Positions 1 to 64,000 of a stretch of 64,000 nucleotides of DNA are shown here, one piece after another. The stretch lies in the NCBI RefSeq assembly GCF_009905255.1, contig NZ_CP047602.1, positions 1,054,001 to 1,118,000 of the forward strand, in the 5' to 3' direction. A program made the translations under genes and the position numbers. This DNA comes from Thermoanaerobacterium aotearoense. GTDB taxonomy: Bacteria > Bacillota > Thermoanaerobacteria > Thermoanaerobacterales > Thermoanaerobacteraceae. The stretch's first letter is position 1; each line of letters begins with the position of its first letter. The notes under the pieces are model-generated. The model did not search any database, was not told the origin of the DNA, and saw only the letters and a program-made list of their open reading frames with translations.

Positions 1-781
1 AGACTTAGGTGCATTGGATTTTGCAGGTGGCACCGTCGTTCACATAAGCTCTGGCGTATCAGGTCTTGTAGCAGCCTTAATTCTTGGTAAGAGAAAGAAT
101 GCAAAGATGGTACCGCATCACATGCCGATGGTTTTGATGGGAGCAGCATTCTTGTGGTTTGGTTGGTTTGGATTTAATGCAGGGAGTGCTTTATCTGTAA
201 ATGGCATAGCGGTTAATGCATTTGTTGTGACAAATACTGCTGCTGCTGCTGCATCCATAGGATGGGTATTAACTGAATGGAAAGTAAGCGGCAAACCGAC
301 ACTACTAGGTGCTGTAAGCGGCGCTGTAGCAGGACTTGTTGCAATTACACCAGCGTCAGGTTATGTTACAGCCGTTTCAGCAATTGCAATAGGTGTTGTA
401 TCAGGTATAATATGCTTTATATCTGTCAATTACATTAAACATAAGATTGGATATGATGATTCGCTTGACGCATTTGGAATACACGGTGTTGGAGGTACAT
501 GGGGTGCATTGGCAACAGGTCTATTTGCTACGAAAGCTATAAATCCTGCAGGTGCAAATGGCTTATTTTACGGCAATCCGAATCAATTGCTTATTCAGCT
601 TACAGGAGTTGTTGCGACTTACATCTTTGCAGGACTTATGTCATTCATAATACTGAAATTTATAAGCTTATTTATGGAGCTTAGAGTTACTAAAGAAGAA
701 GAGGAATTAGGTCTTGACATAGTTGAACACGGTGAAGAAGCGTATAACATAGGCTTTAAAGCTATTGACTTTAATCAATAA
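1..781 (+). CDS. amt: Ammonium transporter (Amt/MEP/Rh family), 5' end cut by window edge
   Basis: C-terminal about 260 residues of an ammonium channel; the reading frame is open from base 2, so the gene begins outside the window. Both pore histidines of the family can be seen: the first in GGTVVHISSG near the cut end, the second in FGIHGVGGTWG. Several hydrophobic helices follow the usual Amt pattern, including the LWFGWFGFNAGS segment. The cytoplasmic tail is short (ELRVTKEEEELGLDIVEHGEEAY), like the one on the next Amt gene. Family knowledge: Amt proteins conduct ammonia/ammonium across the membrane and are gated by P-II proteins; a P-II gene lies 2 kb downstream. A terminator follows about 90 bases after the stop. 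Confidence 0.95.
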   Translation, partial: DLGALDFAGGTVVHISSGVSGLVAALILGKRKNAKMVPHHMPMVLMGAAFLWFGWFGFNAGSALSVNGIAVNAFVVTNTAAAAASIGWVLTEWKVSGKPTLLGAVSGAVAGLVAITPASGYVTAVSAIAIGVVSGIICFISVNYIKHKIGYDDSLDAFGIHGVGGTWGALATGLFATKAINPAGANGLFYGNPNQLLIQLTGVVATYIFAGLMSFIILKFISLFMELRVTKEEEELGLDIVEHGEEAYNIGFKAIDFNQ

Positions 782-869
782 GTTAAGAGCTTTAAAATAA
801 ATAATAAATGCTGCCAAATAAATATAATTTATTTAAAAATGAATAATTTATTTGGCAAATTTAAGAAGC

Positions 870-910
870 AAAGGTGCTTAATCTGTTAAGATATAAGCAC
901 CTTTATTTTT
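870..910 (+). terminator. Rho-independent terminator after the first amt gene
   Basis: Perfect 11-bp stem AAAGGTGCTTA/TAAGCACCTTT with a 13-base loop, followed by ATTTTT. It ends the first amt transcript. The ribosome binding site of the next small gene starts directly after it. Confidence 0.85.
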
Positions 911-930
911 AGAAGGAGGTGATGATATAG

Positions 931-1176
931 GTGAAAAAAATGTCTATCATCATTTTATACACACTAAATACAATAATTTTAATTTTAAGTTTGGCGTTTA
1001 TATTGTACAGTATTTCAATGCATAATACAATATTAATTTTTTCAAATCACGTGCCAGCATTCATAATGGGATTGCCCATCGTCTACCTTGTATTAATTTA
1101 TTTTGTGAGAATTCGCAATCTTTCAAAAAGTATAAAAGACAAAAAGTTTTCAATCAGGAATTTTAAAAGAATATAA
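931..1176 (+). CDS. Small two-helix membrane protein of unknown function
   Basis: 81 residues from a GTG start, with a good ribosome site (AGAAGGAGGTGA) about ten bases upstream. Two hydrophobic segments are seen, roughly residues 5-25 and 40-60, separated by a short polar stretch, and the C-terminal tail is very basic (about 20 residues rich in Lys and Arg). I do not recognise a family. It sits between two ammonium transporter genes and ends 26 bases before the second, so it could share that transcript; a role in ammonium uptake is only a guess from position. An in-frame ATG lies three codons into the gene. Confidence 0.6.
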   Translation: MKKMSIIILYTLNTIILILSLAFILYSISMHNTILIFSNHVPAFIMGLPIVYLVLIYFVRIRNLSKSIKDKKFSIRNFKRI

Positions 1177-1202
1177 AAATTAAAAATCTGGAGGTGCTTT
1201 TT

Positions 1203-2795
1203 ATGAAAAGGAAAATTGTAATAGGTATTGTAGTTGCATTACTTTTGGCAATGACAGTAGGGGTGGTATATGCTGCTGGTGGCGATCCAACGGGAGCGAA
1301 TCTTGGCACTGCAAAGGACATTACAAGCGCAGTTGCAGGTAAGCCTACACTAGAAGAAGTAGCTACACAGGTTGCAAAGAATAAGCTTGGGATTAACTTT
1401 GTATGGGTAATGTTGACTGCATTTTTGATATTCTTCTTTCAAGCTGGATTTGCACTTGTTGAAACAGGCTTTACACAGGCTAAAAATGCAATGCACACTA
1501 TGGCTATGAATCTTATGGTATTTTTAGTAGGTACTGTTGGATTTTTCCTAACAGGTTTTGCATTTATGATGGGAGGTTCAGGAGCCTTTTCAAGCCTTGG
1601 CGGTACAGCGCCTTTGAACCACGCACTAAGCATAGGAGGATGGAATTTACTAGGACTTAACGGATTCTTCTTATCAAGTGGCGGAACGTATGACGTAGGT
1701 GTGTATGCTTTGTTCTTCTTTGAGATGGTATTTATGGATACAACGGTAACCATTCCTACAGGAGCGATGGCGGAAAGAGTTAAATTTTTAGCGGTTGTTA
1801 TCGGGTCGTTTTTCGTTTCAATGGTGTATTATCCAATCTATGGTGGTTGGGTCTGGGGAGGAGGATGGCTTTCACAGCTTGGAGCCAAACTTGGACTCGG
1901 GAATGGAGTAATTGATTTTGCAGGTTCTGGTGTCGTTCATGCAATGGGGGGCATGATGGCACTTGCAGGAGCGATGGTCATAGGACCGAGGATAGGAAAA
2001 TTCAAGAAAGATGGTACACCTGTGGCAATACCGGGCCATGACATTCCAATGGCTATTCTTGGTACGATCATACTTTTCTTTGGATGGTTTGCATTTAATG
2101 CAGGTTCTACACTTAATGGAACGGATTTAAGGCTAGCGGTTGTTGCAACAAATACCATGATCGCCGGTGCTGTAGGAGGACTTGTTGCAATGTTTTATAT
2201 GTGGATTAAATATGGAAAGCCTGATCCGTCTATGATGTGCAATGGTGCCCTTGCTGGACTTGTGGCGATAACAGCTCCATGTGCATTCGTAAATGGCATA
2301 TCAGCTTTTATAATAGGTGCAGTGGCTGGCATCTTGGTTTGCGTATCTGTTGCTTTTGTTGAAAATAAACTAAAGATAGATGATCCGGTAGGAGCTTTTT
2401 CAGTACACGGTGTAAACGGCTTGTGGGGTATTTTAAGCGTTGGTATATTTGCAGATGGCACATATGGTGCAGGGCTCAATGGAGTACAAGGTGCTGTAAC
2501 AGGAATACTCTATGGCAGTACAGGTCAACTTTGGGCACAGCTTATTGATATGGTAGTAATAGTCGTATACGGATTTGGATTAAGCTACTTGTTCTACAAA
2601 GCTCTTGATGCTATAATGGGTATAAGAGTCAAACCGGAAGACGAGATCGCAGGGCTTGATTTGCCGGAGATGGGCGTTTTAGCATATCCTGATTTCCAAT
2701 TGACGCCTGTTGTGTACTCGGATGGTGTGATTGAAAAAAATATAAAAAGTCCACAAGTTTTAGATGATATTGTACTAAGCAAGGGGGTAAAATAA
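1203..2795 (+). CDS. amt: Ammonium transporter with signal peptide
   Basis: 530-residue Amt/MEP/Rh channel for ammonium uptake. The N-terminus is a clear signal sequence (basic MKRK, hydrophobic core, VYA-A cleavage site near residue 25), then a mature N-terminal extension of about 35 residues and 11 membrane helices. The pore histidines lie in SGVVHAMGG and FSVHGVNGLWG. ATG 1203 was chosen because the GTG at 1194 lies inside the GGAGGTG ribosome site. The stop overlaps the start of the P-II gene by one base (TAATG), the classical amtB-glnK arrangement, so channel and regulator are translated together. Two Amt genes in tandem suggest paralogues with different affinity or regulation; which one the P-II protein gates cannot be told from sequence. 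Confidence 0.96.
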   Translation: MKRKIVIGIVVALLLAMTVGVVYAAGGDPTGANLGTAKDITSAVAGKPTLEEVATQVAKNKLGINFVWVMLTAFLIFFFQAGFALVETGFTQAKNAMHTMAMNLMVFLVGTVGFFLTGFAFMMGGSGAFSSLGGTAPLNHALSIGGWNLLGLNGFFLSSGGTYDVGVYALFFFEMVFMDTTVTIPTGAMAERVKFLAVVIGSFFVSMVYYPIYGGWVWGGGWLSQLGAKLGLGNGVIDFAGSGVVHAMGGMMALAGAMVIGPRIGKFKKDGTPVAIPGHDIPMAILGTIILFFGWFAFNAGSTLNGTDLRLAVVATNTMIAGAVGGLVAMFYMWIKYGKPDPSMMCNGALAGLVAITAPCAFVNGISAFIIGAVAGILVCVSVAFVENKLKIDDPVGAFSVHGVNGLWGILSVGIFADGTYGAGLNGVQGAVTGILYGSTGQLWAQLIDMVVIVVYGFGLSYLFYKALDAIMGIRVKPEDEIAGLDLPEMGVLAYPDFQLTPVVYSDGVIEKNIKSPQVLDDIVLSKGVK

Positions 2796-3133
2796 TGAAG
2801 AAAGTTGAATGTATAATAAGACCAGATGTTTTAGAAGATGTAAAGGCGGAACTTAATAAGCTTAAAATACATGGAATGACGGTGTCACAGGTTTTTGGAT
2901 GTGGACATCAGAAAGGCAAAAAAGAGATTTACAGAGGAGCGGAAATTGAGATAAGCCTCCTTCCTAAAGTTAAAATTGAAATTGTGACAGAAGATGGAAG
3001 TGTTGAAAACATCGTAGATGCTGTTACAAAAGTTGCAAGAACAGGCAATGTAGGCGATGGAAAGATATTCATATACGACATACAAGACGCCATAAGGATA
3101 AGAACCGGTGAACGCGGAGAAAAAGCGATATAA
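2795..3133 (+). CDS. glnK: Nitrogen regulatory protein P-II (GlnB/GlnK family)
   Basis: 112-residue trimeric signal protein that senses 2-oxoglutarate and ATP/ADP and blocks the Amt channel when nitrogen is plentiful. Visible features are the T-loop region (residues 37-55), LPKVKIEIV, and the C-terminal signature TGNVGDGKIF followed by IRIRTGE. Tyr46 is present but the uridylylation residue Tyr51 is replaced by Ile (context YRGAEIEI), so control by GlnD-type uridylylation is unlikely; ligand binding alone probably drives it. Translationally coupled to the upstream amt gene and followed by a strong terminator. Confidence 0.95.
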   Translation: MKKVECIIRPDVLEDVKAELNKLKIHGMTVSQVFGCGHQKGKKEIYRGAEIEISLLPKVKIEIVTEDGSVENIVDAVTKVARTGNVGDGKIFIYDIQDAIRIRTGERGEKAI

Positions 3134-3151
3134 AGATTTAGTGAAATTATC

Positions 3152-3195
3152 AAGGCTTCTACACGAGAGAAAGTGTAGAAGCCTTTTAAAATTTT
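3152..3195 (+). terminator. Rho-independent terminator after glnK
   Basis: Perfect 13-bp stem AAGGCTTCTACAC/GTGTAGAAGCCTT with an 8-base loop, followed by TTAAAATTTT. It closes the amt-glnK operon. Confidence 0.9.
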
Positions 3196-3496
3196 ATCAG
3201 AAAGATGATGTGAATATAGTTTGTACAAAAAAATTAAAAAAATACGAGTTCTACAGTAGTGTTGACTATTGATAAGCTTTCATAAGTTCAGATATTGTTA
3301 CAAAAGAATATCATTTAGACTTGAGTTTTACAATTTATCACCACGATGTGCTAAATAAAAGATTACTTTTATAGCATAAACCAAATTGCTCTAAAAATCA
3401 ATGTTGATGCCATCTGGTCAATTTATAAATTTATTAATTCAACAATGAGTTAAAGAAATCTCCCATCTTTTATAGGTAGGAGATTTCTATGGTATG

Positions 3497-3655
3497 ACAG
3501 GTATGTAGGATGTATGGTAAGTTGGTAATGAAAGTCCGCTATAGGCGAGGTGATGGAACCAACTTAGCCGAACTTCAGGGGTTGCCCACCGTGAGGTGGA
3601 ATCTGAAGTAGCATGAAAAAATCTCAGTATGAGAAATACAAGGTCGACAAAATAT
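3497..3655 (+). mobile_element. Probable group II intron 5' (domain I) fragment, no reverse transcriptase
   Basis: This gene-free stretch carries blocks that match what I remember of the domain I sequence of bacterial group II introns: AATGAAAGTCCGCTATAGG, then TTAGCCGAA, then CACCGTGAGGTGGAATCTGA followed by AGTAGC. Intact introns of this kind continue for about 2 kb and encode a maturase/reverse transcriptase; here the similarity stops around 3655 and the next thing is the 3' end of the receptor gene on the other strand. It is therefore read as a decayed remnant. A 10-bp inverted repeat lies just upstream (3454-3463 with 3479-3488). The ends are approximate. The 300 bases from 3196 to 3450 are AT-rich and show nothing else. 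Confidence 0.55.
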
Positions 3656-3665
3656 AGGAAAAAGA

Positions 3666-5147
3666 CTATAAATCAGATATTTTTATGTTTAAATCAGCAC
3701 CAATAACTCCTATGCACGATCCGTTTTTATCGATTAATGGAATAGATACAGTTAAACATGGAGCTTTTGTAATAGCAGATATATAGACTTCAGATACATA
3801 TTCTTTGCCTTTTATGGATTTTTGAAACCATTCTCGCACGTTTGCATTCGCAATACCAGCAGGTGGATTTGAATAAATAAATCTTCCTTTAATATCATTT
3901 GTCCAAAGAGCTTCTATTTCTTTATGATTTTTTAAAAAAGCGTCAAGTGCTTCTTTATGAAAATTCCTATTCATTAGTAAGAATTCATCTGAAATTATTT
4001 CTTTTTTTATAGATTTTATTACATTAATTGCTGTATTCTTTATATTTTCAAAATTCATTCGTATTACATTTTTTATTTCATCGCTTTCGGACAATAATTT
4101 CAAATCATTTGATGCTTCTTTTAATTTATCGCTTAAAAATACTATTTTCTCTGCATTTTCTTTTTGATGATATATAGAATTATTCATGATATCAAAATTA
4201 TTTGATACTTCTTTTAATAAGTTTTGAACACTTTCGATCTTTTCATTGATATTTTTAACGTACTTATATTCATCTTCAGAAACATTTACGATTTTGCTAA
4301 TCATGTTCATAACTGTATTGTTGTATTCTTCTATCATGCTTAAACTTTTTTCTATATTCATTGTACTACTTACACTATCCTTGACGTTTATATAATTTTC
4401 ACTGGCTGATTTTTTGACATTTTCTATTTCGTTATTTACTTTTTCGATTAGTGACACAATATCTGTTACAGCTTTATTGGTGTTTAAAGTTAATTTTCTG
4501 ATGCCATCTGCGATAACGCCAAAACCATTGCCATATTTTTCGGCTTTTGCAGATTCTATAGATGCATTTAGTGAAAGTAAATGGGTTTCTTTAGCTATTT
4601 TTTCAATTGATTTTAATATCTGAGAAATTTGTATTGATATTTTTGTAAGCTCATTTATACGATTTAGTGTTTCTTCTGTGGTTATAGAAATGTTGCTTAT
4701 CTTATCTAAAACTAATCTGATTTCTTTGAAACTTTCATTTACCAGTTTTCTCGATTGAATGCCAGTGTTGTACATTTCTCCAGAAGTATTTTTGATATTT
4801 TCAAGCTTTTCAACTAATTTCTTTATTTCGGTGATTGTATTTTCTACATTTTCATAGCAAAGTGAATTATTTGAAAATATTTCTTGCGATTCGGCATATA
4901 GTTGTTGGGCAAAAGCATTATTTTCTTCCATAGTAATAGACAATTCTTCTGATACAGAGAATATACGGCTTGAAGCGACTTGTGTCTCAAATATGTATTT
5001 TACAAGTTTCTTTTTAAGTCTTGTTATTGATACAGATATGTCTTTTATTATTCCTTTAAAATTAATGTAGTCTTTATTTTCATCTAGTAAATTATTCGCA
5101 TTTATAATATTTAACAGTTTCAACAATTGTTTGTCTTTGAACACCAT
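3666..5147 (-). CDS. Soluble methyl-accepting chemotaxis protein with C-terminal sensor domain
   Basis: 493 residues, with no membrane helix or signal peptide. From about residue 45 to 365 it is long coiled-coil helix typical of chemotaxis receptors; the hairpin tip is recognisable though diverged, as ETHLLSLNASIESAKAEK followed by GFGVIADGIRKL (near residues 190-220). The last ~110 residues (from about LKNHKEIEALWTN to the end) look like a Cache/PDC-type ligand-binding fold, with GRFIYSNPPAG, a helix, then PCLTVSIPL and GVIGADLNI. That order, signalling part first and sensor last, is the reverse of the common membrane receptors and implies a cytoplasmic signal. ATG 5147 has a good GAGGTG ribosome site. 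A perfect promoter and an attenuator-like leader lie upstream. Confidence 0.85.
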   Translation of the reverse strand: MVFKDKQLLKLLNIINANNLLDENKDYINFKGIIKDISVSITRLKKKLVKYIFETQVASSRIFSVSEELSITMEENNAFAQQLYAESQEIFSNNSLCYENVENTITEIKKLVEKLENIKNTSGEMYNTGIQSRKLVNESFKEIRLVLDKISNISITTEETLNRINELTKISIQISQILKSIEKIAKETHLLSLNASIESAKAEKYGNGFGVIADGIRKLTLNTNKAVTDIVSLIEKVNNEIENVKKSASENYINVKDSVSSTMNIEKSLSMIEEYNNTVMNMISKIVNVSEDEYKYVKNINEKIESVQNLLKEVSNNFDIMNNSIYHQKENAEKIVFLSDKLKEASNDLKLLSESDEIKNVIRMNFENIKNTAINVIKSIKKEIISDEFLLMNRNFHKEALDAFLKNHKEIEALWTNDIKGRFIYSNPPAGIANANVREWFQKSIKGKEYVSEVYISAITKAPCLTVSIPLIDKNGSCIGVIGADLNIKISDL

Positions 5148-5171
5148 TTACTACACCTCTTTTTCATTTGT

Positions 5172-5221
5172 ATAAAAATAAAAACGCTGATCAAAAGAAA
5201 CTGATCAACGCCTTCGTTGAT
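5172..5221 (-). promoter_or_regulatory. Attenuator-like leader hairpins of the chemotaxis receptor
   Basis: Between promoter and start codon the minus strand has two hairpins that cannot form together. The first is ATCAACG/CGTTGAT (5221-5215 with 5210-5204, 4-base loop). The second, CGTTGATCA/TGATCAGCG (5210-5202 with 5193-5185), is followed by TTTTTATTTTT and has the form of a Rho-independent terminator. Both use the same CGTTGAT segment. This suggests transcription is decided in the leader, though no known riboswitch class is recognised. Confidence 0.5.
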
Positions 5222-5251
5222 AAAAATATTTACTTTCTAACCTTGAGAAGT

Positions 5252-5280
5252 ATTATAATCGATATTTACTGGAATGTCAA
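5252..5280 (-). promoter_or_regulatory. Consensus sigma-A promoter for the chemotaxis receptor
   Basis: On the minus strand TTGACA (5280-5275), a 17-base spacer and TATAAT (5257-5252): a perfect match to the housekeeping consensus. Transcription would start near 5245 and give a leader of about 98 bases. Confidence 0.85.
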
Positions 5281-5313
5281 GAGTACACTGAGGTCCTGTT
5301 AGTTAGATGTTTT

Positions 5314-5387
5314 TTCATCTGTTTTAATTATTTTTTACATGCCTTTTCACATTTTTATACTTTCTACATATACTACAAACAGATGAA
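5314..5387. repeat. 11-bp inverted repeat upstream of asnB
   Basis: TTCATCTGTTT (5314-5324) and AAACAGATGAA (5377-5387) are exact reverse complements 52 bases apart in the AT-rich region between the divergent receptor and asnB genes. It could be a pair of operator half-sites. No convincing -35/-10 pair for asnB was found nearby. Confidence 0.4.
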
Positions 5388-5444
5388 ATTCAATATCAAT
5401 CAATATGGCTACCCTTATTATTTATTTCGAAAGGGGCTGATATG

Positions 5445-7286
5445 ATGTGCGGAATAGCAGGATGGGTAAGCTTTGATGAAGAAGTGATAAATAGGAAAAA
5501 CATAGTAGTTGCGATGGGGAAAAGACTTAGGAATAGAGGACCTGATAGCTGGGGGACATGGTTTTCGACTCATTGTGGTTTTGCACAGACAAGGCTTATA
5601 GTCATTGACCCTGAGGGTGGAGAACAGCCGATGATTAAGGAACTTGGCGAGAGAAAGTGCGTGATAATATACAATGGAGAGTTGTACAATACGGAGGAAA
5701 TAAGAGATGAGCTTAGGTCATTAGGGTACAAATTCAATGGCCATTCAGATACAGAGGTCTTGTTGACTGCGTATATTGAATGGGGCAGCGATTGTGTCCA
5801 TAAGTTAAATGGCATATACGCATTTGCAGTATGGGATGATTACGAGAACGAGCTTTTTCTCTCAAGAGATAGGATAGGTGTCAAACCTCTTTTTTATACT
5901 TATAAGAATGGTTCTCTCATTTTCGGCTCGGAAATAAAAGCGATTTTAGCACATCCATACGCTCAGGCTGAAGTGGATGAAGAAGGACTTGCAGAGATTT
6001 TTGTCATGGGACCTACAAGGACACCGGGAATTGGTATTTTTCGCGATATATATGAGCTAAAGCCAGGCCATTCTCTTACATTTAATAAAGGTGGAATAAA
6101 AATTGAAAGATATTGGTCATTGGTAAGTAAAAACCATGAAGATGACCTTAAAACTACAATGGAAAAGATTCGGTTTCTTTTAGACGATGCTTCGAAGCGT
6201 CAGCTTGTGTCAGATGTACCGTTGTGTTCGCTGCTTTCTGGCGGATTGGATTCTACTGCGGTTTCTGCCTTTGCCAATGAAAAATTAAAAAGATTAGGCA
6301 GCAAGCTTATAACATATTCCGTTGATTATATTGGAAATGACAAATACTTTAAGCCAAATCAATTTCAGCCAAACAGCGATTCGGATTTAGTTGAAGCTGT
6401 TTCAAAAGAGATAGATACAGATCATAATTATGTCTATGTGGACAATGAAGAATTGGCAGATGCTCTGTTGCCTGCTCTTTATGCCCGCGATTTGCCAGGG
6501 ATGGCTGATGTTGACTCGTCTTTGTACTTATTCCTAAGAGAAGTCAAAAAAGATGTAAAAGTTGCACTGTCAGGTGAAGGGGCTGATGAAGTGTTTGGAG
6601 GCTATCCGTGGTTTAGAAATAAAGATGCCGTCGAGTCAGGCACTTTCCCATGGATAAGAATGGTTGAAAAAAGAATGAATCTTTTATCTCAAGACGTTGT
6701 AAAAAAGATCCGTCCAACAGAGTACTTAAATGATCGGTACAATGAAGCATTAAGAGAAGTACCTAAACTTTCAGGAGAAGATAAAACATCTTCTCGCATG
6801 AGGGAAATATTTTATTTGAATCAGACGAGATTTCTTTCCATGCTTCTGGATAGGATGGACAGGATGAGCATGGCTTCAGGCCTTGAAGTCAGGGTGCCGT
6901 TTTTGGACCACAGGATAGTGGAGTATGTTTGGAATATTCCGTGGGATATGAAGAACCTCCACAATAGAGAGAAAGGCCTTTTGAGAGAAGCGTTAAAGGG
7001 GTATATACCTGATATAGTAGTAGAAAGGAAAAAAAGCCCATATCCTAAGACACATAACCCGGTTTTCAAAGAGAAGGTAAAAAGTTGGCTTCAGAGGATT
7101 ATTGACGATCCGTCCTCACCAATTTTGCAGTTAATCAACAAAAAGGAAGTGCAAAATTTAATAGATACTGATGCAAAAGATTATGATCCAGCATGGTTTT
7201 CTCAACTTATGGGTGGTCCTCAGTTATATGCATACCTTATACAAGTAAATGAATGGCTTTTGAAGTACAAGATAAGAATTTTATAG
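5445..7286 (+). CDS. asnB: Asparagine synthetase (glutamine-hydrolysing)
   Basis: 613 residues. Makes asparagine from aspartate, ATP and glutamine. The N-terminal glutaminase domain begins MCGIAGW, with the catalytic Cys as residue 2 once Met is removed, followed by RGPDSWG and YNGELYN. The C-terminal synthetase domain has the ATP-pyrophosphatase loop SGGLDST near residue 265 and SGEGADEVFGGYPW. ATG 5445 rather than the preceding ATG 5442 was chosen because Cys2 must become the N-terminus and the spacing from AAGGGG is better. The length suits the long bacterial AsnB/AsnO form. It appears to be transcribed alone; another promoter follows it. Confidence 0.95.
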   Translation: MCGIAGWVSFDEEVINRKNIVVAMGKRLRNRGPDSWGTWFSTHCGFAQTRLIVIDPEGGEQPMIKELGERKCVIIYNGELYNTEEIRDELRSLGYKFNGHSDTEVLLTAYIEWGSDCVHKLNGIYAFAVWDDYENELFLSRDRIGVKPLFYTYKNGSLIFGSEIKAILAHPYAQAEVDEEGLAEIFVMGPTRTPGIGIFRDIYELKPGHSLTFNKGGIKIERYWSLVSKNHEDDLKTTMEKIRFLLDDASKRQLVSDVPLCSLLSGGLDSTAVSAFANEKLKRLGSKLITYSVDYIGNDKYFKPNQFQPNSDSDLVEAVSKEIDTDHNYVYVDNEELADALLPALYARDLPGMADVDSSLYLFLREVKKDVKVALSGEGADEVFGGYPWFRNKDAVESGTFPWIRMVEKRMNLLSQDVVKKIRPTEYLNDRYNEALREVPKLSGEDKTSSRMREIFYLNQTRFLSMLLDRMDRMSMASGLEVRVPFLDHRIVEYVWNIPWDMKNLHNREKGLLREALKGYIPDIVVERKKSPYPKTHNPVFKEKVKSWLQRIIDDPSSPILQLINKKEVQNLIDTDAKDYDPAWFSQLMGGPQLYAYLIQVNEWLLKYKIRIL

Positions 7287-7303
7287 ACATCCATAAAAAC
7301 ATC

Positions 7304-7333
7304 TTGACAAGTTAGGCGAAAAACAAGTATAAT
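7304..7333 (+). promoter_or_regulatory. Promoter of the small ferredoxin gene
   Basis: TTGACA (7304-7309), 18-base spacer, TATAAT (7328-7333), 67 bases before the ferredoxin start. Both hexamers are perfect. Confidence 0.8.
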
Positions 7334-7346
7334 GTATACAAACAAT

Positions 7347-7368
7347 CCTACTACGGTAGGGGGGTATA
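7347..7368 (+). promoter_or_regulatory. G-tract inverted repeat, possible CsoR/CstR-type operator
   Basis: CCTAC TACG GTAGG followed by GGGGTATA lies just downstream of the expected transcription start of the ferredoxin gene. The GGGGGGTATA half resembles the half-site of CsoR-family (copper or persulfide sensing) operators, which usually read ATACCC..GGGTAT; the other half is degenerate here. No csoR gene is in this window, so the assignment rests on pattern only. Confidence 0.3.
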
Positions 7369-7399
7369 AAATATTGAAAAGAAAAAAGGAGGAAATGAT

Positions 7400-7603
7400 A
7401 TGAGGTATGCGTATGTTGATCAAGAAATATGTGATAGATCACCGTTTTGCCCAGCAAGCCACAGTTGCAAGTTTGGCGCATTTAAGTTATCAAGAAAAGG
7501 CTTGTTTCAAGTTGAGATAAATGTTGATAAAGAAAAATGCACTGGATGCGGCGTCTGCACAAGGTATTGTCCACACGGCGCTATAAAATTAGTAAACGCA
7601 TAG
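7400..7603 (+). CDS. Small 4Fe-4S ferredoxin-like protein
   Basis: 67 residues. The C-terminal half holds a normal cluster motif CTGCGVC-x3-CPHGA for one [4Fe-4S] cluster. The N-terminal half has three cysteines with wider spacing (CDRSPFCPASHSC, C-x5-C-x5-C), so a second cluster would be unusual or absent. Cytoplasmic electron carrier or cluster protein; partner unknown. Good ribosome site AAGGAGG seven bases upstream. It has its own promoter and possible metal/sulfur-type operator, and about 115 bases separate it from the beta-glucosidase gene, so the two are probably unrelated. Confidence 0.8.
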   Translation: MRYAYVDQEICDRSPFCPASHSCKFGAFKLSRKGLFQVEINVDKEKCTGCGVCTRYCPHGAIKLVNA

Positions 7604-7627
7604 TATATTTAGAAAGGGTATGTACGA

Positions 7628-7639
7628 AGGTATATACCT
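7628..7639. promoter_or_regulatory. 12-bp palindrome upstream of beta-glucosidase
   Basis: AGGTATATACCT is a perfect palindrome about 45 bases before a TATAAT at 7685-7690 that lacks a clear -35. It could be an operator for the glucosidase gene or part of a weak terminator for the ferredoxin gene (a T-run follows at 7642). Confidence 0.3.
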
Positions 7640-7720
7640 ATATTTTTTTGTCTATTTTCTTTTTATTAAGAGTAAAATATATGGTATAATTGTAATAGAT
7701 GATTTATGGGAGGGTGTGAA

Positions 7721-9055
7721 ATGTTGGACTTTAGTAAAGATTTTTTGTTTGGCGTTGCTACGGCTTCGTATCAAGTTGAAGGTGCTTACAACGAGGATGG
7801 CAGGACTATGTCTATCTGGGATACATTTTCCAGACAAGATGGAAAGGTATACAAAAGTCATAATGGCGATGTGGCTTGCGATCATTACCATCTATACAAA
7901 GACGATGTAAAGATGATGAAAGACTTAGGGATTGAAGCGTACAGATTTTCGATTGCTTGGCCAAGGATTTTCCCTGCGAAAGGGCAGTATAATCCTAAGG
8001 GGATGGACTTTTATAAGAGGTTGACTGATGAACTTTTAAAAAATGACATTAAACCTTTTGCTACAATATACCATTGGGATCTGCCTCAATGGGCTGATGA
8101 CTTAGGTGGATGGCTTAATAGAGAAATTGTTGAGTGGTACGGCGAATATGCTGAAAAACTTTTTTCTGAACTGGGAGGATACATAAAAAATTGGATCACA
8201 TTAAATGAACCGTGGTGCTCTTCATTTTTGTCGTATTTCATTGGTGAACATGCGCCTGGGCATAAAGATTTAGGTGAAGCTTTATTAGTTTCACACAATC
8301 TTTTGCTGTCCCACGGAAAAGCTGTAGAAATATTTAGAGGTTTGAATTTAGATGATTCTAAAATAGGCATCACTTTGAATTTGAATGAAGTATTTCCTGC
8401 ATCAGATAGTGATGATGACAAAGTCGCAGCTCAAATAGCTGATGGATTCCAAAACAGATGGTTTTTAGATCCATTATTTAAAGGCAAATATCCGCAAGAT
8501 ATGGTGGAGTATTTTGGAAAATATGCAAAAGTCGATTTCATAAATGATGAAGATTTGAAGCTGATTTCTCAAAAATTAGATTTTCTGGGAGTTAATTATT
8601 ACACAAGGGCAGTTGTCCAGAAAGGAAATGACGGCCTTTTGGATGCTGTGCAGATAGATCCTGGGAATGAAAGGACAGAGATGGGATGGGAGATTTATCC
8701 TGAATCTCTGTACAATATTTTGATGAGGCTTAAAAGAGAATACACTTATGATATGCCATTGTACATTACTGAAAATGGTGCGGCGTTTAATGATGTCGTT
8801 GAAGATGATGGACGTGTACACGATGAAAAGCGGGTAGAGTTTTTAAAACAGCATTTTAAAGAGGCTAAACGCTTTTTGAATGATGGTGGAAATTTAAAGG
8901 GGTACTTTGTGTGGTCGTTGATGGACAATTTTGAGTGGGCTCATGGCTATTCAAAGAGATTTGGCATCGTATATGTCGACTATGAGACAGAAAAAAGGAT
9001 TTTGAAAGACAGTGCCCTATGGTACAAAGATTTGATTTCTACAAGAACCATCTAA
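7721..9055 (+). CDS. bglA: Beta-glucosidase, glycoside hydrolase family 1
   Basis: 444 residues, the normal length for a cytoplasmic GH1 enzyme; no signal peptide. Hydrolyses cellobiose and related beta-glucosides, probably after their uptake. N-terminus FLFGVATASYQVEGAYNEDG is the GH1 signature. The acid/base Glu is in TLNEPW (near residue 161) and the nucleophile Glu in YITENGAAF (near residue 350). The C-terminal SLMDNFEWAHGYSKRFG is also diagnostic. ATG 7721 was chosen because the in-frame ATG at 7706 lies before the GGGAGGGTG ribosome site. A monocistronic unit with a strong terminator. Six-phospho-beta-glucosidase is less likely, but substrate was not tested. Confidence 0.95.
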   Translation: MLDFSKDFLFGVATASYQVEGAYNEDGRTMSIWDTFSRQDGKVYKSHNGDVACDHYHLYKDDVKMMKDLGIEAYRFSIAWPRIFPAKGQYNPKGMDFYKRLTDELLKNDIKPFATIYHWDLPQWADDLGGWLNREIVEWYGEYAEKLFSELGGYIKNWITLNEPWCSSFLSYFIGEHAPGHKDLGEALLVSHNLLLSHGKAVEIFRGLNLDDSKIGITLNLNEVFPASDSDDDKVAAQIADGFQNRWFLDPLFKGKYPQDMVEYFGKYAKVDFINDEDLKLISQKLDFLGVNYYTRAVVQKGNDGLLDAVQIDPGNERTEMGWEIYPESLYNILMRLKREYTYDMPLYITENGAAFNDVVEDDGRVHDEKRVEFLKQHFKEAKRFLNDGGNLKGYFVWSLMDNFEWAHGYSKRFGIVYVDYETEKRILKDSALWYKDLISTRTI

Positions 9056-9082
9056 ATATAAAAATCGTGTTATTGATAGTAG

Positions 9083-9116
9083 AAAATGGCAGAGTGCTAA
9101 ACCTGCCATTTTTCTT
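9083..9116 (+). terminator. Rho-independent terminator after bglA
   Basis: AAAATGGCAG/CTGCCATTTTT stem with a 10-base loop and trailing T-rich sequence. Confidence 0.85.
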
Positions 9117-9124
9117 ATATTTTA

Positions 9125-9153
9125 TTGACTATTGTCTTCTTCAATATTATAAT
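9125..9153 (+). promoter_or_regulatory. Promoter of the response regulator/GGDEF gene
   Basis: TTGACT (9125-9130), 17-base spacer, TATAAT (9148-9153). It would give an AT-rich leader of roughly 110 bases before the GTG start, in which no recognisable structure was seen. Confidence 0.7.
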
Positions 9154-9268
9154 TTATTAGTGATGTAATATATTGGTTATTATTTTTTTATTTACATTTG
9201 GTGCGAATCATTCTTACAAGTCATAAATATAATTTATTATGGGTGAAAAAGATTTTGGGGGAAGTAAT

Positions 9269-10201
9269 GTGAATGAAAAAAGTATATTGATCGTTGATGA
9301 TGATAAGCTAAGCAGGACTATTTTAAAGAATATTTTAGGCAGCGCTGGGTACAAAATTTACGAGTCACAAGATGGTGATGAGGCTCTAAAACTTTATAGG
9401 CGTATTTTGCCGGATATGGTAATACTTGATGTGGTAATGCCTGGCCTTAGTGGATTTGATTTGCTTAGGATATTGAGGGATGAGGAAGAAAACCAATTGG
9501 TGCCTGTCATACTTTTAACGTCCAGTGACAATTATGAAGAAAAGCTGCACGGGTTGGAGTTAGGCGCTGATGCGTACATAACGAAGCCATTCAATGAAAA
9601 AGAACTTCTTGCGCAAGTGAAAAATCTGTTTCAGAGGATCGAGCACAATAGGATGGCCAATCCACTTACAGGACTTAGAGGCAATATTGACATAAAGTAT
9701 GAGATAAGAAGGCGCATAAAAAATGGGTCGTTGTACGCTGTTTTGTACATAGACTTAGATAATTTTAAGTCCTTCAATGATTACTACGGTTTTTCACGGG
9801 GCGATAAAATAATAAGACAGACAGCCAGGATCTTGAAAGAAGCGCTTTTTAAGTGTGGCAATGCAAATGATTTTTTAGGTCATATAGGCGGAGATGACTT
9901 CATAATAATCACTACTCCAGATAAAATCGATGATGTTTGCAATTATATAATAAGTACCTTTGATGAGGATATAAAAAGGTATTACGATGATGAAGATTTG
10001 GCAAATGGCTATATAGAAGTCATCAATAGGCGAGGAGAAATACAGAGGTTTCCTTTTGTTTCAATATCTATAGCTGTTGTGACAAACGAAAACAGAAACT
10101 TTGATAATGAGCTTCAAATAAGTGCAGTGGCTGCAGAGATCAAGAGGAAGCTTAAGTCTATGGAAGGAAGTAAATACTTAAAAGATAGAAGGAAATGTTA
10201 G
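9269..10201 (+). CDS. Response regulator with GGDEF domain (diguanylate cyclase-like)
   Basis: 310 residues. An N-terminal receiver domain (residues 1-120) has the acidic pocket VDDDK, phospho-acceptor Asp54 in VILDVVMPG and Lys in ITKPF. A GGDEF domain follows, with DLDNFKSFNDYYG and the active-site loop GGDDF near residue 207. That loop has Asp instead of the usual Glu, and no RxxD inhibitory site is seen just before it, so cyclase activity is uncertain. If active it would make c-di-GMP when phosphorylated. GTG 9269 was preferred to ATG 9239 because GGGGGAAG lies just upstream. No partner kinase is adjacent. A terminator follows directly. Confidence 0.85.
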   Translation: MNEKSILIVDDDKLSRTILKNILGSAGYKIYESQDGDEALKLYRRILPDMVILDVVMPGLSGFDLLRILRDEEENQLVPVILLTSSDNYEEKLHGLELGADAYITKPFNEKELLAQVKNLFQRIEHNRMANPLTGLRGNIDIKYEIRRRIKNGSLYAVLYIDLDNFKSFNDYYGFSRGDKIIRQTARILKEALFKCGNANDFLGHIGGDDFIIITTPDKIDDVCNYIISTFDEDIKRYYDDEDLANGYIEVINRRGEIQRFPFVSISIAVVTNENRNFDNELQISAVAAEIKRKLKSMEGSKYLKDRRKC

Positions 10202-10203
10202 GC

Positions 10204-10230
10204 ATACGGTTGGTATGCTGATTTTTTTTA
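10204..10230 (+). terminator. Rho-independent terminator after the GGDEF gene
   Basis: GCATAC/GTATGC stem with a 5-base loop, then TGATTTTTTTT. The next gene's AGGAGG follows immediately. Confidence 0.75.
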
Positions 10231-10242
10231 GGAGGTTTTACT

Positions 10243-10983
10243 TTGTCTTTAAAAAATCCTTATGTGCCTGATAAAAAAGTGAGTCATGTCATAATTGATG
10301 GAAGGCATTATGATGTGGCTGAGTCATTGAGAAAGATGGAAATAGATGTCATAATGACAAAAAGACATGGCTCTCTCTATGAAGCAATATCGTATCATCC
10401 AGATATGATCGTCCACAATGCAGGTGACGGTCAAATTGTTTTAGCGCCAGATGTTGATGAAAATTTTGTTGAGGAAATCAAAAAGTTAAATTTGGAAGTA
10501 ATATTTGGGAAGACTGTACTAAGTAGAAACTATCCTGACAATATAGCATATAATGTAGCAAGATTGGGCGATTATGCTTTTCACAATTTAAAGTACACTG
10601 ATCCTGTGTTAAGGAAAGTATTAGAGAAAAAAGGAGTAAAATTTATACACGTTAATCAGGGATATACCAAGTGCAACATGGCGATCGTGGACAATGCAAG
10701 TTTTATAACGTCAGACGCAGGTGTTTATAAGACGGCTTCAAAAGAGGGATTTGACTGCCTTTTGATTGAGCAAGGCGGCATAAAGCTTAATGGGTTTGAT
10801 TATGGATTTATAGGAGGAGCGTCTGGGCTTATAGATAAAGATGTTTTTTGCATTGCTGGAGATTTAAGATATCACGGCGAATACAAGAAAATAATTGATT
10901 TTATGAAATATAAAAACAAAGAAATAATTTTTTTAACATCTGGTGAAGTAAAAGACATAGGTTCCATTATTCCACTCTACTGA
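10243..10983 (+). CDS. DUF6873-like GME-fold protein, function unknown
   Basis: 246 residues from a TTG start seven bases after AGGAGG. The general look (HNAGDGQIVLAP, LGDYAFHNLKYTD, VNQGYTKCNMAIVD, GGASGLID, AGDLRYH) recalls a clostridial family annotated as DUF6873, related in fold to guanidine-modifying enzymes such as amidinotransferases; this is from memory. The conserved Asn, Asp, His and Cys (KCNMAI) would suit a catalytic pocket, but no reaction is known to me. No signal or membrane segment. It lies upstream of the sporulation gene ytxC with only about 55 bases between, so a shared transcript is likely. Confidence 0.6.
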   Translation: MSLKNPYVPDKKVSHVIIDGRHYDVAESLRKMEIDVIMTKRHGSLYEAISYHPDMIVHNAGDGQIVLAPDVDENFVEEIKKLNLEVIFGKTVLSRNYPDNIAYNVARLGDYAFHNLKYTDPVLRKVLEKKGVKFIHVNQGYTKCNMAIVDNASFITSDAGVYKTASKEGFDCLLIEQGGIKLNGFDYGFIGGASGLIDKDVFCIAGDLRYHGEYKKIIDFMKYKNKEIIFLTSGEVKDIGSIIPLY

Positions 10984-11037
10984 AGATGCAAAGAAAAGGA
11001 ATAAAAGCACATACTACTAACGAAGGGAGTGAGAAAA

Positions 11038-11913
11038 ATGCAGCTTTTGTCTATCGGTATCCCAAATGCTTTATTAAGTGGCAGTGTTTTTAACAATGAA
11101 TTAGAGTATATGAAAAATGAAGGATTAGATTTTACTGTAAATTTAGATAATCGTGGAAACATTACTTTTTTTAATATAGACGTAGAGGATAGAGTTTCAA
11201 GTAAAAATATAGTTAAAATAAAAGAGCTTGTATCAGATGTGATTTCTGATGTAATAGTCAATCAGATCGACAAGAAGCTGATAAAAAGGATTATAGATAA
11301 ATACTATTACTATTTTGATTCCGATGAGAAGAAAAAGATTGAAAACATAGCGAAAAGTATTTTAGATAACGATGCTAACAAAGAGACATTCAAATTAGTT
11401 AAGAAAGAAAGAATTTTTGAGGAAATAGAGGATTTTCTAAAAGACAATGAGACCATTGACATAGAGGGATTTGTCAATTTCAGGTTAAGAGACTTCATAG
11501 GCGAGATAAGCGAAGTTGTAGATAGAGCAGTTGACGAATACATGATGCAGAAGGAATACGATGAATTTATTGGGCTTTTAAAGTATTTTGTAGAACTTCA
11601 GGATTCCAAAGTAGATGTTCTTAATATCCTCATCGACAAAAGCGGAAAGTTCTTGTTTTTCGATAAAGAAAAAAAACCTATAACAGGAAAGTTTTTAAGC
11701 GATATAACAATCGAATTTACAGGAGGAGAATTGACAGATGATGATATGCTTATAAGCACGCTTATTGCAATGGCGCCTTCTAAAATATATATACATTCGC
11801 TGGAAAATATAAAAAGTAAGGATATTCTGGATACTGTTGAAAAAATATTTTCAAACAAAGTGTTTATATGCAATGGTTGCAGCTTATGTAAAGTAAATGA
11901 GGCAAGGAAATAA
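11038..11913 (+). CDS. ytxC: Sporulation protein YtxC
   Basis: 291 residues, close to the 281 of B. subtilis YtxC. Rich in charged helices, with the family-type C-terminus MAPSKIYIHS followed further on by FICNGCSLC. Position supports the call: in B. subtilis ytxC also lies just upstream of thrS, and here thrS follows after one gene. Family knowledge links YtxC to sporulation, but its exact job is not known. ATG 11038 was chosen over GTG 11029, which lies in the AAGGGAG ribosome site. Cytoplasmic by sequence. A terminator overlaps the end of the gene. Confidence 0.75.
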   Translation: MQLLSIGIPNALLSGSVFNNELEYMKNEGLDFTVNLDNRGNITFFNIDVEDRVSSKNIVKIKELVSDVISDVIVNQIDKKLIKRIIDKYYYYFDSDEKKKIENIAKSILDNDANKETFKLVKKERIFEEIEDFLKDNETIDIEGFVNFRLRDFIGEISEVVDRAVDEYMMQKEYDEFIGLLKYFVELQDSKVDVLNILIDKSGKFLFFDKEKKPITGKFLSDITIEFTGGELTDDDMLISTLIAMAPSKIYIHSLENIKSKDILDTVEKIFSNKVFICNGCSLCKVNEARK

Positions 11914-11942
11914 AACCCAGCTTAAACTGGGTTTTATTATTT
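11912..11942 (+). terminator. Rho-independent terminator after ytxC
   Basis: AAAACCCAG/CTGGGTTTT stem, 6-base loop, then ATTATTT. It starts within the stop codon. Confidence 0.85.
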
Positions 11943-11990
11943 AATGAAATCTGTTATTATATTCATAGGTTATTTTGTTGAGGTGATCTG

Positions 11991-12590
11991 ATGCATTTTT
12001 TTCTGCAAATGATGTTTTTAGGTGTTGTTGGTGCAGCCATTGGATGGATAACAAATTATATTGCTGTCATCATGCTTTTTAAACCGATAAAGCCTGTAAA
12101 GATTTTTGGCATTTCCATCCAAGGTCTCATACCAAGAAGGAGAGATGAGATAGCAGCATCAATTGGAAAAGTAGTAGAAGATGAACTTGTGTCAATGGAC
12201 GACATATTGGACAAACTTTTAAATGAAGACAATCGCAATTATATAATAAAAAGGATATTAGATGACGTTGATATTGCAGTTGAAAAGAACATTCCTTCAT
12301 TTATACCGAAAACATTAAAATCAATGATAGTCAATTATGTAGTTGGGATTGTAAGCAAAGAGGCAGAGAAGTTTTTGGATGAATCTGCAGCTACTATGCT
12401 AAATGATATGTCTGACAAAATTGGTATAGCAGAAATAGTTGAAGAAAAGATAAAGCTTTTTGAGCTTGAAAAGCTGGAGAAGATCATACTGGATGTATCC
12501 AATAAAGAATTAAAGATGATTGTGGTTTTAGGCGGGGTCTTAGGTTTTGTAATAGGCATTTTACAGGCATTTGTGGTAAGGATGCTGTAG
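11991..12590 (+). CDS. DUF445 family membrane protein (YheB-like)
   Basis: 199 residues. An N-terminal membrane helix with the family signature GWITNYIAVIMLFKP is followed by GLIPRRRDEIA, then a long amphipathic middle with repeated acidic and aliphatic residues, and a C-terminal membrane helix (VVLGGVLGFVIGILQAFVV). Family knowledge: DUF445 proteins (B. subtilis YheB, YtxB-type) are membrane-anchored, some linked to sporulation; function unknown. At 199 residues it is the short form of the family. The ribosome site GAGGTGATCTG sits right before the ATG. It stands alone: terminators or promoters lie on both sides. Confidence 0.85.
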   Translation: MHFFLQMMFLGVVGAAIGWITNYIAVIMLFKPIKPVKIFGISIQGLIPRRRDEIAASIGKVVEDELVSMDDILDKLLNEDNRNYIIKRILDDVDIAVEKNIPSFIPKTLKSMIVNYVVGIVSKEAEKFLDESAATMLNDMSDKIGIAEIVEEKIKLFELEKLEKIILDVSNKELKMIVVLGGVLGFVIGILQAFVVRML

Positions 12591-12594
12591 AATA

Positions 12595-12623
12595 TTGACA
12601 AGTCGTTGTATCAATTATATAAT
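12595..12623 (+). promoter_or_regulatory. Consensus promoter of thrS
   Basis: TTGACA (12595-12600), 17-base spacer, TATAAT (12618-12623), directly before the T-box leader. Confidence 0.9.
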
Positions 12624-12629
12624 AGAAAA

Positions 12630-12845
12630 AAATCAATATTTTGGCGATGATGAGGAAAGTAGATATCTAAAAATATCAAAGAGATTGAATGACTTAGGCT
12701 GAAATCATTCAAATATTTTTGATATCGAAGACCACCTCTAAGCTGCGGGTGATGAATCCGATCGGTAATTCCGTTATAATTTAGAGTATAAATGAGAGTG
12801 GAACCGCAGAACCTCTGCCTCTTTTGGCGTGAGGTTCTTTTATTT
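12630..12845 (+). ncRNA. T-box leader of thrS (tRNA-Thr sensing)
   Basis: Contains the T-box core GAGTGGAACCGCAG near 12794-12808; the fourth base of TGGA would pair with discriminator U of tRNA-Thr. A terminator follows: AGAACCTC (12809-12816) with GAGGTTCT (12831-12838), then TTTATTT. The Stem I entry GATGATGAGGAAAGTAG is seen at 12646. ACC at 12731-12733, in GAAGACCACC, is the likely specifier codon for threonine and is followed by a purine. Uncharged tRNA-Thr would favour antitermination and thrS expression. Confidence 0.9.
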
Positions 12846-12868
12846 AAATTTAAGAAGGAGGACAAGAT

Positions 12869-14773
12869 ATGAAGATAATACTTAAAGATGGAACAGAAAG
12901 AGAATATGAAAATGGCATGAGCGTATATGAAATCGCTAAAAGTCTGAGTCAGAAGCTTGCTAAAGAAGCACTTGGAGGTAGATTAAACGGCAGGATTGTG
13001 GAGTTATATACGCCTATCAATGAGGATGGCAAGCTGGAGATTTTGACTTTTGACGATGAGGATGGAAAGAAAATATACTGGCACACTTCATCACATATAA
13101 TGGCACAGGCGATTAAAAGGCTTTATAAAAATGTGAAGCTTACGATAGGCCCTGCCATCGAAAATGGTTTTTACTACGATTTTGATATTGATGAACCTTT
13201 TAAAGTCGATGATTTTTCTAAGATAGAAGATGAGATGAATAAGATCATTAAGGAAGATTTGAAGCTTGAGAGGTTTGTGCTTCCCAGAGAGGAAGCTATA
13301 AAATTCATGGAAGAAAAAGGTGAACCTTACAAAGTTGAGCTTATAAAGGATCTGCCTCAGGATGCTACAATATCTTTTTACAGGCAAGGTGAGTTTACAG
13401 ATCTTTGCGCAGGACCCCATCTGCCATCGACAGGTATGGTTAAATCCATAAAACTTCTTTCAGTGGCAGGTGCTTACTGGAGAGGCGACGAGCACAATAA
13501 AATGCTGCAGAGAATATATGGCATAAGCTTTCCTAAGAAAAGCATGTTGGATGAATACTTAAATATGCTTGAGGAGGCAAAGAAAAGAGATCACAGGAAA
13601 TTGGGAAAAGAATTGGATCTTTTCAGCATCCACAATGAAGGGCCTGGTTTTCCGTTTTTCCATCCAAAAGGAATGGTTTTAAGAAACATTTTGGAAGATT
13701 TTTGGAGAAAAGAACACGCAAAGAGAGGCTATCAGGAGATTAAGACGCCTATAATTTTGAATGAAGAGCTGTGGCACAGATCAGGTCATTGGGATCATTA
13801 CAAAGAAAATATGTACTTTACAAAAATTGATGATGAAGACTATGCCATAAAGCCTATGAACTGTCCAGGAGCTTTGCTTGTGTATAATTCAACTATGCAC
13901 AGCTATAGAGATCTGCCTCTTAGGCTTTGTGAACTGGGACTTGTTCATAGGCATGAGTTGTCAGGTGCTCTCCATGGACTTATGAGAGTGAGGAGCTTCA
14001 CGCAAGATGATGCTCATTTGTTTATGACGCCAGATCAGGTGGAATCAGAAATTTTAGGAGTCATCAAACTTATCGACTACTTCTACAAGATATTTGGATT
14101 TGAATACTTTGTGGAGCTTTCTACAAGGCCAGAGAATTCGATAGGTTCTGATGAAGACTGGGAATTGGCGACAAATGCCTTGATAAAAGCTATGGAACAT
14201 ATAGGACTTAATTATAAAGTGAATGAAGGCGACGGAGCCTTTTACGGCCCTAAAATTGACTTCCATCTAAAAGACAGCATAGGACGTACATGGCAGTGTG
14301 GGACGATACAGTTGGATTTTCAGATGCCTGAAAGGTTTAACTGCGAATACGTTGGAGATGATGGTGAAAAGCATAGACCTGTCATGCTGCATAGGGTGGT
14401 GTTTGGCAGCATAGAAAGGTTTATCGCCATCCTCACAGAAAACTTTGCCGGTGCCTTCCCTACATGGCTTGCTCCTGTGCAGGTAAAAATACTTCCGATT
14501 TCTGATAAGCATTTGGCGTATGCGCAGAATATTTATGAAAGGCTATTGGAGAATGACATAAGGGTTGAGCTTGATGATAGAAATGAAAAAATAGGCTACA
14601 AGATAAGAGAAGCACAGATGCAAAAGATACCTTACATGCTTATATTAGGCGATAAGGAAGTAGAAGCTGGAAATGTTTCTGTGAGATCCAGAAAAGAAGG
14701 AGATCTTGGATCTAAATCCTTGCAAGAATTTTTATCATCCATTTTGGAAGAGATTAAGCAGAAATCCCTCTAA
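12869..14773 (+). CDS. thrS: Threonyl-tRNA synthetase
   Basis: 634 residues, the standard length. Charges tRNA-Thr. Domains in order: TGS domain (about 1-60), second additional/editing domain with HTSSHIMAQA and the cysteine-containing DLCAGPHLPS (about 65-225), class II catalytic core with MNCPGALL (zinc Cys) and motif 3 LHRVVFGSIERF (about 240-535), and the anticodon-binding domain (from about 540). Strong AAGAAGGAGG ribosome site. Expression is governed by the T-box leader just upstream. Monocistronic; a strong hairpin follows. Confidence 0.98.
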   Translation: MKIILKDGTEREYENGMSVYEIAKSLSQKLAKEALGGRLNGRIVELYTPINEDGKLEILTFDDEDGKKIYWHTSSHIMAQAIKRLYKNVKLTIGPAIENGFYYDFDIDEPFKVDDFSKIEDEMNKIIKEDLKLERFVLPREEAIKFMEEKGEPYKVELIKDLPQDATISFYRQGEFTDLCAGPHLPSTGMVKSIKLLSVAGAYWRGDEHNKMLQRIYGISFPKKSMLDEYLNMLEEAKKRDHRKLGKELDLFSIHNEGPGFPFFHPKGMVLRNILEDFWRKEHAKRGYQEIKTPIILNEELWHRSGHWDHYKENMYFTKIDDEDYAIKPMNCPGALLVYNSTMHSYRDLPLRLCELGLVHRHELSGALHGLMRVRSFTQDDAHLFMTPDQVESEILGVIKLIDYFYKIFGFEYFVELSTRPENSIGSDEDWELATNALIKAMEHIGLNYKVNEGDGAFYGPKIDFHLKDSIGRTWQCGTIQLDFQMPERFNCEYVGDDGEKHRPVMLHRVVFGSIERFIAILTENFAGAFPTWLAPVQVKILPISDKHLAYAQNIYERLLENDIRVELDDRNEKIGYKIREAQMQKIPYMLILGDKEVEAGNVSVRSRKEGDLGSKSLQEFLSSILEEIKQKSL

Positions 14774-14777
14774 GAGA

Positions 14778-14808
14778 AATGTCCACCAACTTTGAATTGG
14801 TGGACATT
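14778..14808 (+). terminator. Strong hairpin after thrS
   Basis: Perfect 12-bp stem AATGTCCACCAA/TTGGTGGACATT with a 7-base loop, five bases after the stop. No T-run follows, so it is a terminator-like or message-stabilising hairpin rather than a textbook terminator. Confidence 0.6.
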
Positions 14809-14820
14809 CTACTACCTTGA

Positions 14821-14850
14821 TTGACAAAATAAAAAATGGTAATCTAAATA
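14821..14850 (+). promoter_or_regulatory. Probable promoter of the MFS transporter
   Basis: TTGACA (14821-14826), 18-base spacer, TAAATA (14845-14850). The -35 is perfect and the -10 weaker. The transcript would start only a few bases before the GGGGGG ribosome site. Confidence 0.6.
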
Positions 14851-14874
14851 TGTAGTGTTTTATCGGGGGGAATA

Positions 14875-16116
14875 ATTACGGCTAAAAATAGGGAGGTCTA
14901 CAAATATCTTAATTACAACATAAAGATGAATCTGCTAAATGGCATAACATTTTCAATAGGGTACAACATGATTATGCCATTTGTAGGCATATTCGCTATA
15001 AAATTGGGTGCCAACAACTACGAAGTATCTCTTATTAATTCTCTTCCAGCCCTTATGGCTTTGATTGGGATACTGCCTGCTACAATCTTTATAAATAAAG
15101 CTAAAAATGTCTTTAAATTTGCCTACATTTTAGAGTACATTACAAGGAGTTTTTATCTTTTAGTTGCATTAGTGCCGTTTATGAGCAAGTTTAGGCCTGA
15201 AGCTGTGGTCTTGTTTGTAGGACTATTGAATTTGCCGGCTATTGTCGCAGGAATGTGTTGGCAGTCATTTATGAGCGATTTGATACCTGAGGAATTTCGC
15301 GGCAAAGTCTTTGCGGATAGAAATATATGGACAGGTGTGCTGGGTACAGCGGCTGTATTCATAACAGGTATACTTTTGGATAGAATTAAGTTTCCATACG
15401 GATATCAGATAATGTTTTTTATAGCCTTTTTATTTGGAATACTTGACGCATACTATTATTCAAAGTTTCACTATGTGTCACACAAAAAAGAAGCTTCAGC
15501 GTCTATTTTAGATTCGCTAAAAACTATGATGCAATCAAAAAAGTTTATCTATTTTAGCCTTGCGTCTTTTATATTTACTTTTACGTGGATGATGGCATGG
15601 CCTATATTTACAATCTACAAAGTCGACGATCTCCATGCTAACAACATGTGGATGAGCATTTCTACTATCGTAGGCTCGGTAGGTTCTATTTTAACGTATA
15701 AGTGGTGGGCAAATCTTGCAGATAGAAAAGGAAATGGCATTGCATTAAGCATAAGCACGTTGCTTATTGCAATAATTCCAGCTCTTTGGGCAAAAGTCAC
15801 AAGTCTATTTGTAGGTGCTGTCATAGACTTTTTTGGCGGCATGGCCACAGCGGGATATACGATGCTTTCTTTAAACTGGCTTTTGGAGCTTTTGCCTGAC
15901 CATAAGGAAAAGATGAATTACATTGCTATTTATACCATAGTGACACAATTTGCAGCTTTTTTGTCGCCTATTGCTGGAACTTGGTTTTATGAAGTTGTGG
16001 GATATGAAGCATTCATGTATATAACGACGGTATTGAGAGTCTTATCAAGCTTATTGCTTTTTGCCGTTGCATTATATAAAACTGAAAAAAGCGTATTAAA
16101 CAAAGGGGGAGTATGA
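14875..16116 (+). CDS. Major facilitator superfamily transporter, likely non-ATG start
   Basis: About 400 residues, 11-12 membrane helices, with the inter-helix motif LADRKGNG in mid-protein. Substrate unknown. The first standard start is ATG 14926, but no ribosome site precedes it; the frame stays open upstream, encoding a plausible N-terminus ([15 protein letters not shown]), back to GGGGGG at 14865-14870. I therefore place the start at the ATT (14875) or ACG (14878) codon just after that site; this is inference. If wrong, the protein is 396 residues from 14926. It ends one base before aroC starts, suggesting cotranscription with that gene, though a functional link to aromatic synthesis is not evident. 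Confidence 0.8.
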
Positions 16117-16117
16117 T

Positions 16118-17164
16118 TTGAGGTATTTAACATCAGGAGAGACACATGGAGAAGCACTTGTTGCTATCATCGAAGGTTTGCCATCAAACTTGTTTATAGA
16201 TGTGGATTTCATAAATAATGAGCTTAAAAGAAGGCAATCTGGCTACGGCAGAGGCGGCAGGATGTCTATTGAAAGCGATGTTGTCCACATATTGGGTGGA
16301 GTCAGAAACAATTTGACGATTGGTGCACCGCTATCTCTTTTCATCAGAAATCTTGATTACGAAAATTGGAAAGGAAAAGATGTGCCGAGAGTAAAGCGGC
16401 CAAGACCCGGTCATGCAGATCTGTCTGGTGCTATTAAATACGATCTAAAAGACATGAGGGATGTTTTGGAAAGAGCCAGTGCGAGGGAAACTGCAGCAAG
16501 GGTGTCTGTTGGTGCTGTAGCAAAGCTGCTTCTTAAAAACTTTGGCATAGATGTAAAAAGCGATGTATTGGAGATAGGCGGAGAAAGAGATAGAGAGAAG
16601 TGGCCTTCGCTTATAGACGAAGCAAAAAATGAAGGAGATACGTTAGGCGGTGTGATCGAAATTACTATAGACGGCGTACCTGTAGGTTTAGGCAGCCATG
16701 TCCAATGGGATCGCAAGCTGGATGCCCTTTTATCCTACGGCGTCATGAGCGTCCAAGCGATAAAAGGCGTAGAAATTGGCATGGGGTTTATGGCGGCAAG
16801 GCAAAGGGGTTCTTCAGTCCACGACGAGATATTTTACGATGGACATTTTTACAGAAAGACCAATAATGCAGGTGGAATTGAAGGCGGCATTTCAAATGGC
16901 ATGCCAATAGTTTTGAGAGCTTATATGAAACCTATACCAACTTTGAGAAAACCTCTTACGTCTGTTGATATAGATTCAAAGGAAGAAGTGAAGGCTGCGT
17001 ATGAGCGTTCAGACGTAACCGCTGTTGAAGCCGCTGCTGTAGTGCTTGAAGCTGTATGTGCGTGGACTATAGCCGATGAAATGACTAAAAAATTTGGTGG
17101 AGATTCCTTACAGGACATGGTGGAAAACTTTAATATGTATATAAAAAGAGTTGAAAAGTATTGA
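16118..17164 (+). CDS. aroC: Chorismate synthase
   Basis: 348 residues. Last step of the shikimate pathway, making chorismate from EPSP with reduced FMN. Starts [14 protein letters not shown] from TTG, seven bases after AAGGGGGA; the shape matches B. subtilis AroF (MRYLTAGESHG). Other signature regions: [42 protein letters not shown] and [16 protein letters not shown]. Somewhat shorter than the ~390-residue Bacillus form but with all the usual blocks. The last codons and the stop lie in a 32-bp sequence that is repeated 67 bases downstream. No other shikimate gene is nearby. Confidence 0.97.
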
Positions 17165-17248
17165 TTTTATGGTGAAAAGGGATGATTGCGCGTTTGCCGT
17201 CAGACCTGGATGTGTCGTTGAAAAGTATTGATTTTATGGTGAAAAGGG
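17150..17248 (+). repeat. 32-bp direct repeat at the aroC 3' end
   Basis: The same 32 bases (beginning GTTGAAAAGTATTGATTTTA) occur at 17150-17181 and 17217-17248. The first copy includes the last codons and stop of aroC. Between them are 35 bases of clearly higher GC than the surroundings (GATTGCGCGTTTGCCGTCAG is part). It looks like a partial tandem duplication or the scar of a small insertion. Confidence 0.85.
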
Positions 17249-17250
17249 TA

Positions 17251-17279
17251 TTGACTGATATGAGAAGTTGTGCTATAAT
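17251..17279 (+). promoter_or_regulatory. Promoter of infC-rpmI-rplT
   Basis: TTGACT (17251-17256), 17-base spacer, TATAAT (17274-17279), immediately before the L20 leader. Confidence 0.85.
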
Positions 17280-17286
17280 TTAACAT

Positions 17287-17397
17287 GTGTTTAAAGTAGA
17301 AGCGCCCGCTTCTCACCTTTCACCGCAGGTGTCAGGTTTAAATTTAAATGTTGTTTTGGTCAAAAAAGAAGCGGGTTTATACTCGCTTTATTTTTTG
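17287..17397 (+). ncRNA. L20 leader (ribosomal protein autoregulation)
   Basis: Stem-loops AGAAGC/GCTTCT (17298 on) and CACCT/AGGTG, then a terminator AAGAAGCGGG..CTCGCTT with ATTTTTTG at 17366-17396. Such leaders precede infC-rpmI-rplT in many Firmicutes; free L20 binds the leader and causes termination. Position, the paired CGCTTCT/AGAAGCGGG segments and the terminator agree with this. Confidence 0.8.
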
Positions 17398-17421
17398 TAA
17401 TATTTTAGGAGGTGCGTATTT

Positions 17422-17934
17422 ATTAACAAGGAGCTGCAGGTTAATGAGGAAATTAGAGATAAGGAAGTGCGCCTCATTGATCAAGATGGTAATCAATTAG
17501 GTATAATGTCAGCAAAAGAGGCATACAAAATCGCTTTAGAAAGGCACATCGATCTGGTTAAGATTGCACCACAGGCAAATCCGCCAGTATGCAAATTAAT
17601 GGACTTCGGAAAATACAGGTATGAACAAAGCAAGAAAGAGAAAGAATCTAAAAAGAAGCAGAAAGTCATCAACATAAAGGAAATAAGGATGACTCCAGCA
17701 ATTGAAGAGCATGATTTTGGCGTTAAAGTCAAAAGTGCCATGAAGTTTTTAAAAGATGGGGATAAGGTAAAAGTGACGATAAGATTCAGAGGCAGGGAAG
17801 CTTCACACACAAATCTTGCCGAAGAACTATTAAATAGATTTGCAAAGAGTTTAGAAGAATACGGCAATGTTGAGAAAGCTCCAAATATGGAGGGCCGGAA
17901 TTTGATGATGATATTAGCACCTAAAAACGTTTAA
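17422..17934 (+). CDS. infC: Translation initiation factor IF-3, AUU start
   Basis: 170 residues. Keeps 30S and 50S subunits apart and proofreads start-codon choice. The conserved N-terminus [19 protein letters not shown] is encoded from an ATT codon at 17422, nine bases after AGGAGG; no ATG, GTG or TTG fits it, and the first such codon (GTG 17467) would remove 15 conserved residues. A rare AUU start is a known trait of infC and lets IF-3 limit its own synthesis. Other signatures: [24 protein letters not shown], and the C-domain [12 protein letters not shown]. First gene of the infC-rpmI-rplT operon behind the L20 leader. Confidence 0.96.
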
Positions 17935-17951
17935 TTGAGGAGGATACGAAA

Positions 17952-18149
17952 ATGCCAAAAATGAAAACACACAGCGGAGCTGCAAAAAGATTCGCTCTTA
18001 CAAAAAACGGTAAAGTAAAGAGATCAAAAGCTTTTAAGAGGCATATACTTACGAAGAAGACGAGAAAGACTAAGAGAAACTTAAGAAAGATAGCGTATTT
18101 AAGCAGTGTTGATGCAAAGAACATAAAACGCTTGATTCCTTATGCGTAA
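17952..18149 (+). CDS. rpmI: 50S ribosomal protein L35
   Basis: 65 residues, very basic, standard length. Begins [20 protein letters not shown], the L35 signature, and ends with the usual [20 protein letters not shown] ribosome site; 17 bases after infC and 19 before rplT, so within the same operon. Confidence 0.98.
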
Positions 18150-18168
18150 ATAATTAGGAGGTATAAAA

Positions 18169-18528
18169 ATGTCGAGAGTAAAATCAGGAAAAGTTACGAG
18201 AAAAAGACATAAAAAAATATTAAAACTTGCTAAAGGTTACTACGGTGCAAAAAGTAAGCTTTTCAGAGTAGCTAACCAAGCTGTAATGAAGTCACTTAAT
18301 TATGCATACATTGGAAGGAAATTAAGAAAGAGAGATTTCAGGAAATTGTGGATTGCCAGAATTAACGCTGCAGCAAGAGCAAATGGTATTTCATACAGCA
18401 GGTTTATAAACGGACTTAAAAAGGCTAATATAGAGATAAACAGAAAAATGTTATCAGAAATGGCTATACACGACAACAAGGCTTTTGCAGAGTTGGTAAA
18501 CATAGCAAAACAACAACTGAATGCATAA
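18169..18528 (+). CDS. rplT: 50S ribosomal protein L20
   Basis: 119 residues. Binds 23S rRNA early in 50S assembly and represses its own operon through the leader. Signatures: [49 protein letters not shown], and [12 protein letters not shown]. Last gene of the operon; terminator six bases after the stop. Confidence 0.98.
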
Positions 18529-18533
18529 TTTTA

Positions 18534-18556
18534 TACCCGGTATATGCCGGGTTTTA
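18534..18556 (+). terminator. Rho-independent terminator after rplT
   Basis: CCCGG (18536-18540)/CCGGG (18547-18551) stem with a 6-base loop, then TTTTAG. Confidence 0.75.
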
Positions 18557-18583
18557 GCCTATATACAGGATAGTGAATTTTAA

Positions 18584-19354
18584 ATGGTTATAACAAGCGA
18601 AAAAAATGAGTTTATAAAGAATATAAAGAAGTTATCAGATAAGAAATACAGGTATGAGAAAAAGCTGTTTTTTGTAGAAGGTAAAAACAGCGTTTTTGAA
18701 GCGCTAAAAAGCGGTTTTGAAATTGTGCACCTGCTACTTGCAGAAGATTTTAATGTAGACTTTCAGATTGAAAGGGACAAGATCGTATTTGTGGATGAAA
18801 AGGTATTTAAGAAGATTTCCGACACTGTCGCTCCACAGATGATTATGGCGGTTATCAAAATGCCTAAGTGGGAAGTGAATGACATCGTCAAAGAAGGCGG
18901 TTTTTACGTGATACTTGACGAAGTGCAAGATCCAGGGAATGTAGGCACAATAATAAGGTCTGCAGATGCGTTTAACGTAGATGGCATTTTTACCATAAAC
19001 AATACGGTAGACATATACAATCCTAAAGTCTTGCGTTCTACTATGGGTTCCATATTTCACTTGCCTGTCGTAAATGATGTAGAGCCATCAAAGCTTTTTG
19101 ATGTACTTAAGAGAAATGGTATAAGAATTTTATCCACAAGCCTTAAAGCAGAAAAGTACATATACGATTTTGATATTTCAAAAAATGCAGCACTTATTTT
19201 TGGAAATGAGTCAAGAGGCGTAAATAAGTATTTAGATGGATTTATAGACGATTCATTTAAGATACCTATGGATGGCATGGCTGAGTCTTTAAATGTATCT
19301 GTAGCAGCTTCTATTTGCCTTTATGAATCAGAGAGGCAAAGATTGATAAAATAG
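18584..19354 (+). CDS. TrmH/SpoU family rRNA 2'-O-methyltransferase
   Basis: 256 residues. S-adenosylmethionine-dependent ribose methylation of RNA, probably 23S rRNA. An N-terminal substrate-binding domain (about 1-95, FVEGKNSVFEAL) precedes a SPOUT knot domain. The three SpoU motifs are seen: LDEVQDPGNVGTIIRSADAF, LIFGNESRGV and IPMDGMAESLNVSVAASI. The ribosome site is weak (AGGATAG, 15 bases up), so translation may be low. Members of this group often lie between rplT and pheS in Firmicutes, as here. The pheS promoter lies within its last codons. Which nucleotide it modifies cannot be told. Confidence 0.9.
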   Translation: MVITSEKNEFIKNIKKLSDKKYRYEKKLFFVEGKNSVFEALKSGFEIVHLLLAEDFNVDFQIERDKIVFVDEKVFKKISDTVAPQMIMAVIKMPKWEVNDIVKEGGFYVILDEVQDPGNVGTIIRSADAFNVDGIFTINNTVDIYNPKVLRSTMGSIFHLPVVNDVEPSKLFDVLKRNGIRILSTSLKAEKYIYDFDISKNAALIFGNESRGVNKYLDGFIDDSFKIPMDGMAESLNVSVAASICLYESERQRLIK

Positions 19355-19371
19355 CGCAAAAATGATATAAT
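19343..19371 (+). promoter_or_regulatory. Promoter of pheST, inside the end of the methyltransferase gene
   Basis: TTGATA (19343-19348), 17-base spacer, TATAAT (19366-19371). The -35 overlaps the final codons of the upstream gene. Confidence 0.75.
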
Positions 19372-19384
19372 ATTCAAAAAAAAA

Positions 19385-19618
19385 TACAGAGAAATGCGAT
19401 GAAAGAGTAAAGTACATTACGTTTAGGTGCGACAGGGAGGCGATGCCGTAGACTGAGAGCATTGTTGGTACTGCGTAATGGAAGTTCCCTCTTAAGCAGT
19501 GTGCTGAACTGATAGTAGGCATAACCGGTTTATATCCGTTACATCAAAATGAGTGGGCTTTTAGCCAAATTAGGTGGTACCACGGTTATCTCTCCGTCCT
19601 TTTTAAGATGGAGTTTTT
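19385..19618 (+). ncRNA. T-box leader of pheST (tRNA-Phe sensing)
   Basis: T-box core AGGTGGTACCACGG near 19571; the variable base T would pair with discriminator A of tRNA-Phe. The terminator CTCCGTC/GATGGAG with TTTTTTT follows at about 19590-19618. A Stem I-like region with GACAGGGAGG/GTTCCCTC and an AGACTGAGAG segment is visible; TTC at 19485-19487 is the likely Phe specifier, although the next base is C rather than the usual purine. Confidence 0.88.
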
Positions 19619-19648
19619 TTATTATATTAAAGAAAGGAGAGTATTTCT

Positions 19649-20668
19649 TTGGAAGAGACTTTGAGAAATCTACTTGAAGAAGCCAAAAAAGAGCTATCAT
19701 CTGCGGAAAATCTAAAGACACTTGAGGAGATAAGGGTTAAGTATTTAGGGAAAAAAGGCGAGCTGACAAAAATATTGAGAGGTATGGGGAATCTATCGCC
19801 TGAGGAAAGGCCTATCATTGGCAAAATCTCGAACGATGTAAGAGAAGAGATCGAGAAAGACCTTACTCAAAAAAGAGAAGAAGTGCTGCGACAGGAAAAA
19901 GAGAAAAAAATTAAAAGCGAATATATAGACATAACATTGCCCGGGAAAGTCCATGAGATAGGCCACAAACATCCTATGACTAAAGTTTTAGATGAAATAA
20001 AGGACATATTCTTAGGGCTTGGATTTTCCATCGCTGAGGGACCTGAAATTGAGCTTGATTACTATAACTTTGAAGCGCTAAATACTCCGCCTGATCATCC
20101 AGCCAGGGACTTGCAGGATACTTTCTATATTACTAAAAATATATTGCTTAGGACGCAGACATCTCCAGTACAGGTGCGGACGATGGAAAAAAGCAAACCG
20201 CCTATAAAAGTCATATCGCCTGGCAGAGTTTACAGATCAGATGAAATAGATGCTACACATTCTCCTGTGTTCAACCAAATAGAGGGATTGGCAGTTGATG
20301 AAGGGATAACGATGGGAGATTTGAAAGGCGTTTTAAATTTATTTGCCAAAAGGCTTTTTGGTTCAGATACAAAGACAAAATTCAGGCCTCACTATTTCCC
20401 TTTCACTGAGCCAAGTGCAGAAATGGATGTATCTTGCTTTGCGTGCGGCGGAAAAGGCTGCAGAGTTTGTGGGTATTCTGGATGGATTGAGATATTGGGA
20501 TCTGGAATGGTTCATCCAAATGTGCTTAGGATGTCTGGAATCGATCCTGAGAAGTATTCAGGCTTTGCATTTGGGATGGGACTTGATAGGATAACGATGC
20601 TGAAATATGGAATAGACGATTTGCGTCTTCTTTACGAAAATGACCTGCGCTTTATTAAACAGTTTTAA
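19649..20668 (+). CDS. pheS: Phenylalanyl-tRNA synthetase alpha subunit
   Basis: 339 residues from TTG, eight bases after AAAGGAGA. Catalytic subunit of the alpha2-beta2 enzyme. N-terminal coiled coil (about 1-85), then a class II core with [47 protein letters not shown] and motif 3 [12 protein letters not shown] Cys pair set ([18 protein letters not shown]) typical of bacterial PheS is present. Twelve bases before pheT; both are under the T-box. Confidence 0.98.
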
Positions 20669-20680
20669 GGAGGTTAAGAC

Positions 20681-23062
20681 ATGCTAATATCGTATTCATG
20701 GTTAAAAGACTATGTAGACTTGTCTGTTGATGCGAAAAAGTTGGCTGACGATCTTACGATGTCAGGTTCAAAGGTAGAGACTGTAAAAAGCTATGGACAA
20801 GAGATAAAAAATGTAGTGATAGGAAAGATTGTATCTTTAGAAAAACATCCTGATGCGTTAAAGCTTCAGATAGGAATCGTGGATGTAGGCAAAGAAAAAT
20901 TGCAGATAGTGACAGGCGCTCAAAATATCAAAGTTGGTGATTATATTCCTGTCGCACTGCACGGTTCAACACTGCCTGGCGGCGTAAAAATAAAAAGAGG
21001 CAAACTAAGAGGTGTTGAATCAAATGGTATGATGTGTTCCGCCAAAGAATTGGGATTAGACGAAAGTCTGCTTCCAGAATACCAGAGAAACGGCATATTT
21101 ATCCTTCCTGAGCTTCCTTTGGGAGATGATGTAAGAGATGCTCTTGAACTGGACGACGTAATAGAATTTGAAATAACGCCAAATAGGCCTGACTGCCTTT
21201 CGGTAGTTGGAATCGCAAGAGAAGCTGCAGCTACTTACAGGAAAAGCTACAGGATGCCTGAAATTAAAATAAGCGAAGTTGACGACAAAAATCCAGCTAC
21301 TGTCACAATCGAAGCGGATGATTTGTGCTTTAGGTATGTTGCCAGAGTCATAAGAAATGCGAAAATAGGCCCATCACCTATGTGGATGCAGATGAGGCTG
21401 TTGAAAGCCGGCATAAGACCCATAAACAACATAGTTGACGTGACAAATTACGTCATGATGGAATTGGGTCAGCCGTTACACGCTTTTGACTTAGACAAAG
21501 TTAAAAATAGGCATATTGTGGTGAGAAAGGCGAAAGAAGGCGAAAGACTTATAACCCTCGATGATAAAGAGAGGATATTAGATAAGGATATGCTCGTAAT
21601 CGCAGATGAAGAAAAGGCAATAGGTTTAGCTGGTGTTATGGGTGGACAAAATACTGAAATAACAGATGATACAGTAAACATATTGATAGAAAGTGCTAAT
21701 TTTAAAGGCAGCAATATACGGTATACATCGAGAAAACTTGGGCTTAGAAGCGAAGCATCGTCAAGATTTGAAAAGGGGCTTGATCCAGAAATCACGGTTT
21801 TGGCATGCAATAGAGCAGCACAGCTTATGGCTGAATTAAGCGGCGGAGAGATCTTAGAAGGGCTTGTAGACGTATATCCAAAGCCTGTAACTGAGAAAGT
21901 CCTAAGTGTGAGATATGAAAGAATAAATAAGCTTTTAGGAACAAATCTATCTTGCCAAGAGATGAAAGAGATACTTTCATTTTTGGATTTTGGCGCCATT
22001 TGCGATGGCAAAAACTTGATAGTGAAGGTGCCAGCGTTTAGAAGTGACATTGACAGTGAGGCGGATATTGCTGAAGAAATCGGAAGAATGTACGGCTACA
22101 ACAACATAGAAGATACTCTCTTAAAGGGAACACAGATTACAGCAGGTGTCAAGACGAGAGAACAAAAGTTAGAGGATACCGTAAAGGATGTGTTTTTGTC
22201 ATGCGGATTAAATGAAGTCATAACAACGTCATTTATGGGAATGAAAGACCTAGATAAGATCAATTTGCCGGATGATAGCTATTTGAGAAATGCTGTCAAG
22301 ATAATGAATCCGCTGGGGGAAGATCAAGGCTACATGAGGACGACGCTTTTGCCATTCATGTTAAACGTGGTTTACACAAATTACAGCCGCAAAGTCTCTG
22401 AATTTAAAGCATTTGAAATATCGAAAGTCTTTGTGCCAAAATCGTTGCCATTAGAAGAACTTCCATATGAGATAAAAAGCGGCATAATAGCTATGTACGG
22501 ATATGATGCAGATTTCCTGACGATTAAGGGTGTGATTGAAGAACTTTTAGATGTCCTCAACATCAAGAATGTCAAATACGTCAGAAGTCAAAACCCTGCA
22601 TATCATCCAGGAAGATCTGCCGATGTCATGGTAGGGGATGAGAAGATATGTGTCTTCGGTGAATTAAATCCTGATGTTGCAGAAAACTACGATATAAATA
22701 AGAGAGTTTACATTGCAGAGGTAAATCTTGAACTTCTGTTTAAATATGCAAACGACGAGAAAGTCTACAAGCCGCTTCCGAGGTATCCGGCCGTTGAAAG
22801 GGATATAGCTGTGTTGGTAGATAAGAATACATTTGTGGCAGATATAGAAAATGTCATAAGAAAAGCAGGGGGACAGCTTGTAGATGATGTTAAATTGTTT
22901 GACGTGTACGAAGGTGAAAATATTCCTGAAGACAAAAAGAGCGTGGCATTTTCAATTTGGTACAGATCGTACGACAAGACTTTGACAGATGAAGAAGTGA
23001 GCAAAGTCCACGATAAAATAGTGAACAGGTTAAGTGAGGAGCTTGGAGCGCAATTAAGGTAA
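20681..23062 (+). CDS. pheT: Phenylalanyl-tRNA synthetase beta subunit
   Basis: 793 residues, normal for the bacterial subunit. Domains: B1/EMAP-type tRNA-binding fold (about 40-150, [20 protein letters not shown]), B3/B4 editing domain (about 210-390, [20 protein letters not shown]), B5 (about 400-475), catalytic-like core, and a C-terminal ferredoxin-fold anticodon-binding domain ([20 protein letters not shown]). AAGGAGG ribosome site. Followed directly by a terminator. Confidence 0.98.
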
Positions 23063-23088
23063 AAAAGACCGAAATGGTCTTTTTTTCT
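23061..23088 (+). terminator. Rho-independent terminator after pheT
   Basis: AAAAAGACC/GGTCTTTTT stem with a 5-base loop and a long T-run. Confidence 0.9.
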
Positions 23089-23158
23089 TCATAAAGGAGG
23101 AAATCGAAAAGATTTGTAGAAATAAATAAAGTAATGCTTGGTTTGAGGGGATGTTCTA

Positions 23159-23533
23159 ATGGAAATAAGGAAGATTACGGTAAATATAAATGGCAATGAG
23201 TACATATTGAAGACTGATTATCCTGAAGATTATATACTCAGATTGACAGAACATTTAAACGGTGTAATATCAGGGATTTCCGGCAGTTACAATAGACTTT
23301 CAAATCAGATGGTGCTTGTTTTATCGGCTCTTAACATAGCGGATGAGCTTTTCATTTCGAGAGAAGAAAACAATGCCTTAAAAAAAGAGATCGTGTCGCT
23401 AAAATCGAGGTTAAGTGCTGATGACGAAAGGATAGAGGAATTAACAGAAGAAGTCGAAAAGTTGAAGGAGGAGTTGAAGGCAGCAAGAGAAGAACTGGAG
23501 GAATACATAAATACATTTGACGACGTTGGTTAA
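23159..23533 (+). CDS. zapA: Cell division protein ZapA
   Basis: 124 residues. An N-terminal globular domain (about 1-60, ITVNINGNEYILKTDYPEDY) is followed by a long acidic coiled coil (about 65-120, repeated Glu/Leu/Lys heptads). ZapA bundles FtsZ filaments at the septum. The position between pheT and a U32 protease/mutS2 is the usual Firmicute order. ATG 23159 follows GAGGGGATG. The coiled coil is longer than in the 85-residue B. subtilis protein, as is common in clostridia. Confidence 0.88.
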   Translation: MEIRKITVNINGNEYILKTDYPEDYILRLTEHLNGVISGISGSYNRLSNQMVLVLSALNIADELFISREENNALKKEIVSLKSRLSADDERIEELTEEVEKLKEELKAAREELEEYINTFDDVG

Positions 23534-23587
23534 AATCTATTAAAATAAAGAGACTAAATACTAAATATATTTTTACAAGGTGGTTTG

Positions 23588-25933
23588 ATGAAAAAGATAG
23601 AATTATTGGCTCCGGCGGGGAATCTTAAGACGCTAAAATTCGCTTTAGACTATGGAGCAGATGCTGTATACATTGGTGGCAAATTTTTTGGAGCCAGAGC
23701 GTATGCGGCAAATTTTGAAGAAGATGAATTGAAAGAAGCGGTAGAGTATGCTCATTTGAGAGACAGAAAAGTTTATGTGACTGTAAATACAATCGTGTTT
23801 AACAAAGAAGTTGAATTGCTTCTTAAATACATCGATTATCTGTATCAGTTAAATGTAGATGCGATAATAGTTCAAGACTTTGGTGTAGTTAAACTACTTA
23901 AAGATTTTTACCCTGAGCTGGACATACATGCCAGTACGCAGATGACTTTAAGCAACTTAGAAAGCATTAAAGCGGCTTATGAAATGGGAATTAAGAGAGT
24001 TGTCATGCCTCGTGAGTTAAGCTTAAAAGAAATCAAAAAGATAAAATCTGCGACCGGTATAGAAGTGGAGGCATTTGTTCATGGAGCTCTTTGCGTCTCT
24101 TACTCTGGTCAATGCTTATTTAGCAGCGTAATTGGCGGCAGGAGCGGCAACAGAGGCAGATGCGCGGGGCCATGCCGCTTGAAATACGATCTTTTAGATG
24201 ACAGGATGAATACAATCGCCAGCAATATGCATTTATTAAGCATGGCAGATTTATGTACCATAGACTACATAAAAGATATGATAGAATCAGGCATCGACTC
24301 GTTTAAGATTGAAGGCCGCATGAAAGAAAAAGAATATGTGGCATCTGTCGTCATGTCGTACAGGAAAGCCATTGACGCATATTTAAGCGGAGAAAAAATC
24401 AATACAGACATGTACAAAGAAATGATGTCTGGAATATTTACCAGAGGCTTTTCTAATGGCTATCTGTACGAAAAAAAGCCACAATACATGAGCTATACAA
24501 ATCCCAAAAACAAGGGTGTCCCGTTAGGCAAGGTCATATCCATTGATGGCAAAAAAATAAAAGTGTCGCTTTTAAGAAGTCTATCACTTGGCGATGGCAT
24601 ATCAACCGAAACCGGTGAATATGGGTATAAAGTCGATGATATTATGGTGGAAGGCAAAAAAGTAGATGAAGCATATAAGGGACAAGTTGTAGAGCTTAAA
24701 AAAATACCTGTAAACTGTGGTGATGCATTATACAAAACATACGATGCAAAATTAAACAAGCTATTTTCTGTCTCCAATGAATTAAAATCGCCTGTTGATG
24801 TATTTGTAAATATGAGAGAAGATAAGCCTCTCAATATAATGATCAGAAATAATGACATATTTGTCTCAAAAGACAGCAAAATCGCCTCAGTTAAGGCGAT
24901 GAAAAAAGCTATTGACAAAGACACATTGATAGAAAAAGTGTCGTCAATAAACGATACTCCTTTCTATGTAAATGACATTGAAGTAGATATGGATGAAGGA
25001 CTCTTTATGCCTTTAAGTGAGGTAAAAGAGACGAGAAGAAAAGCAGTGGAAGACCTTATTGCAAAAAAATTAAAATATAGAGAACCCAAGAATATTCACA
25101 TAAATTTTCACAAATCAATAAACGATAAAATTGGCGATTTGAAATTGTCGCTTTATACAGAAAGAGAAGAGCATGTGAAGATAGCGTACGAGCTTGGAGT
25201 AGATAGAGTCTACTTCAATTACAGGCTAAATTATGATGCGATAAAAGACGTCATTTGCTACAGGGACAAATGTGAGGTAGTTCCGGCGTTTCCGCAGATA
25301 ATGAGGGATGAATTGGATGACTTTCAGCGAGAGATGGAAAACATTAAAGAAATGGGATTTAAAAAAGTCCTTGTGACTAATTTAGGCATGTATGATGCTG
25401 CAATAAAATTAGGGCTTGATGTATGTGTGGATTTTAATTTAAATGTCTCAAATAATCTTGCTGCTGATTTTTTTGACAAGGCAGATACAATTACATTATC
25501 ACCAGAGCTTAACATTCATCAGATAGAAGACATATCCTCAAGAAGCAATGCGAAATTTGAGGCAATTGCTTATGGAAGGTTGCCGCTTTTGACGATGGAA
25601 TACTGTCCAATAAAAAATTTAAAAGGATGCGATAAAAAAGGCTGCGAGGAAGGAAAATATTTTTTAAAGGACAGAAAAGGCAATCTCATGAAAATTGTAA
25701 GCGACGGTTTTTGCAGGATAAAGGTTTTAAATTCATCTGTTTTATATATGGCAGATAAGATGAATGATTCAAGAAAGATAGGCTTATCTTATATACGGAT
25801 AAATGATACGGTTGAAAGCGACGAAGAAATAAAAGATGCAATAAAAGAATACAAAAATTCATTGAAATTCGGAACTTGCGATTTGCACGTAAAAAACTAC
25901 ACAAGAGGACATTTTTACAGAGGGGTATTGTAA
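23588..25933 (+). CDS. U32 family peptidase with C-terminal DUF3656-like extension
   Basis: 781 residues. The first ~330 residues form a TIM-barrel U32 domain, with the signature VEAFVHGALCVSYSGQC followed by LFSS, and Cys residues in GRCAGPCRL, which in this family are linked to an iron-sulfur cluster. A long second part includes another barrel-like stretch with YCPIKNLKGC and KKGCEEGKYFLKDRKGN. The long form resembles E. coli RlhA, which hydroxylates 23S rRNA C2501, so an RNA-modifying role is as likely as proteolysis. ATG 23588 chosen over TTG 23585. The stop shares one base with the mutS2 start (TAATG), so the two are translationally coupled. Confidence 0.88.
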   Translation: MKKIELLAPAGNLKTLKFALDYGADAVYIGGKFFGARAYAANFEEDELKEAVEYAHLRDRKVYVTVNTIVFNKEVELLLKYIDYLYQLNVDAIIVQDFGVVKLLKDFYPELDIHASTQMTLSNLESIKAAYEMGIKRVVMPRELSLKEIKKIKSATGIEVEAFVHGALCVSYSGQCLFSSVIGGRSGNRGRCAGPCRLKYDLLDDRMNTIASNMHLLSMADLCTIDYIKDMIESGIDSFKIEGRMKEKEYVASVVMSYRKAIDAYLSGEKINTDMYKEMMSGIFTRGFSNGYLYEKKPQYMSYTNPKNKGVPLGKVISIDGKKIKVSLLRSLSLGDGISTETGEYGYKVDDIMVEGKKVDEAYKGQVVELKKIPVNCGDALYKTYDAKLNKLFSVSNELKSPVDVFVNMREDKPLNIMIRNNDIFVSKDSKIASVKAMKKAIDKDTLIEKVSSINDTPFYVNDIEVDMDEGLFMPLSEVKETRRKAVEDLIAKKLKYREPKNIHINFHKSINDKIGDLKLSLYTEREEHVKIAYELGVDRVYFNYRLNYDAIKDVICYRDKCEVVPAFPQIMRDELDDFQREMENIKEMGFKKVLVTNLGMYDAAIKLGLDVCVDFNLNVSNNLAADFFDKADTITLSPELNIHQIEDISSRSNAKFEAIAYGRLPLLTMEYCPIKNLKGCDKKGCEEGKYFLKDRKGNLMKIVSDGFCRIKVLNSSVLYMADKMNDSRKIGLSYIRINDTVESDEEIKDAIKEYKNSLKFGTCDLHVKNYTRGHFYRGVL

Positions 25934-28293
25934 TGGATGAAAGGTATTTTAAGAATTTGGAATTTGACAAGATAATTAACCGCATCTCTGATTTATGTGA
26001 TTCTGAACCAGGGAAGGAAGCGGCATTAGACATTAAACCGTATGAAAATGTAGAGGAAGCATTAAAAGAAATTGAAAAAGTAAATGAAGCTGTGTCTTTT
26101 ATTGTTTCGTACGGTAATATGTCTTTTTCGTTTAAAAAGATAGACGATATTTTGGCTAAAGCTAAGATAGGGTCATCGTTAAACCCAGGACAGCTTTTAT
26201 CGCTATCGAGATTTTTGTCATTGGCGGGGAAAGTTAAAGCGTATTTGAGAAACGAAAAAGAAGAAGGCATATTCCCTTATTTAAGGGAATACAACATGAG
26301 GCTTACTAATATTAGGGAACTGTACGATAAAATCGATAGAACTGTCATATCTGAAGATGAACTGGCTGATGACGCATCACCTGCTTTAAAAGAGATAAGA
26401 AGACAGAAAGCGCATATAAACAATAAGATAAGAGATACATTGAATTCTATAATTGCGTCATCGTCAAAAGAGCTGCAAGATCCCATCATAACTATAAGAA
26501 ATGGAAGATACGTTGTACCTGTAAAGCAGGAGTACAGAGGAACTTTCAAAGGGCTTGTTCACGATCAGTCGTCAAGTGGTGCTACGCTTTTCATAGAACC
26601 TATGGCTGTTGTAGAACTTAACAATGATTTAAGACAGCTTGAGATTAAGGAACAACATGAGATAGAAAGGATTTTGGCAGAGCTTACAGATGAGGTGGGA
26701 GAACATGCCGATGAGATATACGAAAACATGGTTGCATTAAAAGAGCTGGATGTCATATTTGCAAAGGCAAAGTATTCTATAAATACAGATTCAACAAAAC
26801 CCATATTGAATACTAAAGGATATATAAATATAAAAAACGCAAGACATCCTCTTATCGCAAAAGATGCAGTCGTGCCTATAAGTGTGCACTTAGGCCAATC
26901 TTTTAATACTCTCGTCATAACAGGGCCTAATACAGGTGGAAAGACTGTTACACTAAAAACTGTAGGGCTTTTGACGCTTATGTCTATGTCAGGATTAAAT
27001 ATACCTGCTGATGATGGTTCTGATGTGGCTTTCTTTGACAATGTATTTGTGGATATTGGAGATGAGCAAAGCATAGAGCAAAGCTTAAGCACATTTTCAG
27101 CCCACATGACGAATATAGTAAAAATACTAAACAATGTTAATAGCAACAGCTTAGTTTTGCTGGACGAGTTAGGAGCTGGCACCGACCCGACAGAAGGTGC
27201 TGCACTTGCCATGAGCATTCTTGATTTTCTTCACAGGATGAATTGCCGAACAATCGCCACTACTCACTACAGCGAACTTAAGCAGTATGCATTGAAAAAT
27301 GAAGGCGTGGAAAATGCCTCTGTGGAATTTGATGTAGAAACATTAAAACCAACTTACCGCCTTACAATTGGCATACCCGGGAAAAGCAATGCGTTTGAGA
27401 TAAGCAAACGCTTAGGATTAAATGATGACATCATAGAAAATGCAAAAAATTATATAACAAGCGAAGAACTTAGATTTGAAGACATATTGAGAGATCTTGA
27501 GAACAAAAGGACAGAAGCAGAAAATGCAAAACAGAAGATAGAGGAATTGAAAAGGCATGTAGAAAGTTTGAAAGATGAGTATGAGAAAAAAGTAAAAGAA
27601 GCAGAAAGAGAAAGAGAAAAAATCATAGAAAAAGCCAGAGAAAAAGCCAAGAAAATATTGGAAGGCACAAAATCTACTGCAGACGAGATTATAGCAAAGC
27701 TTAAAGAGGCAGAAAAGTCCGACAGAAAAAATAAACTTATTGAGGAAGCTCGGCTTAAACTTAAAGAAAATATAAATGAGATTGAAGAAAATCTCAAAAG
27801 ATCAGAAATCCCAGAGTACAAAAAGATACCGAAAAATGTCATGCCTGGACAGACTTTTTACATAGTTCCTCTTGATCAAACCGGGACAGCCTTGTCTGAA
27901 CCTGATAAAGATGGAAATGTAAAGATACAGGCAGGGATACTAAAGATGAATGTTCACATTAGCAATCTTAGAGAAGCTGAATCAAGCGAAGAGAAAGAGA
28001 TGGAGAAAGGTTTTGCCAAATACATTAATGAGAAATCTTCCAATATTTCTACATCGATTGACTTGAGAGGAAAGACATTGGAGGAAGCTTCAATAGAAGT
28101 CGACAAATACCTTGATGATGCATACCTTGCAGGTCTAAAACAGGTTACTGTCATACACGGAAAAGGTACTGGCATTTTAAGAAGCGGCATAACAAGGCTT
28201 CTCAAAATGAACAAGCATGTAAAATCGTTTAGACTGGGAAGGTATGGCGAGGGAGAAGATGGTGTCACAATCGTAGAATTAAAAGAAAAATGA
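25933..28293 (+). CDS. mutS2: MutS2/RqcU ATPase with Smr endonuclease domain
   Basis: 786 residues. Unlike mismatch-repair MutS it lacks the N-terminal mismatch-binding domains. Walker A TGPNTGGKT near residue 330, Walker B LVLLDELGAGTDPTEGAAL near 406, a long charged coiled coil (about 520-640), and a C-terminal Smr domain (from about 705) with SIDLRGKTLEEA and VIHGKGTGILRSG. In B. subtilis this protein splits collided ribosomes; other reports tie it to suppression of recombination. ATG 25933 follows GAGGGG; upstream in-frame sequence is inside the U32 gene. A terminator follows seven bases after the stop. Confidence 0.96.
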   Translation: MDERYFKNLEFDKIINRISDLCDSEPGKEAALDIKPYENVEEALKEIEKVNEAVSFIVSYGNMSFSFKKIDDILAKAKIGSSLNPGQLLSLSRFLSLAGKVKAYLRNEKEEGIFPYLREYNMRLTNIRELYDKIDRTVISEDELADDASPALKEIRRQKAHINNKIRDTLNSIIASSSKELQDPIITIRNGRYVVPVKQEYRGTFKGLVHDQSSSGATLFIEPMAVVELNNDLRQLEIKEQHEIERILAELTDEVGEHADEIYENMVALKELDVIFAKAKYSINTDSTKPILNTKGYINIKNARHPLIAKDAVVPISVHLGQSFNTLVITGPNTGGKTVTLKTVGLLTLMSMSGLNIPADDGSDVAFFDNVFVDIGDEQSIEQSLSTFSAHMTNIVKILNNVNSNSLVLLDELGAGTDPTEGAALAMSILDFLHRMNCRTIATTHYSELKQYALKNEGVENASVEFDVETLKPTYRLTIGIPGKSNAFEISKRLGLNDDIIENAKNYITSEELRFEDILRDLENKRTEAENAKQKIEELKRHVESLKDEYEKKVKEAEREREKIIEKAREKAKKILEGTKSTADEIIAKLKEAEKSDRKNKLIEEARLKLKENINEIEENLKRSEIPEYKKIPKNVMPGQTFYIVPLDQTGTALSEPDKDGNVKIQAGILKMNVHISNLREAESSEEKEMEKGFAKYINEKSSNISTSIDLRGKTLEEASIEVDKYLDDAYLAGLKQVTVIHGKGTGILRSGITRLLKMNKHVKSFRLGRYGEGEDGVTIVELKEK

Positions 28294-28299
28294 GTAACC

Positions 28300-28341
28300 A
28301 AAACACCTCATCTATCATAAAATGTAGAGGAGGTGTTTTTC
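28300..28341 (+). terminator. Terminator after mutS2 that overlaps the yunB ribosome site
   Basis: AAAACACCTC (28300-28309) with GAGGTGTTTT (28330-28339). The right arm contains the AGG of GAGGAGG, the only ribosome site for yunB, eleven bases before its ATG. A read-through transcript would therefore hide that site. Confidence 0.75.
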
Positions 28342-28344
28342 TAT

Positions 28345-29055
28345 ATGAGGAGAAAAAAGTGGGGAAGAAGGAGGATAAAAATACGTGGGATAAACAAAAA
28401 TTTTGTTTACATTTTGGCATCATTATTAATATTATCATTGCTATATATGTTTGTAACGTACAGGTTGACACCTGCGCTTATTAAAGCCAGTGAGACAGTA
28501 GCTCAGGAAGTAGCTGTAAAATCTATCAATAAATCCATCAATGAAAAAGTCCTAAAAGGCATTCAATACAGCGACCTTATAAATGTAAGAACTGACAATA
28601 GCGGAAAAGTATCCATGCTGCAAGCTAATACGATAGAGATGAATATTTTATCAGCAAAGATTACCCAAGCTGTTCAAGATAATTTAAACAGCATAGGATC
28701 GGTATACGTGAAACTGCCTCTTGGAAGTCTAATATCAAAGGATATTTTTGCAAATACAGGACCAAGGATAAAAGTAGGGCTTCTTCCAATTGGCTCTGTA
28801 AATGTGGATTTTGAATCAAGCTTTGAACCAGCAGGGATAAATCAGACGAGGCACATAATATATCTTTACATAAAGACGAACATTCAAATAATTGCGCCAC
28901 TTGCATCAAAGCAGATACAGGTATCCACTCACATGCCTATTGCTGACAGCATAATCGTAGGCGATGTGCCTCAAAGCTTTGTAGATGTCAATGGCAATAA
29001 GTACACTGTACCCGTTCCCAGCGGAGATTCGAAAATTAATGTAGAAAGTAATTGA
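28345..29055 (+). CDS. yunB: Sporulation protein YunB
   Basis: 236 residues. A basic N-terminus (RRKKWGRRRIKIRG), one membrane helix (about 22-42, VYILASLLILSLLYMFV), then an extracytoplasmic domain typical of YunB: TPALIKASETVAQEVAVKSI, VYVKLPLGSLISKDIFANTG and a C-terminal VPQSFVDVNG. In B. subtilis yunB is under sporulation sigma-E control and affects spore formation. Start ATG 28345 follows GAGGAGG at a rather long 11-base spacing, and that site lies in the terminator stem of mutS2. The stop codon overlaps the tRNA promoter. Confidence 0.88.
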   Translation: MRRKKWGRRRIKIRGINKNFVYILASLLILSLLYMFVTYRLTPALIKASETVAQEVAVKSINKSINEKVLKGIQYSDLINVRTDNSGKVSMLQANTIEMNILSAKITQAVQDNLNSIGSVYVKLPLGSLISKDIFANTGPRIKVGLLPIGSVNVDFESSFEPAGINQTRHIIYLYIKTNIQIIAPLASKQIQVSTHMPIADSIIVGDVPQSFVDVNGNKYTVPVPSGDSKINVESN

Positions 29056-29079
29056 CAACATTAGAAATTATGGTATAAT
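29052..29079 (+). promoter_or_regulatory. Promoter of the tRNA-Ala/tRNA-Ile pair
   Basis: TTGACA (29052-29057), 16-base spacer, TATAAT (29074-29079), 15 bases before the first tRNA. It overlaps the yunB stop codon. Confidence 0.85.
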
Positions 29080-29093
29080 AATAATTGTTTGAC

Positions 29094-29169
29094 GGGGGTG
29101 TAGCTCAGTTGGGAGAGCACCTGCCTTGCAAGCAGGGGGTCAGGAGTTCGAATCTCCTCATCTCCACCA
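29094..29169 (+). tRNA. tRNA-Ala (anticodon TGC)
   Basis: 76 bases including encoded CCA. Acceptor GGGGGTG pairs with CATCTCC (two G-U pairs); D arm GCTCAGTTGGGAGAGC; anticodon TGC at 29127-29129 in the loop CTTGCAA; T arm with GGAGTTCGAATCTCC. Confidence 0.97.
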
Positions 29170-29170
29170 T

Positions 29171-29244
29171 GGGCTTGTAGCTCAGGCGGTAAGAGCGCAC
29201 GCCTGATAAGCGTGAGGTCGATGGTTCAAGTCCATCTAAGCCCA
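29171..29244 (+). tRNA. tRNA-Ile (anticodon GAT)
   Basis: 74 bases, CCA not encoded. Acceptor GGGCTTG/TAAGCCC; anticodon GAT at 29205-29207 in the loop CTGATAA; T arm GATGGTTCAAGTCCATC. One base after tRNA-Ala, so one precursor transcript. Confidence 0.97.
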
Positions 29245-29249
29245 TTTGT

Positions 29250-29272
29250 GAACCCTAGCGGGTCTTTTTTTT
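29250..29272 (+). terminator. Rho-independent terminator after the tRNA pair
   Basis: Short ACCC/GGGT stem with loop TAGC, then an 8-base T-run. Confidence 0.7.
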
Positions 29273-29353
29273 ATGTCTAAATTTAAAAAAAATAGAGGAA
29301 TTAGCAAATTTTTGTCGAATTAGATAAATAAAATTTGTCTTTGAGGTGTAAAA

Positions 29354-30502
29354 ATGGCTTCCAAGTTTGAATATGATAAAAAGCTTGACAACATAGTTGA
29401 AAAGACGATAGAAGTTATAGGCAGCAGCAAAGAGCAGATTTCGGAAATATTGGAGAGGACAAGAAATGAGTACCATCTCTTAGAAGAGCAGATAAACGAG
29501 CTAAAAGTCAAGGTCAGATCGGTTATAAAAGAGGTAGAACAACTTGAAAGAAAAGAGAAAAGCTCCAAGCTAAAACTGGCTTATGTAAGCCAGCGATTTG
29601 GCAACATTAGCGAAGACGCAATAAGAGAAGCTTATGAAGAAGCTAAGGAGATTCAGGTGGCGCTTATCTTAAAAAGGCAGGAAGAAAAAGACCTTATAGC
29701 AAGAAGAAATGAGCTGGAAAGAAAGCTTGTTGAGTACAGAGCGATTGTAGAAAAAGCAGAAAAACTTTCCACACAGATAGGCGTTGCACTTGATTACTTG
29801 ACAGGCGATTTGACAAAACTTCACAATCAGTATGAAGAGCTAAAAGACAGGCAACTTCTCAACATACGCATAATAGAAGCTCAAGAAGATGAGAGGAAAA
29901 GGATCGCCAGGGAGATCCACGATGGTCCTGCGCAGTCTATGGCAAATGTAATATTAAAAGCGGAGCTGTGCGAGAAGTTAATAAGCAAAGATACAGAAAA
30001 AGCGAAAGATGAGCTTAAAAACCTTAAAGACATAGCACACTTATCTCTAAAAGAAGTGAGAAAGATTATTTACGATTTAAGGCCGTCTGTTCTCGATGAT
30101 TTAGGCTTAATACCTGCTGTATCAAAGTACATAAACGAATTTAAAAATGATACTGGAATAAATGTCGATTTTGTCACTTTATCAGAACATAAAAGATTAA
30201 AGCCTGAAATAGAGATAACCTGTTTTAGAGTCATTCAGGAAGCCTTGACAAACATTCGGAAGCATTCGAAGGCGAAGAATGCTGTGATACGCTTAGAGTT
30301 TGGCGATCGCTTTATAAGCATAATTATAAAAGACGACGGCATAGGATTTGAAAAAACATTTAAAGATAATAAATTTGGGTTATTGGGGATGCGGGAGAGA
30401 GTTCAGATATTAAACGGGAAATTTGAGATAAACAGTTCACCTAATGAGGGGACTCAAATTTACATTTCTATTCCGCTAGGTGGTGATAAGTGCAATGATT
30501 AA
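29354..30502 (+). CDS. degS: DegS-like sensor histidine kinase
   Basis: 382 residues, cytoplasmic, no membrane helix. N-terminal ~180 residues are a long coiled coil, as in B. subtilis DegS. The phospho-acceptor His is in [14 protein letters not shown] (near residue 187, HisKA_3 type). The HATPase part has [20 protein letters not shown] and GLLGMRERV. Autophosphorylates and passes phosphate to the response regulator whose gene overlaps its last eight bases. In Bacillus the pair controls secreted enzymes, competence and motility; targets here are unknown. Ribosome site GAGGTG eight bases before ATG. Confidence 0.93.
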
Positions 30503-31127
30503 CATTATGATAGCTGATGACCATGTGCTTTTGCGTCAAGGTCTAAAACAGATAATTGAATTGGAAGAAGACATGAAAGTGTCTTACCAAGCGTCAGATG
30601 GAGAAGAAGCCTATAATTTGGCTAAAAATAATTCTCCAGATGTAATTTTGATGGATATAAACATGCCAAATGTAAATGGCATTAAAGCAGCAAAGATGAT
30701 AAAGAACGATAATCCTAAAAATAAAATAATGTTTTTGACTATCTACAATGACAAAGAATACCTTATGGAGGCATTGAAGATTGGTGTAGAAGGTTACATA
30801 TTAAAAGATGCTGATTCAGATGAACTTATAAAAGCTATAAGAATCATATCAAATGGAGGCGTTTACATACACCCATCACTTATAAGAGAAATTGAAAATT
30901 TAGAGAAAAATGAATGCAAAAAAGATCTTACTGACAGGGAATTTGAAATATTGAATTTAATCGCAGAAGGGTACAGCAACAAGGAGATAGCAGATAAACT
31001 TTTCTTAAGTGAGAAGACAGTAAAAAATCATGTGTACAATATATTTAGAAAATTAGATGTAAAAGATAGGACTCAAGCTGCCATATATCTATTAAAAAAC
31101 AATAGCATGTACAATATACATACATAA
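30495..31127 (+). CDS. degU: DegU-like LuxR-family response regulator
   Basis: 210 residues. Receiver domain with ADDH at the acidic pocket, phospho-acceptor Asp54 ([10 protein letters not shown]) and Lys in [12 protein letters not shown]-terminal LuxR/NarL helix-turn-helix from about 145 ([20 protein letters not shown]). ATG 30495 was chosen over the upstream GTG at 30480, which lies before the AGGTGG site. Overlaps degS by eight bases, so kinase and regulator are coupled. Confidence 0.93.
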
Positions 31128-31195
31128 AATTTGCTTTTAATCCAAAAATATTTTATAGTTAATATGTAATCCAAAATGTTTAGGAGGCGTATTAA

Positions 31196-32599
31196 ATGGA
31201 GAGTGGCGAATTAAAAGACATCGAAAAAAGATTTGGATACAAAAGCAAAAATGGATGGCTTAAAGTAAGCGATGAAGAAAAGGAAAAGATATTTGAGTAC
31301 GCAGAAGATTACAAAGCATTCATAGGAGAGTGTAAGACGGAAAGAGAAGTTGCAGACAGAATAATAAAGGTTGCTGAAGAAAATGGCTTTATAAACTTAG
31401 AAACAGCTACAAACTTAAAGCCAGGCACAAAGGTGTACTATAACAATAAAGGCAAATCGGTAATATTAGCTGTTATCGGAAAAGATTCTGTTCGCAATGG
31501 ATTTAAAGCTGCAGCCGCTCATATAGATTCACCAAGGATTGATTTGAAGCCAAATCCACTATACGAAGATAGTGGTCTTGCATTGTTTAAGACACATTAT
31601 TACGGGGGGATTAAGAAGTACCAGTGGGTTACGATACCATTGGCACTGCACGGAGTTGTCATAAAAGAAAGTGGCGAAAAAGTAGTTTTTAAAGTCGGAG
31701 AAGATGAAAAAGATCCTGTGCTGTACATAACTGATTTACTGCCGCATCTTGGAAAAGATCAGATGGAGAAAAAAGCTGCTGACGTAGTCACAGGAGAAGC
31801 ATTGAACCCAGTCATAGGAAATATCCCTTTGTCTGAAGACGTTTCTGTAAAGCCAAATTTATTGAAGATTTTAAACGAAAAGTATGGGATAGTGGAAGAA
31901 GATTTTATAAGTGCTGAGTTGGAATTGGTGCCAGCGCATAAACCAAGGGATATAGGCTTTGACAGAAGCTTGATAGGAGCTTATGGGCAAGACGATAGGA
32001 TATGCGCTTATGATGTGCTTAGGGCTATATTAGATGTTGACAATCCTGAAAAGACTGCTGTAGCTATATTTGCTGACAAAGAAGAAATAGGAAGCATGGG
32101 AAATACAGGATTGCAGTCCAGATTTTTTGAAAATGCTATAGCGGAAATATTAGAAAAGCAGGAAGGCAGCACTGATATAAAGCTTAGAGCAGCTATGAGG
32201 AATGCGGAATTGTTATCTGCAGATGTAAATGCTGGTTTTGATCCGTTATATCCTGACGTAAGCGAAAAGCTTAATAGCTCATATATAGGACATGGCGTGT
32301 GCCTTACGAAGTACACAGGTTCAAGGGGAAAAAGTGGATCAAATGACGCAAATGCTGAATTTGTGGCAAAGGTGAGGAAGGTATTTAATGAAAACAATGT
32401 AGTATGGCAGACAGGAGAGCTTGGAAAAGTAGACATTGGAGGCGGAGGAACTGTCGCACTTTACGCGGCAAATTATGGCATGGAAGTCATTGACTGTGGA
32501 ATTGCACTTTTAAGCATGCATTCACCTTATGAATTGTCATCAAAACTTGACCTGTACATGGGGTATAAAGCGTATAGATCATTCCTTTTAAGCAAGTAA
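31196..32599 (+). CDS. M18 family aminopeptidase
   Basis: 467 residues, cytoplasmic zinc exopeptidase that removes N-terminal residues from peptides. Metal and catalytic regions: AAAHIDSPRIDLKP (zinc His and Asp), GQDDRICAYDVL, FADKEEIGSMGNTG (catalytic Glu and ligand), ADVNAGFDP, and the C-terminal LLSMHSPYELSSKLD (last zinc His). It matches the clostridial group annotated as aminopeptidase 1 or DNPEP-like. AGGAGG ribosome site. About 70 bases after degU without an obvious terminator; a strong terminator follows. Confidence 0.92.
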   Translation: MESGELKDIEKRFGYKSKNGWLKVSDEEKEKIFEYAEDYKAFIGECKTEREVADRIIKVAEENGFINLETATNLKPGTKVYYNNKGKSVILAVIGKDSVRNGFKAAAAHIDSPRIDLKPNPLYEDSGLALFKTHYYGGIKKYQWVTIPLALHGVVIKESGEKVVFKVGEDEKDPVLYITDLLPHLGKDQMEKKAADVVTGEALNPVIGNIPLSEDVSVKPNLLKILNEKYGIVEEDFISAELELVPAHKPRDIGFDRSLIGAYGQDDRICAYDVLRAILDVDNPEKTAVAIFADKEEIGSMGNTGLQSRFFENAIAEILEKQEGSTDIKLRAAMRNAELLSADVNAGFDPLYPDVSEKLNSSYIGHGVCLTKYTGSRGKSGSNDANAEFVAKVRKVFNENNVVWQTGELGKVDIGGGGTVALYAANYGMEVIDCGIALLSMHSPYELSSKLDLYMGYKAYRSFLLSK

Positions 32600-32608
32600 A
32601 TGACATTA

Positions 32609-32640
32609 TAACCACCCGTAAAACGGGTGGTTTGCCTTTT
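32609..32640 (+). terminator. Terminator after the M18 aminopeptidase
   Basis: AACCACCCGT (32610-32619)/ACGGGTGGTT (32623-32632) stem with a 3-base loop, then TGCCTTTTT. It touches the stop of the convergent CAP gene and may serve both strands. Confidence 0.85.
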
Positions 32641-33422
32641 TATTGATTTATAAACATTTCTACCACAATTACGCCGTTTCCAGTGCTGTTTGAGACAACA
32701 CCGACGCCGACTTTATTGAAATAAGGGTTTAAGATATTTTCTCTATGGCCGCTGGAATTCATCAATGCGTAATGGGCACTTACGACATCGCTGTTTAGTG
32801 CTATGTTTTCCGCAGCGGCGTTGTAACTTATGCCAAATTCTTTCATCATATCAAATGGCGAGCCATAAGTAGGCGACGTATGAGAAAAATAGTTGTTGTC
32901 CCTCATGTCTTCAGCTTTAATTCTGGCTACTTTTGACAGGGTTTCATCGATAGCAAGGGGACTCAAACCTCTTGATGTTCTTTCACTATTTATGAGATCC
33001 ACCAACTGTTTTTCTTGTGCTGATAATCCTTGATAATCTTGTTGTGTGCTGCTATTTTTAGCGCTTCCTGCGGCATTGGAAGATGAATTGTTGGCTGATG
33101 CAGCCGTAGATGCGACAGTTTTTTTTGCATTAATTGTCGTTTGATTTACATTTGCAGTGCTATTATTCATTGTAGTCCACCAATAATTGTTATTGTACCA
33201 AGCGTTTGTATTATTTGTTTGCAAATAATTTATTTTTACTGTGGCTGTATTAAATACAGAGTAATTTGGCATGGTAGGTTTTGAAGTTGTCGCCACATTG
33301 TAGACAACATTGTTGTTTGTATATGTTCCAAAGGAATACGAAGCTTCTGCAATACTAAAAGAGCTAATCATGGACAATGAAATTACTGCAAATGTTGCAT
33401 AATACTTTAGATTTTTTTTCAC
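32640..33422 (-). CDS. Secreted CAP/SCP-domain protein (YkwD-like)
   Basis: 260 residues. Signal peptide (MKKNLKYYATFAVISLSMIS, cleavage near AEA-S), then about 100 residues rich in Asn, Thr, Ser and Ala (probably flexible), and a C-terminal CAP domain of about 130 residues: LVDLINSERTSRGLSPLAID, AEDMRDNNYFSHTSP, GHRENILNPYFNKVGVG. CAP proteins of this kind in Firmicutes are secreted, some spore-linked (YkwD, SafA-associated types); enzymatic role unknown. GTG 33422 was chosen because AAGGAG lies ten bases before it, whereas GTG 33431 is only one base away. It converges on the M18 gene. Confidence 0.88.
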   Translation of the reverse strand: MKKNLKYYATFAVISLSMISSFSIAEASYSFGTYTNNNVVYNVATTSKPTMPNYSVFNTATVKINYLQTNNTNAWYNNNYWWTTMNNSTANVNQTTINAKKTVASTAASANNSSSNAAGSAKNSSTQQDYQGLSAQEKQLVDLINSERTSRGLSPLAIDETLSKVARIKAEDMRDNNYFSHTSPTYGSPFDMMKEFGISYNAAAENIALNSDVVSAHYALMNSSGHRENILNPYFNKVGVGVVSNSTGNGVIVVEMFINQ

Positions 33423-33549
33423 TAATATCACACTCCTTAATTAAACTATTCGACAAAAAAAGAAAAAAACCTTTAAGTAATTAATGGACACGTAGGAAAT
33501 CTTATCAATAGTCACATCTTTGAATATACTGTGAGTAGGGGGTGCAAAG

Positions 33550-33807
33550 ATGAGATATGGGATATTAGTCTTTTATTCTTATCAACATGCAGTATTGTGC
33601 GACAAAGTATTGAGGCAGAACAATATACCTGTAGAGTTTATACCGACGCCACGCTCTATAATGAATAGCTGCAGCCATTCTTTAAAATTTGCATTAGAGT
33701 ACGTCAACATTGTAAAATTAACAGTACAAAGAATAAATATCCCTTATAAAGGGATATATGAGGTAGAAAAAACATATAATGGGTACACTGTCATAGGTGT
33801 TCGTTAG
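33550..33807 (+). CDS. DUF3343 protein (putative Se/S carrier-like)
   Basis: 85 residues. The small conserved fold starts GILVFYSYQHAVLCDKVLRQ, then IPVEFIPTPRSI and SCSHSLKF, matching the DUF3343 family, which in clostridia is sometimes annotated as a putative selenium/sulfur carrier. The Cys residues at CSHS suit that idea, but the function is not proven. GGGGGTG ribosome site. Its last 17 bases overlap the 3' end of the convergent gene on the minus strand. Confidence 0.75.
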   Translation: MRYGILVFYSYQHAVLCDKVLRQNNIPVEFIPTPRSIMNSCSHSLKFALEYVNIVKLTVQRINIPYKGIYEVEKTYNGYTVIGVR

Positions 33808-35161
33808 GTTTTCTGAAAATCATTGATTTTATCTTGTCTATAGTTCCATTTTCTACTTTTTCGTTAAGCTTTGAGTTTAATATGATTATTTTATTTTGCA
33901 GATCTTTTATCTGCTTTTTTAATTTCTCATTTTCCAAAAGGACATTGTTGTAGACAGAGTTAAGATTGTCAATTCTTGAAGTGTATTTTGTCTTTTCCTC
34001 ATAATATTTTTTTAGGTTTTCTTTAAGTTCTTCAATATTTCTGTTTTTAAGTGCGATTTCATAGCTTTTTTGGTTCAGGTTTCTCTCTAAATGTATTTTT
34101 TCTTTTTGGAGGTTTTCTTTTTTTTTAGATAACGCGCTTAAATATTCCTGTACTTCTTTTATGTAAAAAGTAAAATAGCTGTCTTTATCGTAAGATGCGC
34201 CATCTTTAACCGATGTAAATGGAAGATCCAATCCACTTTCATTTAAAAACGTAAATTTCTCTGTAGATTCTTCTACTTTTTTTACAAATTCATACGACGA
34301 AGGTTTTTCAGCCAATTTAAAAGGCTTGCAGAAGCTGTTGCCGCCATCTGATGACACAGCGCTGTAAAAAGTATCTTGTTGAATCCATGTGCACCATACA
34401 GCGTTTTCTACTATATTAAAACAAGGCCATAAGATTGCGTCCGAAAATGACAAAGTGATTTTTTTATCCCACGAACCTTTTGGCCATCCTCCGTCGATTT
34501 TTTTTCTGTACTTTAGTTCTTTAATTATGTTTTCTTCTACCCAGCATATGTGAATGTTTCTTTTGTCATCAATGGCTATGTTTGGATATTCAAGCGATAT
34601 GGCTTCAGAAATTGTGGTCTTTAAAGTCCAAGCACCGCTTAAATACGTTGTATAAAAAATCTTCTGAGTGTTTTCGGCTGTTACATAGACTAAATGCAGA
34701 ACTCCGGATTTGTCTGATACTACGCTGTAGAAAGGTTTAACTTGACTGTTATAAATTATAGCCACATCATTAGCTTTGAAAGTATTGCTGAGGACAAAAT
34801 GCTTTAAGATTAATTTTTTTGGCGATAAAAGATCGTGTTGTATGAAAAACAGATGTAATGTTTCACCAAATGCTATCAATCTAAAATTATCTGCAAAAAA
34901 TGATTTGTCATTATAATGGTACAAAATCTTTTTGATTACTTTGTTGTCATCTTTTAAGTGTGCTAAAACAATATTTTGCTCTCTGCTAAAATATGCTATT
35001 AAAATTTCATTTGAGCTTAGCCCAACATCAAAATCGCTTATGACATTATCTATAAGGTCTATTTTATCTGAATTTTCACCAGATATATTTAATAAGATGG
35101 AGTTTTGATTTAATGAAAATTTGTACATCTTGCCTTTAAAATTTAACAGTACCTTGTCCAT
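33791..35161 (-). CDS. Unknown protein: beta-propeller-like repeats plus coiled coil
   Basis: 456 residues, start ATG 35161 seven bases after AAAGGAGG. I do not recognise a named family. Residues 1-310 have repeating beta-strand units, each ending in an aromatic and turn, for example SDKSGVLHLVYVTAENTQ, IDDKRNIHICWVEENI and SDGGNSFCKPF, like the BNR or sialidase-type propeller. Residues 340-435 are a long Lys/Glu/Leu coiled coil (KKKENLQKEKIHLERNLNQK and on), and the tail is basic. No signal peptide. It is divergent from the next gene (35288), a cysteine-containing protein, and 126 bases separate their starts. A spore-related role is possible, but only by position. Confidence 0.6.
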   Translation of the reverse strand: MDKVLLNFKGKMYKFSLNQNSILLNISGENSDKIDLIDNVISDFDVGLSSNEILIAYFSREQNIVLAHLKDDNKVIKKILYHYNDKSFFADNFRLIAFGETLHLFFIQHDLLSPKKLILKHFVLSNTFKANDVAIIYNSQVKPFYSVVSDKSGVLHLVYVTAENTQKIFYTTYLSGAWTLKTTISEAISLEYPNIAIDDKRNIHICWVEENIIKELKYRKKIDGGWPKGSWDKKITLSFSDAILWPCFNIVENAVWCTWIQQDTFYSAVSSDGGNSFCKPFKLAEKPSSYEFVKKVEESTEKFTFLNESGLDLPFTSVKDGASYDKDSYFTFYIKEVQEYLSALSKKKENLQKEKIHLERNLNQKSYEIALKNRNIEELKENLKKYYEEKTKYTSRIDNLNSVYNNVLLENEKLKKQIKDLQNKIIILNSKLNEKVENGTIDKIKSMIFRKPNEHL

Positions 35162-35287
35162 AAAATACCTCCTTTCATTTAAAATTATATTCTTTATTTG
35201 TAACAAATATTATGGGTGCTACGTATATTGTAACTAGAAATATGCAAAATCAAATTAAACAAAATTTAATCGTAAGGGGGAAATAAA

Positions 35288-35872
35288 ATGGCATTTGCTA
35301 AAAAGCTGATTGGAGAGCAAGAAGTAGGACCAGGTCCAGTAGAGCCAGGCCAGCTTCCTGAACCAACAGAGATAACTTGCATAGAAGTTACAAAGATATA
35401 CGATTCATGCTCACAAAGATTGTGCTTGGACAGCATACCACCAGTTCCATTTGTGCCTACTATTACAAACCCAACATTTGGACGCTGTGAGAATGTAACT
35501 GTAACGCTTGTATCACCTCCAGGTTTTACACTGACACCTATTCCAGAGAGACCAGGATTTGCAAGAGTGCAGGCTACGTTCCAAGTAACATATGATGTGG
35601 TGATTACAAATACATCTGGCGATATTCAAACATTGACAGGACTAACGACCACATTTAATAAGGATATAGTATTGTATGTGCCAGAACCTTCTATTGCCAT
35701 CATGAAATTTGAGGCAGTTGCAGAGTGCTTGTTTGGAAGAGTCAATGTTGGAACACCAACAACATTAGAGGTAATCATAGGTGTATGGATTATAATAAAA
35801 TCTGCTATGGATGTGCAATTATTGGTACCTTCGTATGGATTCTGCCCAGTACCGCCTGAGTGCGTACCATGA
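35288..35872 (+). CDS. Cysteine-containing protein, possibly of the spore surface
   Basis: 194 residues from ATG nine bases after AAGGGGG. Seven cysteines, including IEVTKIYDSCSQRLCLD near residue 35 and GFCPVPPECVP at the end. The middle is beta-rich with many Thr, Val and Pro (VTVTLVSPPGFTLTPIPERP). A proline/glycine-rich N-terminal stretch (GPGPVEPGQLPEP) follows the start. There is no signal peptide. The IEVTKIYDSC pattern recalls clostridial spore coat/exosporium proteins that assemble inside the mother cell, but I cannot name the family. Expression alone from its own promoter is likely; no clear promoter was found. Confidence 0.55.
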   Translation: MAFAKKLIGEQEVGPGPVEPGQLPEPTEITCIEVTKIYDSCSQRLCLDSIPPVPFVPTITNPTFGRCENVTVTLVSPPGFTLTPIPERPGFARVQATFQVTYDVVITNTSGDIQTLTGLTTTFNKDIVLYVPEPSIAIMKFEAVAECLFGRVNVGTPTTLEVIIGVWIIIKSAMDVQLLVPSYGFCPVPPECVP

Positions 35873-36064
35873 GATTATGTCCCAATTCTGCATTATAAAG
35901 GTTAAAAAAAATTATAAAACTAAGAAGGAATTTTAAAATAAGTGGAGAATATATTAAATATAAATTGTAAGCATTAAAAAATTTTAAGCAATAAACATTT
36001 ATAAAATAATAATTTTTCTCACTATTTCAAAATATAAGATAAGAAAATATGGAAGGTGCTTTCA

Positions 36065-36970
36065 GTGAAAAGTTTTAAAGAAATGTATGAATTGGTTAAA
36101 GATTTTAATCCTAAAATCGTGGCTGTTGCACAGGCGGCTGATATTGATGTGCTTTTAGCTGTGAAAGATGCTTACGAAAAAGGAATAATAAAATCTATAT
36201 TGGTAGGGGATAAGTCAGAGATAGAGAGACTTGCACTTTCTATATCGATGCCTTTAAAGGATCATGAGATTATAGATGTAAAAGATGATGAGAAAGCGTG
36301 TAGAACGGCAGTAAAACTTGTAAGTGATAGGCAAGCAGACATGATTATGAAGGGATTAGTGCCAACATCTGTAATATTAAAAGCTGTTTTAGACAAGGAA
36401 TTTGATTTAAGGTCAGATAGGCTACTAAGTCATGTAGCTGTTTTTGAATCTCCATTTAATAGATTAATGCTTTTAAGTGATGCAGCGATGAATATATCAC
36501 CTGATTTAAAAGCAAAGATTGATATAATATACAATGCGGCTTACGTGGCGAAAAAGATAGGTATAAGCGATCCAAAGGTAGCTGTACTTGCTGCTGTAGA
36601 GATGGTAAACCCAGCTATGCAGGCGACAATTGATGCTGCAATTTTAGCAAAGATGAGCGATAGAGGTCAGTTTAAAGGCATGATAGTAGATGGTCCGCTG
36701 GCATTAGATAATGCACTTTCTATTGAGTCGGCTTCTCACAAAGGTATAAATAGCGCTGTTGCAGGTAATGCAGATATTCTCATTGCACCTGATATAGAAG
36801 CTGGCAATATGCTTTACAAGGCTATCACATTTATTGCAGATAAAAAAATAGCTGGAATAATCGTTGGAGCAAAAAAGCCGGTTATTTTAACATCAAGGTC
36901 TGACTCTAAAGAGTCTAAATTTAATTCAATATTGCTTGCTTCAATTGTGGCATCAGATAAAAACATATAA
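36065..36970 (+). CDS. ptb: Phosphate butyryltransferase
   Basis: 301 residues from GTG 36065, eight bases after GGAAGG (the GTG at 36056 is inside that site). Converts butyryl-CoA or branched acyl-CoA with phosphate to acyl phosphate. Family features: [74 protein letters not shown] and [17 protein letters not shown]. Close to phosphotransacetylase but with the Ptb-type AMKG-like region. The order ptb-leuDH-buk-vor is the bkd-type arrangement for branched-chain amino acid breakdown, so isobutyryl-, isovaleryl- and 2-methylbutyryl-CoA are likely substrates. It starts the large 36-61 kb amino-acid region. Confidence 0.95.
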
Positions 36971-37004
36971 TTGCTTAAAATATCAATTAAGAGGAGTGAT
37001 TTAC

Positions 37005-38075
37005 ATGGAATTATTTAAAACATTGGAAGAGTTTGATTATGAAAACGTTATATTGTGTCATGATAAGACATCTGGTTTAAAAGCTGTGATAGCAATACAT
37101 GATACAACACTGGGTCCTGCATTAGGTGGATGCAGGATGTGGACGTATGACACAGAAGAAGACGCGATAAATGATGCCCTAAGGCTTGCAAGAGGCATGA
37201 CCTACAAGAATGCGGCCGCTGGCCTAAATCTTGGTGGTGCCAAAACTGTCGTAATTGGAAATCCAAGAAAGGATAAAAGTGAAGCATTATTTAGAAGTTT
37301 AGGGAGATTTATAGAAGGGCTTAATGGAAGGTATATAACCGCTGAAGATGTTGGGACAAATATGAAAGATATGGATTATATAAGTATGGAAACAAATTAT
37401 GTTGCGGGACTTGCTGAGAAAAGTGGTGATCCATCTCCTTTTACAGCATACGGGGTATTTAGAGGCATTCAAGCGGCTTGTGAAGAAGTATTTGGGACAA
37501 CTGAATTAAAAGGTAAAACAGTTGCTATTCAAGGTGTTGGAAATGTTGGATACAATTTAGCAAAATATTTACATGAAGCAGGAGCAAGATTAATAATCAC
37601 AGATATTTTTGAAGACAATGTAAAAAGAGCCGTCAGTGAATTTAATGCTGAGTATGTAAAACCTGATGATATATACGGTGTTGATTGTGATATATTTGCT
37701 CCGTGTGCACTTGGCGCTGTAATAAATGATGAGACAATACCGCACCTAAAATGTAAAATTGTCGCAGGGTCTTCAAATAACCAATTGAAGGAAGAAAGAC
37801 ATGGAGAAATCCTACAAGAAAAAGGAATACTCTATGTACCTGACTTTATTATCAACGCAGGTGGTGTCATAAATGTAGCTGAAGAATTACATCCATCTGG
37901 TTATAATAAAGAACGGGCAATGAGAAAGGTTTCTATGGTATATGACAATGTAAAGAAAGTTTTACAGAAATCAAAGGAAGAAAATATTCCAACTTGTATT
38001 GCTGCTGATATGGTAGCTGAAGATAGAATTAAAACTATAGCGGGAGTAAGAGATAATTTCATAAAAAAAGTTTAA
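37005..38075 (+). CDS. Leucine dehydrogenase (branched-chain amino acid dehydrogenase)
   Basis: 356 residues from ATG 37005 (GAGGAG eight bases up). NAD-dependent oxidative deamination of Leu, Val and Ile to 2-oxo acids and ammonia. Substrate and catalytic lysines fall at the family positions Lys68 (GMTYKN) and Lys80 (NLGGAKTV). The NAD site is [14 protein letters not shown], and the GGVINVAEE region is typical. Short compared with glutamate dehydrogenase (416 residues at 48.5 kb), as expected. Lies between ptb and buk, feeding the adjacent ferredoxin oxidoreductase. An in-frame upstream extension runs into ptb and has no ribosome site. Confidence 0.95.
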
Positions 38076-38094
38076 GTTCATGGAGGGAATTCTT

Positions 38095-39162
38095 TTGTTT
38101 CTAATCCTTGCAATAAATCCTGGTTCTACATCAACAAAGATTTCAGTTTTTGAAGATAAAAAAGTTTTGTTTACAGAAATATTGCGACATAGCGTTTCTG
38201 AGCTTAGCCAATATAAAACTGTGTTTGAACAGTTGGAATTTAGGAAAACCGCCATTTTAGAGATGCTCCATAGAAAGAATTTTTCGATGGAAAAATTGAA
38301 TGCGATTGTAGGAAGAGGTGGCTTGTTAAAACCGATAAAAAGTGGCACTTACATTGTAAATGAAAGGATGGTATTAGACTTAAAAGAGGCCAAAAGAGGT
38401 GAACATGCATCAAATCTTGGAGGCATTATTGCATACGAATTAGCTAAAAATCATAGTATACCTGCATTTATAGTTGATCCAGTTGTTGTAGATGAGTTAG
38501 ACGATGTCGCCAGAATTACGGGAATGCCTGAAATCCAAAAATCCAGCATATTTCACGCATTAAATCAAAAAGCTATTGGAAGGCGCTTAGCTTCTGATTT
38601 AAAGAAGAAATACGAGGATGCCAACCTTATAATTGCACATTTAGGCGGAGGGATTTCGATTGGAGCTCATAGACATGGTTATGTAATAGATGTAAATGAT
38701 GCTTTAAATGGAGAAGGGCCATTTTCACCTGAGAGAGCAGGAGGACTTCCATCATTAGAACTTGCGAGATTGTGCTACAGTGGCAAATATACCTTTGAAG
38801 AGATGAAAAAGAAGATATTGGGTGGCGGTGGTTTAGTAGCACATCTTAATACAAATGACGTAAAAGAAGTATACAGAATGATAGAAAATGGTGATGAGAA
38901 TGCTGAATTAATACTTGATGCAATGGCGTATAAGACAGCAAAAGAGATTGGAGCGATGGCTGTAGCTTTAAATGGCGAAGTGGATGCTATAGGTATAACA
39001 GGTGGCATAGCATACAATGAAAATTTTGTAAAGCGCATTTCAATTAGAGTCGAATTTATCGCTCCTGTGTACGTGTATCCAGGAGAAGATGAAATGCAAG
39101 CACTTGCTGAAGGAGCATACCGCGTCTTAAGCGGCGAAGAAGAAGCAAAAGTTTATGAATGA
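38095..39162 (+). CDS. buk: Butyrate (branched-chain fatty acid) kinase
   Basis: 355 residues from TTG 38095, seven bases after GGAGGG. Acyl phosphate plus ADP gives carboxylic acid plus ATP, the energy-yielding last step. The ASKHA fold shows LAINPGSTSTKISVFED at the N-terminus, GRGGLLKPI, VVDEL, IAHLGGGISIGAHRHG and ITGGIAYNE. The length and the FHALNQKAIGRR segment are those of butyrate kinase rather than acetate kinase. Works with ptb; in this context isobutyrate, isovalerate or propionate are likely products. Confidence 0.96.
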   Translation: MFLILAINPGSTSTKISVFEDKKVLFTEILRHSVSELSQYKTVFEQLEFRKTAILEMLHRKNFSMEKLNAIVGRGGLLKPIKSGTYIVNERMVLDLKEAKRGEHASNLGGIIAYELAKNHSIPAFIVDPVVVDELDDVARITGMPEIQKSSIFHALNQKAIGRRLASDLKKKYEDANLIIAHLGGGISIGAHRHGYVIDVNDALNGEGPFSPERAGGLPSLELARLCYSGKYTFEEMKKKILGGGGLVAHLNTNDVKEVYRMIENGDENAELILDAMAYKTAKEIGAMAVALNGEVDAIGITGGIAYNENFVKRISIRVEFIAPVYVYPGEDEMQALAEGAYRVLSGEEEAKVYE

Positions 39163-39173
39163 GGTAATAAAAT

Positions 39174-39404
39174 ATGATGGAGATGATGAAATTGAAGCAA
39201 GTCATATTTAACGAAAACTTGTGCAAAAGCTGTGAACTATGCGTTGAAGCATGTCCAAAACACATAATAGAAATGGACAAAGACAAATTAAACGCAAAAG
39301 GATACCATCCAGCCATGATAAAAGAAGAAAACATGGAAAAATGCATAAGCTGCGGATTCTGCGCAATAATGTGCCCAGACACAGTCATAACAGTTATAAA
39401 ATAA
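39174..39404 (+). CDS. vorD: 2-oxoacid:ferredoxin oxidoreductase, ferredoxin (delta) subunit, first cassette
   Basis: 76 residues with two [4Fe-4S] motifs, CKSCELC-x3-CPKH and CISCGFC-x3-CPDT. Carries electrons from the thiamine-diphosphate subunit to ferredoxin. GAGG lies nine bases before the first of several in-frame ATG codons. First gene of a four-gene cassette in the order delta-alpha-beta-gamma. Base use changes inside this gene: from about base 39200 AAC, GAC and A-ending codons replace the AAT/GAT style of its neighbours. Confidence 0.92.
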
Positions 39405-39417
39405 GAGGGGGATATAG

Positions 39418-40482
39418 ATGGCAAAAGTACTCATGAAAGGAAATGAAGCGCTGGCTGAAGCTGCAATACAAGCCGGTTGCAGGCATTATTTCGGATATCC
39501 AATAACACCACAAAACGAAGTAACAGCGTACATGGCAAAAAGAATGCCAGAAGTAGGAGGAGTATTCTTACAAGCAGAAAGCGAAGTATCAGCAATAAAC
39601 ATGGTATACGGAGCAGGAGGAGCAGGAGCAAGAGTCCTTATCACATCATCAAGCCCAGGGATAAGCCTGATGCAAGAAGGAATATCATATATAGCAGGAG
39701 CAGAAGTACCATGCGTAATAGCCAACATAATGAGAGGAGGACCAGGCTTAGGAGGAATACAGCCATCCCAATCAGACTACTTTCAAGCCACAAAAGGCGG
39801 AGGCCATGGAGACTACAAGCTGATAGTCTTGGCACCATCAACAATACAAGAAATGGCAGAACTAGTACAACAAGCATTCCACATAGCTGACAAATACAGA
39901 AACCCTGTAATGATATTAGGAGACGGCATGTTAGGCCAAATGATGGAACCAGTAGACTTTGACATCCTAAAAAAAGAAGAAAACAAAATAGAAGAAAAAC
40001 CATGGGCCACAACAGGCATGGGAACAAGAAACAAAAGAAACATCATAAACTCATTAGAATTAGACCCGCAAATATTAGAAAAGCACAACATAGAAATATT
40101 CAAAAAATACCAAAAAGCAGCAAGAGAAGAAGTACGATACGAAATGACAAACTGCGAAGAAGCAGAAATAATACTAGTAGCATACGGCACAATAGCAAGA
40201 GTCGCCAAAAACGTAATCGAAATAGCAAAAAGAGAAAACATAAAAGTAGGCTTAATAAGGCCCATATCACTATGGCCATTTCCAGAAGAACCATTCAAAA
40301 AAACGAAAGACCACGTAAAAGCCTACCTAACCATAGAAATGAGCATGGGGCAGATGGTAGAAGACGTAAAACTAGCAGTCAACGGACAAAAAGAAGTCCA
40401 CTTTTACGGGAGAGTAGGAGGAATGGTACCAGAACCCATGGCCATATTAGAAGAAATCAAGAAAATAAGGGGGAAAAAATGA
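39418..40482 (+). CDS. vorB: 2-oxoacid:ferredoxin oxidoreductase alpha subunit (2-ketoisovalerate type)
   Basis: 354 residues. Pairs with the beta subunit to form the thiamine-diphosphate enzyme that decarboxylates 2-oxo acids to acyl-CoA with reduction of ferredoxin. Family blocks: MKGNEALAEAAIQAGCRHYF, GYPITPQNEVTAYMA, AESEVSAINMVYGA, SSSPGISLMQEGISY, and RPISLWPFPEE. The neighbours ptb, leuDH and buk favour branched-chain 2-oxo acids. The codon style is T-poor and uses many AAC/TAC/GAC and A-ending codons; as a side effect, other frames remain open for hundreds of bases. Overlaps the beta gene by four bases. Confidence 0.93.
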   Translation: MAKVLMKGNEALAEAAIQAGCRHYFGYPITPQNEVTAYMAKRMPEVGGVFLQAESEVSAINMVYGAGGAGARVLITSSSPGISLMQEGISYIAGAEVPCVIANIMRGGPGLGGIQPSQSDYFQATKGGGHGDYKLIVLAPSTIQEMAELVQQAFHIADKYRNPVMILGDGMLGQMMEPVDFDILKKEENKIEEKPWATTGMGTRNKRNIINSLELDPQILEKHNIEIFKKYQKAAREEVRYEMTNCEEAEIILVAYGTIARVAKNVIEIAKRENIKVGLIRPISLWPFPEEPFKKTKDHVKAYLTIEMSMGQMVEDVKLAVNGQKEVHFYGRVGGMVPEPMAILEEIKKIRGKK

Positions 40483-41231
40483 TGGCAGTAGTATTTCAAA
40501 AAACAAAAGGACTAACAGACACACCATTTCACTACTGTCCAGGCTGCACACACGGCATAGTCCATAGACTTGTAGCAGAAACAATGGAAGAATTAGGAGT
40601 ATTAGACAAAGCAATAGGCGTTGCACCAGTAGGATGCGCCGTATTCGCCTACGAATACTTCAACTGCGACATGCAAGAAGCAGCCCATGGAAGAGCACCA
40701 GCAGTAGCCACAGGCATAAAAAGAGTACACCCCGACAAAATAGTATTCACATACCAAGGAGATGGAGACTTAGCAGCAATAGGAACAGCAGAAACAGTAC
40801 ACGCAGCAGCAAGAGGAGAAAACATAACAGTAATATTCATAAACAACGCCATATACGGCATGACAGGAGGACAAATGGCACCAACATCACTGATAGGGCA
40901 AGAAACCCTCACTACCCCGTATGGAAGAAAGCCAGAAACAAACGGATACCCAATAAAAATGTGTGAAATGCTGTCAACATTAGAAGGAGCAGCGTACATC
41001 GAAAGAGTATCAGTGTACGACGTAAAACACGTATTAAACGCCAAAAAAGCGATCAAAAATGCATTCAAAGCCCAAATAAACAAAAAAGGCTTTTCAATGA
41101 TAGAAGTCCTGTCAAGCTGTCCAACAAACTGGGGCATGTCACCAAATGAAGCACTAAAATGGACAAAAGACAAGATGGAGCAATACTATCCATTAGGTGT
41201 ATACAAAAACACCTTAGAGGAGGAAAAATAA
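40479..41231 (+). CDS. vorA: 2-oxoacid:ferredoxin oxidoreductase beta subunit (thiamine-diphosphate binding)
   Basis: 250 residues. The TPP- and cluster-binding subunit: HYCPGCTHGIVHRL (cluster and TPP), APVGCAVFAYEYF, AHGRAPAVATGIK, the TPP motif GDGDLAAIGTAETVHAA and NNAIYGMTGGQMAPTS. ATG 40479 gives the usual ATGA overlap with the alpha gene; ATG 40482 is equally possible. Although the frame stays open for almost 480 bases upstream, that extension is the shadow of the alpha gene's unusual codons, not coding. Same T-poor composition as the alpha gene. Confidence 0.93.
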   Translation: MMAVVFQKTKGLTDTPFHYCPGCTHGIVHRLVAETMEELGVLDKAIGVAPVGCAVFAYEYFNCDMQEAAHGRAPAVATGIKRVHPDKIVFTYQGDGDLAAIGTAETVHAAARGENITVIFINNAIYGMTGGQMAPTSLIGQETLTTPYGRKPETNGYPIKMCEMLSTLEGAAYIERVSVYDVKHVLNAKKAIKNAFKAQINKKGFSMIEVLSSCPTNWGMSPNEALKWTKDKMEQYYPLGVYKNTLEEEK

Positions 41232-41232
41232 C

Positions 41233-41784
41233 ATGGAAGAGCGGATCATATTTGCAGGATTTGGCGGACAGGGCATCATGTCGATGGGGCTTATAATGTC
41301 ATACGCAGGAATGATGGATGGGAAAAACGTATCATGGCTGCCGTCGTATGGACCAGAGATGAGAGGAGGCACAGCCAACTGCCATGTTACCATATCTGAC
41401 GAACCAGTAGGCTCGCCCATAATAAATGAGGCGACAGTAGTTGTTGCGATGAACAGGCCTTCTTTAGAAAAGTATGAAAAATATGTTGTGCCTGGTGGAA
41501 AACTTTTTATAAATACATCGCTGATTAAAGAGAAAGCGAAAAGAAGTGATATAGAAATTTATGAAATCGCGGCAAATGACATTGCAAATGAAATAGGGAA
41601 TTTAAAAATTGCTAATATGGTGATTTTAGGAGGTTTAATAAAAGCAACGAATATTACAAAAATTGAATCTGCATTAAAGGCACTTGTAGAAGTTTTAGGA
41701 CCAAGTAAAGAGCATCTTGTGCCAATAAATGAAAAAGCTTTAGAAAAAGGAGCAGAGCTTATAGAGATTTTAAGCAACAGATAA
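41233..41784 (+). CDS. vorC: 2-oxoacid:ferredoxin oxidoreductase gamma subunit
   Basis: 183 residues. Rossmann-like gamma subunit: FAGFGGQGIMSMGLIMSYAG, SWLPSYGPEMRGGTANCHV, and a C-terminal ILGGLIKATNITKIESALKA. One base after the beta gene with GAGGAGG before it. The first ~70 codons share the T-poor style of the preceding genes; from about 41440 the codon use returns to the local norm, so the composition border lies inside this gene. Closes the cassette; a terminator follows. Confidence 0.92.
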   Translation: MEERIIFAGFGGQGIMSMGLIMSYAGMMDGKNVSWLPSYGPEMRGGTANCHVTISDEPVGSPIINEATVVVAMNRPSLEKYEKYVVPGGKLFINTSLIKEKAKRSDIEIYEIAANDIANEIGNLKIANMVILGGLIKATNITKIESALKALVEVLGPSKEHLVPINEKALEKGAELIEILSNR

Positions 41785-41804
41785 AATTACATCATGAATG
41801 AAAG

Positions 41805-41846
41805 AAATGCAATGAAAATATTCATGAAGCATATTTTGCATTTTTT
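41805..41846 (+). terminator. Probable terminator after the first oxidoreductase cassette
   Basis: AAATGCAA (41805-41812)/TTGCATTT (41836-41843) with a long AT-rich loop, then TTTG. The stem is modest and AT-rich. Confidence 0.5.
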
Positions 41847-41940
41847 GAAGGATTTTTGAAATGTCCGTCGAATATAATAAAAGTGGAAAACGATATATGG
41901 TTTTGTAAAAGGTTAAAAAACCATGTAACCATTTTATTAC

Positions 41941-41969
41941 TTTACACTATTAAAATATTTTAATATAAG
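41941..41969 (+). promoter_or_regulatory. Probable promoter of the OPT transporter
   Basis: TTTACA (41941-41946), 17-base spacer, TATAAG (41964-41969); each hexamer has one mismatch. An inverted repeat ATGGTTTT/AAAACCAT lies about 40 bases upstream. The rest of the 266-base gap holds nothing else clear. Confidence 0.55.
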
Positions 41970-42050
41970 TTAAAATATTGAAAGGAGGTGGTTACGGTAA
42001 TAAAAAGCTTAAATAATTTATTTAAACTATAACACGAAAGGAGAAAAGAT

Positions 42051-44000
42051 ATGGCCAGTGGAAAAGTTGAACATGGAAGAAAGCTATCAGATGGCGCTTA
42101 TGGCGGTATAAGTGGCGACAAGTATGTGCCATTTGTTCCGGCGGAAGAGGTTCTTCCAGAATCTACATTTTTGAGTTTAGTTATAGGCGTGATATTTGCA
42201 ATTGTTTTTGCGGCAGCTAATACTTATTTAGGTCTTAAAACTGGAATGACTATAAGTGCAGCTATTCCTGCTGCTGTTTTGTCTACCGGTATATTAAAGA
42301 CGATTTTTAGAAGAAATAGCATATTAGAAGCTAATATGGCTACAGCAATAGCCGCAACAGGTGAGAGTGTTGCTGCTGGACTTTTGTTTTCTTTTCCAGC
42401 TATAGCTATTTGGGGTTTTAAAAATGAATTTACTCTCGAAAGAATAATATTTGCGGTATTAATCGGTGGATTATTTGGCGTATTGTTTGTTGTACCTCTA
42501 AGAAGGTATTTGACGGTTGAAGAACACGGGAAACTTCTGTATCCAGAAGGAATGGCGGCTTCTGAAGTCCTTGTAACAAGCAATCAAGGCGGTTCGGGAT
42601 TTATGACAGTATTGTCTGGTATGCTTACAGGCGGCATATACAAACTTTTATCAGGCGGTTTTTCTATATGGTCGGAAGAGCCTGCATGGAATCTAAATTG
42701 GTTTAAAGGGACTCAAGTTGGAATAAACGTGTTAGCATCGTTATTGGGAGTTGGCTTCATAGTTGGAATAGAGATTTCTTCATATATGCTGGCTGGTGGT
42801 ATATTGGCATGGCTTGGTCTTATACCATTGATAAAATTTTTTGGAGATGGTCTTACAAGTCCAATATATCCAGCTACAACGCTTATAAAAGATATGTCAG
42901 CTTCTCAAATATGGGGCAGCTATATAAGGTATATAGGTGCTGGCGGAGTGCTGGCAGGAGGATTTATTACTTTATTCAAGACATTCCCTACACTTATAAA
43001 GGCATTTAAAGATTCATTATCTGGGTTTGGAACAAGTGCCAAAGGACAGAAGAGAACTGACAGCGATATATCAATAAATATAGTGATTGTCGGATCAATT
43101 TTTCTATTCCTCTTAACGTGGCTTTTGCCTATGTTTAAGATGACATTTATAGGAAGTCTTTTGACGATATTATTTTCTTTCTTCTTCGCTGTTGTCTCAG
43201 CAAGAATGACAGGAATTGTTGGTGAATCCAATAACCCGGTGTCAGGTATGACAATAGCTACATTGCTTGTTGTTACGTCTATTTTAAAGCTTACAGGTAT
43301 TGTTGGAGACAGTGGCATGATATTGGCAATTACGATTGGAGGCATAGTTTGTATTGCAGCAGCAACAGCAGGATGCAATGCACAATCTCTAAAGACGTGC
43401 TACATTATAGGTGGCTCGCCTAAAAAGGTAGAGTCATACCTGTACACTGGAATAGTTGCATCATCAATTTTTGCAGGGTTAGTGCTTATCATGCTCAATA
43501 ATTCTTACGGAATCGGTTCAAAATATGTTGCTGCACCACAAGCAACTATAATGTCAATGGTCGTAAAAGGAATAATGACGGGACACCTTCCATGGATATT
43601 AATCATAGCTGGTGTCTTTATGGGAATAATGATAGAGATGATGCACATTCCTGTATTGCCGTTTGCTCTTGGACTTTATTTGCCATTTGAGTTAAGTGCG
43701 GCTGTTATGGTTGGAGGAATCATCAGATGGATAATTGACAGGAAGTACAAGAACGATGAAAAAATGTATAAAGAAAAGACTGAAAAAGGTATATTGATAT
43801 CTTCAGGATTAGTTGCTGGTGATGCGTTGATGGGATTGGTAATAGCTATATTTGCCGGCCTTAAGATAAATATAGGTTTTGGAGCAAATTGGTTTACAAA
43901 CAGCGGAGCATTTGCTTCATGGGTTTCACTTTTGATGTTTGTGTTGTTAGGAATTTACCTATATGGATACACAGTTAGAGATAGCAAAAAGACAAATTAG
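42051..44000 (+). CDS. OPT family oligopeptide transporter
   Basis: 649 residues, about 15-16 membrane helices. Proton-coupled uptake of small peptides in this family. Signatures: YVPFVPAEEVLPESTFLSLV at the N-terminus, ANTYLGLKTGMTISAAIPAA, EANMATAIAATGESVAAG, YPEGMAASEVLV, GESNNPVSGMT and IGGSPKKVESYLYTG. Fits the clostridial OPT subgroup (TIGR00733-like) by memory. AAAGGAGA ribosome site. Located between the two amino-acid oxidation blocks, consistent with peptides as the fermented substrate. Own promoter and terminator. Confidence 0.93.
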   Translation: MASGKVEHGRKLSDGAYGGISGDKYVPFVPAEEVLPESTFLSLVIGVIFAIVFAAANTYLGLKTGMTISAAIPAAVLSTGILKTIFRRNSILEANMATAIAATGESVAAGLLFSFPAIAIWGFKNEFTLERIIFAVLIGGLFGVLFVVPLRRYLTVEEHGKLLYPEGMAASEVLVTSNQGGSGFMTVLSGMLTGGIYKLLSGGFSIWSEEPAWNLNWFKGTQVGINVLASLLGVGFIVGIEISSYMLAGGILAWLGLIPLIKFFGDGLTSPIYPATTLIKDMSASQIWGSYIRYIGAGGVLAGGFITLFKTFPTLIKAFKDSLSGFGTSAKGQKRTDSDISINIVIVGSIFLFLLTWLLPMFKMTFIGSLLTILFSFFFAVVSARMTGIVGESNNPVSGMTIATLLVVTSILKLTGIVGDSGMILAITIGGIVCIAAATAGCNAQSLKTCYIIGGSPKKVESYLYTGIVASSIFAGLVLIMLNNSYGIGSKYVAAPQATIMSMVVKGIMTGHLPWILIIAGVFMGIMIEMMHIPVLPFALGLYLPFELSAAVMVGGIIRWIIDRKYKNDEKMYKEKTEKGILISSGLVAGDALMGLVIAIFAGLKINIGFGANWFTNSGAFASWVSLLMFVLLGIYLYGYTVRDSKKTN

Positions 44001-44021
44001 CTGTAAATGGATAAAAAATAT

Positions 44022-44070
44022 TTCTAATCCGATGGTTTAAAAACTGTCGGATTAGAATGATTTTAATAAA
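44022..44070 (+). terminator. Terminator after the OPT transporter
   Basis: Perfect 11-bp stem TTCTAATCCGA (44022-44032)/TCGGATTAGAA (44047-44057), then TGATTTTAATAAA. Confidence 0.75.
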
Positions 44071-44094
44071 TTATATTACAAAGGAGCGATCACA

Positions 44095-45216
44095 ATGATA
44101 ATCGGAGTACCAAAAGAAATAAAAGAAGAAGAAGGAAGAGTTGCTATTACACCTGCTGGTGTTCATGCGTTTTGCAGTAAAGGGCATAGGGTATTGATTG
44201 AAAATAATGCCGGTTTAATCAGTGGAATAACTAATGAAGAGTATAAAAAGGCCGGAGCTGAAATCCTTAATGCGGCTGAAGACGTTTTTAATGAATCCGA
44301 CATGATATTGAAGGTCAAAGAACCACAGCCTTCCGAATACGACTATTTTAAAGAAGGACAGATTTTGTTTACCTATTTGCATTTAGCTCCAGATAGACAA
44401 CAAACAGAAGCACTTTTAAAGAAAAAAGTAGTAGGTATTGCTTATGAAACAGTTCAGACAGATGATGGCATGTTGCCATTATTAAGCCCCATGAGTGAAG
44501 TTGCAGGAAGATTATCAGTGACTATAGGTGCTTATTTACTGCTTAGCAAAAATAACGGCAGGGGAGTTCTACTAAGCGGTGTTCCAGGCGTTGAAAAGGC
44601 AAATGTTGTCATAGTTGGCGGCGGAACTGTAGGGCTAAATGCTGCAAAGATTGCAGTTGGAATGGGAGCCAATGTTACAATACTTGATGTAAATGCTTCA
44701 AGGCTTGAATACTTAGATGACATTTTTGGAGGAAAAGTAACGACTCTTATGTCAAACAGTTATAATATAGCTAAATGCACAGAAGATGCAGATTTGGTAA
44801 TAGGAGCAGTGCTTATACCTGGGGCAAAGACACCAAAAATAATAACAGAGGAAATGGTAAAGAACATGAGGAAAGGATCTGTAATCGTCGATGTAGCTAT
44901 AGACCAAGGTGGATCTGTTGAAACGATGGACAGAATAACATCTCATGACAATCCTTACTTTATAAAATACGATGTGGTGCATTATTCAGTTCCCAATATA
45001 CCAGGTGTAGTTCCGAGGACATCTACATTTGCATTGACAAATGTTACTTTGCCATATGCACTGCAAATTGCAGATAAAGGCTATAAGAAAGCCTTATTAG
45101 AGAATAAATCGCTTATGAGAGGACTTAACGTCATAAATGGCCATGTCACTTACAAAGCGGTAGCAGAAGCTCATGGATTTGAATATGTAGATCCAATAGA
45201 AGTTTTGTCAGAATAA
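44095..45216 (+). CDS. ald: Alanine dehydrogenase
   Basis: 373 residues, standard length. NAD-dependent conversion of alanine to pyruvate and ammonia, reversible. Begins MIIGVPKEIKEEEGRVAITP. Catalytic Lys75 (ILKVKEPQ) and His96 (TYLHLA) are at the Bacillus positions; the NAD fold is VVIVGGGTVGLNAAKIA; later MKNMRKGSVIVDVAIDQGG-type and YSVPNIPGVVPRTST blocks are intact. AAAGGAGCG ribosome site. Monocistronic by its flanking hairpins. Part of the amino-acid fermentation region. Confidence 0.97.
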   Translation: MIIGVPKEIKEEEGRVAITPAGVHAFCSKGHRVLIENNAGLISGITNEEYKKAGAEILNAAEDVFNESDMILKVKEPQPSEYDYFKEGQILFTYLHLAPDRQQTEALLKKKVVGIAYETVQTDDGMLPLLSPMSEVAGRLSVTIGAYLLLSKNNGRGVLLSGVPGVEKANVVIVGGGTVGLNAAKIAVGMGANVTILDVNASRLEYLDDIFGGKVTTLMSNSYNIAKCTEDADLVIGAVLIPGAKTPKIITEEMVKNMRKGSVIVDVAIDQGGSVETMDRITSHDNPYFIKYDVVHYSVPNIPGVVPRTSTFALTNVTLPYALQIADKGYKKALLENKSLMRGLNVINGHVTYKAVAEAHGFEYVDPIEVLSE

Positions 45217-45229
45217 AAGTCATCTTATA

Positions 45230-45309
45230 TAATGCAACAGAAAAGATGAAGTTACAAATGGAAAGGATATATGCCGAAGATCATATATCCTTTCCAAACA
45301 GTTGCATTA
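45230..45309 (+). repeat. Two-tier long hairpin downstream of ald
   Basis: An outer 9-bp stem TAATGCAAC (45230-45238)/GTTGCATTA (45301-45309) encloses a perfect inner 15-bp stem TGGAAAGGATATATG (45259-45273)/CATATATCCTTTCCA (45282-45296) with an 8-base loop. No T-run follows. It could be an unusual transcription end, an RNA stabiliser or a mobile-repeat remnant. The rest of this 420-base gap is AT-rich and holds only the next promoter. Confidence 0.8.
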
Positions 45310-45544
45310 AAGCTTAAATTGATATTATTGTGATTATCTTTTTTATCAATCAAAATTAGCTACAAGAAAGACGCTGTGCTAAAACATCGATAAATTTAGA
45401 AATCGTATTAATTGAAACTTTCCATTGTAACTTATTCAAGCAATAAAATAAGATATTTTTCATATCACAAAATTTCCATTAAGGTTAAACGATATGTACA
45501 GAAAATTGCATAAATTAAAATTAATAATTCAATTACGAATTATA

Positions 45545-45573
45545 TTGAAATTTTGATATAGTTATATTATAAT
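45545..45573 (+). promoter_or_regulatory. Promoter of the APC permease
   Basis: TTGAAA (45545-45550), 17-base spacer, TATAAT (45568-45573), 65 bases before the start codon. Confidence 0.7.
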
Positions 45574-45637
45574 TTATATAGATTAAAAAATTTTAATATA
45601 TAAAGTAAAAGTTTAAATAACGAGGAGGAGTAGCGAT

Positions 45638-47158
45638 ATGAATGATAATTCAAAGAAAAAATTGACGTTAGTGCCTTTGATCTTGATGATCTTCACTTCT
45701 GTTTTTGGCTTCAATAATATGCCGAGAGCTTTTTACCTTATGGGCTACAGTGCAATACCATGGTACATTTTATCGGGTATAACATTTTTCTTGCCTTACG
45801 CGTTTATGATGGCGGAATTTGGAGCGGCGTTTAAAGAAGAAAGTGGTGGAATATACACATGGATGGAAAAATCGGCAGGACCTAAATACGCTTTTGTCGG
45901 TACTTTCATGTGGTATGCGTCATACGTGGTATGGATGGTTAGCATTTGCTCCACAATTTTTATCAATATTTCAAATATAATTTTTGGCACTGATAGAACT
46001 TCTTCTCTTAAATTTTTTGGACTAAATTCGACTCAAGTTATTGGATTATTAGGAATATTGCTTATCATATTGATTACTTACGTGGCAAGTAAAGGTTTAA
46101 ATTGGGTTTCGAAAATTGCTTCAATCGGTGGTACATCTGTGCTGACGATAAACGTTGTATTTTTACTTGGCTCTATTGTTGTATTGATAGCCAATGGAGG
46201 GAAATTAGCCGAACCAATTACATCTTTAAAATCTTTTATGGTTTCGCCTAATCCATCATACTTGTCTCCGATTGCTGTTTTATCATTTATCGTATTTGCT
46301 ATATTTGCCTATGGGGGAACAGAGGTAGTTGGTGGCGTTGTAGACCAAACGGAAAATGCAGAGAAGACATTTCCTAAAGGAGTATTGTTTTCAGCTATCA
46401 TAATTGCAATCGGATATTCTTTGGGAATATTCTTGGTTGGGATTTTTACAAAATGGAATAGTGTTTTAGCATCTAATAATGTCAATATGGCAAATGCCCA
46501 ATATGTGATCATGAATAATTTTGGATATCAAATCGGATTGAGCTTAGGTGCAAGCAAAAGCACGGCAATAATCATAGGCAATTGGACAGCCAGGATAGTG
46601 GCATTATCAGTATTTTTATCACTGATGGGTGCTTTCTTCACGCTAAGTTATGCGCCATTAAGGCAATTGATAGAAGGTACACCTGCTGAGTTATGGCCTG
46701 GAAAAACTGCGGAAATTGACGAAAAAGGTGTGCCTAAGTATGCTATGTGGATACAATGCTTGTTAGTTGCAGTTATGCTGTTTCTTATATCATTCGGAGG
46801 AGATATTGCCAAAGTTTTCTTTGCTCGTATTGTGCTCATGACTAATGTTGCGATGACATTGCCATATGTGTTTTTATGCTTAGTCTATCCAGCATTTAAA
46901 AATAATAAGAAGATTAATAAACCGTTTGAAATTTTTAAAAGTAAAACATCTGTGATAATTGCCACTGTATTAACATCTGTTACAGTAGGATTTGCAAATA
47001 TTTTTACTATAATTGAACCGGCATTTTCAAAAGATATAGCATCTACGTTGTGGATGATTGCTGGTCCGTTGTTCTTTACTGTTGTAGCTCTGCTAATGTT
47101 CAGAAGATATGAAAAAAGAAATTATGGAGTTGAAACAAAAGAGAAGTTAGAGAATTAA
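45638..47158 (+). CDS. APC superfamily amino acid permease (YjeM-like)
   Basis: 506 residues, about 12-13 membrane helices. N-terminal block TLVPLILMIFTSVFGFNNMP and AEFGAAFKEESGGIYTWMEK are typical of the glutamate/GABA antiporter-like branch of the APC superfamily (YjeM group), which suggests uptake or exchange of an acidic or neutral amino acid; the substrate cannot be fixed. GAGGAGGAG ribosome site. Own promoter; a long hairpin follows. It fits the surrounding amino-acid breakdown genes. Confidence 0.85.
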   Translation: MNDNSKKKLTLVPLILMIFTSVFGFNNMPRAFYLMGYSAIPWYILSGITFFLPYAFMMAEFGAAFKEESGGIYTWMEKSAGPKYAFVGTFMWYASYVVWMVSICSTIFINISNIIFGTDRTSSLKFFGLNSTQVIGLLGILLIILITYVASKGLNWVSKIASIGGTSVLTINVVFLLGSIVVLIANGGKLAEPITSLKSFMVSPNPSYLSPIAVLSFIVFAIFAYGGTEVVGGVVDQTENAEKTFPKGVLFSAIIIAIGYSLGIFLVGIFTKWNSVLASNNVNMANAQYVIMNNFGYQIGLSLGASKSTAIIIGNWTARIVALSVFLSLMGAFFTLSYAPLRQLIEGTPAELWPGKTAEIDEKGVPKYAMWIQCLLVAVMLFLISFGGDIAKVFFARIVLMTNVAMTLPYVFLCLVYPAFKNNKKINKPFEIFKSKTSVIIATVLTSVTVGFANIFTIIEPAFSKDIASTLWMIAGPLFFTVVALLMFRRYEKRNYGVETKEKLEN

Positions 47159-47249
47159 TTTTAAAATTGGCTTAAATGAGAAGTATTAGACATAATGGAG
47201 AATGCGATATAAGAATTTGTAAAAGGTTGCATTATTACCATTAGTAAAC

Positions 47250-47288
47250 AACTTTAAAGGGGTAGAAAATTCCTATCCCTTTAAAGTT
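47250..47288 (+). terminator. Long hairpin after the permease gene
   Basis: 16-bp stem AACTTTAAAGGGGTAG (47250-47265)/CTATCCCTTTAAAGTT (47273-47288) with one G-T pair and a 7-base loop. No T-run, so a terminator only by position. Confidence 0.55.
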
Positions 47289-47332
47289 CACAATATATTT
47301 ATTCATTATAAAATTGTAAAGGAGATTTTAGT

Positions 47333-48397
47333 ATGAATAGGCGTTTGATGAAATTGCAAGACTTATTATCTCAAAATGATTTTGATGGATATTATATATC
47401 AAAGCCAGCAAATGTAACTTACATAACTGGTTTTACAGGAGATGAAAGTGTTGCAATTGTTACAAGAGATAAAGCTTTTTTCATTACCGATTCAAGATAT
47501 ATTGAACAGGCAAAAATTGAGACAGATGGTTTTCTTATAATAGACAATAATCGCGATATGCTTAAAGCGGTAAGCGAATGTGTAAATTTATCAGGAATAA
47601 AGAAATTGGGTTTTGAAGGCGGATATATGACATACGAAACCTATGCAATACTAAAAGAAACTTACAGAATTCATCTGGAACCGTTAAATAACATAATAGA
47701 GCCACTGCGCTCTATAAAAGATGAAAGGGAAATTGAAAATATTAAGCATGCTCAGAAGATAGCAGAAAAAGCATTTGAACATATCTTAGGTATTATAAAA
47801 GTAGGAATGAAAGAAAAAGATATTGCTGCTGAAATGGAATATTATATGAGAAAAGAAGGTGCTGAAGGTACATCATTTGATACCATCGTTGCATCAGGAT
47901 TTAGATCTGCACTACCGCATGGCAAAGCATCAGAAAAAACTATAAAAAATGGAGAGTTTGTTGTATTTGATTATGGATGTAAATATAATGGCTATTGTTC
48001 TGATATGACCAGAACAATAGTGGTAGGTAAAGCAACAGAAGAACAAAAAAAGATATATAATATTGTTTTAAATGCACAAAAACATGCGTTAGAAAATTTA
48101 AAAGCAAACATTAAAGAATACGAAGGAGACAATTTAGCACGAAGCGTCATAGAAAATGAGGGCTATGGTGAATATTTTGGACATTCATTAGGTCATGGTG
48201 TTGGGTTAGAAATACATGAATCACCATATATGGCTAAAAATAAAAACGGCACTTTAAAAATCAACATGGTGGTAACTGTTGAACCGGGAATATATATTCC
48301 AAATTTTGGTGGTGTTAGAATTGAAGATATGGTGGTAATAGAGGAAAATGGTGTTATAAACCTTACAGATTCACCCAAAGAGTTAATTGAAATTTGA
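47333..48397 (+). CDS. pepQ: Xaa-Pro aminopeptidase/dipeptidase (M24 family)
   Basis: 354 residues. Cleaves peptides next to proline, needed for complete peptide use. N-terminal creatinase-like domain (about 1-125), then the M24 pita-bread fold with metal ligands in FVVFDYGCKYNGYCSDMTRT, GHSLGHGVGLEIHE, and VVTVEPGIYIPNFGGVRIED. AAAGGAG ribosome site. Follows the permease; complements the OPT peptide transporter upstream. PepP versus PepQ substrate cannot be told from sequence. Confidence 0.92.
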   Translation: MNRRLMKLQDLLSQNDFDGYYISKPANVTYITGFTGDESVAIVTRDKAFFITDSRYIEQAKIETDGFLIIDNNRDMLKAVSECVNLSGIKKLGFEGGYMTYETYAILKETYRIHLEPLNNIIEPLRSIKDEREIENIKHAQKIAEKAFEHILGIIKVGMKEKDIAAEMEYYMRKEGAEGTSFDTIVASGFRSALPHGKASEKTIKNGEFVVFDYGCKYNGYCSDMTRTIVVGKATEEQKKIYNIVLNAQKHALENLKANIKEYEGDNLARSVIENEGYGEYFGHSLGHGVGLEIHESPYMAKNKNGTLKINMVVTVEPGIYIPNFGGVRIEDMVVIEENGVINLTDSPKELIEI

Positions 48398-48426
48398 TAT
48401 TGATAAAATATTTTATACATCAATAT
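48397..48426 (+). terminator. Weak AT-rich hairpin after pepQ
   Basis: ATATTGAT (48397-48404)/ATCAATAT (48419-48426), 8 bp, no T-run. Possibly a weak terminator before gdhA. Confidence 0.35.
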
Positions 48427-48510
48427 GATGCAAAAATTTCAACAATTTATAATAGTATGCAAGTTATACTACAAAAAGTAGAAAATATTTGATTTGAGAG
48501 GAGATAAATC

Positions 48511-49761
48511 GTGAACAATGAATGTTTAAACCCATTAACAAATGCACAACAGGAAATAAAAAATGCATGTAAGTTATTAAAAGTAAGTGATTCGGTTTAT
48601 CAAATATTAAAAGAACCAATAAGATTTTTAGAAGTGTCCATACCTGTGAGGATGGATAACGGATCAATAGTGATATTTAAAGGTTATAGAGCACAGCACA
48701 ATGATGCAGTAGGTCCAACAAAAGGTGGAATAAGATTTCACCCAAATGTAAATATTGATGAAGTAAAGGCACTTTCAATTTGGATGAGTTTTAAATGCAG
48801 TGTAGTGGGTGTGCCATTTGGAGGAGCTAAGGGTGGTGTAATTGTAGATCCTGATACACTGTCAAAAAGTGAATTAGAAAGATTGAGTAGAGGTTATATT
48901 AGAGAGATTTTCAGCATTATTGGACCTGACAAAGATATACCAGCACCTGATGTAAATACAAATGAGCAAATTATGGCATGGATGATGGATGAATACAGTA
49001 AATTAACAGGGAAAAATAGTCCAGCAATTATAACAGGAAAACCAATAATATCTTGTGGATCTCTTGGAAGAACAGAGGCAACAGGTTATGGTGTGGCCTT
49101 GATGGCTCATGAAGCTACAAAGTATTTAAATTTAGATATAAAAAATTGTACGGTATGCATTCAAGGTTTCGGCAATGTAGGTAAATATTCTGCATTAAAT
49201 TTGCAGAGACTTGGGGCTAAGATTATAGCTATAAGTGATGTAAAAGGTGGCATATACAATAAAGAAGGAATAGATATCAACAAATTAATTGAATATGTAA
49301 AGGAAAATGGAAGCGTAGCAGGATTTGATGGTGCGGAACAGATAGCTAACGATAAATTATTTGAACTTGAGACAGACATATTTGTGCCAGCAGCTTTAGA
49401 AAATCAGATTACTTCAGATGTTGCAAGATCAATAAAGACAAAAATAATATGCGAAGGAGCAAATGGACCGACAACACCGGAGGCAGATAAAATTTTGTAC
49501 GAAAGGAAAGTGTTTGTGGTTCCAGATATATTGGCTAATGCAGGAGGTGTAACAGTTTCATATTTTGAATGGGTTCAGAATCTGGACAATTATTATTGGG
49601 CTTTAGAAGAAGTAGAAAAAAGGCAAAAGCAAATAATGATAAAAGCTTTTGAAAAAGTTTATGAAACATCAAGAGATTTTAAAGTTGATATGCGGACAGC
49701 AGCATATATTACATCGTTAAAAAGAATTTATGAAGCCATGAAAATGCGCGGATGGGTATGA
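48511..49761 (+). CDS. gdhA: Glutamate dehydrogenase
   Basis: 416 residues from GTG, after GAGGAGATAAATC. Oxidises glutamate to 2-oxoglutarate and ammonia (or the reverse). Conserved blocks: GYRAQHNDAVGPTKGGIRFH, VPFGGAKGGVIVDP (catalytic Lys), PAPDVNTNEQIMAWMMDEYS, VCIQGFGNVGKYSALNLQ (nucleotide site) and ANAGGVTVSYFEWVQN. Resembles the hexameric catabolic RocG/GudB type. Its product is the substrate of the second ferredoxin oxidoreductase at 57-60 kb. Confidence 0.96.
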   Translation: MNNECLNPLTNAQQEIKNACKLLKVSDSVYQILKEPIRFLEVSIPVRMDNGSIVIFKGYRAQHNDAVGPTKGGIRFHPNVNIDEVKALSIWMSFKCSVVGVPFGGAKGGVIVDPDTLSKSELERLSRGYIREIFSIIGPDKDIPAPDVNTNEQIMAWMMDEYSKLTGKNSPAIITGKPIISCGSLGRTEATGYGVALMAHEATKYLNLDIKNCTVCIQGFGNVGKYSALNLQRLGAKIIAISDVKGGIYNKEGIDINKLIEYVKENGSVAGFDGAEQIANDKLFELETDIFVPAALENQITSDVARSIKTKIICEGANGPTTPEADKILYERKVFVVPDILANAGGVTVSYFEWVQNLDNYYWALEEVEKRQKQIMIKAFEKVYETSRDFKVDMRTAAYITSLKRIYEAMKMRGWV

Positions 49762-49789
49762 TAAATTTAAAAAAAGCAAGGTGGAAGTC

Positions 49790-50773
49790 TTGAGCAAGAA
49801 AGTTGCAATTATATATACTGGCGGAACAATTGCTATGGCAATGAATAAAGATACAAAATCTGTTGTACCGACATTGACAGGCCATGAGATTATGGGATTA
49901 TTTAATGCCAATTTTGAAGGCGTAGAAATAGAAATAGTTGAGTTTGGAAATTATCCAAGTCCTCACCTTACGATTGATTTATTAAAAAAATTAAGGAATG
50001 TTATTCTGAATCTGTTGAGTAGTAATGATATATGTGGAGTTGTAATAACACATGGCACAGATACTTTAGAAGAATCAGCCTATTTCTTAGATTTGACAAT
50101 AGATTCTTCTAAGCCAGTTATTTTAACGGGAGCCATTAGAAATGCTTCTGAAGATGGGTATGATGGTATAAACAATGTGAAAGCATCAATTAAAGTTGCT
50201 ATAGACGAAAAATCTATCAATAAAGGTGTTTTGGTTGTATTTAATAATAAGATATTTGCTGCCAGTGAAGTCGTCAAAATCAGTACCAGCAGTTTAGATG
50301 CTTTTTGCAGTCCAATGCTGGGCCCAGTTGGAATCGTTGATACTGATAAAGTCATATTTTACAGAAATACAATAGAACAAAAGAAAATTTTAACTGATGC
50401 AATGGAAGAAAAAGTAAGTCTTTTAAAAACTGTAATTGGAATGGATGATAAGTTAATAAAGTTTTGCGTTGACTCTGGAGATAAGGGGATTATAATTGAA
50501 GGTACAGGAAGAGGCAATGTAACACCAAAGATGGTTGACGGTATCAAATATGCACTTGCTAATAACGTTATTATCGTTATTGTCTCTCGTTGTATGTCTG
50601 GTCGTGTGCTTGATATTTATGGGTATAAAGGTGGAGGCAAAGAATTAGCATCTATAGGAGTAATTTTTGGAGAAAATCTTACTGGTCCAAAAGCGAGAAT
50701 AAAATTAATGGCTTGCTTAGGCTATACAAATGATTATGAAAAAATCAAAGAAATGTTTCAATCTGAATATTGA
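49790..50773 (+). CDS. ansA: L-asparaginase, type I
   Basis: 327 residues from TTG 49790, six bases after AGGTGG (the upstream GTG is inside that site). Hydrolyses asparagine to aspartate and ammonia. The two catalytic threonines are in IIYTGGTIAM and VITHGTDTLEES; the Lys-Asp part is in GAIRNASEDGYDG. No signal peptide, so the cytoplasmic form. Ends 49 bases before pckA; the aspartate could pass to oxaloacetate through the aminotransferase at 60 kb. Confidence 0.94.
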   Translation: MSKKVAIIYTGGTIAMAMNKDTKSVVPTLTGHEIMGLFNANFEGVEIEIVEFGNYPSPHLTIDLLKKLRNVILNLLSSNDICGVVITHGTDTLEESAYFLDLTIDSSKPVILTGAIRNASEDGYDGINNVKASIKVAIDEKSINKGVLVVFNNKIFAASEVVKISTSSLDAFCSPMLGPVGIVDTDKVIFYRNTIEQKKILTDAMEEKVSLLKTVIGMDDKLIKFCVDSGDKGIIIEGTGRGNVTPKMVDGIKYALANNVIIVIVSRCMSGRVLDIYGYKGGGKELASIGVIFGENLTGPKARIKLMACLGYTNDYEKIKEMFQSEY

Positions 50774-50822
50774 CGACAAAGAAACCTTGAATACTTTTGG
50801 AAGTTCGAGAGGAGAATTGTTT

Positions 50823-52361
50823 ATGATAGATTTAGATGATGTATTTAAAAATTCTGGCAGTATTCTTTACAATTTACCTGTTTCAGATTTGATAGAGGAA
50901 GCCATAAGAAATAATGAAGGGAAATTGTTAGAAAATGGTGCATTAGATGTTTTTACAGGTAAATATACGGGAAGAATACCAAAAGATAAATACATTGTAA
51001 ATGAAGAATCTATTCATAATGATATTTGGTGGGAAAATAATAATTCAATGGAAAAAGAAAATTTTATTAGAGTTTTAAACAGAGTAATTGATTATTTAAA
51101 AAAGAGCAGAAAATTGTATGTTTTTAAAGGTTTTGTTGGCGCAGACCCGCGATATAGATATCAAGTAACCGTTATTAATGAATATGCCTATCAAAACGCT
51201 TTTGTACATCAATTATTTATTAATCCTAAAAATGAAGAAGAACTTAAAAAGGAATCCGATTTTACAGTTATTTGTGTGCCGAATTTTTTAGCTGATCCAA
51301 TTTATGATGGAACTAATTCTGAGGCATTTATTATTATAAGTTTTGAAGAAAAATTAATTTTAATTGGTGGAACAAGATATTCAGGAGAAATAAAAAAATC
51401 TGTCTTCACAATGATGAATTATTTGATGTTAAAAAGGAATGTACTGCCTATGCATTGTGCAGCTAATATAGGTTCCAATAATGATACAGCGCTTTTTTTT
51501 GGGTTGTCGGGAACCGGCAAGACAACTTTATCAACGGATCCAGAAAGATTTTTAATTGGCGACGATGAACATGGATGGTCTTCACATGGAATTTTTAATT
51601 TTGAGGGTGGATGCTATGCAAAGTGTATAAATTTATCCCCATATAATGAACCTGAAATATGGAATGCAATTAGATTTGGAACAATTTTAGAAAATGTTAT
51701 TTATGATGTAAATAATATGCCAGTCTATACAAGTAGTAAAATAACTGAAAATACAAGAGCTTCATATCCACTTGAGTACATCCCTAGGAAAGCGTCAAAT
51801 GGCATTGGCGGTAATCCTAAAATTATATTTTTCTTGGCAGCCGATGCTTTTGGAGTATTGCCTCCAATTTCTAAGCTGACAAATGAACAGGCTGTTGACT
51901 ATTTCTTATTAGGATATACGAGCAAAATACCAGGAACAGAAAAGGGAATTTGCGAACCACAAGCAACGTTTTCATCATGTTTTGGAGCACCATTTTTGCC
52001 ATCATATCCAATGAGGTATGCTGAATTGTTAAAGAAAAAAATCGCAGAAAATGATTCAGTTGTTTATTTAATAAATACTGGATGGATAGGTGGACATTAT
52101 GGAATTGGCAAAAGGATAGATTTAAAATACACAAGAGAAATCATAAAAAATGTTTTAAATGGTGAATTGGAAAAAGCAAAATTTAAAAAAGATACAGTAT
52201 TTGATTTGATGATACCAGAAAAGTGCAATAACATTCCAGATGAATTATTAGATCCTATAAAAACATGGGAAGACAAAAATGATTACTTCCAAACTGCTAA
52301 TAATTTATTATCTGCATTTAAAGCGAGATTAGATTATATAAAAAATGGGATTCATCAATAA
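50823..52361 (+). CDS. pckA: Phosphoenolpyruvate carboxykinase (ATP)
   Basis: 512 residues. Oxaloacetate plus ATP gives PEP, CO2 and ADP, or the reverse. The P-loop [14 protein letters not shown], the metal site [21 protein letters not shown] and the C-terminal [20 protein letters not shown] are diagnostic. ATG 50823 follows AGAGGAGAA; a longer in-frame reading from 50730 would add residues that overlap asparaginase and do not belong to the family. Context points to disposal of aspartate-derived oxaloacetate, or to CO2 fixation with ATP gain. Confidence 0.96.
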
Positions 52362-52377
52362 TTTAGAGGGGATTACA

Positions 52378-54057
52378 ATGAATCAAAATGAAAGTATAAA
52401 CAATATAAAACATAATAAACAAAAATGGATGAAAGATTGTTTGGACAAAGTTAAAGAAAAATATCCAGAACGAAAAGAAAAATTTATGACTTCATCAGGT
52501 GTAGAAATAAAAAACATATATACCCCTGACAATATAGCTGACTTGGACTATTTAAACGATATTGGTTTTCCAGGACAATATCCATTTACAAGGGGCGTAC
52601 AGCCAACCATGTACAGAGGAAGGTTCTGGACCATGAGGCAGTATGCTGGATTTGGCACTGCAGAAGAATCAAATGCAAGGTATAAATACCTACTTTCACA
52701 AGGACAGACAGGATTAAGCGTTGCATTCGATTTGCCAACACAGATAGGATATGATTCAGATCATCCGATGGCTGAAGGTGAAATAGGAAAAGTTGGAGTT
52801 GCTGTAGATTCCCTTTTAGATATGGAGGTTTTGTTTGATGGAATACCGCTTGATAAAGTCAGCACTTCCATGACGATAAATGCTCCTGCGGCAGTTCTTT
52901 TAGCCATGTACATTGTCTTGGCGGAAAGACAGGGGATTTCTTTAGATAAATTGGAAGGAACCATCCAAAACGACATATTGAAAGAATACATTGCTCGCGG
53001 AACATACATTTTTCCTATTGAACCTTCATTACGGATTACAACAGACATATTTGAATATTGTTCCAAATACATTCCAAAATGGAACACGATAAGCATAAGT
53101 GGTTATCACATAAGGGAAGCCGGAGCCACGGCGGTGCAAGAGGTAGCTTTTACATTGGCAAATGGGATAGAATACGTAAATGCTGCATTAAAAGCGGGAC
53201 TTAATATTGACGACTTCGCACCGAGGCTTTCATTTTTCTTTAGCGCTCACAATGATTTATTAGAAGAGGTAGCTAAATTCAGAGCTGCGAGAAGGATGTG
53301 GGCTAGGATAATGAAAGAAAGATTCAATGCTAAAGATCCTAAATCGATGATGCTTAGGTTCCATACACAGACTGGTGGTTCTACGCTAACTGCTCAGCAA
53401 CCTGACAATAATATTATAAGAGTTGCATTGCAGGCATTAGCCGCAGTGTTAGGAGGAACTCAATCACTTCATACAAACAGCCGTGATGAGGCATTGGCAT
53501 TGCCGTCAGAAGATTCGGTGAAGATTGCATTAAGGACTCAGCAGATAATAGCATATGAAAGCGGCGTGTGTGATACACCTGACCCCCTGGCAGGAAGCTA
53601 CTACGTAGAGTATTTAACAAATCAAATAGAGGAGAAAGCATTACAATACATAAAAAAAATTGATGAACTTGGTGGCGCTGCCTGTGCAATAAAGAGCGGA
53701 TTTATTCAAAAGGAAATACAGGATAGCGCGTATAGATATCAAAAAGAGATTGAAAAAGGTGAGAGAATCATAGTAGGCTTGAACAAGTTTAAAACTGAAG
53801 AAAAATATCACGGTAACTTGCTTAAAGTAGATCATAAAGTTGAAAAGATGCAAAGGGAAAAACTAAAAAAACTTAAATCCGAAAGAGATAATGAAAAAGT
53901 AAACAGAAGATTATCAGAGCTTAAAGAGGCGGCTTGCAGTAAAGAAAACATTATGCCACAAATAATAGATGCAGTTAGAGCGTATGCAACACTTGGCGAG
54001 ATATGCGATGTTTTACGGTCTACTTTTGGAGAATACAAGGAGAACATAATCTTTTAA
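52378..54057 (+). CDS. mcmA1: Methylmalonyl-CoA mutase, large (catalytic) subunit
   Basis: 559 residues. Adenosylcobalamin-dependent exchange of succinyl-CoA and methylmalonyl-CoA. The TIM-barrel part alone; the B12 domain is a separate gene next to it. Residues that set substrate choice match methylmalonyl-CoA mutase at the Propionibacterium numbering: Tyr89 (TMRQYAGF), Arg207 (EYIARGTY), Tyr243 and His244 (SGYHIREAG). Isobutyryl-CoA mutase has Phe and Gln at the first two. ATG 52378 follows AGAGGGG; the longer in-frame reading overlaps pckA. Followed by the small subunit, MeaB and epimerase. Confidence 0.95.
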
Positions 54058-54069
54058 GAGGTGGAGAAA

Positions 54070-54468
54070 ATGAAAAGGCCAATTAGAGTTCTTGTGGCTA
54101 AGCCAGGTCTTGATGGACATGACAGAGGTGCAAAAGTGATTGCAAGGGCATTTAAAGATGCTGGCATGGAAGTCATATATACAGGATTGAGGCAGACACC
54201 CGAACAGATTGTAGAAGCAGCAATTCAAGAAGACGTTGATGTAATCGCGTTAAGCATCTTATCAGGCGCTCACAACACATTGTTTCCCAGAATAATGAAT
54301 CTTTTACACGACATGGAAGCAGAAGATATAATGGTAATTGCTGGCGGCATAATTCCTGATGAGGATATACCATTTCTAAAATCTGTAGGTATAAAAGAAA
54401 TATTTACACCAGGTACGCCTACATCAAAGGCTGTAGAATATATTATGGGAAATGTAAAAGTCCAATAA
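54070..54468 (+). CDS. mcmA2: Methylmalonyl-CoA mutase, small (cobalamin-binding) subunit
   Basis: 132 residues, a free-standing B12-binding domain. [19 protein letters not shown] holds the DxHxxG motif whose His is the lower axial ligand of cobalt; [16 protein letters not shown] and [12 protein letters not shown] complete the fold. ATG 54070; the upstream GTG lies in the GAGGTGGAG ribosome site. Thirteen bases after the large subunit. The split enzyme architecture is common in archaea and some anaerobes. Confidence 0.95.
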
Positions 54469-54496
54469 TTTAAGCTTGATGAAAAGAGGCTTAAAA

Positions 54497-55450
54497 ATGA
54501 GAGATATAGATTTAGAAAACTTGCTATTAAAGAAAGACAAAAAAGCCATAGCTAAAGCTATAACTATGGCAGAAAATGGTGATGAAAAAGTTTATGAGAT
54601 AATCAAAAATCTATACAACAAGGCCGGAAAAGCGTATGTAATCGGTATAACCGGACCTCCAGGTGTAGGGAAAAGCACTCTTACAAATGAAATAGCAAAA
54701 TTTCTTCTAAAAGATAATTATTCAGTTGGAATTCTTGCAGTAGATCCTACCAGCTTTTTCTCTGGTGGAGCTATACTTGGGGATAGGGTTAGAATGAGCG
54801 ATATAGCGCTTAATAAAAATGTATATATGAGAAGCATGGGAACAAGAGGCAAGCTTGGTGGATTGGCGAAAACAACAAGAGCAGCAATTCACATATTGGA
54901 TATTGTCGGTATGGACTATATCATTGTGGAGACATCAGGAGTGGGTCAATCGGAAATTGACATTGTGAAGGCTTCTGATACAAATGTGATGGTTTTATCT
55001 CCAGGTATGGGTGATGATATACAAGCTATTAAATCTGGGATAATGGAGATTGGTGATATATTTGTAGTCAATAAATCAGATAGAGAAGGAGCTGATAAAA
55101 CGGCGGCAGAAATTAATTTTATGCTTGATTTAAATGATAAATCAGATTGGAGACCGCCGGTATTAGAGGTTTCTGCATTGTATGGCAAAGGCTGTAGTAC
55201 GCTTCTTTCTAAAATAAAAGAGCATCGATATTATCTTGAAAAAACAGGTGGTCTTAAAGAAAGGCGGCTTAAAAATTTAAGATGGGAAATTTTAGAGATA
55301 GTAATCGACAATTTTATGAAAGTTTTAAACGAGAAAATAAGTCAGGAAAACATCACAGAATTGATTAATGCAGAATATGCTGGATTGGCAAATCCATATA
55401 TGATTGCGGAAGATATATATAAAAATCTCAAGGAGGACTTCAAATGGTAA
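54497..55450 (+). CDS. meaB: MeaB-family G-protein chaperone of methylmalonyl-CoA mutase
   Basis: 317 residues. GTPase that loads, protects and reactivates the B12 mutase. P-loop [15 protein letters not shown], Switch/base region [42 protein letters not shown] and the helical C-terminal arm. ATG 54497 was chosen because AGAGG lies seven bases before it; ATG 54479 and TTG 54476 have no good site. Overlaps the epimerase gene by seven bases. Confidence 0.94.
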
Positions 55451-55842
55451 AAAAAATTGATCATATAGGTATAGCAGTAAAAAGCATAGAAGAGGCGTCT
55501 AAGTTTTATGAGGACGTTTTAGGACAAAAAGTTGCTGGAATTGAAACCTTAAGTTCTGAAAATCTAAAAACAGCTTTTGTCAAGATTGGAGATGTTGAGA
55601 TAGAACTATTAGAGGCTACATCACCTGATAGTCCTGTAGCAAAATTTATTGAGAAAAAAGGAGAAGGAATCCATCACATAGCATTTAAAGTCGATGATAT
55701 TGAAGCATCATTAGAAAAATTAAAATCTAAAGGAATCAGACTAATCGATGAAATACCTAAGCTTGGTGCGGAAGGCTCAAAGATAGCATTCGCACATCCC
55801 AAAAGCACTAACGGGGTGCTATTAGAGCTATGTCAGAAATGA
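55444..55842 (+). CDS. mce: Methylmalonyl-CoA epimerase
   Basis: 132 residues, vicinal-oxygen-chelate fold. Interconverts the R and S forms of methylmalonyl-CoA. Metal ligands and catalytic residues lie in [32 protein letters not shown] and [16 protein letters not shown] ribosome site within the end of meaB; ATG overlaps the meaB stop region. Its presence indicates the route runs to an epimer-specific decarboxylase. Confidence 0.96.
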
Positions 55843-55878
55843 CATGACTTAAATTTGTAAGCTAAGGGGGATAGTTAA

Positions 55879-56019
55879 TTGGTAGGAAATACAGTAGTAG
55901 GTGCAATTTACTTATCTCTGCTTGATATGATTTTGCTGATAATATTTCTCTTTTTGATTGATGGCATATTAAGGCTATTTCCTTTTTTAAATAAAATATC
56001 TAAATACTTAAAAAAGTAG
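55879..56019 (+). CDS. Tiny OadG-like membrane subunit of a Na+-pumping decarboxylase
   Basis: 46 residues from TTG, seven bases after AAGGGGG. One hydrophobic helix (about residues 5-30, IYLSLLDMILLIIFLFLI) then a short basic tail (FLNKISKYLKK). Position between epimerase and the beta subunit gene, ten bases before the latter, is where the gamma/delta subunit (OadG/MmdD) is expected; it is shorter than usual (about 80-110 residues) and lacks the Pro/Ala-rich tail that binds the other subunits. Small size makes the call tentative, but the reading frame and both flanking ribosome sites are clean. Confidence 0.6.
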   Translation: MVGNTVVGAIYLSLLDMILLIIFLFLIDGILRLFPFLNKISKYLKK

Positions 56020-56029
56020 GAGATAAAAC

Positions 56030-57154
56030 ATGATTATTTTAGACATTATAAAGGAAATGTTTAAATCAACTGGTTTAGTTCATTTGACGTTAGGAAATGC
56101 AATATTGATAGCTTTAGGAATAGCTTTTATTTCTCTTTCTATTGCTAAAAAGTACGAGCCATATCTTTTGTTGCCGATAGGGTTTGGATGCATAGTGGCA
56201 AATATACCATCCACTAATTTGCTTTTGCCAAATGGGCTTATTGGAATATTTTATCTTGGCGTTAAAAAGATCGTATATCCTCCACTTATATTTTTAGGTG
56301 TTGGAGCTATGACTGATTTTGGACCAATGATTGCAAATCCCAGCCTTGTGATCCTGGGTGCATTTGCTCATATAGGTATATTTATCGCATTGATAGGGGC
56401 GAAAATTTTAGGGTTTTCCATATATCAATCGGCGGCCATAGGAATAATAGGCGGGGCAGATGGGCCTATGGCAATTTACGTCACGCAAAAACTTGCCCCT
56501 AATCTGATGGCACAAATATCTGTTGCAGCTTATTCATACATGGCATTGATGCCGCTTATTCAACCGCCTATTATGAAGCTTTTAACTACAAAAGAAGAAA
56601 GAAAAATCATTATGAAGCAACCGAGAGAAGTTTCAAAAACAGAAAAGATTGTTTTTCCTATTGTTATTACCGTATTGATAGATATGCTATTACCGCCAAT
56701 AGCACCGCTTATTACAATGATGATGCTTGGAAACTTATTAAAAGAATCAGGCGTCGTCGATAGATTGGCTAAGACTGCCAGTGGAGAATTGATGAATGTC
56801 ATCACAATATTATTAGGCATATCTATCGGCTCAACAATGAAAGCTGACACCTTTCTTACGATTAAGACTTTAGAAATAATAGTTTTAGGGCTTGTTGCTT
56901 TCATGACAGGAACGGCTGGAGGCATTTTAGGTGCAAAACTTTTGAATAAATTATCTGGAGGAAAGATAAATCCTCTAATAGGATCGGCAGGTATTGCTTC
57001 TGTTCCTATAGCGGCCCGTGTTTCACACTACGTTGCTATTAAAGAAAATCCATATAATTTTTTGATCATGTTTGCCATGGGTCCAAACTTAGCAGGTGTT
57101 TTTGGCACTGCCATAGCAGGTGGAATGATGTTGACCATTTTAGGAGTTCATTAA
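56030..57154 (+). CDS. oadB: Sodium-ion-translocating decarboxylase beta subunit
   Basis: 374 residues, about nine membrane helices. Couples decarboxylation of carboxybiotin to export of sodium ions. Family blocks: LLLPIGFGCIVANIP, GVGAMTDFGPMIANP, GIIGGADGPMAIYVTQKLAP (with the essential Asp), SYMALMPLIQPPIMK, and the C-terminal GPNLAGVFGTAIAGG. Methylmalonyl-CoA, glutaconyl-CoA and oxaloacetate decarboxylases share this subunit; the neighbouring mutase and epimerase favour methylmalonyl-CoA. The carboxyltransferase (alpha) and biotin-carrier genes are not in this window, so the complex must be completed from elsewhere. Confidence 0.94.
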   Translation: MIILDIIKEMFKSTGLVHLTLGNAILIALGIAFISLSIAKKYEPYLLLPIGFGCIVANIPSTNLLLPNGLIGIFYLGVKKIVYPPLIFLGVGAMTDFGPMIANPSLVILGAFAHIGIFIALIGAKILGFSIYQSAAIGIIGGADGPMAIYVTQKLAPNLMAQISVAAYSYMALMPLIQPPIMKLLTTKEERKIIMKQPREVSKTEKIVFPIVITVLIDMLLPPIAPLITMMMLGNLLKESGVVDRLAKTASGELMNVITILLGISIGSTMKADTFLTIKTLEIIVLGLVAFMTGTAGGILGAKLLNKLSGGKINPLIGSAGIASVPIAARVSHYVAIKENPYNFLIMFAMGPNLAGVFGTAIAGGMMLTILGVH

Positions 57155-57233
57155 ATTTTATTCATACTGACAGTAGATTGTACTTCGATAAGTTTGGCAA
57201 GGATAAATTTATTCGATTTTCGAAGGTGATATT

Positions 57234-57455
57234 GTGAGGAACAAAAAAATATGTATAAACGAAAACTGGTGCAAAGGATGCGGGATTTGTGTAGAATTTT
57301 GCCCTGTAAATGCTTTGACCATGAAAGATAATAAGGTTTTTTTAATAAGCCAGGAAAAGTGCATATCATGCGGTTTATGTGAACTAAGATGCCCAGATTA
57401 TGCAATTTATTTAGAGGTGATAGACGATGACGGTAAAATTAATGCAAGGAAATGA
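57234..57455 (+). CDS. korD: 2-oxoacid:ferredoxin oxidoreductase, ferredoxin (delta) subunit, second cassette
   Basis: 73 residues from GTG after GAAGGTGAT. Two [4Fe-4S] motifs: CKGCGIC-x3-CPVN and CISCGLC-x3-CPDY. Overlaps the alpha gene by 29 bases, giving tight coupling. Same delta-alpha-beta-gamma order as the cassette at 39-42 kb but in the ordinary local codon style. Confidence 0.92.
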   Translation: MRNKKICINENWCKGCGICVEFCPVNALTMKDNKVFLISQEKCISCGLCELRCPDYAIYLEVIDDDGKINARK

Positions 57456-58548
57456 AGCAGTTGTAGATGCAGCTATAAAAGCAGGTTTAAATTTTTTTGC
57501 AGGTTATCCGATCACTCCTTCCACAGAAATCGCGGAACTTTGCTCAGAAAAGCTTCCATTAATCGGTGGCAAGTTTGTACAAATGGAAGATGAATTAAGC
57601 AGTATGGCTGCTGTCATCGGTGCGTCATTAGCAGGAGCAAAAGCCATGACAGCAACGTCAGGTCCTGGATTTTCGTTGAAACAGGAAAATATTGGGTTTG
57701 CGTCAATAGCGGAGATTCCATGCGTTATTGTTGATGTGCAAAGATGTGGGCCCAGCACAGGCATGCCGACAATGCCATCACAAGGTGATGTAATGCAGTC
57801 AAGATGGGGAACACATGGAGATCATCCAATAATAGTAATGTCACCATCATCAGTAAAAGAGGCGTACGAAATAACGATTAAAGCATTCAATTTTGCCTAC
57901 AAATATAGGACACCTGTGATTTTACTGTTAGATGAAGTTATAGGTCATGTGAGAGAAAGAATAGAAATTGAGGATGATCTAAATATTACAAATGATCGAT
58001 TTGATTTTCCAGACAAGGATGAATACATGCCTTATAAAAATGTATTAGATGGTGCTACACAGTTTATACCATTTGGCTTAGGGTATAAATATCATGTTAC
58101 AGGGCTTGCCCATGATGAAAAAGGATATCCTACAAACAGTACTGATGTAAACGAAAAATTAATGAGGAGGCTTTTAGGCAAGATTGAAAATAACAGGGAT
58201 GATATCTGCGTTTACGATGAGGAAATAAGAAAAGATAGTGATGTGCTTATTGTATCTTACGGTTCTTCTGCAAGAGCGTGCAAAGAGTCTATAAAAATGC
58301 TTGGCGAAGCAGGGATTAATGCATCTTTTTTTAAACCAATAACGATTTGGCCTTTTCCTGAAGCACATTTCAAAGAAATAAGTAAAAAATTCAAATACAT
58401 TTTTGTGGTTGAAATGAACAATGGACAACTCTATTTGGAAATCGACCGTTTAGTCAAAGGCTTTGGGAAGGTGATTAAAATAAATAAATTTAATGGGGAA
58501 TATCTGACACCACAATATATATTTGAAAATGTAAAGAAGGTGTTATGA
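57427..58548 (+). CDS. korA: 2-oxoglutarate:ferredoxin oxidoreductase alpha subunit
   Basis: 373 residues. MQGNEAVVDAAIKAGLNFFA, GYPITPSTEIAELCSEKLP, QMEDELSSMAAVIGAS, TSGPGFSLKQENIGF, DVQRCGPSTGMPTMPSQGDV, then DEVIGHVRERIEI and ITIWPFPEAHF. The GPSTGMPT and VGHVRE-like blocks are those of the KorA branch, so 2-oxoglutarate to succinyl-CoA is the likely reaction; this joins the glutamate dehydrogenase to the mutase. Substrate remains inference from context and branch. Confidence 0.92.
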   Translation: MTVKLMQGNEAVVDAAIKAGLNFFAGYPITPSTEIAELCSEKLPLIGGKFVQMEDELSSMAAVIGASLAGAKAMTATSGPGFSLKQENIGFASIAEIPCVIVDVQRCGPSTGMPTMPSQGDVMQSRWGTHGDHPIIVMSPSSVKEAYEITIKAFNFAYKYRTPVILLLDEVIGHVRERIEIEDDLNITNDRFDFPDKDEYMPYKNVLDGATQFIPFGLGYKYHVTGLAHDEKGYPTNSTDVNEKLMRRLLGKIENNRDDICVYDEEIRKDSDVLIVSYGSSARACKESIKMLGEAGINASFFKPITIWPFPEAHFKEISKKFKYIFVVEMNNGQLYLEIDRLVKGFGKVIKINKFNGEYLTPQYIFENVKKVL

Positions 58549-59378
58549 TGGCGTTTGAACTTATAGAAAAATACTTTAGGACTGATACATTGCCTACTAT
58601 ATGGTGCCCAGGCTGTGGCAATGGAATAATAACATCAGCAATTGTAAGAGCCATTGATAAGTTAAACTTAGATCGTGATAAAGTCTGTATTGTATCAGGC
58701 ATAGGATGTTCATCAAGAGCTTCAGGATATCTTAATTTTAATACGCTTCATACAACACATGGCAGAGCATTGGCATTTGCCACCGGTATAAAAGTGGCTA
58801 ATCCATCTCTCACAGTTATAGTAATTACTGGCGATGGGGATTGTGCTGCAATAGGTGGCAATCACTTTATCCACGCATGCAGACGAAATATAGATTTGAC
58901 TACCATAATGTTCAATAATAGCATTTATGGCATGACAGGTGGACAGTATTCTCCATCTACACCATCTATGGATAAATCTACAACTACGCCGTATGGAAAC
59001 ATAGATAGAGATTTCGATATGTGTAAACTTGCAATGGCAGCAGGAGCTACATATGTCGCCAGAGGCACGTCGTACCACGTACAGCAGTTAATCAAATTGA
59101 TTGAAAACGGGATTATGCATAAAGGTTTTTCGTTTATAGAAGCAATTAGCATGTGCCCTACGTATTATGGGAGAAAAAACAAGAAAGGCGATGCCAAAGA
59201 GATGCTAAAGTGGCAAAAGGAACACGCTGTTTCAATCAACAGGATGAAAAAGATTTCTGAAGAAGAGCTTTCAGATAAATTCTTTATAGGAGAATTTTTA
59301 AACGTAGATGAGCCGGAATTTACTGAGAAATATGATAAAATGATTAAGTCATTGAAGGTGAATAGTGATGATAAATAA
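58545..59378 (+). CDS. korB: 2-oxoglutarate:ferredoxin oxidoreductase beta subunit
   Basis: 277 residues. TPP subunit: TIWCPGCGNGIITSAIVRAI, VSGIGCSSRASGYLNFN, THGRALAFATGIKVANP, GDGDCAAIGGNHFIHACRRN and NNSIYGMTGGQYSPSTPS. GCSSRASGYLNF is characteristic of the KorB type. ATGA overlap of four bases with the alpha gene. C-terminal part (from about 215) is charged, as in relatives. Confidence 0.93.
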   Translation: MMAFELIEKYFRTDTLPTIWCPGCGNGIITSAIVRAIDKLNLDRDKVCIVSGIGCSSRASGYLNFNTLHTTHGRALAFATGIKVANPSLTVIVITGDGDCAAIGGNHFIHACRRNIDLTTIMFNNSIYGMTGGQYSPSTPSMDKSTTTPYGNIDRDFDMCKLAMAAGATYVARGTSYHVQQLIKLIENGIMHKGFSFIEAISMCPTYYGRKNKKGDAKEMLKWQKEHAVSINRMKKISEEELSDKFFIGEFLNVDEPEFTEKYDKMIKSLKVNSDDK

Positions 59379-59916
59379 ATTTGAGATGAGATTTGCAGGT
59401 GCAGGAGGACAAGGCATAATTTTGGCGGGCATTATATTGGCAGAAGCCGTATTGTTAGATGGAAAGAATTGTGTAGAAACGCAATCGTATGGTCCTGAAG
59501 CAAGAGGCGGTGCAAGCAAGTCTGAAGTAATAATCAGTAATGATATTATAGATTATCCAAAAGTACAAAAACCAGATATATTGGCTGTGTTGTCTCAAAA
59601 AGCGTACAATATGTACAAAAATGATTTAAAAAACGATGGGATTATAGTAACCGATAGTTCGATTAATGTAGATGATAATGCAATGAATAAAGTTTTTTCA
59701 CTGCCTATAATAGAAACTGCAAAAAACAAAGTGGGAAGTCTTTTTACGGCAAATATAGTTTTGCTTGGAGTTGTTGCTGAGCTGACTAATATCGTGTCAC
59801 AAGAATCGCTTATGAAGGCTATTATTCAAAAAGTCCCGAAAGACACAGAAAAATTAAATAAGATTGCTCTTGAAGCAGGCTACAATCTTGTTAGAAATGT
59901 ATTGCTATCTGTTTAA
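59368..59916 (+). CDS. korC: 2-oxoglutarate:ferredoxin oxidoreductase gamma subunit
   Basis: 182 residues. FAGAGGQGIILAGIILAEAV, QSYGPEARGGASKSEVIIS, then LLGVVAELTNIVSQ. ATG 59368 lies seven bases after GAAGGTG; GTG 59365 is possible but too close. Overlaps korB by 11 bases. Closes the cassette; no terminator before the aminotransferase, so these may be cotranscribed. Confidence 0.92.
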   Translation: MINKFEMRFAGAGGQGIILAGIILAEAVLLDGKNCVETQSYGPEARGGASKSEVIISNDIIDYPKVQKPDILAVLSQKAYNMYKNDLKNDGIIVTDSSINVDDNAMNKVFSLPIIETAKNKVGSLFTANIVLLGVVAELTNIVSQESLMKAIIQKVPKDTEKLNKIALEAGYNLVRNVLLSV

Positions 59917-59964
59917 TGATATTTAAATCAATTTATAATGTTTAATTGTATGGGGGTATATAAC

Positions 59965-61155
59965 ATGATGTTGTCAAAAAATGCTGTAAAAATAACACCT
60001 TCTGCAACACTTGAGATAACAGATAGAGCGAATAAATTAAAAGCACAAGGAATAGATGTCATTAGCTTTGGAGCGGGAGAACCTGATTTTGCTACTCCTC
60101 AATTCATAAAAGATGCTGCTATGGAAGCATTAAATAAAAATTATACAAAATATACTGCATCTTCAGGTATTAAAGAATTAAGAGAAGCTATATGCAAAAA
60201 ATTACTACTTGATAATGGATTAAATTACACAGCAGATCAAATTGTTGTGTCTAATGGAGCTAAGCATTCTATTTTCAATGCTATGCTTGCTATATTAGAT
60301 CCCGGGGATGAAGTTATAATTCCATCACCATATTGGGTGAGTTATCCTGAGATGGTTAAGTTAATGAATTGCAAACCTGTCATCATAAAGACAAAGCCAG
60401 AGAATAATTTTAAAATTTCTGCGGATGAATTTAGAAGATCAATTACAGAGAGAACGAAATTAATAATTATAAATACTCCTAACAATCCTACAGGAGCAAT
60501 TTATTCAAAAGAAGAATTATCAGAAATTGCAAAAATGGCAGTTGAAAATAATATATTTATAATTTCTGATGAAATATATGAAAAGCTAATATATGAAAAA
60601 AAACATGTTAGTATAGCATCTATAAATGAAAAAGTTAAAAATTTGACTGTAGTGATAAATGGAATGTCTAAAACATATTCGATGACTGGATGGAGAATTG
60701 GTTACAGTGCATCAAACTCTGAAATAGCTAATGTAATTAACAATATACAAAGTCATACTACATCTAATCCAAATACTATAGCACAATATGCTAGTATTGT
60801 CGCTTTAAACGAAGGTAATGATTTTATAGAGAAAATAAGGATAGAGTTTGAGAAAAGAAAAAATTTAATTTTGTCATTAATAGATAATATTACAGGACTC
60901 AAATATATAACTCCCCAGGGTGCTTTCTATGTATATGTTAATATAGATTATTATATTGGTAAGTCATATAAAAATGGCATTATAAGCAATTCATTGGACA
61001 TGGCTAAATACTTGATAGATGAAGCTAACGTTGCAATAATACCTGGAATAGCTTTTGGAAATGACAATTATATTAGATTATCTTATGCGACTTCAGCCGA
61101 AAATATAAAAAATGGTCTTGAAAGAATAAGAGCCGCTTTAGAAAAGTTGGCTTAA
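59965..61155 (+). CDS. Aspartate aminotransferase family enzyme
   Basis: 396 residues from ATG 59965, seven bases after GGGGGT. Fold type I PLP enzyme: ISFGAGEPDFATPQFI, YTASSGIKELREAI, PSPYWVSYPEMVKL, NTPNNPTGAIYSKEEL, the PLP Lys in NGMSKTYSMTGWRIGYS, and the C-terminal Arg in NYIRLSYATS. Family Ib aspartate aminotransferase, which transfers the amino group of aspartate (or other amino acids) to 2-oxoglutarate. Together with asparaginase, glutamate dehydrogenase and PEP carboxykinase it completes an asparagine/aspartate route. Rather AT-rich. Confidence 0.92.
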   Translation: MMLSKNAVKITPSATLEITDRANKLKAQGIDVISFGAGEPDFATPQFIKDAAMEALNKNYTKYTASSGIKELREAICKKLLLDNGLNYTADQIVVSNGAKHSIFNAMLAILDPGDEVIIPSPYWVSYPEMVKLMNCKPVIIKTKPENNFKISADEFRRSITERTKLIIINTPNNPTGAIYSKEELSEIAKMAVENNIFIISDEIYEKLIYEKKHVSIASINEKVKNLTVVINGMSKTYSMTGWRIGYSASNSEIANVINNIQSHTTSNPNTIAQYASIVALNEGNDFIEKIRIEFEKRKNLILSLIDNITGLKYITPQGAFYVYVNIDYYIGKSYKNGIISNSLDMAKYLIDEANVAIIPGIAFGNDNYIRLSYATSAENIKNGLERIRAALEKLA

Positions 61156-61287
61156 AACGGTAATATAGGTATTATTGAAAGGCATGATGGTAGAATAGAA
61201 GTCGCGAGTAAGGTTGGACAGGGCAGCACTTTTACGATAATACTGCCAGAAGAAAATTTAGCAGGAAGAAATTTTGAATCCTGCTAA
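61156..61287 (+). pseudogene. Remnant of the 3' end of a sensor histidine kinase gene
   Basis: Straight after the aminotransferase stop, the same strand reads NGNIGIIERHDGRIEVASKV followed by GQGSTFTIILPEEN, then a stop at 61285. This is the closing G2-box end of a HATPase domain (the usual form is ELHGGKIWVESEVGKGSTF). It has no start, no kinase core and no ribosome site: a deletion scar. Confidence 0.8.
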
Positions 61288-61294
61288 ATTTTCT
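61251..61294. terminator. Bidirectional terminator between the kinase remnant and superoxide dismutase
   Basis: Perfect 16-bp inverted repeat AGAAAATTTAGCAGGA (61251-61266)/TCCTGCTAAATTTTCT (61279-61294), loop of 12. T-rich ends on both strands. It contains both the remnant's stop and the last codons and stop of the dismutase. Confidence 0.85.
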
Positions 61295-61880
61295 TCATAT
61301 CGATCCAATTGTATACACGTTTGTTTACTTCATCCCATTTGACATTGTTCATGAAAGCATCAATATATCCTTTTTTGTCGGTTCCGTAGTCTATAAAATA
61401 TGCGTGTTCGTAAGTATCGATTATTAAAAGGGGAATCGACCTTGAAATGATGCCATGATTGTGAAGATCTTGCAGATAATTGTGAAGCTTTAAGTCAATT
61501 GGGTCAAAGCAAAGAACTGTCCAACCCCTTGACGATATTGCACATGCTTTAAAGTCGTTAAGCCAGTTTTCATAAGAGCCGAAATCGTATGTTATCATAG
61601 AAGCGATTATTCCTGTTGCAGGGCCGCCTGTTCCGCCAAGGTTTTCAAAGTAAAGTTCGTGCAGTTTTACGCCATCCAATGCATACGTTTCTTCCAGTTT
61701 AAGTTCTCTGTATTGGCTGTATGTGGCATTTGCATTTTCCCTATCAGACGTGGTTAATTTCTCCCAAATTTCATTTGTCTTGTTAACATATCCTTCATAC
61801 AATTTATAATGCTCTTGCAACGTCTTTTGCGATATGCCGTTTAACACTAAGTTATACTTTTTAGGTATCAACCTTTTCAA
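61284..61880 (-). CDS. sod: Iron/manganese superoxide dismutase
   Basis: 198 residues from TTG seven bases after GGGAGGT. Converts superoxide to oxygen and hydrogen peroxide. All four metal ligands can be placed: His24 (LQEHYKLYEG), His74 (KLHELYFENL), Asp155 and His159 (DTYEHAYFIDYG). GGTGGPATG and SRGWTVLCFD are also typical. No signal peptide. Iron or manganese cannot be decided. The protein is somewhat diverged from the Bacillus and E. coli types. It is a single-gene unit ending in the shared bidirectional terminator. Confidence 0.9.
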   Translation of the reverse strand: MKRLIPKKYNLVLNGISQKTLQEHYKLYEGYVNKTNEIWEKLTTSDRENANATYSQYRELKLEETYALDGVKLHELYFENLGGTGGPATGIIASMITYDFGSYENWLNDFKACAISSRGWTVLCFDPIDLKLHNYLQDLHNHGIISRSIPLLIIDTYEHAYFIDYGTDKKGYIDAFMNNVKWDEVNKRVYNWIDMKKI

Positions 61881-61994
61881 TTATTTTACCTCCCTCTATA
61901 ATTTCCCATTAGACTTTTTCTGAAATATTATATGATTTTGATGTATACTGTGATACAATAAATTAAAACATGATGTGAGTTGGAGGTGTTTTGC

Positions 61995-62549
61995 TTGGAC
62001 ATAAATGAAATAAAGATTGAGACGAAGGAAGTCATTGAAGAGCTTTTAGATATAGCCGATGTAAAAAGCGGTGGCCTTTTTGTATTAGGTGGCAGCACGA
62101 GTGAGGTCATAGGCCGAAAAGTTGGAACGTCTGGAAGCCTTGATATAGCAAAAGCGATTGTTGATCCGATTTTAGATTCTTTAAAGAAGAGAAATTTGTA
62201 TTTGGCTGTACAGGGATGCGAACATTTAAACAGGGCACTTCTTGTAGAAGAAGATGCTATGATAAAATACAATCTTGAGGAAGTATCTGTGATCCCTCAA
62301 GTACATGCAGGAGGTTCATTGCAGACTTATTCTTACAGTGTATTTGAAAAACCAGTTATGGTGGAGAGCTTGAAAGGATTAGGACATGCGGGGCTTGACA
62401 TAGGACTTGTATTAATTGGCATGCACTTAAGGCCTGTGGTTGTTCCAGTTAGGTTAAAGCACAGCAAAATAGGCGATGCTACGATAGTGGCTGCTAAGAC
62501 GCGGCCTAAATTAATCGGTGGAGAACGTGCAATATATAAAAAGCAATAA
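61995..62549 (+). CDS. ywlG: YwlG/UPF0340 family protein, function unknown
   Basis: 184 residues from TTG 61995, seven bases after GGAGGTG. Close to B. subtilis YwlG (180 residues): FVLGGSTSEVIGRKVGTSGS, LAVQGCEHLNRALLVEE, VHAGGSLQTYSYSVFEKPV, DIGLVLIGMHLRPVVVPVR. The protein is soluble. In Bacillus the gene lies near glyA/upp; here it stands alone. The Cys-Glu-His group (QGCEHLNR) may be functional, but no activity is known to me. A terminator follows. Confidence 0.85.
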   Translation: MDINEIKIETKEVIEELLDIADVKSGGLFVLGGSTSEVIGRKVGTSGSLDIAKAIVDPILDSLKKRNLYLAVQGCEHLNRALLVEEDAMIKYNLEEVSVIPQVHAGGSLQTYSYSVFEKPVMVESLKGLGHAGLDIGLVLIGMHLRPVVVPVRLKHSKIGDATIVAAKTRPKLIGGERAIYKKQ

Positions 62550-62558
62550 TTTATCAAG

Positions 62559-62588
62559 TCGCTCTGGAATTTAAGAGCGATTTTTTTA
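62559..62588 (+). terminator. Rho-independent terminator after ywlG
   Basis: TCGCTCT (62559-62565)/AGAGCGA (62574-62580) stem, then TTTTTTTAT. Confidence 0.9.
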
Positions 62589-62594
62589 TAAAAA

Positions 62595-62608
62595 TTGATT
62601 ATAATCAC
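62595..62608 (+). promoter_or_regulatory. Crp/Fnr-type box before the crp/fnr gene
   Basis: TTGAT-TATA-ATCAC. Matches the Fnr consensus TTGAT-N4-ATCAA in nine of ten defined bases and is the same, in its half-sites, as the box at 63328. It lies 22 bases upstream of TATACT (62630-62635), a likely -10, so binding there would suit activation or autoregulation. Confidence 0.65.
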
Positions 62609-62653
62609 AGAATTTTATCTTGATTTTGTTATACTAAATGTGGAGGTGGTGGT

Positions 62654-63331
62654 ATGGAATGTAAATATTGTGCTCAGGTTGTACATATTTTTAATGAACT
62701 AAATGACGAAGAATTAAAAGTCATATCCGATCTGACAAAGGAATGTTTTTATAAAAAGGGAGACATCATACTGAATGAAGGTGACATCTTAGAACAAATA
62801 TACATAATTCACAGTGGGAAGATAAAAATTTACAAGATAAATTCAGATGGCAAAGAACAGATATTGTATATTTTAAAAGATGGTGATACTTTTGGAGAAA
62901 ATAGTATATTTAAAGAGCAAAAGTCCACATTTTACGCTGAAGCCATGGAAAATGTAAGTATGTGCATTTTGTCAAAAAATGACTTCGTGAAGATAATATC
63001 AAAGAATCCGGCTATCGCCTTTAAAATCATGAATTATTTGAATGAAAGAATTAAAAGCCTTGAGCTGCTTCTTAAAGATCTGACCACAGAAGATGTTAAA
63101 AAGCGCCTTATGTCAATCATTTATAGGCTTGCCAAAAAAGACGGAATGAAAGATATAAACGGTATTAAACTAAGACTTTATTTAAGCAGAGAAGATCTGG
63201 CGAATTTAGCCGGTACCACCAGGGAGACCGTTAGCAGAAAATTAAGAGAATTAGAACATGAAGGGATAATAGAGTTTTTATCAAATAGGGAAATACTAAT
63301 TAAAGATATTGATGATTTCAATGAAATTTGA
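62654..63331 (+). CDS. Crp/Fnr family transcription regulator
   Basis: 225 residues. An N-terminal CKYC pair (Cys3, Cys6) precedes a cyclic-nucleotide-type beta-barrel (about 20-125, FYKKGDIILNEGD, IIHSGKIKIY, LKDGDTFGENSIF), a long dimer helix, and a winged HTH with recognition helix TTRETVSRKLRELEHEG (about 190-210). Only two cysteines are near the N-terminus, so an Fnr cluster of the usual four-Cys type is not evident; redox or metal sensing by thiols is possible. GGAGGTGGT ribosome site. Matching boxes lie upstream of this gene and of the HMA/ATPase genes. Confidence 0.9.
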   Translation: MECKYCAQVVHIFNELNDEELKVISDLTKECFYKKGDIILNEGDILEQIYIIHSGKIKIYKINSDGKEQILYILKDGDTFGENSIFKEQKSTFYAEAMENVSMCILSKNDFVKIISKNPAIAFKIMNYLNERIKSLELLLKDLTTEDVKKRLMSIIYRLAKKDGMKDINGIKLRLYLSREDLANLAGTTRETVSRKLRELEHEGIIEFLSNREILIKDIDDFNEI

Positions 63332-63341
63332 TCAGGATCAC
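63328..63341 (+). promoter_or_regulatory. Second Crp/Fnr-type box, before the HMA/ATPase genes
   Basis: TTGAT-CAGG-ATCAC. Half-sites are identical to those of the box at 62595; it overlaps the stop codon of the regulator gene and lies 64 bases before the HMA start. Confidence 0.7.
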
Positions 63342-63404
63342 ATAAATTTTTGAGGAAAAGTTTTATTATTAATGTGTAATAAAAATTAAAAGGAGATGAT
63401 TTTA

Positions 63405-63611
63405 ATGATGAAAGAAGTAAAATTTGCCGTTGAAGGGCTTAGCTGCCCGGATTGCAGCAAAAAAATCGAACAGGCTTTAGCTGCGCAAAAAGGTGTAAAA
63501 GAAGCCAAAGTGATTTTTACAACTGGCTCTGTTAAGGTAAAGTTTGACGATGAAGTCATAACACTTGACGATATAAAGAGGGTTATAAAAGATTTTGGAT
63601 ACAGCGTCTAA
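63405..63611 (+). CDS. Heavy-metal-associated (HMA) domain protein
   Basis: 68 residues, a single ferredoxin-like HMA fold. Metal-binding CPDC at Cys14/Cys17 in EGLSCPDCSKKIEQ. ATG 63405 is nine bases after AAGGAG; ATG 63396 overlaps that site and ATG 63408 follows. It resembles CopZ-type chaperones or the detached N-terminal domain of the metal ATPase encoded next, to which it may deliver metal. Confidence 0.88.
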   Translation: MMKEVKFAVEGLSCPDCSKKIEQALAAQKGVKEAKVIFTTGSVKVKFDDEVITLDDIKRVIKDFGYSV

Positions 63612-63625
63612 GATTTAACTATGAT

Positions 63626-63651
63626 GTCGGGCTTTTGCTCGACTTATTTTT
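63626..63651 (+). terminator. Terminator-like hairpin between HMA and ATPase genes
   Basis: GTCGGGC/GCTCGAC stem (one G-T pair), 4-base loop, then TTATTTTT. It could reduce read-through into the ATPase gene, giving more HMA protein than pump. Confidence 0.65.
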
Positions 63652-63669
63652 AAAAAAAGGAGGTGCAAA

Positions 63670-64000
63670 ATGACGTATATGAAGGATAAAAAACTATTTT
63701 CACTTTTGTTAGCTGCAATTTTCATAATTTTAAGCTGGTCATTTAAATTTTTTGATTATAAAGTTGTGGCAAATATTTTAATGTTAGCTTCAGCGGTTGT
63801 TTCTGGATATAATATCTTGAAAAGTGCTTTATTATCTTTAAAGTACAAGATCATAAGCATAAATTTGCTTGTATCGATTGCAGCAATAGGGGCAATAATA
63901 ATTGGTGAATATTGGGAAGCTGCAGCAGTGACATTTCTGTTTTCGCTTGGAGGCTTTTTAGAATCATATACCCTTCAAAAGACGAGGAATGCCCTTAAAT
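63670..64000 (+). CDS. Heavy-metal translocating P-type ATPase, 3' end cut by window edge
   Basis: First 110 residues from ATG 63670, after AAAGGAGGTG; the gene runs past the window. Four hydrophobic segments fit helices MA, MB, M1 and M2 of P1B ATPases. The blocks NLLVSIAAIGAIIIGEYWEA and FLFSLGGFLESYTLQKTRNA are characteristic of the zinc/cadmium/cobalt (CadA/ZosA-like) branch. It lacks its own HMA domain, which is supplied by the preceding small gene. The metal-choice motif in the membrane lies outside the window. Confidence 0.9.
   Translation, partial: MTYMKDKKLFSLLLAAIFIILSWSFKFFDYKVVANILMLASAVVSGYNILKSALLSLKYKIISINLLVSIAAIGAIIIGEYWEAAAVTFLFSLGGFLESYTLQKTRNALK

Follow-up and report, generated by a model that had tools for sequence, protein, structure and literature searches.

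The described regulators that come closest to the one analyzed here are the Flp proteins (Flp of Lactobacillus casei, FlpA and FlpB of Lactococcus lactis), which are defined by an N-terminal cysteine and a cysteine at the position of FNR Cys122 and which lack the four-Cys motif. In the work of Gostick of 1998 and 1999 and of Scott of 2000, a thiol switch is said to have been described for Flp, and metal and oxidative phenotypes for FlpA and FlpB. Crp/Fnr proteins are seldom discussed as controllers of metal pumps, and FlpA has been classed under metal homeostasis (PMC3616900). For the pumps, the published motif set of P1B ATPases is (C/S/T)P(C/H/P), in which CPG is not included (PMC9387928). 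An earlier note on this DNA had regarded Crp/Fnr control of a metal pump as less usual than control by CsoR, ArsR or MerR. A Crp/Fnr gene is indeed the regulator gene adjoining the pump, and no regulator of the CsoR, ArsR or MerR family was met beside it, but the arrangement is not a one-off, as it is found on many plasmids, and with Flp-type regulation this kind of wiring already has a known precedent.

The window, i.e., the whole stretch of 64,000 nucleotides that was analyzed (G000:C1:1054001-1118000), is part of the 2.67 Mb single-contig genome of Thermoanaerobacterium aotearoense. All features of the module are on the forward strand, and the gene names have Pfam and NCBIfam support. Box 1 (TTGAT-TATA-ATCAC, TTGATTATAATCAC, 62595-62608) is located 5' of the regulator gene, and a terminator-like hairpin (62556-62583), which ends the upstream DUF436 gene, sets this gene apart from the box. 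The Crp/Fnr regulator gene follows (225 aa, 62654-63331), and box 2 (TTGAT-CAGG-ATCAC, TTGATCAGGATCAC, 63328-63341) lies across its stop codon (63329-63331). The next gene encodes a stand-alone HMA domain protein of 71 aa with the motif GLSCPDC (63396-63611, the start codon is likely at 63405), which is probably a metallochaperone. The last gene, for a P1B-type ATPase, occupies positions 63670-64000 and continues beyond the window; the full gene (G000:C1:1117670-1119508 plus stop codon) encodes 613 aa. Between the HMA and ATPase genes there is a second terminator-like hairpin (63626-63643), which is retained in a diverged congener; its stem is kept between the window and that congener (GTCGGGC/GCTCGAC versus GTCGAGC/GCTCGAC). 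A gene for an Fe/Mn superoxide dismutase (61284-61880, reverse strand) adjoins the DUF436 gene and is thus close to the module.

The exact motif TTGAT-N4-ATCAC has only two matches in the window, box 1 and box 2, and direct reading confirmed the earlier claim that their half-sites are identical and that one box precedes the regulator gene and the other the HMA/ATPase genes. The genome scan for the 14-base motif that had been suggested gave six exact matches in the 2.67 Mb versus one match of the reversed control pattern. At two mismatches, the window contained 96 matches where 103.9 are expected by chance. The exact match by itself is thus modest evidence, and the motif count alone was rejected as proof. 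The four further exact matches in the genome were rejected as regulon members, because all of them are inside coding sequence, within long ORFs that, judged by eye, resemble helicases, a kinase-like protein and RecO. A wider motif combined with a -10 hexamer at 21-22 nt had ten matches in the genome. Three of these were the two window boxes and box 1 on the opposite strand, four matches at three loci were CRP-like palindromes, and the remaining three were not clear promoter sites of the HMA/ATPase module.

Because loose matches occur at chance level, the argument beyond chance rests on conservation. Both boxes are retained at the orthologous loci of four congeners, and the left-hand TTGAT asymmetry is kept in every congener and in both boxes. 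In the most diverged congener (L046), the regulator is 72% and the pump 74% identical. Its boxes are TTGAT-TTTA-ATCAC and TTGAT-CCAT-ATCAC, i.e., 10/10 half-site bases are unchanged in each box, the N4 spacers differ, and much of the sequence flanking box 2 has changed. The TTGA of box 2 coincides with the last codon and the stop codon of the regulator, so that coding places some constraint on its left half but none on ATCACA.

A 14-nt operator centered at -41.5 and a -10 hexamer at -12 leave a gap of exactly 22 nt, which is the position of a class II activator. Box 1 is followed after 21 nt by the -10-like hexamer TATACT (62630-62635), which is kept within the genus, and box 2 after 22 nt by TATTAT (63364-63369). 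Relative to the inferred starts, the box centers are at about -40.5 (regulator) and -41.5 (HMA/ATPase transcript), and there is no good -35 hexamer upstream of the -10 of box 1. The spacing was surveyed with 39 distinct boxes of the pattern [TG]TGA[TC]N4[AG]TCA[AC] that lie close to an HMA, ATPase or Crp gene in loci with CPG pumps, and TATAAT matches were scored for each spacing from 5 to 49 nt. The matches peaked at exactly 22 nt with a mean of 3.9 of 6; the means at other spacings were mostly 1.3-2.5, with 2.6 at 20 nt and 2.85 at 27 nt. At 22 nt, at least four matches were found for 27 of the 39 boxes, which do not represent 39 independent events, as six are from the window genus and several from related plasmids.

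The regulator has the Crp/Fnr fold with an effector and a winged-helix domain, and its AlphaFold2 model (pLDDT 83.7) resembles Crp-family structures, with GlxR as the best match. It contains Cys3, Cys6, Cys31 and Cys104, and the assignment to the Crp/Fnr family with an N-terminal CxxC made in the earlier note proved to be correct (Pfam; residues 3 and 6). In an alignment of the module regulators with E. coli FNR, Cys104 was at the position of FNR Cys122 in 38 of 38 proteins, Cys6 was found in each of the 37 whose N-terminus could be read, and a cysteine at the positions of FNR Cys23 or Cys29 was found in none of the 38. Both conserved cysteines are present in eight of 27 other Crp/Fnr paralogues, and neither in the other 19. 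The statement that the regulator lacks the four-Cys Fnr pattern is therefore right for Cys23 and Cys29, but the equivalent of Cys122 is kept. The window regulator does not have the four-ligand set of FNR (Cys20, Cys23, Cys29, Cys122). It shares with FNR the fold, Cys104 at the Cys122 position and an FNR-like TTGAT half-site, and differs from it by the missing equivalents of Cys23 and Cys29 and by a CRP-like Arg in the recognition helix. The N-terminal cysteine and the FNR-122 cysteine without a four-Cys motif are the Flp-type feature, and the window regulator has the fold in common with Flp as well. In these two cysteines and in a tail that is usually rich in His and Cys, the module regulators resemble the Flp proteins more than FNR.

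Across the module regulators, Cys and His make up 23% of the tail N-terminal of Cys6, versus 2.4% of the remaining sequence, and 26 of 37 have at least two Cys/His residues in this tail. The tail of the window protein is short (MECKYC), with only Cys3 before Cys6. Thiol or metal sensing by the window regulator is plausible, but, because of the short tail, the case for metal sensing is weaker than for many of its relatives. The cAMP-contacting Arg of the phosphate-binding cassette was not found in the window protein, which has KSTFYAEA there (compared by eye with CRP). The recognition helix is TTRETVSRKL, in which RETVSR begins at residue 190. This motif supplies an Arg at position 180 of the CRP numbering together with an FNR-like Ser, and the window boxes combine an FNR-like half-site, TTGAT, with a CRP-like one, GTGAT. 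In most relatives, position 180 is occupied by Pro, Gln or Val, and the boxes are symmetric (TTGAY). Arg180 has been reported to accompany a G as the third base of the half-site (PMC1274295). The Arg would thus fit the mixed half-sites of the window boxes, which is not a proof. Arg180 as a strict rule for GTGAT was rejected: it partly fits the window genus and the published correlation, but one relative (L190) has Pro at position 180 and yet a GTGAT/GTCAC box.

The pump has the sequence ACPGALVIS in M4 and HEAS in M6 and does not itself contain an HMA domain. In an alignment of eight pumps, taken from the window genus, from Listeria, from plasmids of lactococci, lactobacilli, enterococci and staphylococci and from a haloarchaeal plasmid, CPG and HE are invariant. 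In a P1B tree of 100 proteins, calculated with a quick method and with the columns of the CPG motif included, 32 CPG pumps were on one side of a single branch (SH-aLRT 99), apart from the CPC and SPC pumps. The CPG/HE pumps are a single clade of P1B ATPases, and a description of a CPG group was not found in the openly accessible literature that was searched. The best general NCBIfam matches of the window pump, above the cut-off, are the heavy-metal and cadmium subfamilies, a likeness to the P1B-2 pumps ZntA and CadA; it differs from these by the lack of CPC, of the Asp in M6, of an own HMA domain and of a neighboring ArsR gene. With P1B-4 pumps (SPC ... HEGxT; motifs from PMC8880997) it has HE in M6 and one Cys in M4 in common, but it carries CPG and HEAS instead, and the CPG clade is separate in the tree. 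The names CopZ/CopA and ZntA were rejected for the HMA protein and the pump, because the curated cut-offs were missed (64.2 bits for the HMA protein with CopZ, NF033795, cut-off 91; 421 bits for the pump with the ZntA equivalog, cut-off 1240). The former label of a zinc/cadmium/copper-type pump is not justified: the pump belongs to a clade of its own, and the same genome encodes elsewhere two pumps with CPC, one CopA-like and one CadA-like, the latter adjoining an ArsR-like gene.

Among nine genomes of the genus, orthologues of the regulator and the pump are either both present (G000, G002, G003, G005, G008) or both absent (G001, G004, G006, G007). In a scan of named genomes, a Crp/Fnr gene was near the pump in six of ten CPG loci. 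Of the 70 other P1B loci, none had such a gene within 1.2 kb, and two had any Crp-like match in their flanks, in each case at a large distance from the pump (Fisher p ~2e-5). A strict box near the ATPase gene was found at 7/10 CPG loci versus 0/70 others (p ~4e-8), and all ten CPG loci had a stand-alone HMA gene. In a survey of the phylum, the CPG pattern occurred in 61 of 398 genomes, with very few matches for the control. Sixty matches were fetched, five of which were not intact pumps. A stand-alone HMA gene was present at 51 of 55 loci and a strong Crp/Fnr match at 22 of 55; at over half of the loci a Crp/Fnr gene was absent from the fetched flank, many of the contigs being short. Only 15 of 54 loci in this survey had a strict box near the ATPase gene.

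The arrangement was also found on many plasmids of lactic acid bacteria, Listeria and Enterococcus and in other phyla. Plasmids of Lactococcus, Enterococcus and Staphylococcus have the gene order ATPase-HMA-Dps-Crp/Fnr, and the lactococcal plasmid carries the same boxes. A Listeria plasmid has the order Dps-Crp/Fnr-HMA-ATPase with four boxes, one ahead of each gene; the box ahead of dps is at 4127-4140 (L044), and fetB (iron export) is annotated nearby. Of the FlpA/FlpB-type cluster genes, the full set is found on the plasmids of lactic acid bacteria and staphylococci, and the window locus has the HMA gene but not dps. The window module differs from the Flp systems by the missing Dps gene, by the CxxC that replaces a His-rich tail, and by the Arg at the CRP-180 position with mixed half-sites. 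The CPG clade is not always linked to Crp/Fnr, because the pump on a Halorubrum plasmid (L049), which also has an HMA gene, lies beside a different helix-turn-helix gene.

The claim that the boxes tie the regulator to its own gene and to the HMA/ATPase genes is borne out, as far as sequences can tell, by conservation, class II spacing, occurrence in other phyla and the joint presence or absence in the nine genomes. Boxes, regulator and pump very probably form a genuine switch for metal or oxidative stress that has been little studied. Our preferred reading, with a probability of roughly 0.66, is a self-controlled metal-homeostasis module, in which a metal- or thiol-responsive class II Crp/Fnr activator would induce an HMA chaperone and a pump for divalent metals. 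As a dimer, the regulator would occupy box 1, some 41 bp upstream of its own transcription start, and box 2, equally far upstream of the HMA/ATPase genes. It would thereby recruit RNA polymerase to promoters whose -10 is good but which have no good -35. Its activity would be set by Cys6 and Cys104, together with additional N-terminal Cys/His ligands, and the signal may be the binding of a metal ion, the formation of a disulfide as in Flp proteins, or both. The active regulator would raise its own level and those of the small HMA metallochaperone and the CPG-type pump, and the pump would remove a divalent metal. Fe2+ or Zn2+ is a guess for this metal, and iron or zinc is favored because Dps and fetB are neighbors on plasmids. 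The hairpin at 63626-63643 is possibly a partial terminator, which would give more chaperone than pump.

The regulator could also be a repressor or have a dual role, with a resting form that sits on the -41 boxes and is released when its cysteines are modified by metal or oxidant. Most metal-efflux genes are governed by de-repression (CsoR, ArsR, CopY), a repressor may regulate its own gene as well, and a -41 site could also repress; the narrow peak at 22 nt with a good -10 is, however, the geometry of a class II activator, and the lack of a good -35 upstream of the -10 of box 1 also speaks against repression, which is therefore regarded as rather unlikely. An oxygen-labile Fe-S cluster as in FNR would turn the pump into a gene of the oxygen or anaerobiosis response instead of the metal response. 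Cys104 at the FNR Cys122 position and the two N-terminal cysteines agree with a cluster, but the invariant cysteines are only Cys6 and Cys104, which together with the cysteine-free Cys23 and Cys29 positions are too few for a canonical four-Cys cluster. The canonical FNR cluster was rejected for this reason; a non-Cys ligand may take part, and the Fe-S explanation as a whole is unlikely.

Binding of the boxes mainly by a Crp/Fnr paralogue (e.g., G000:C1:27056) as part of a NO/redox stress regulon, with a secondary role of the adjacent regulator, is distinctly improbable. It is favored by TGTGAT-N4-ATCACA palindromes with the same -10 spacing ahead of hcp-like, ferredoxin-like (near a rubrerythrin-like gene) and DUF438-like genes, and by a CRP-like site at hcp in Thermoanaerobacter tengcongensis with Crp2 as the likely regulator (PMC1274295). 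A protein that binds GTGAT palindromes would, however, not maintain the TTGAT asymmetry seen in every congener; in addition, the boxes of other taxa adjoin the gene of the two-cysteine regulator, and the aligned paralogues of the genus have neither of the two cysteines. The palindromes, at G000:C1:124710, 752897-752965 and 2159782 (L227, L229, L230, L236; genes named by eye), probably belong to a separate Crp/Fnr stress regulon. As a similar motif is probably used by a paralogue that this genome encodes, cross-binding is possible. That the matched boxes are a mere coincidence, as the chance level of the two-mismatch motif might suggest, is extremely improbable in view of cross-species conservation, spacing and recurrence.

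The wiring of regulator, box, chaperone and pump recurs in many lineages and also on mobile plasmids that food and gut bacteria carry, which speaks for a general stress module, and the fixed box position together with two invariant cysteines provides a simple, testable model for the preferred reading of a self-controlled activator. More broadly, it is tentatively suggested that two-cysteine Crp/Fnr proteins with a His/Cys-rich tail are direct metal sensors and a class of metalloregulators, and that the CPG/HE pumps under their control, found in Bacillota, Actinomycetota, Pseudomonadota and haloarchaea, form a separate subgroup of P1B ATPases that has a metal specificity of its own. The CPG clade offers a defined set for work on metal specificity, and several P-type ATPases on listerial plasmids have unknown substrates (PMC8508797). 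In one congener (L048, G003:C84:128045-129872), the orthologue of the pump is split across two overlapping ORFs, either as a broken gene or through an assembly error.
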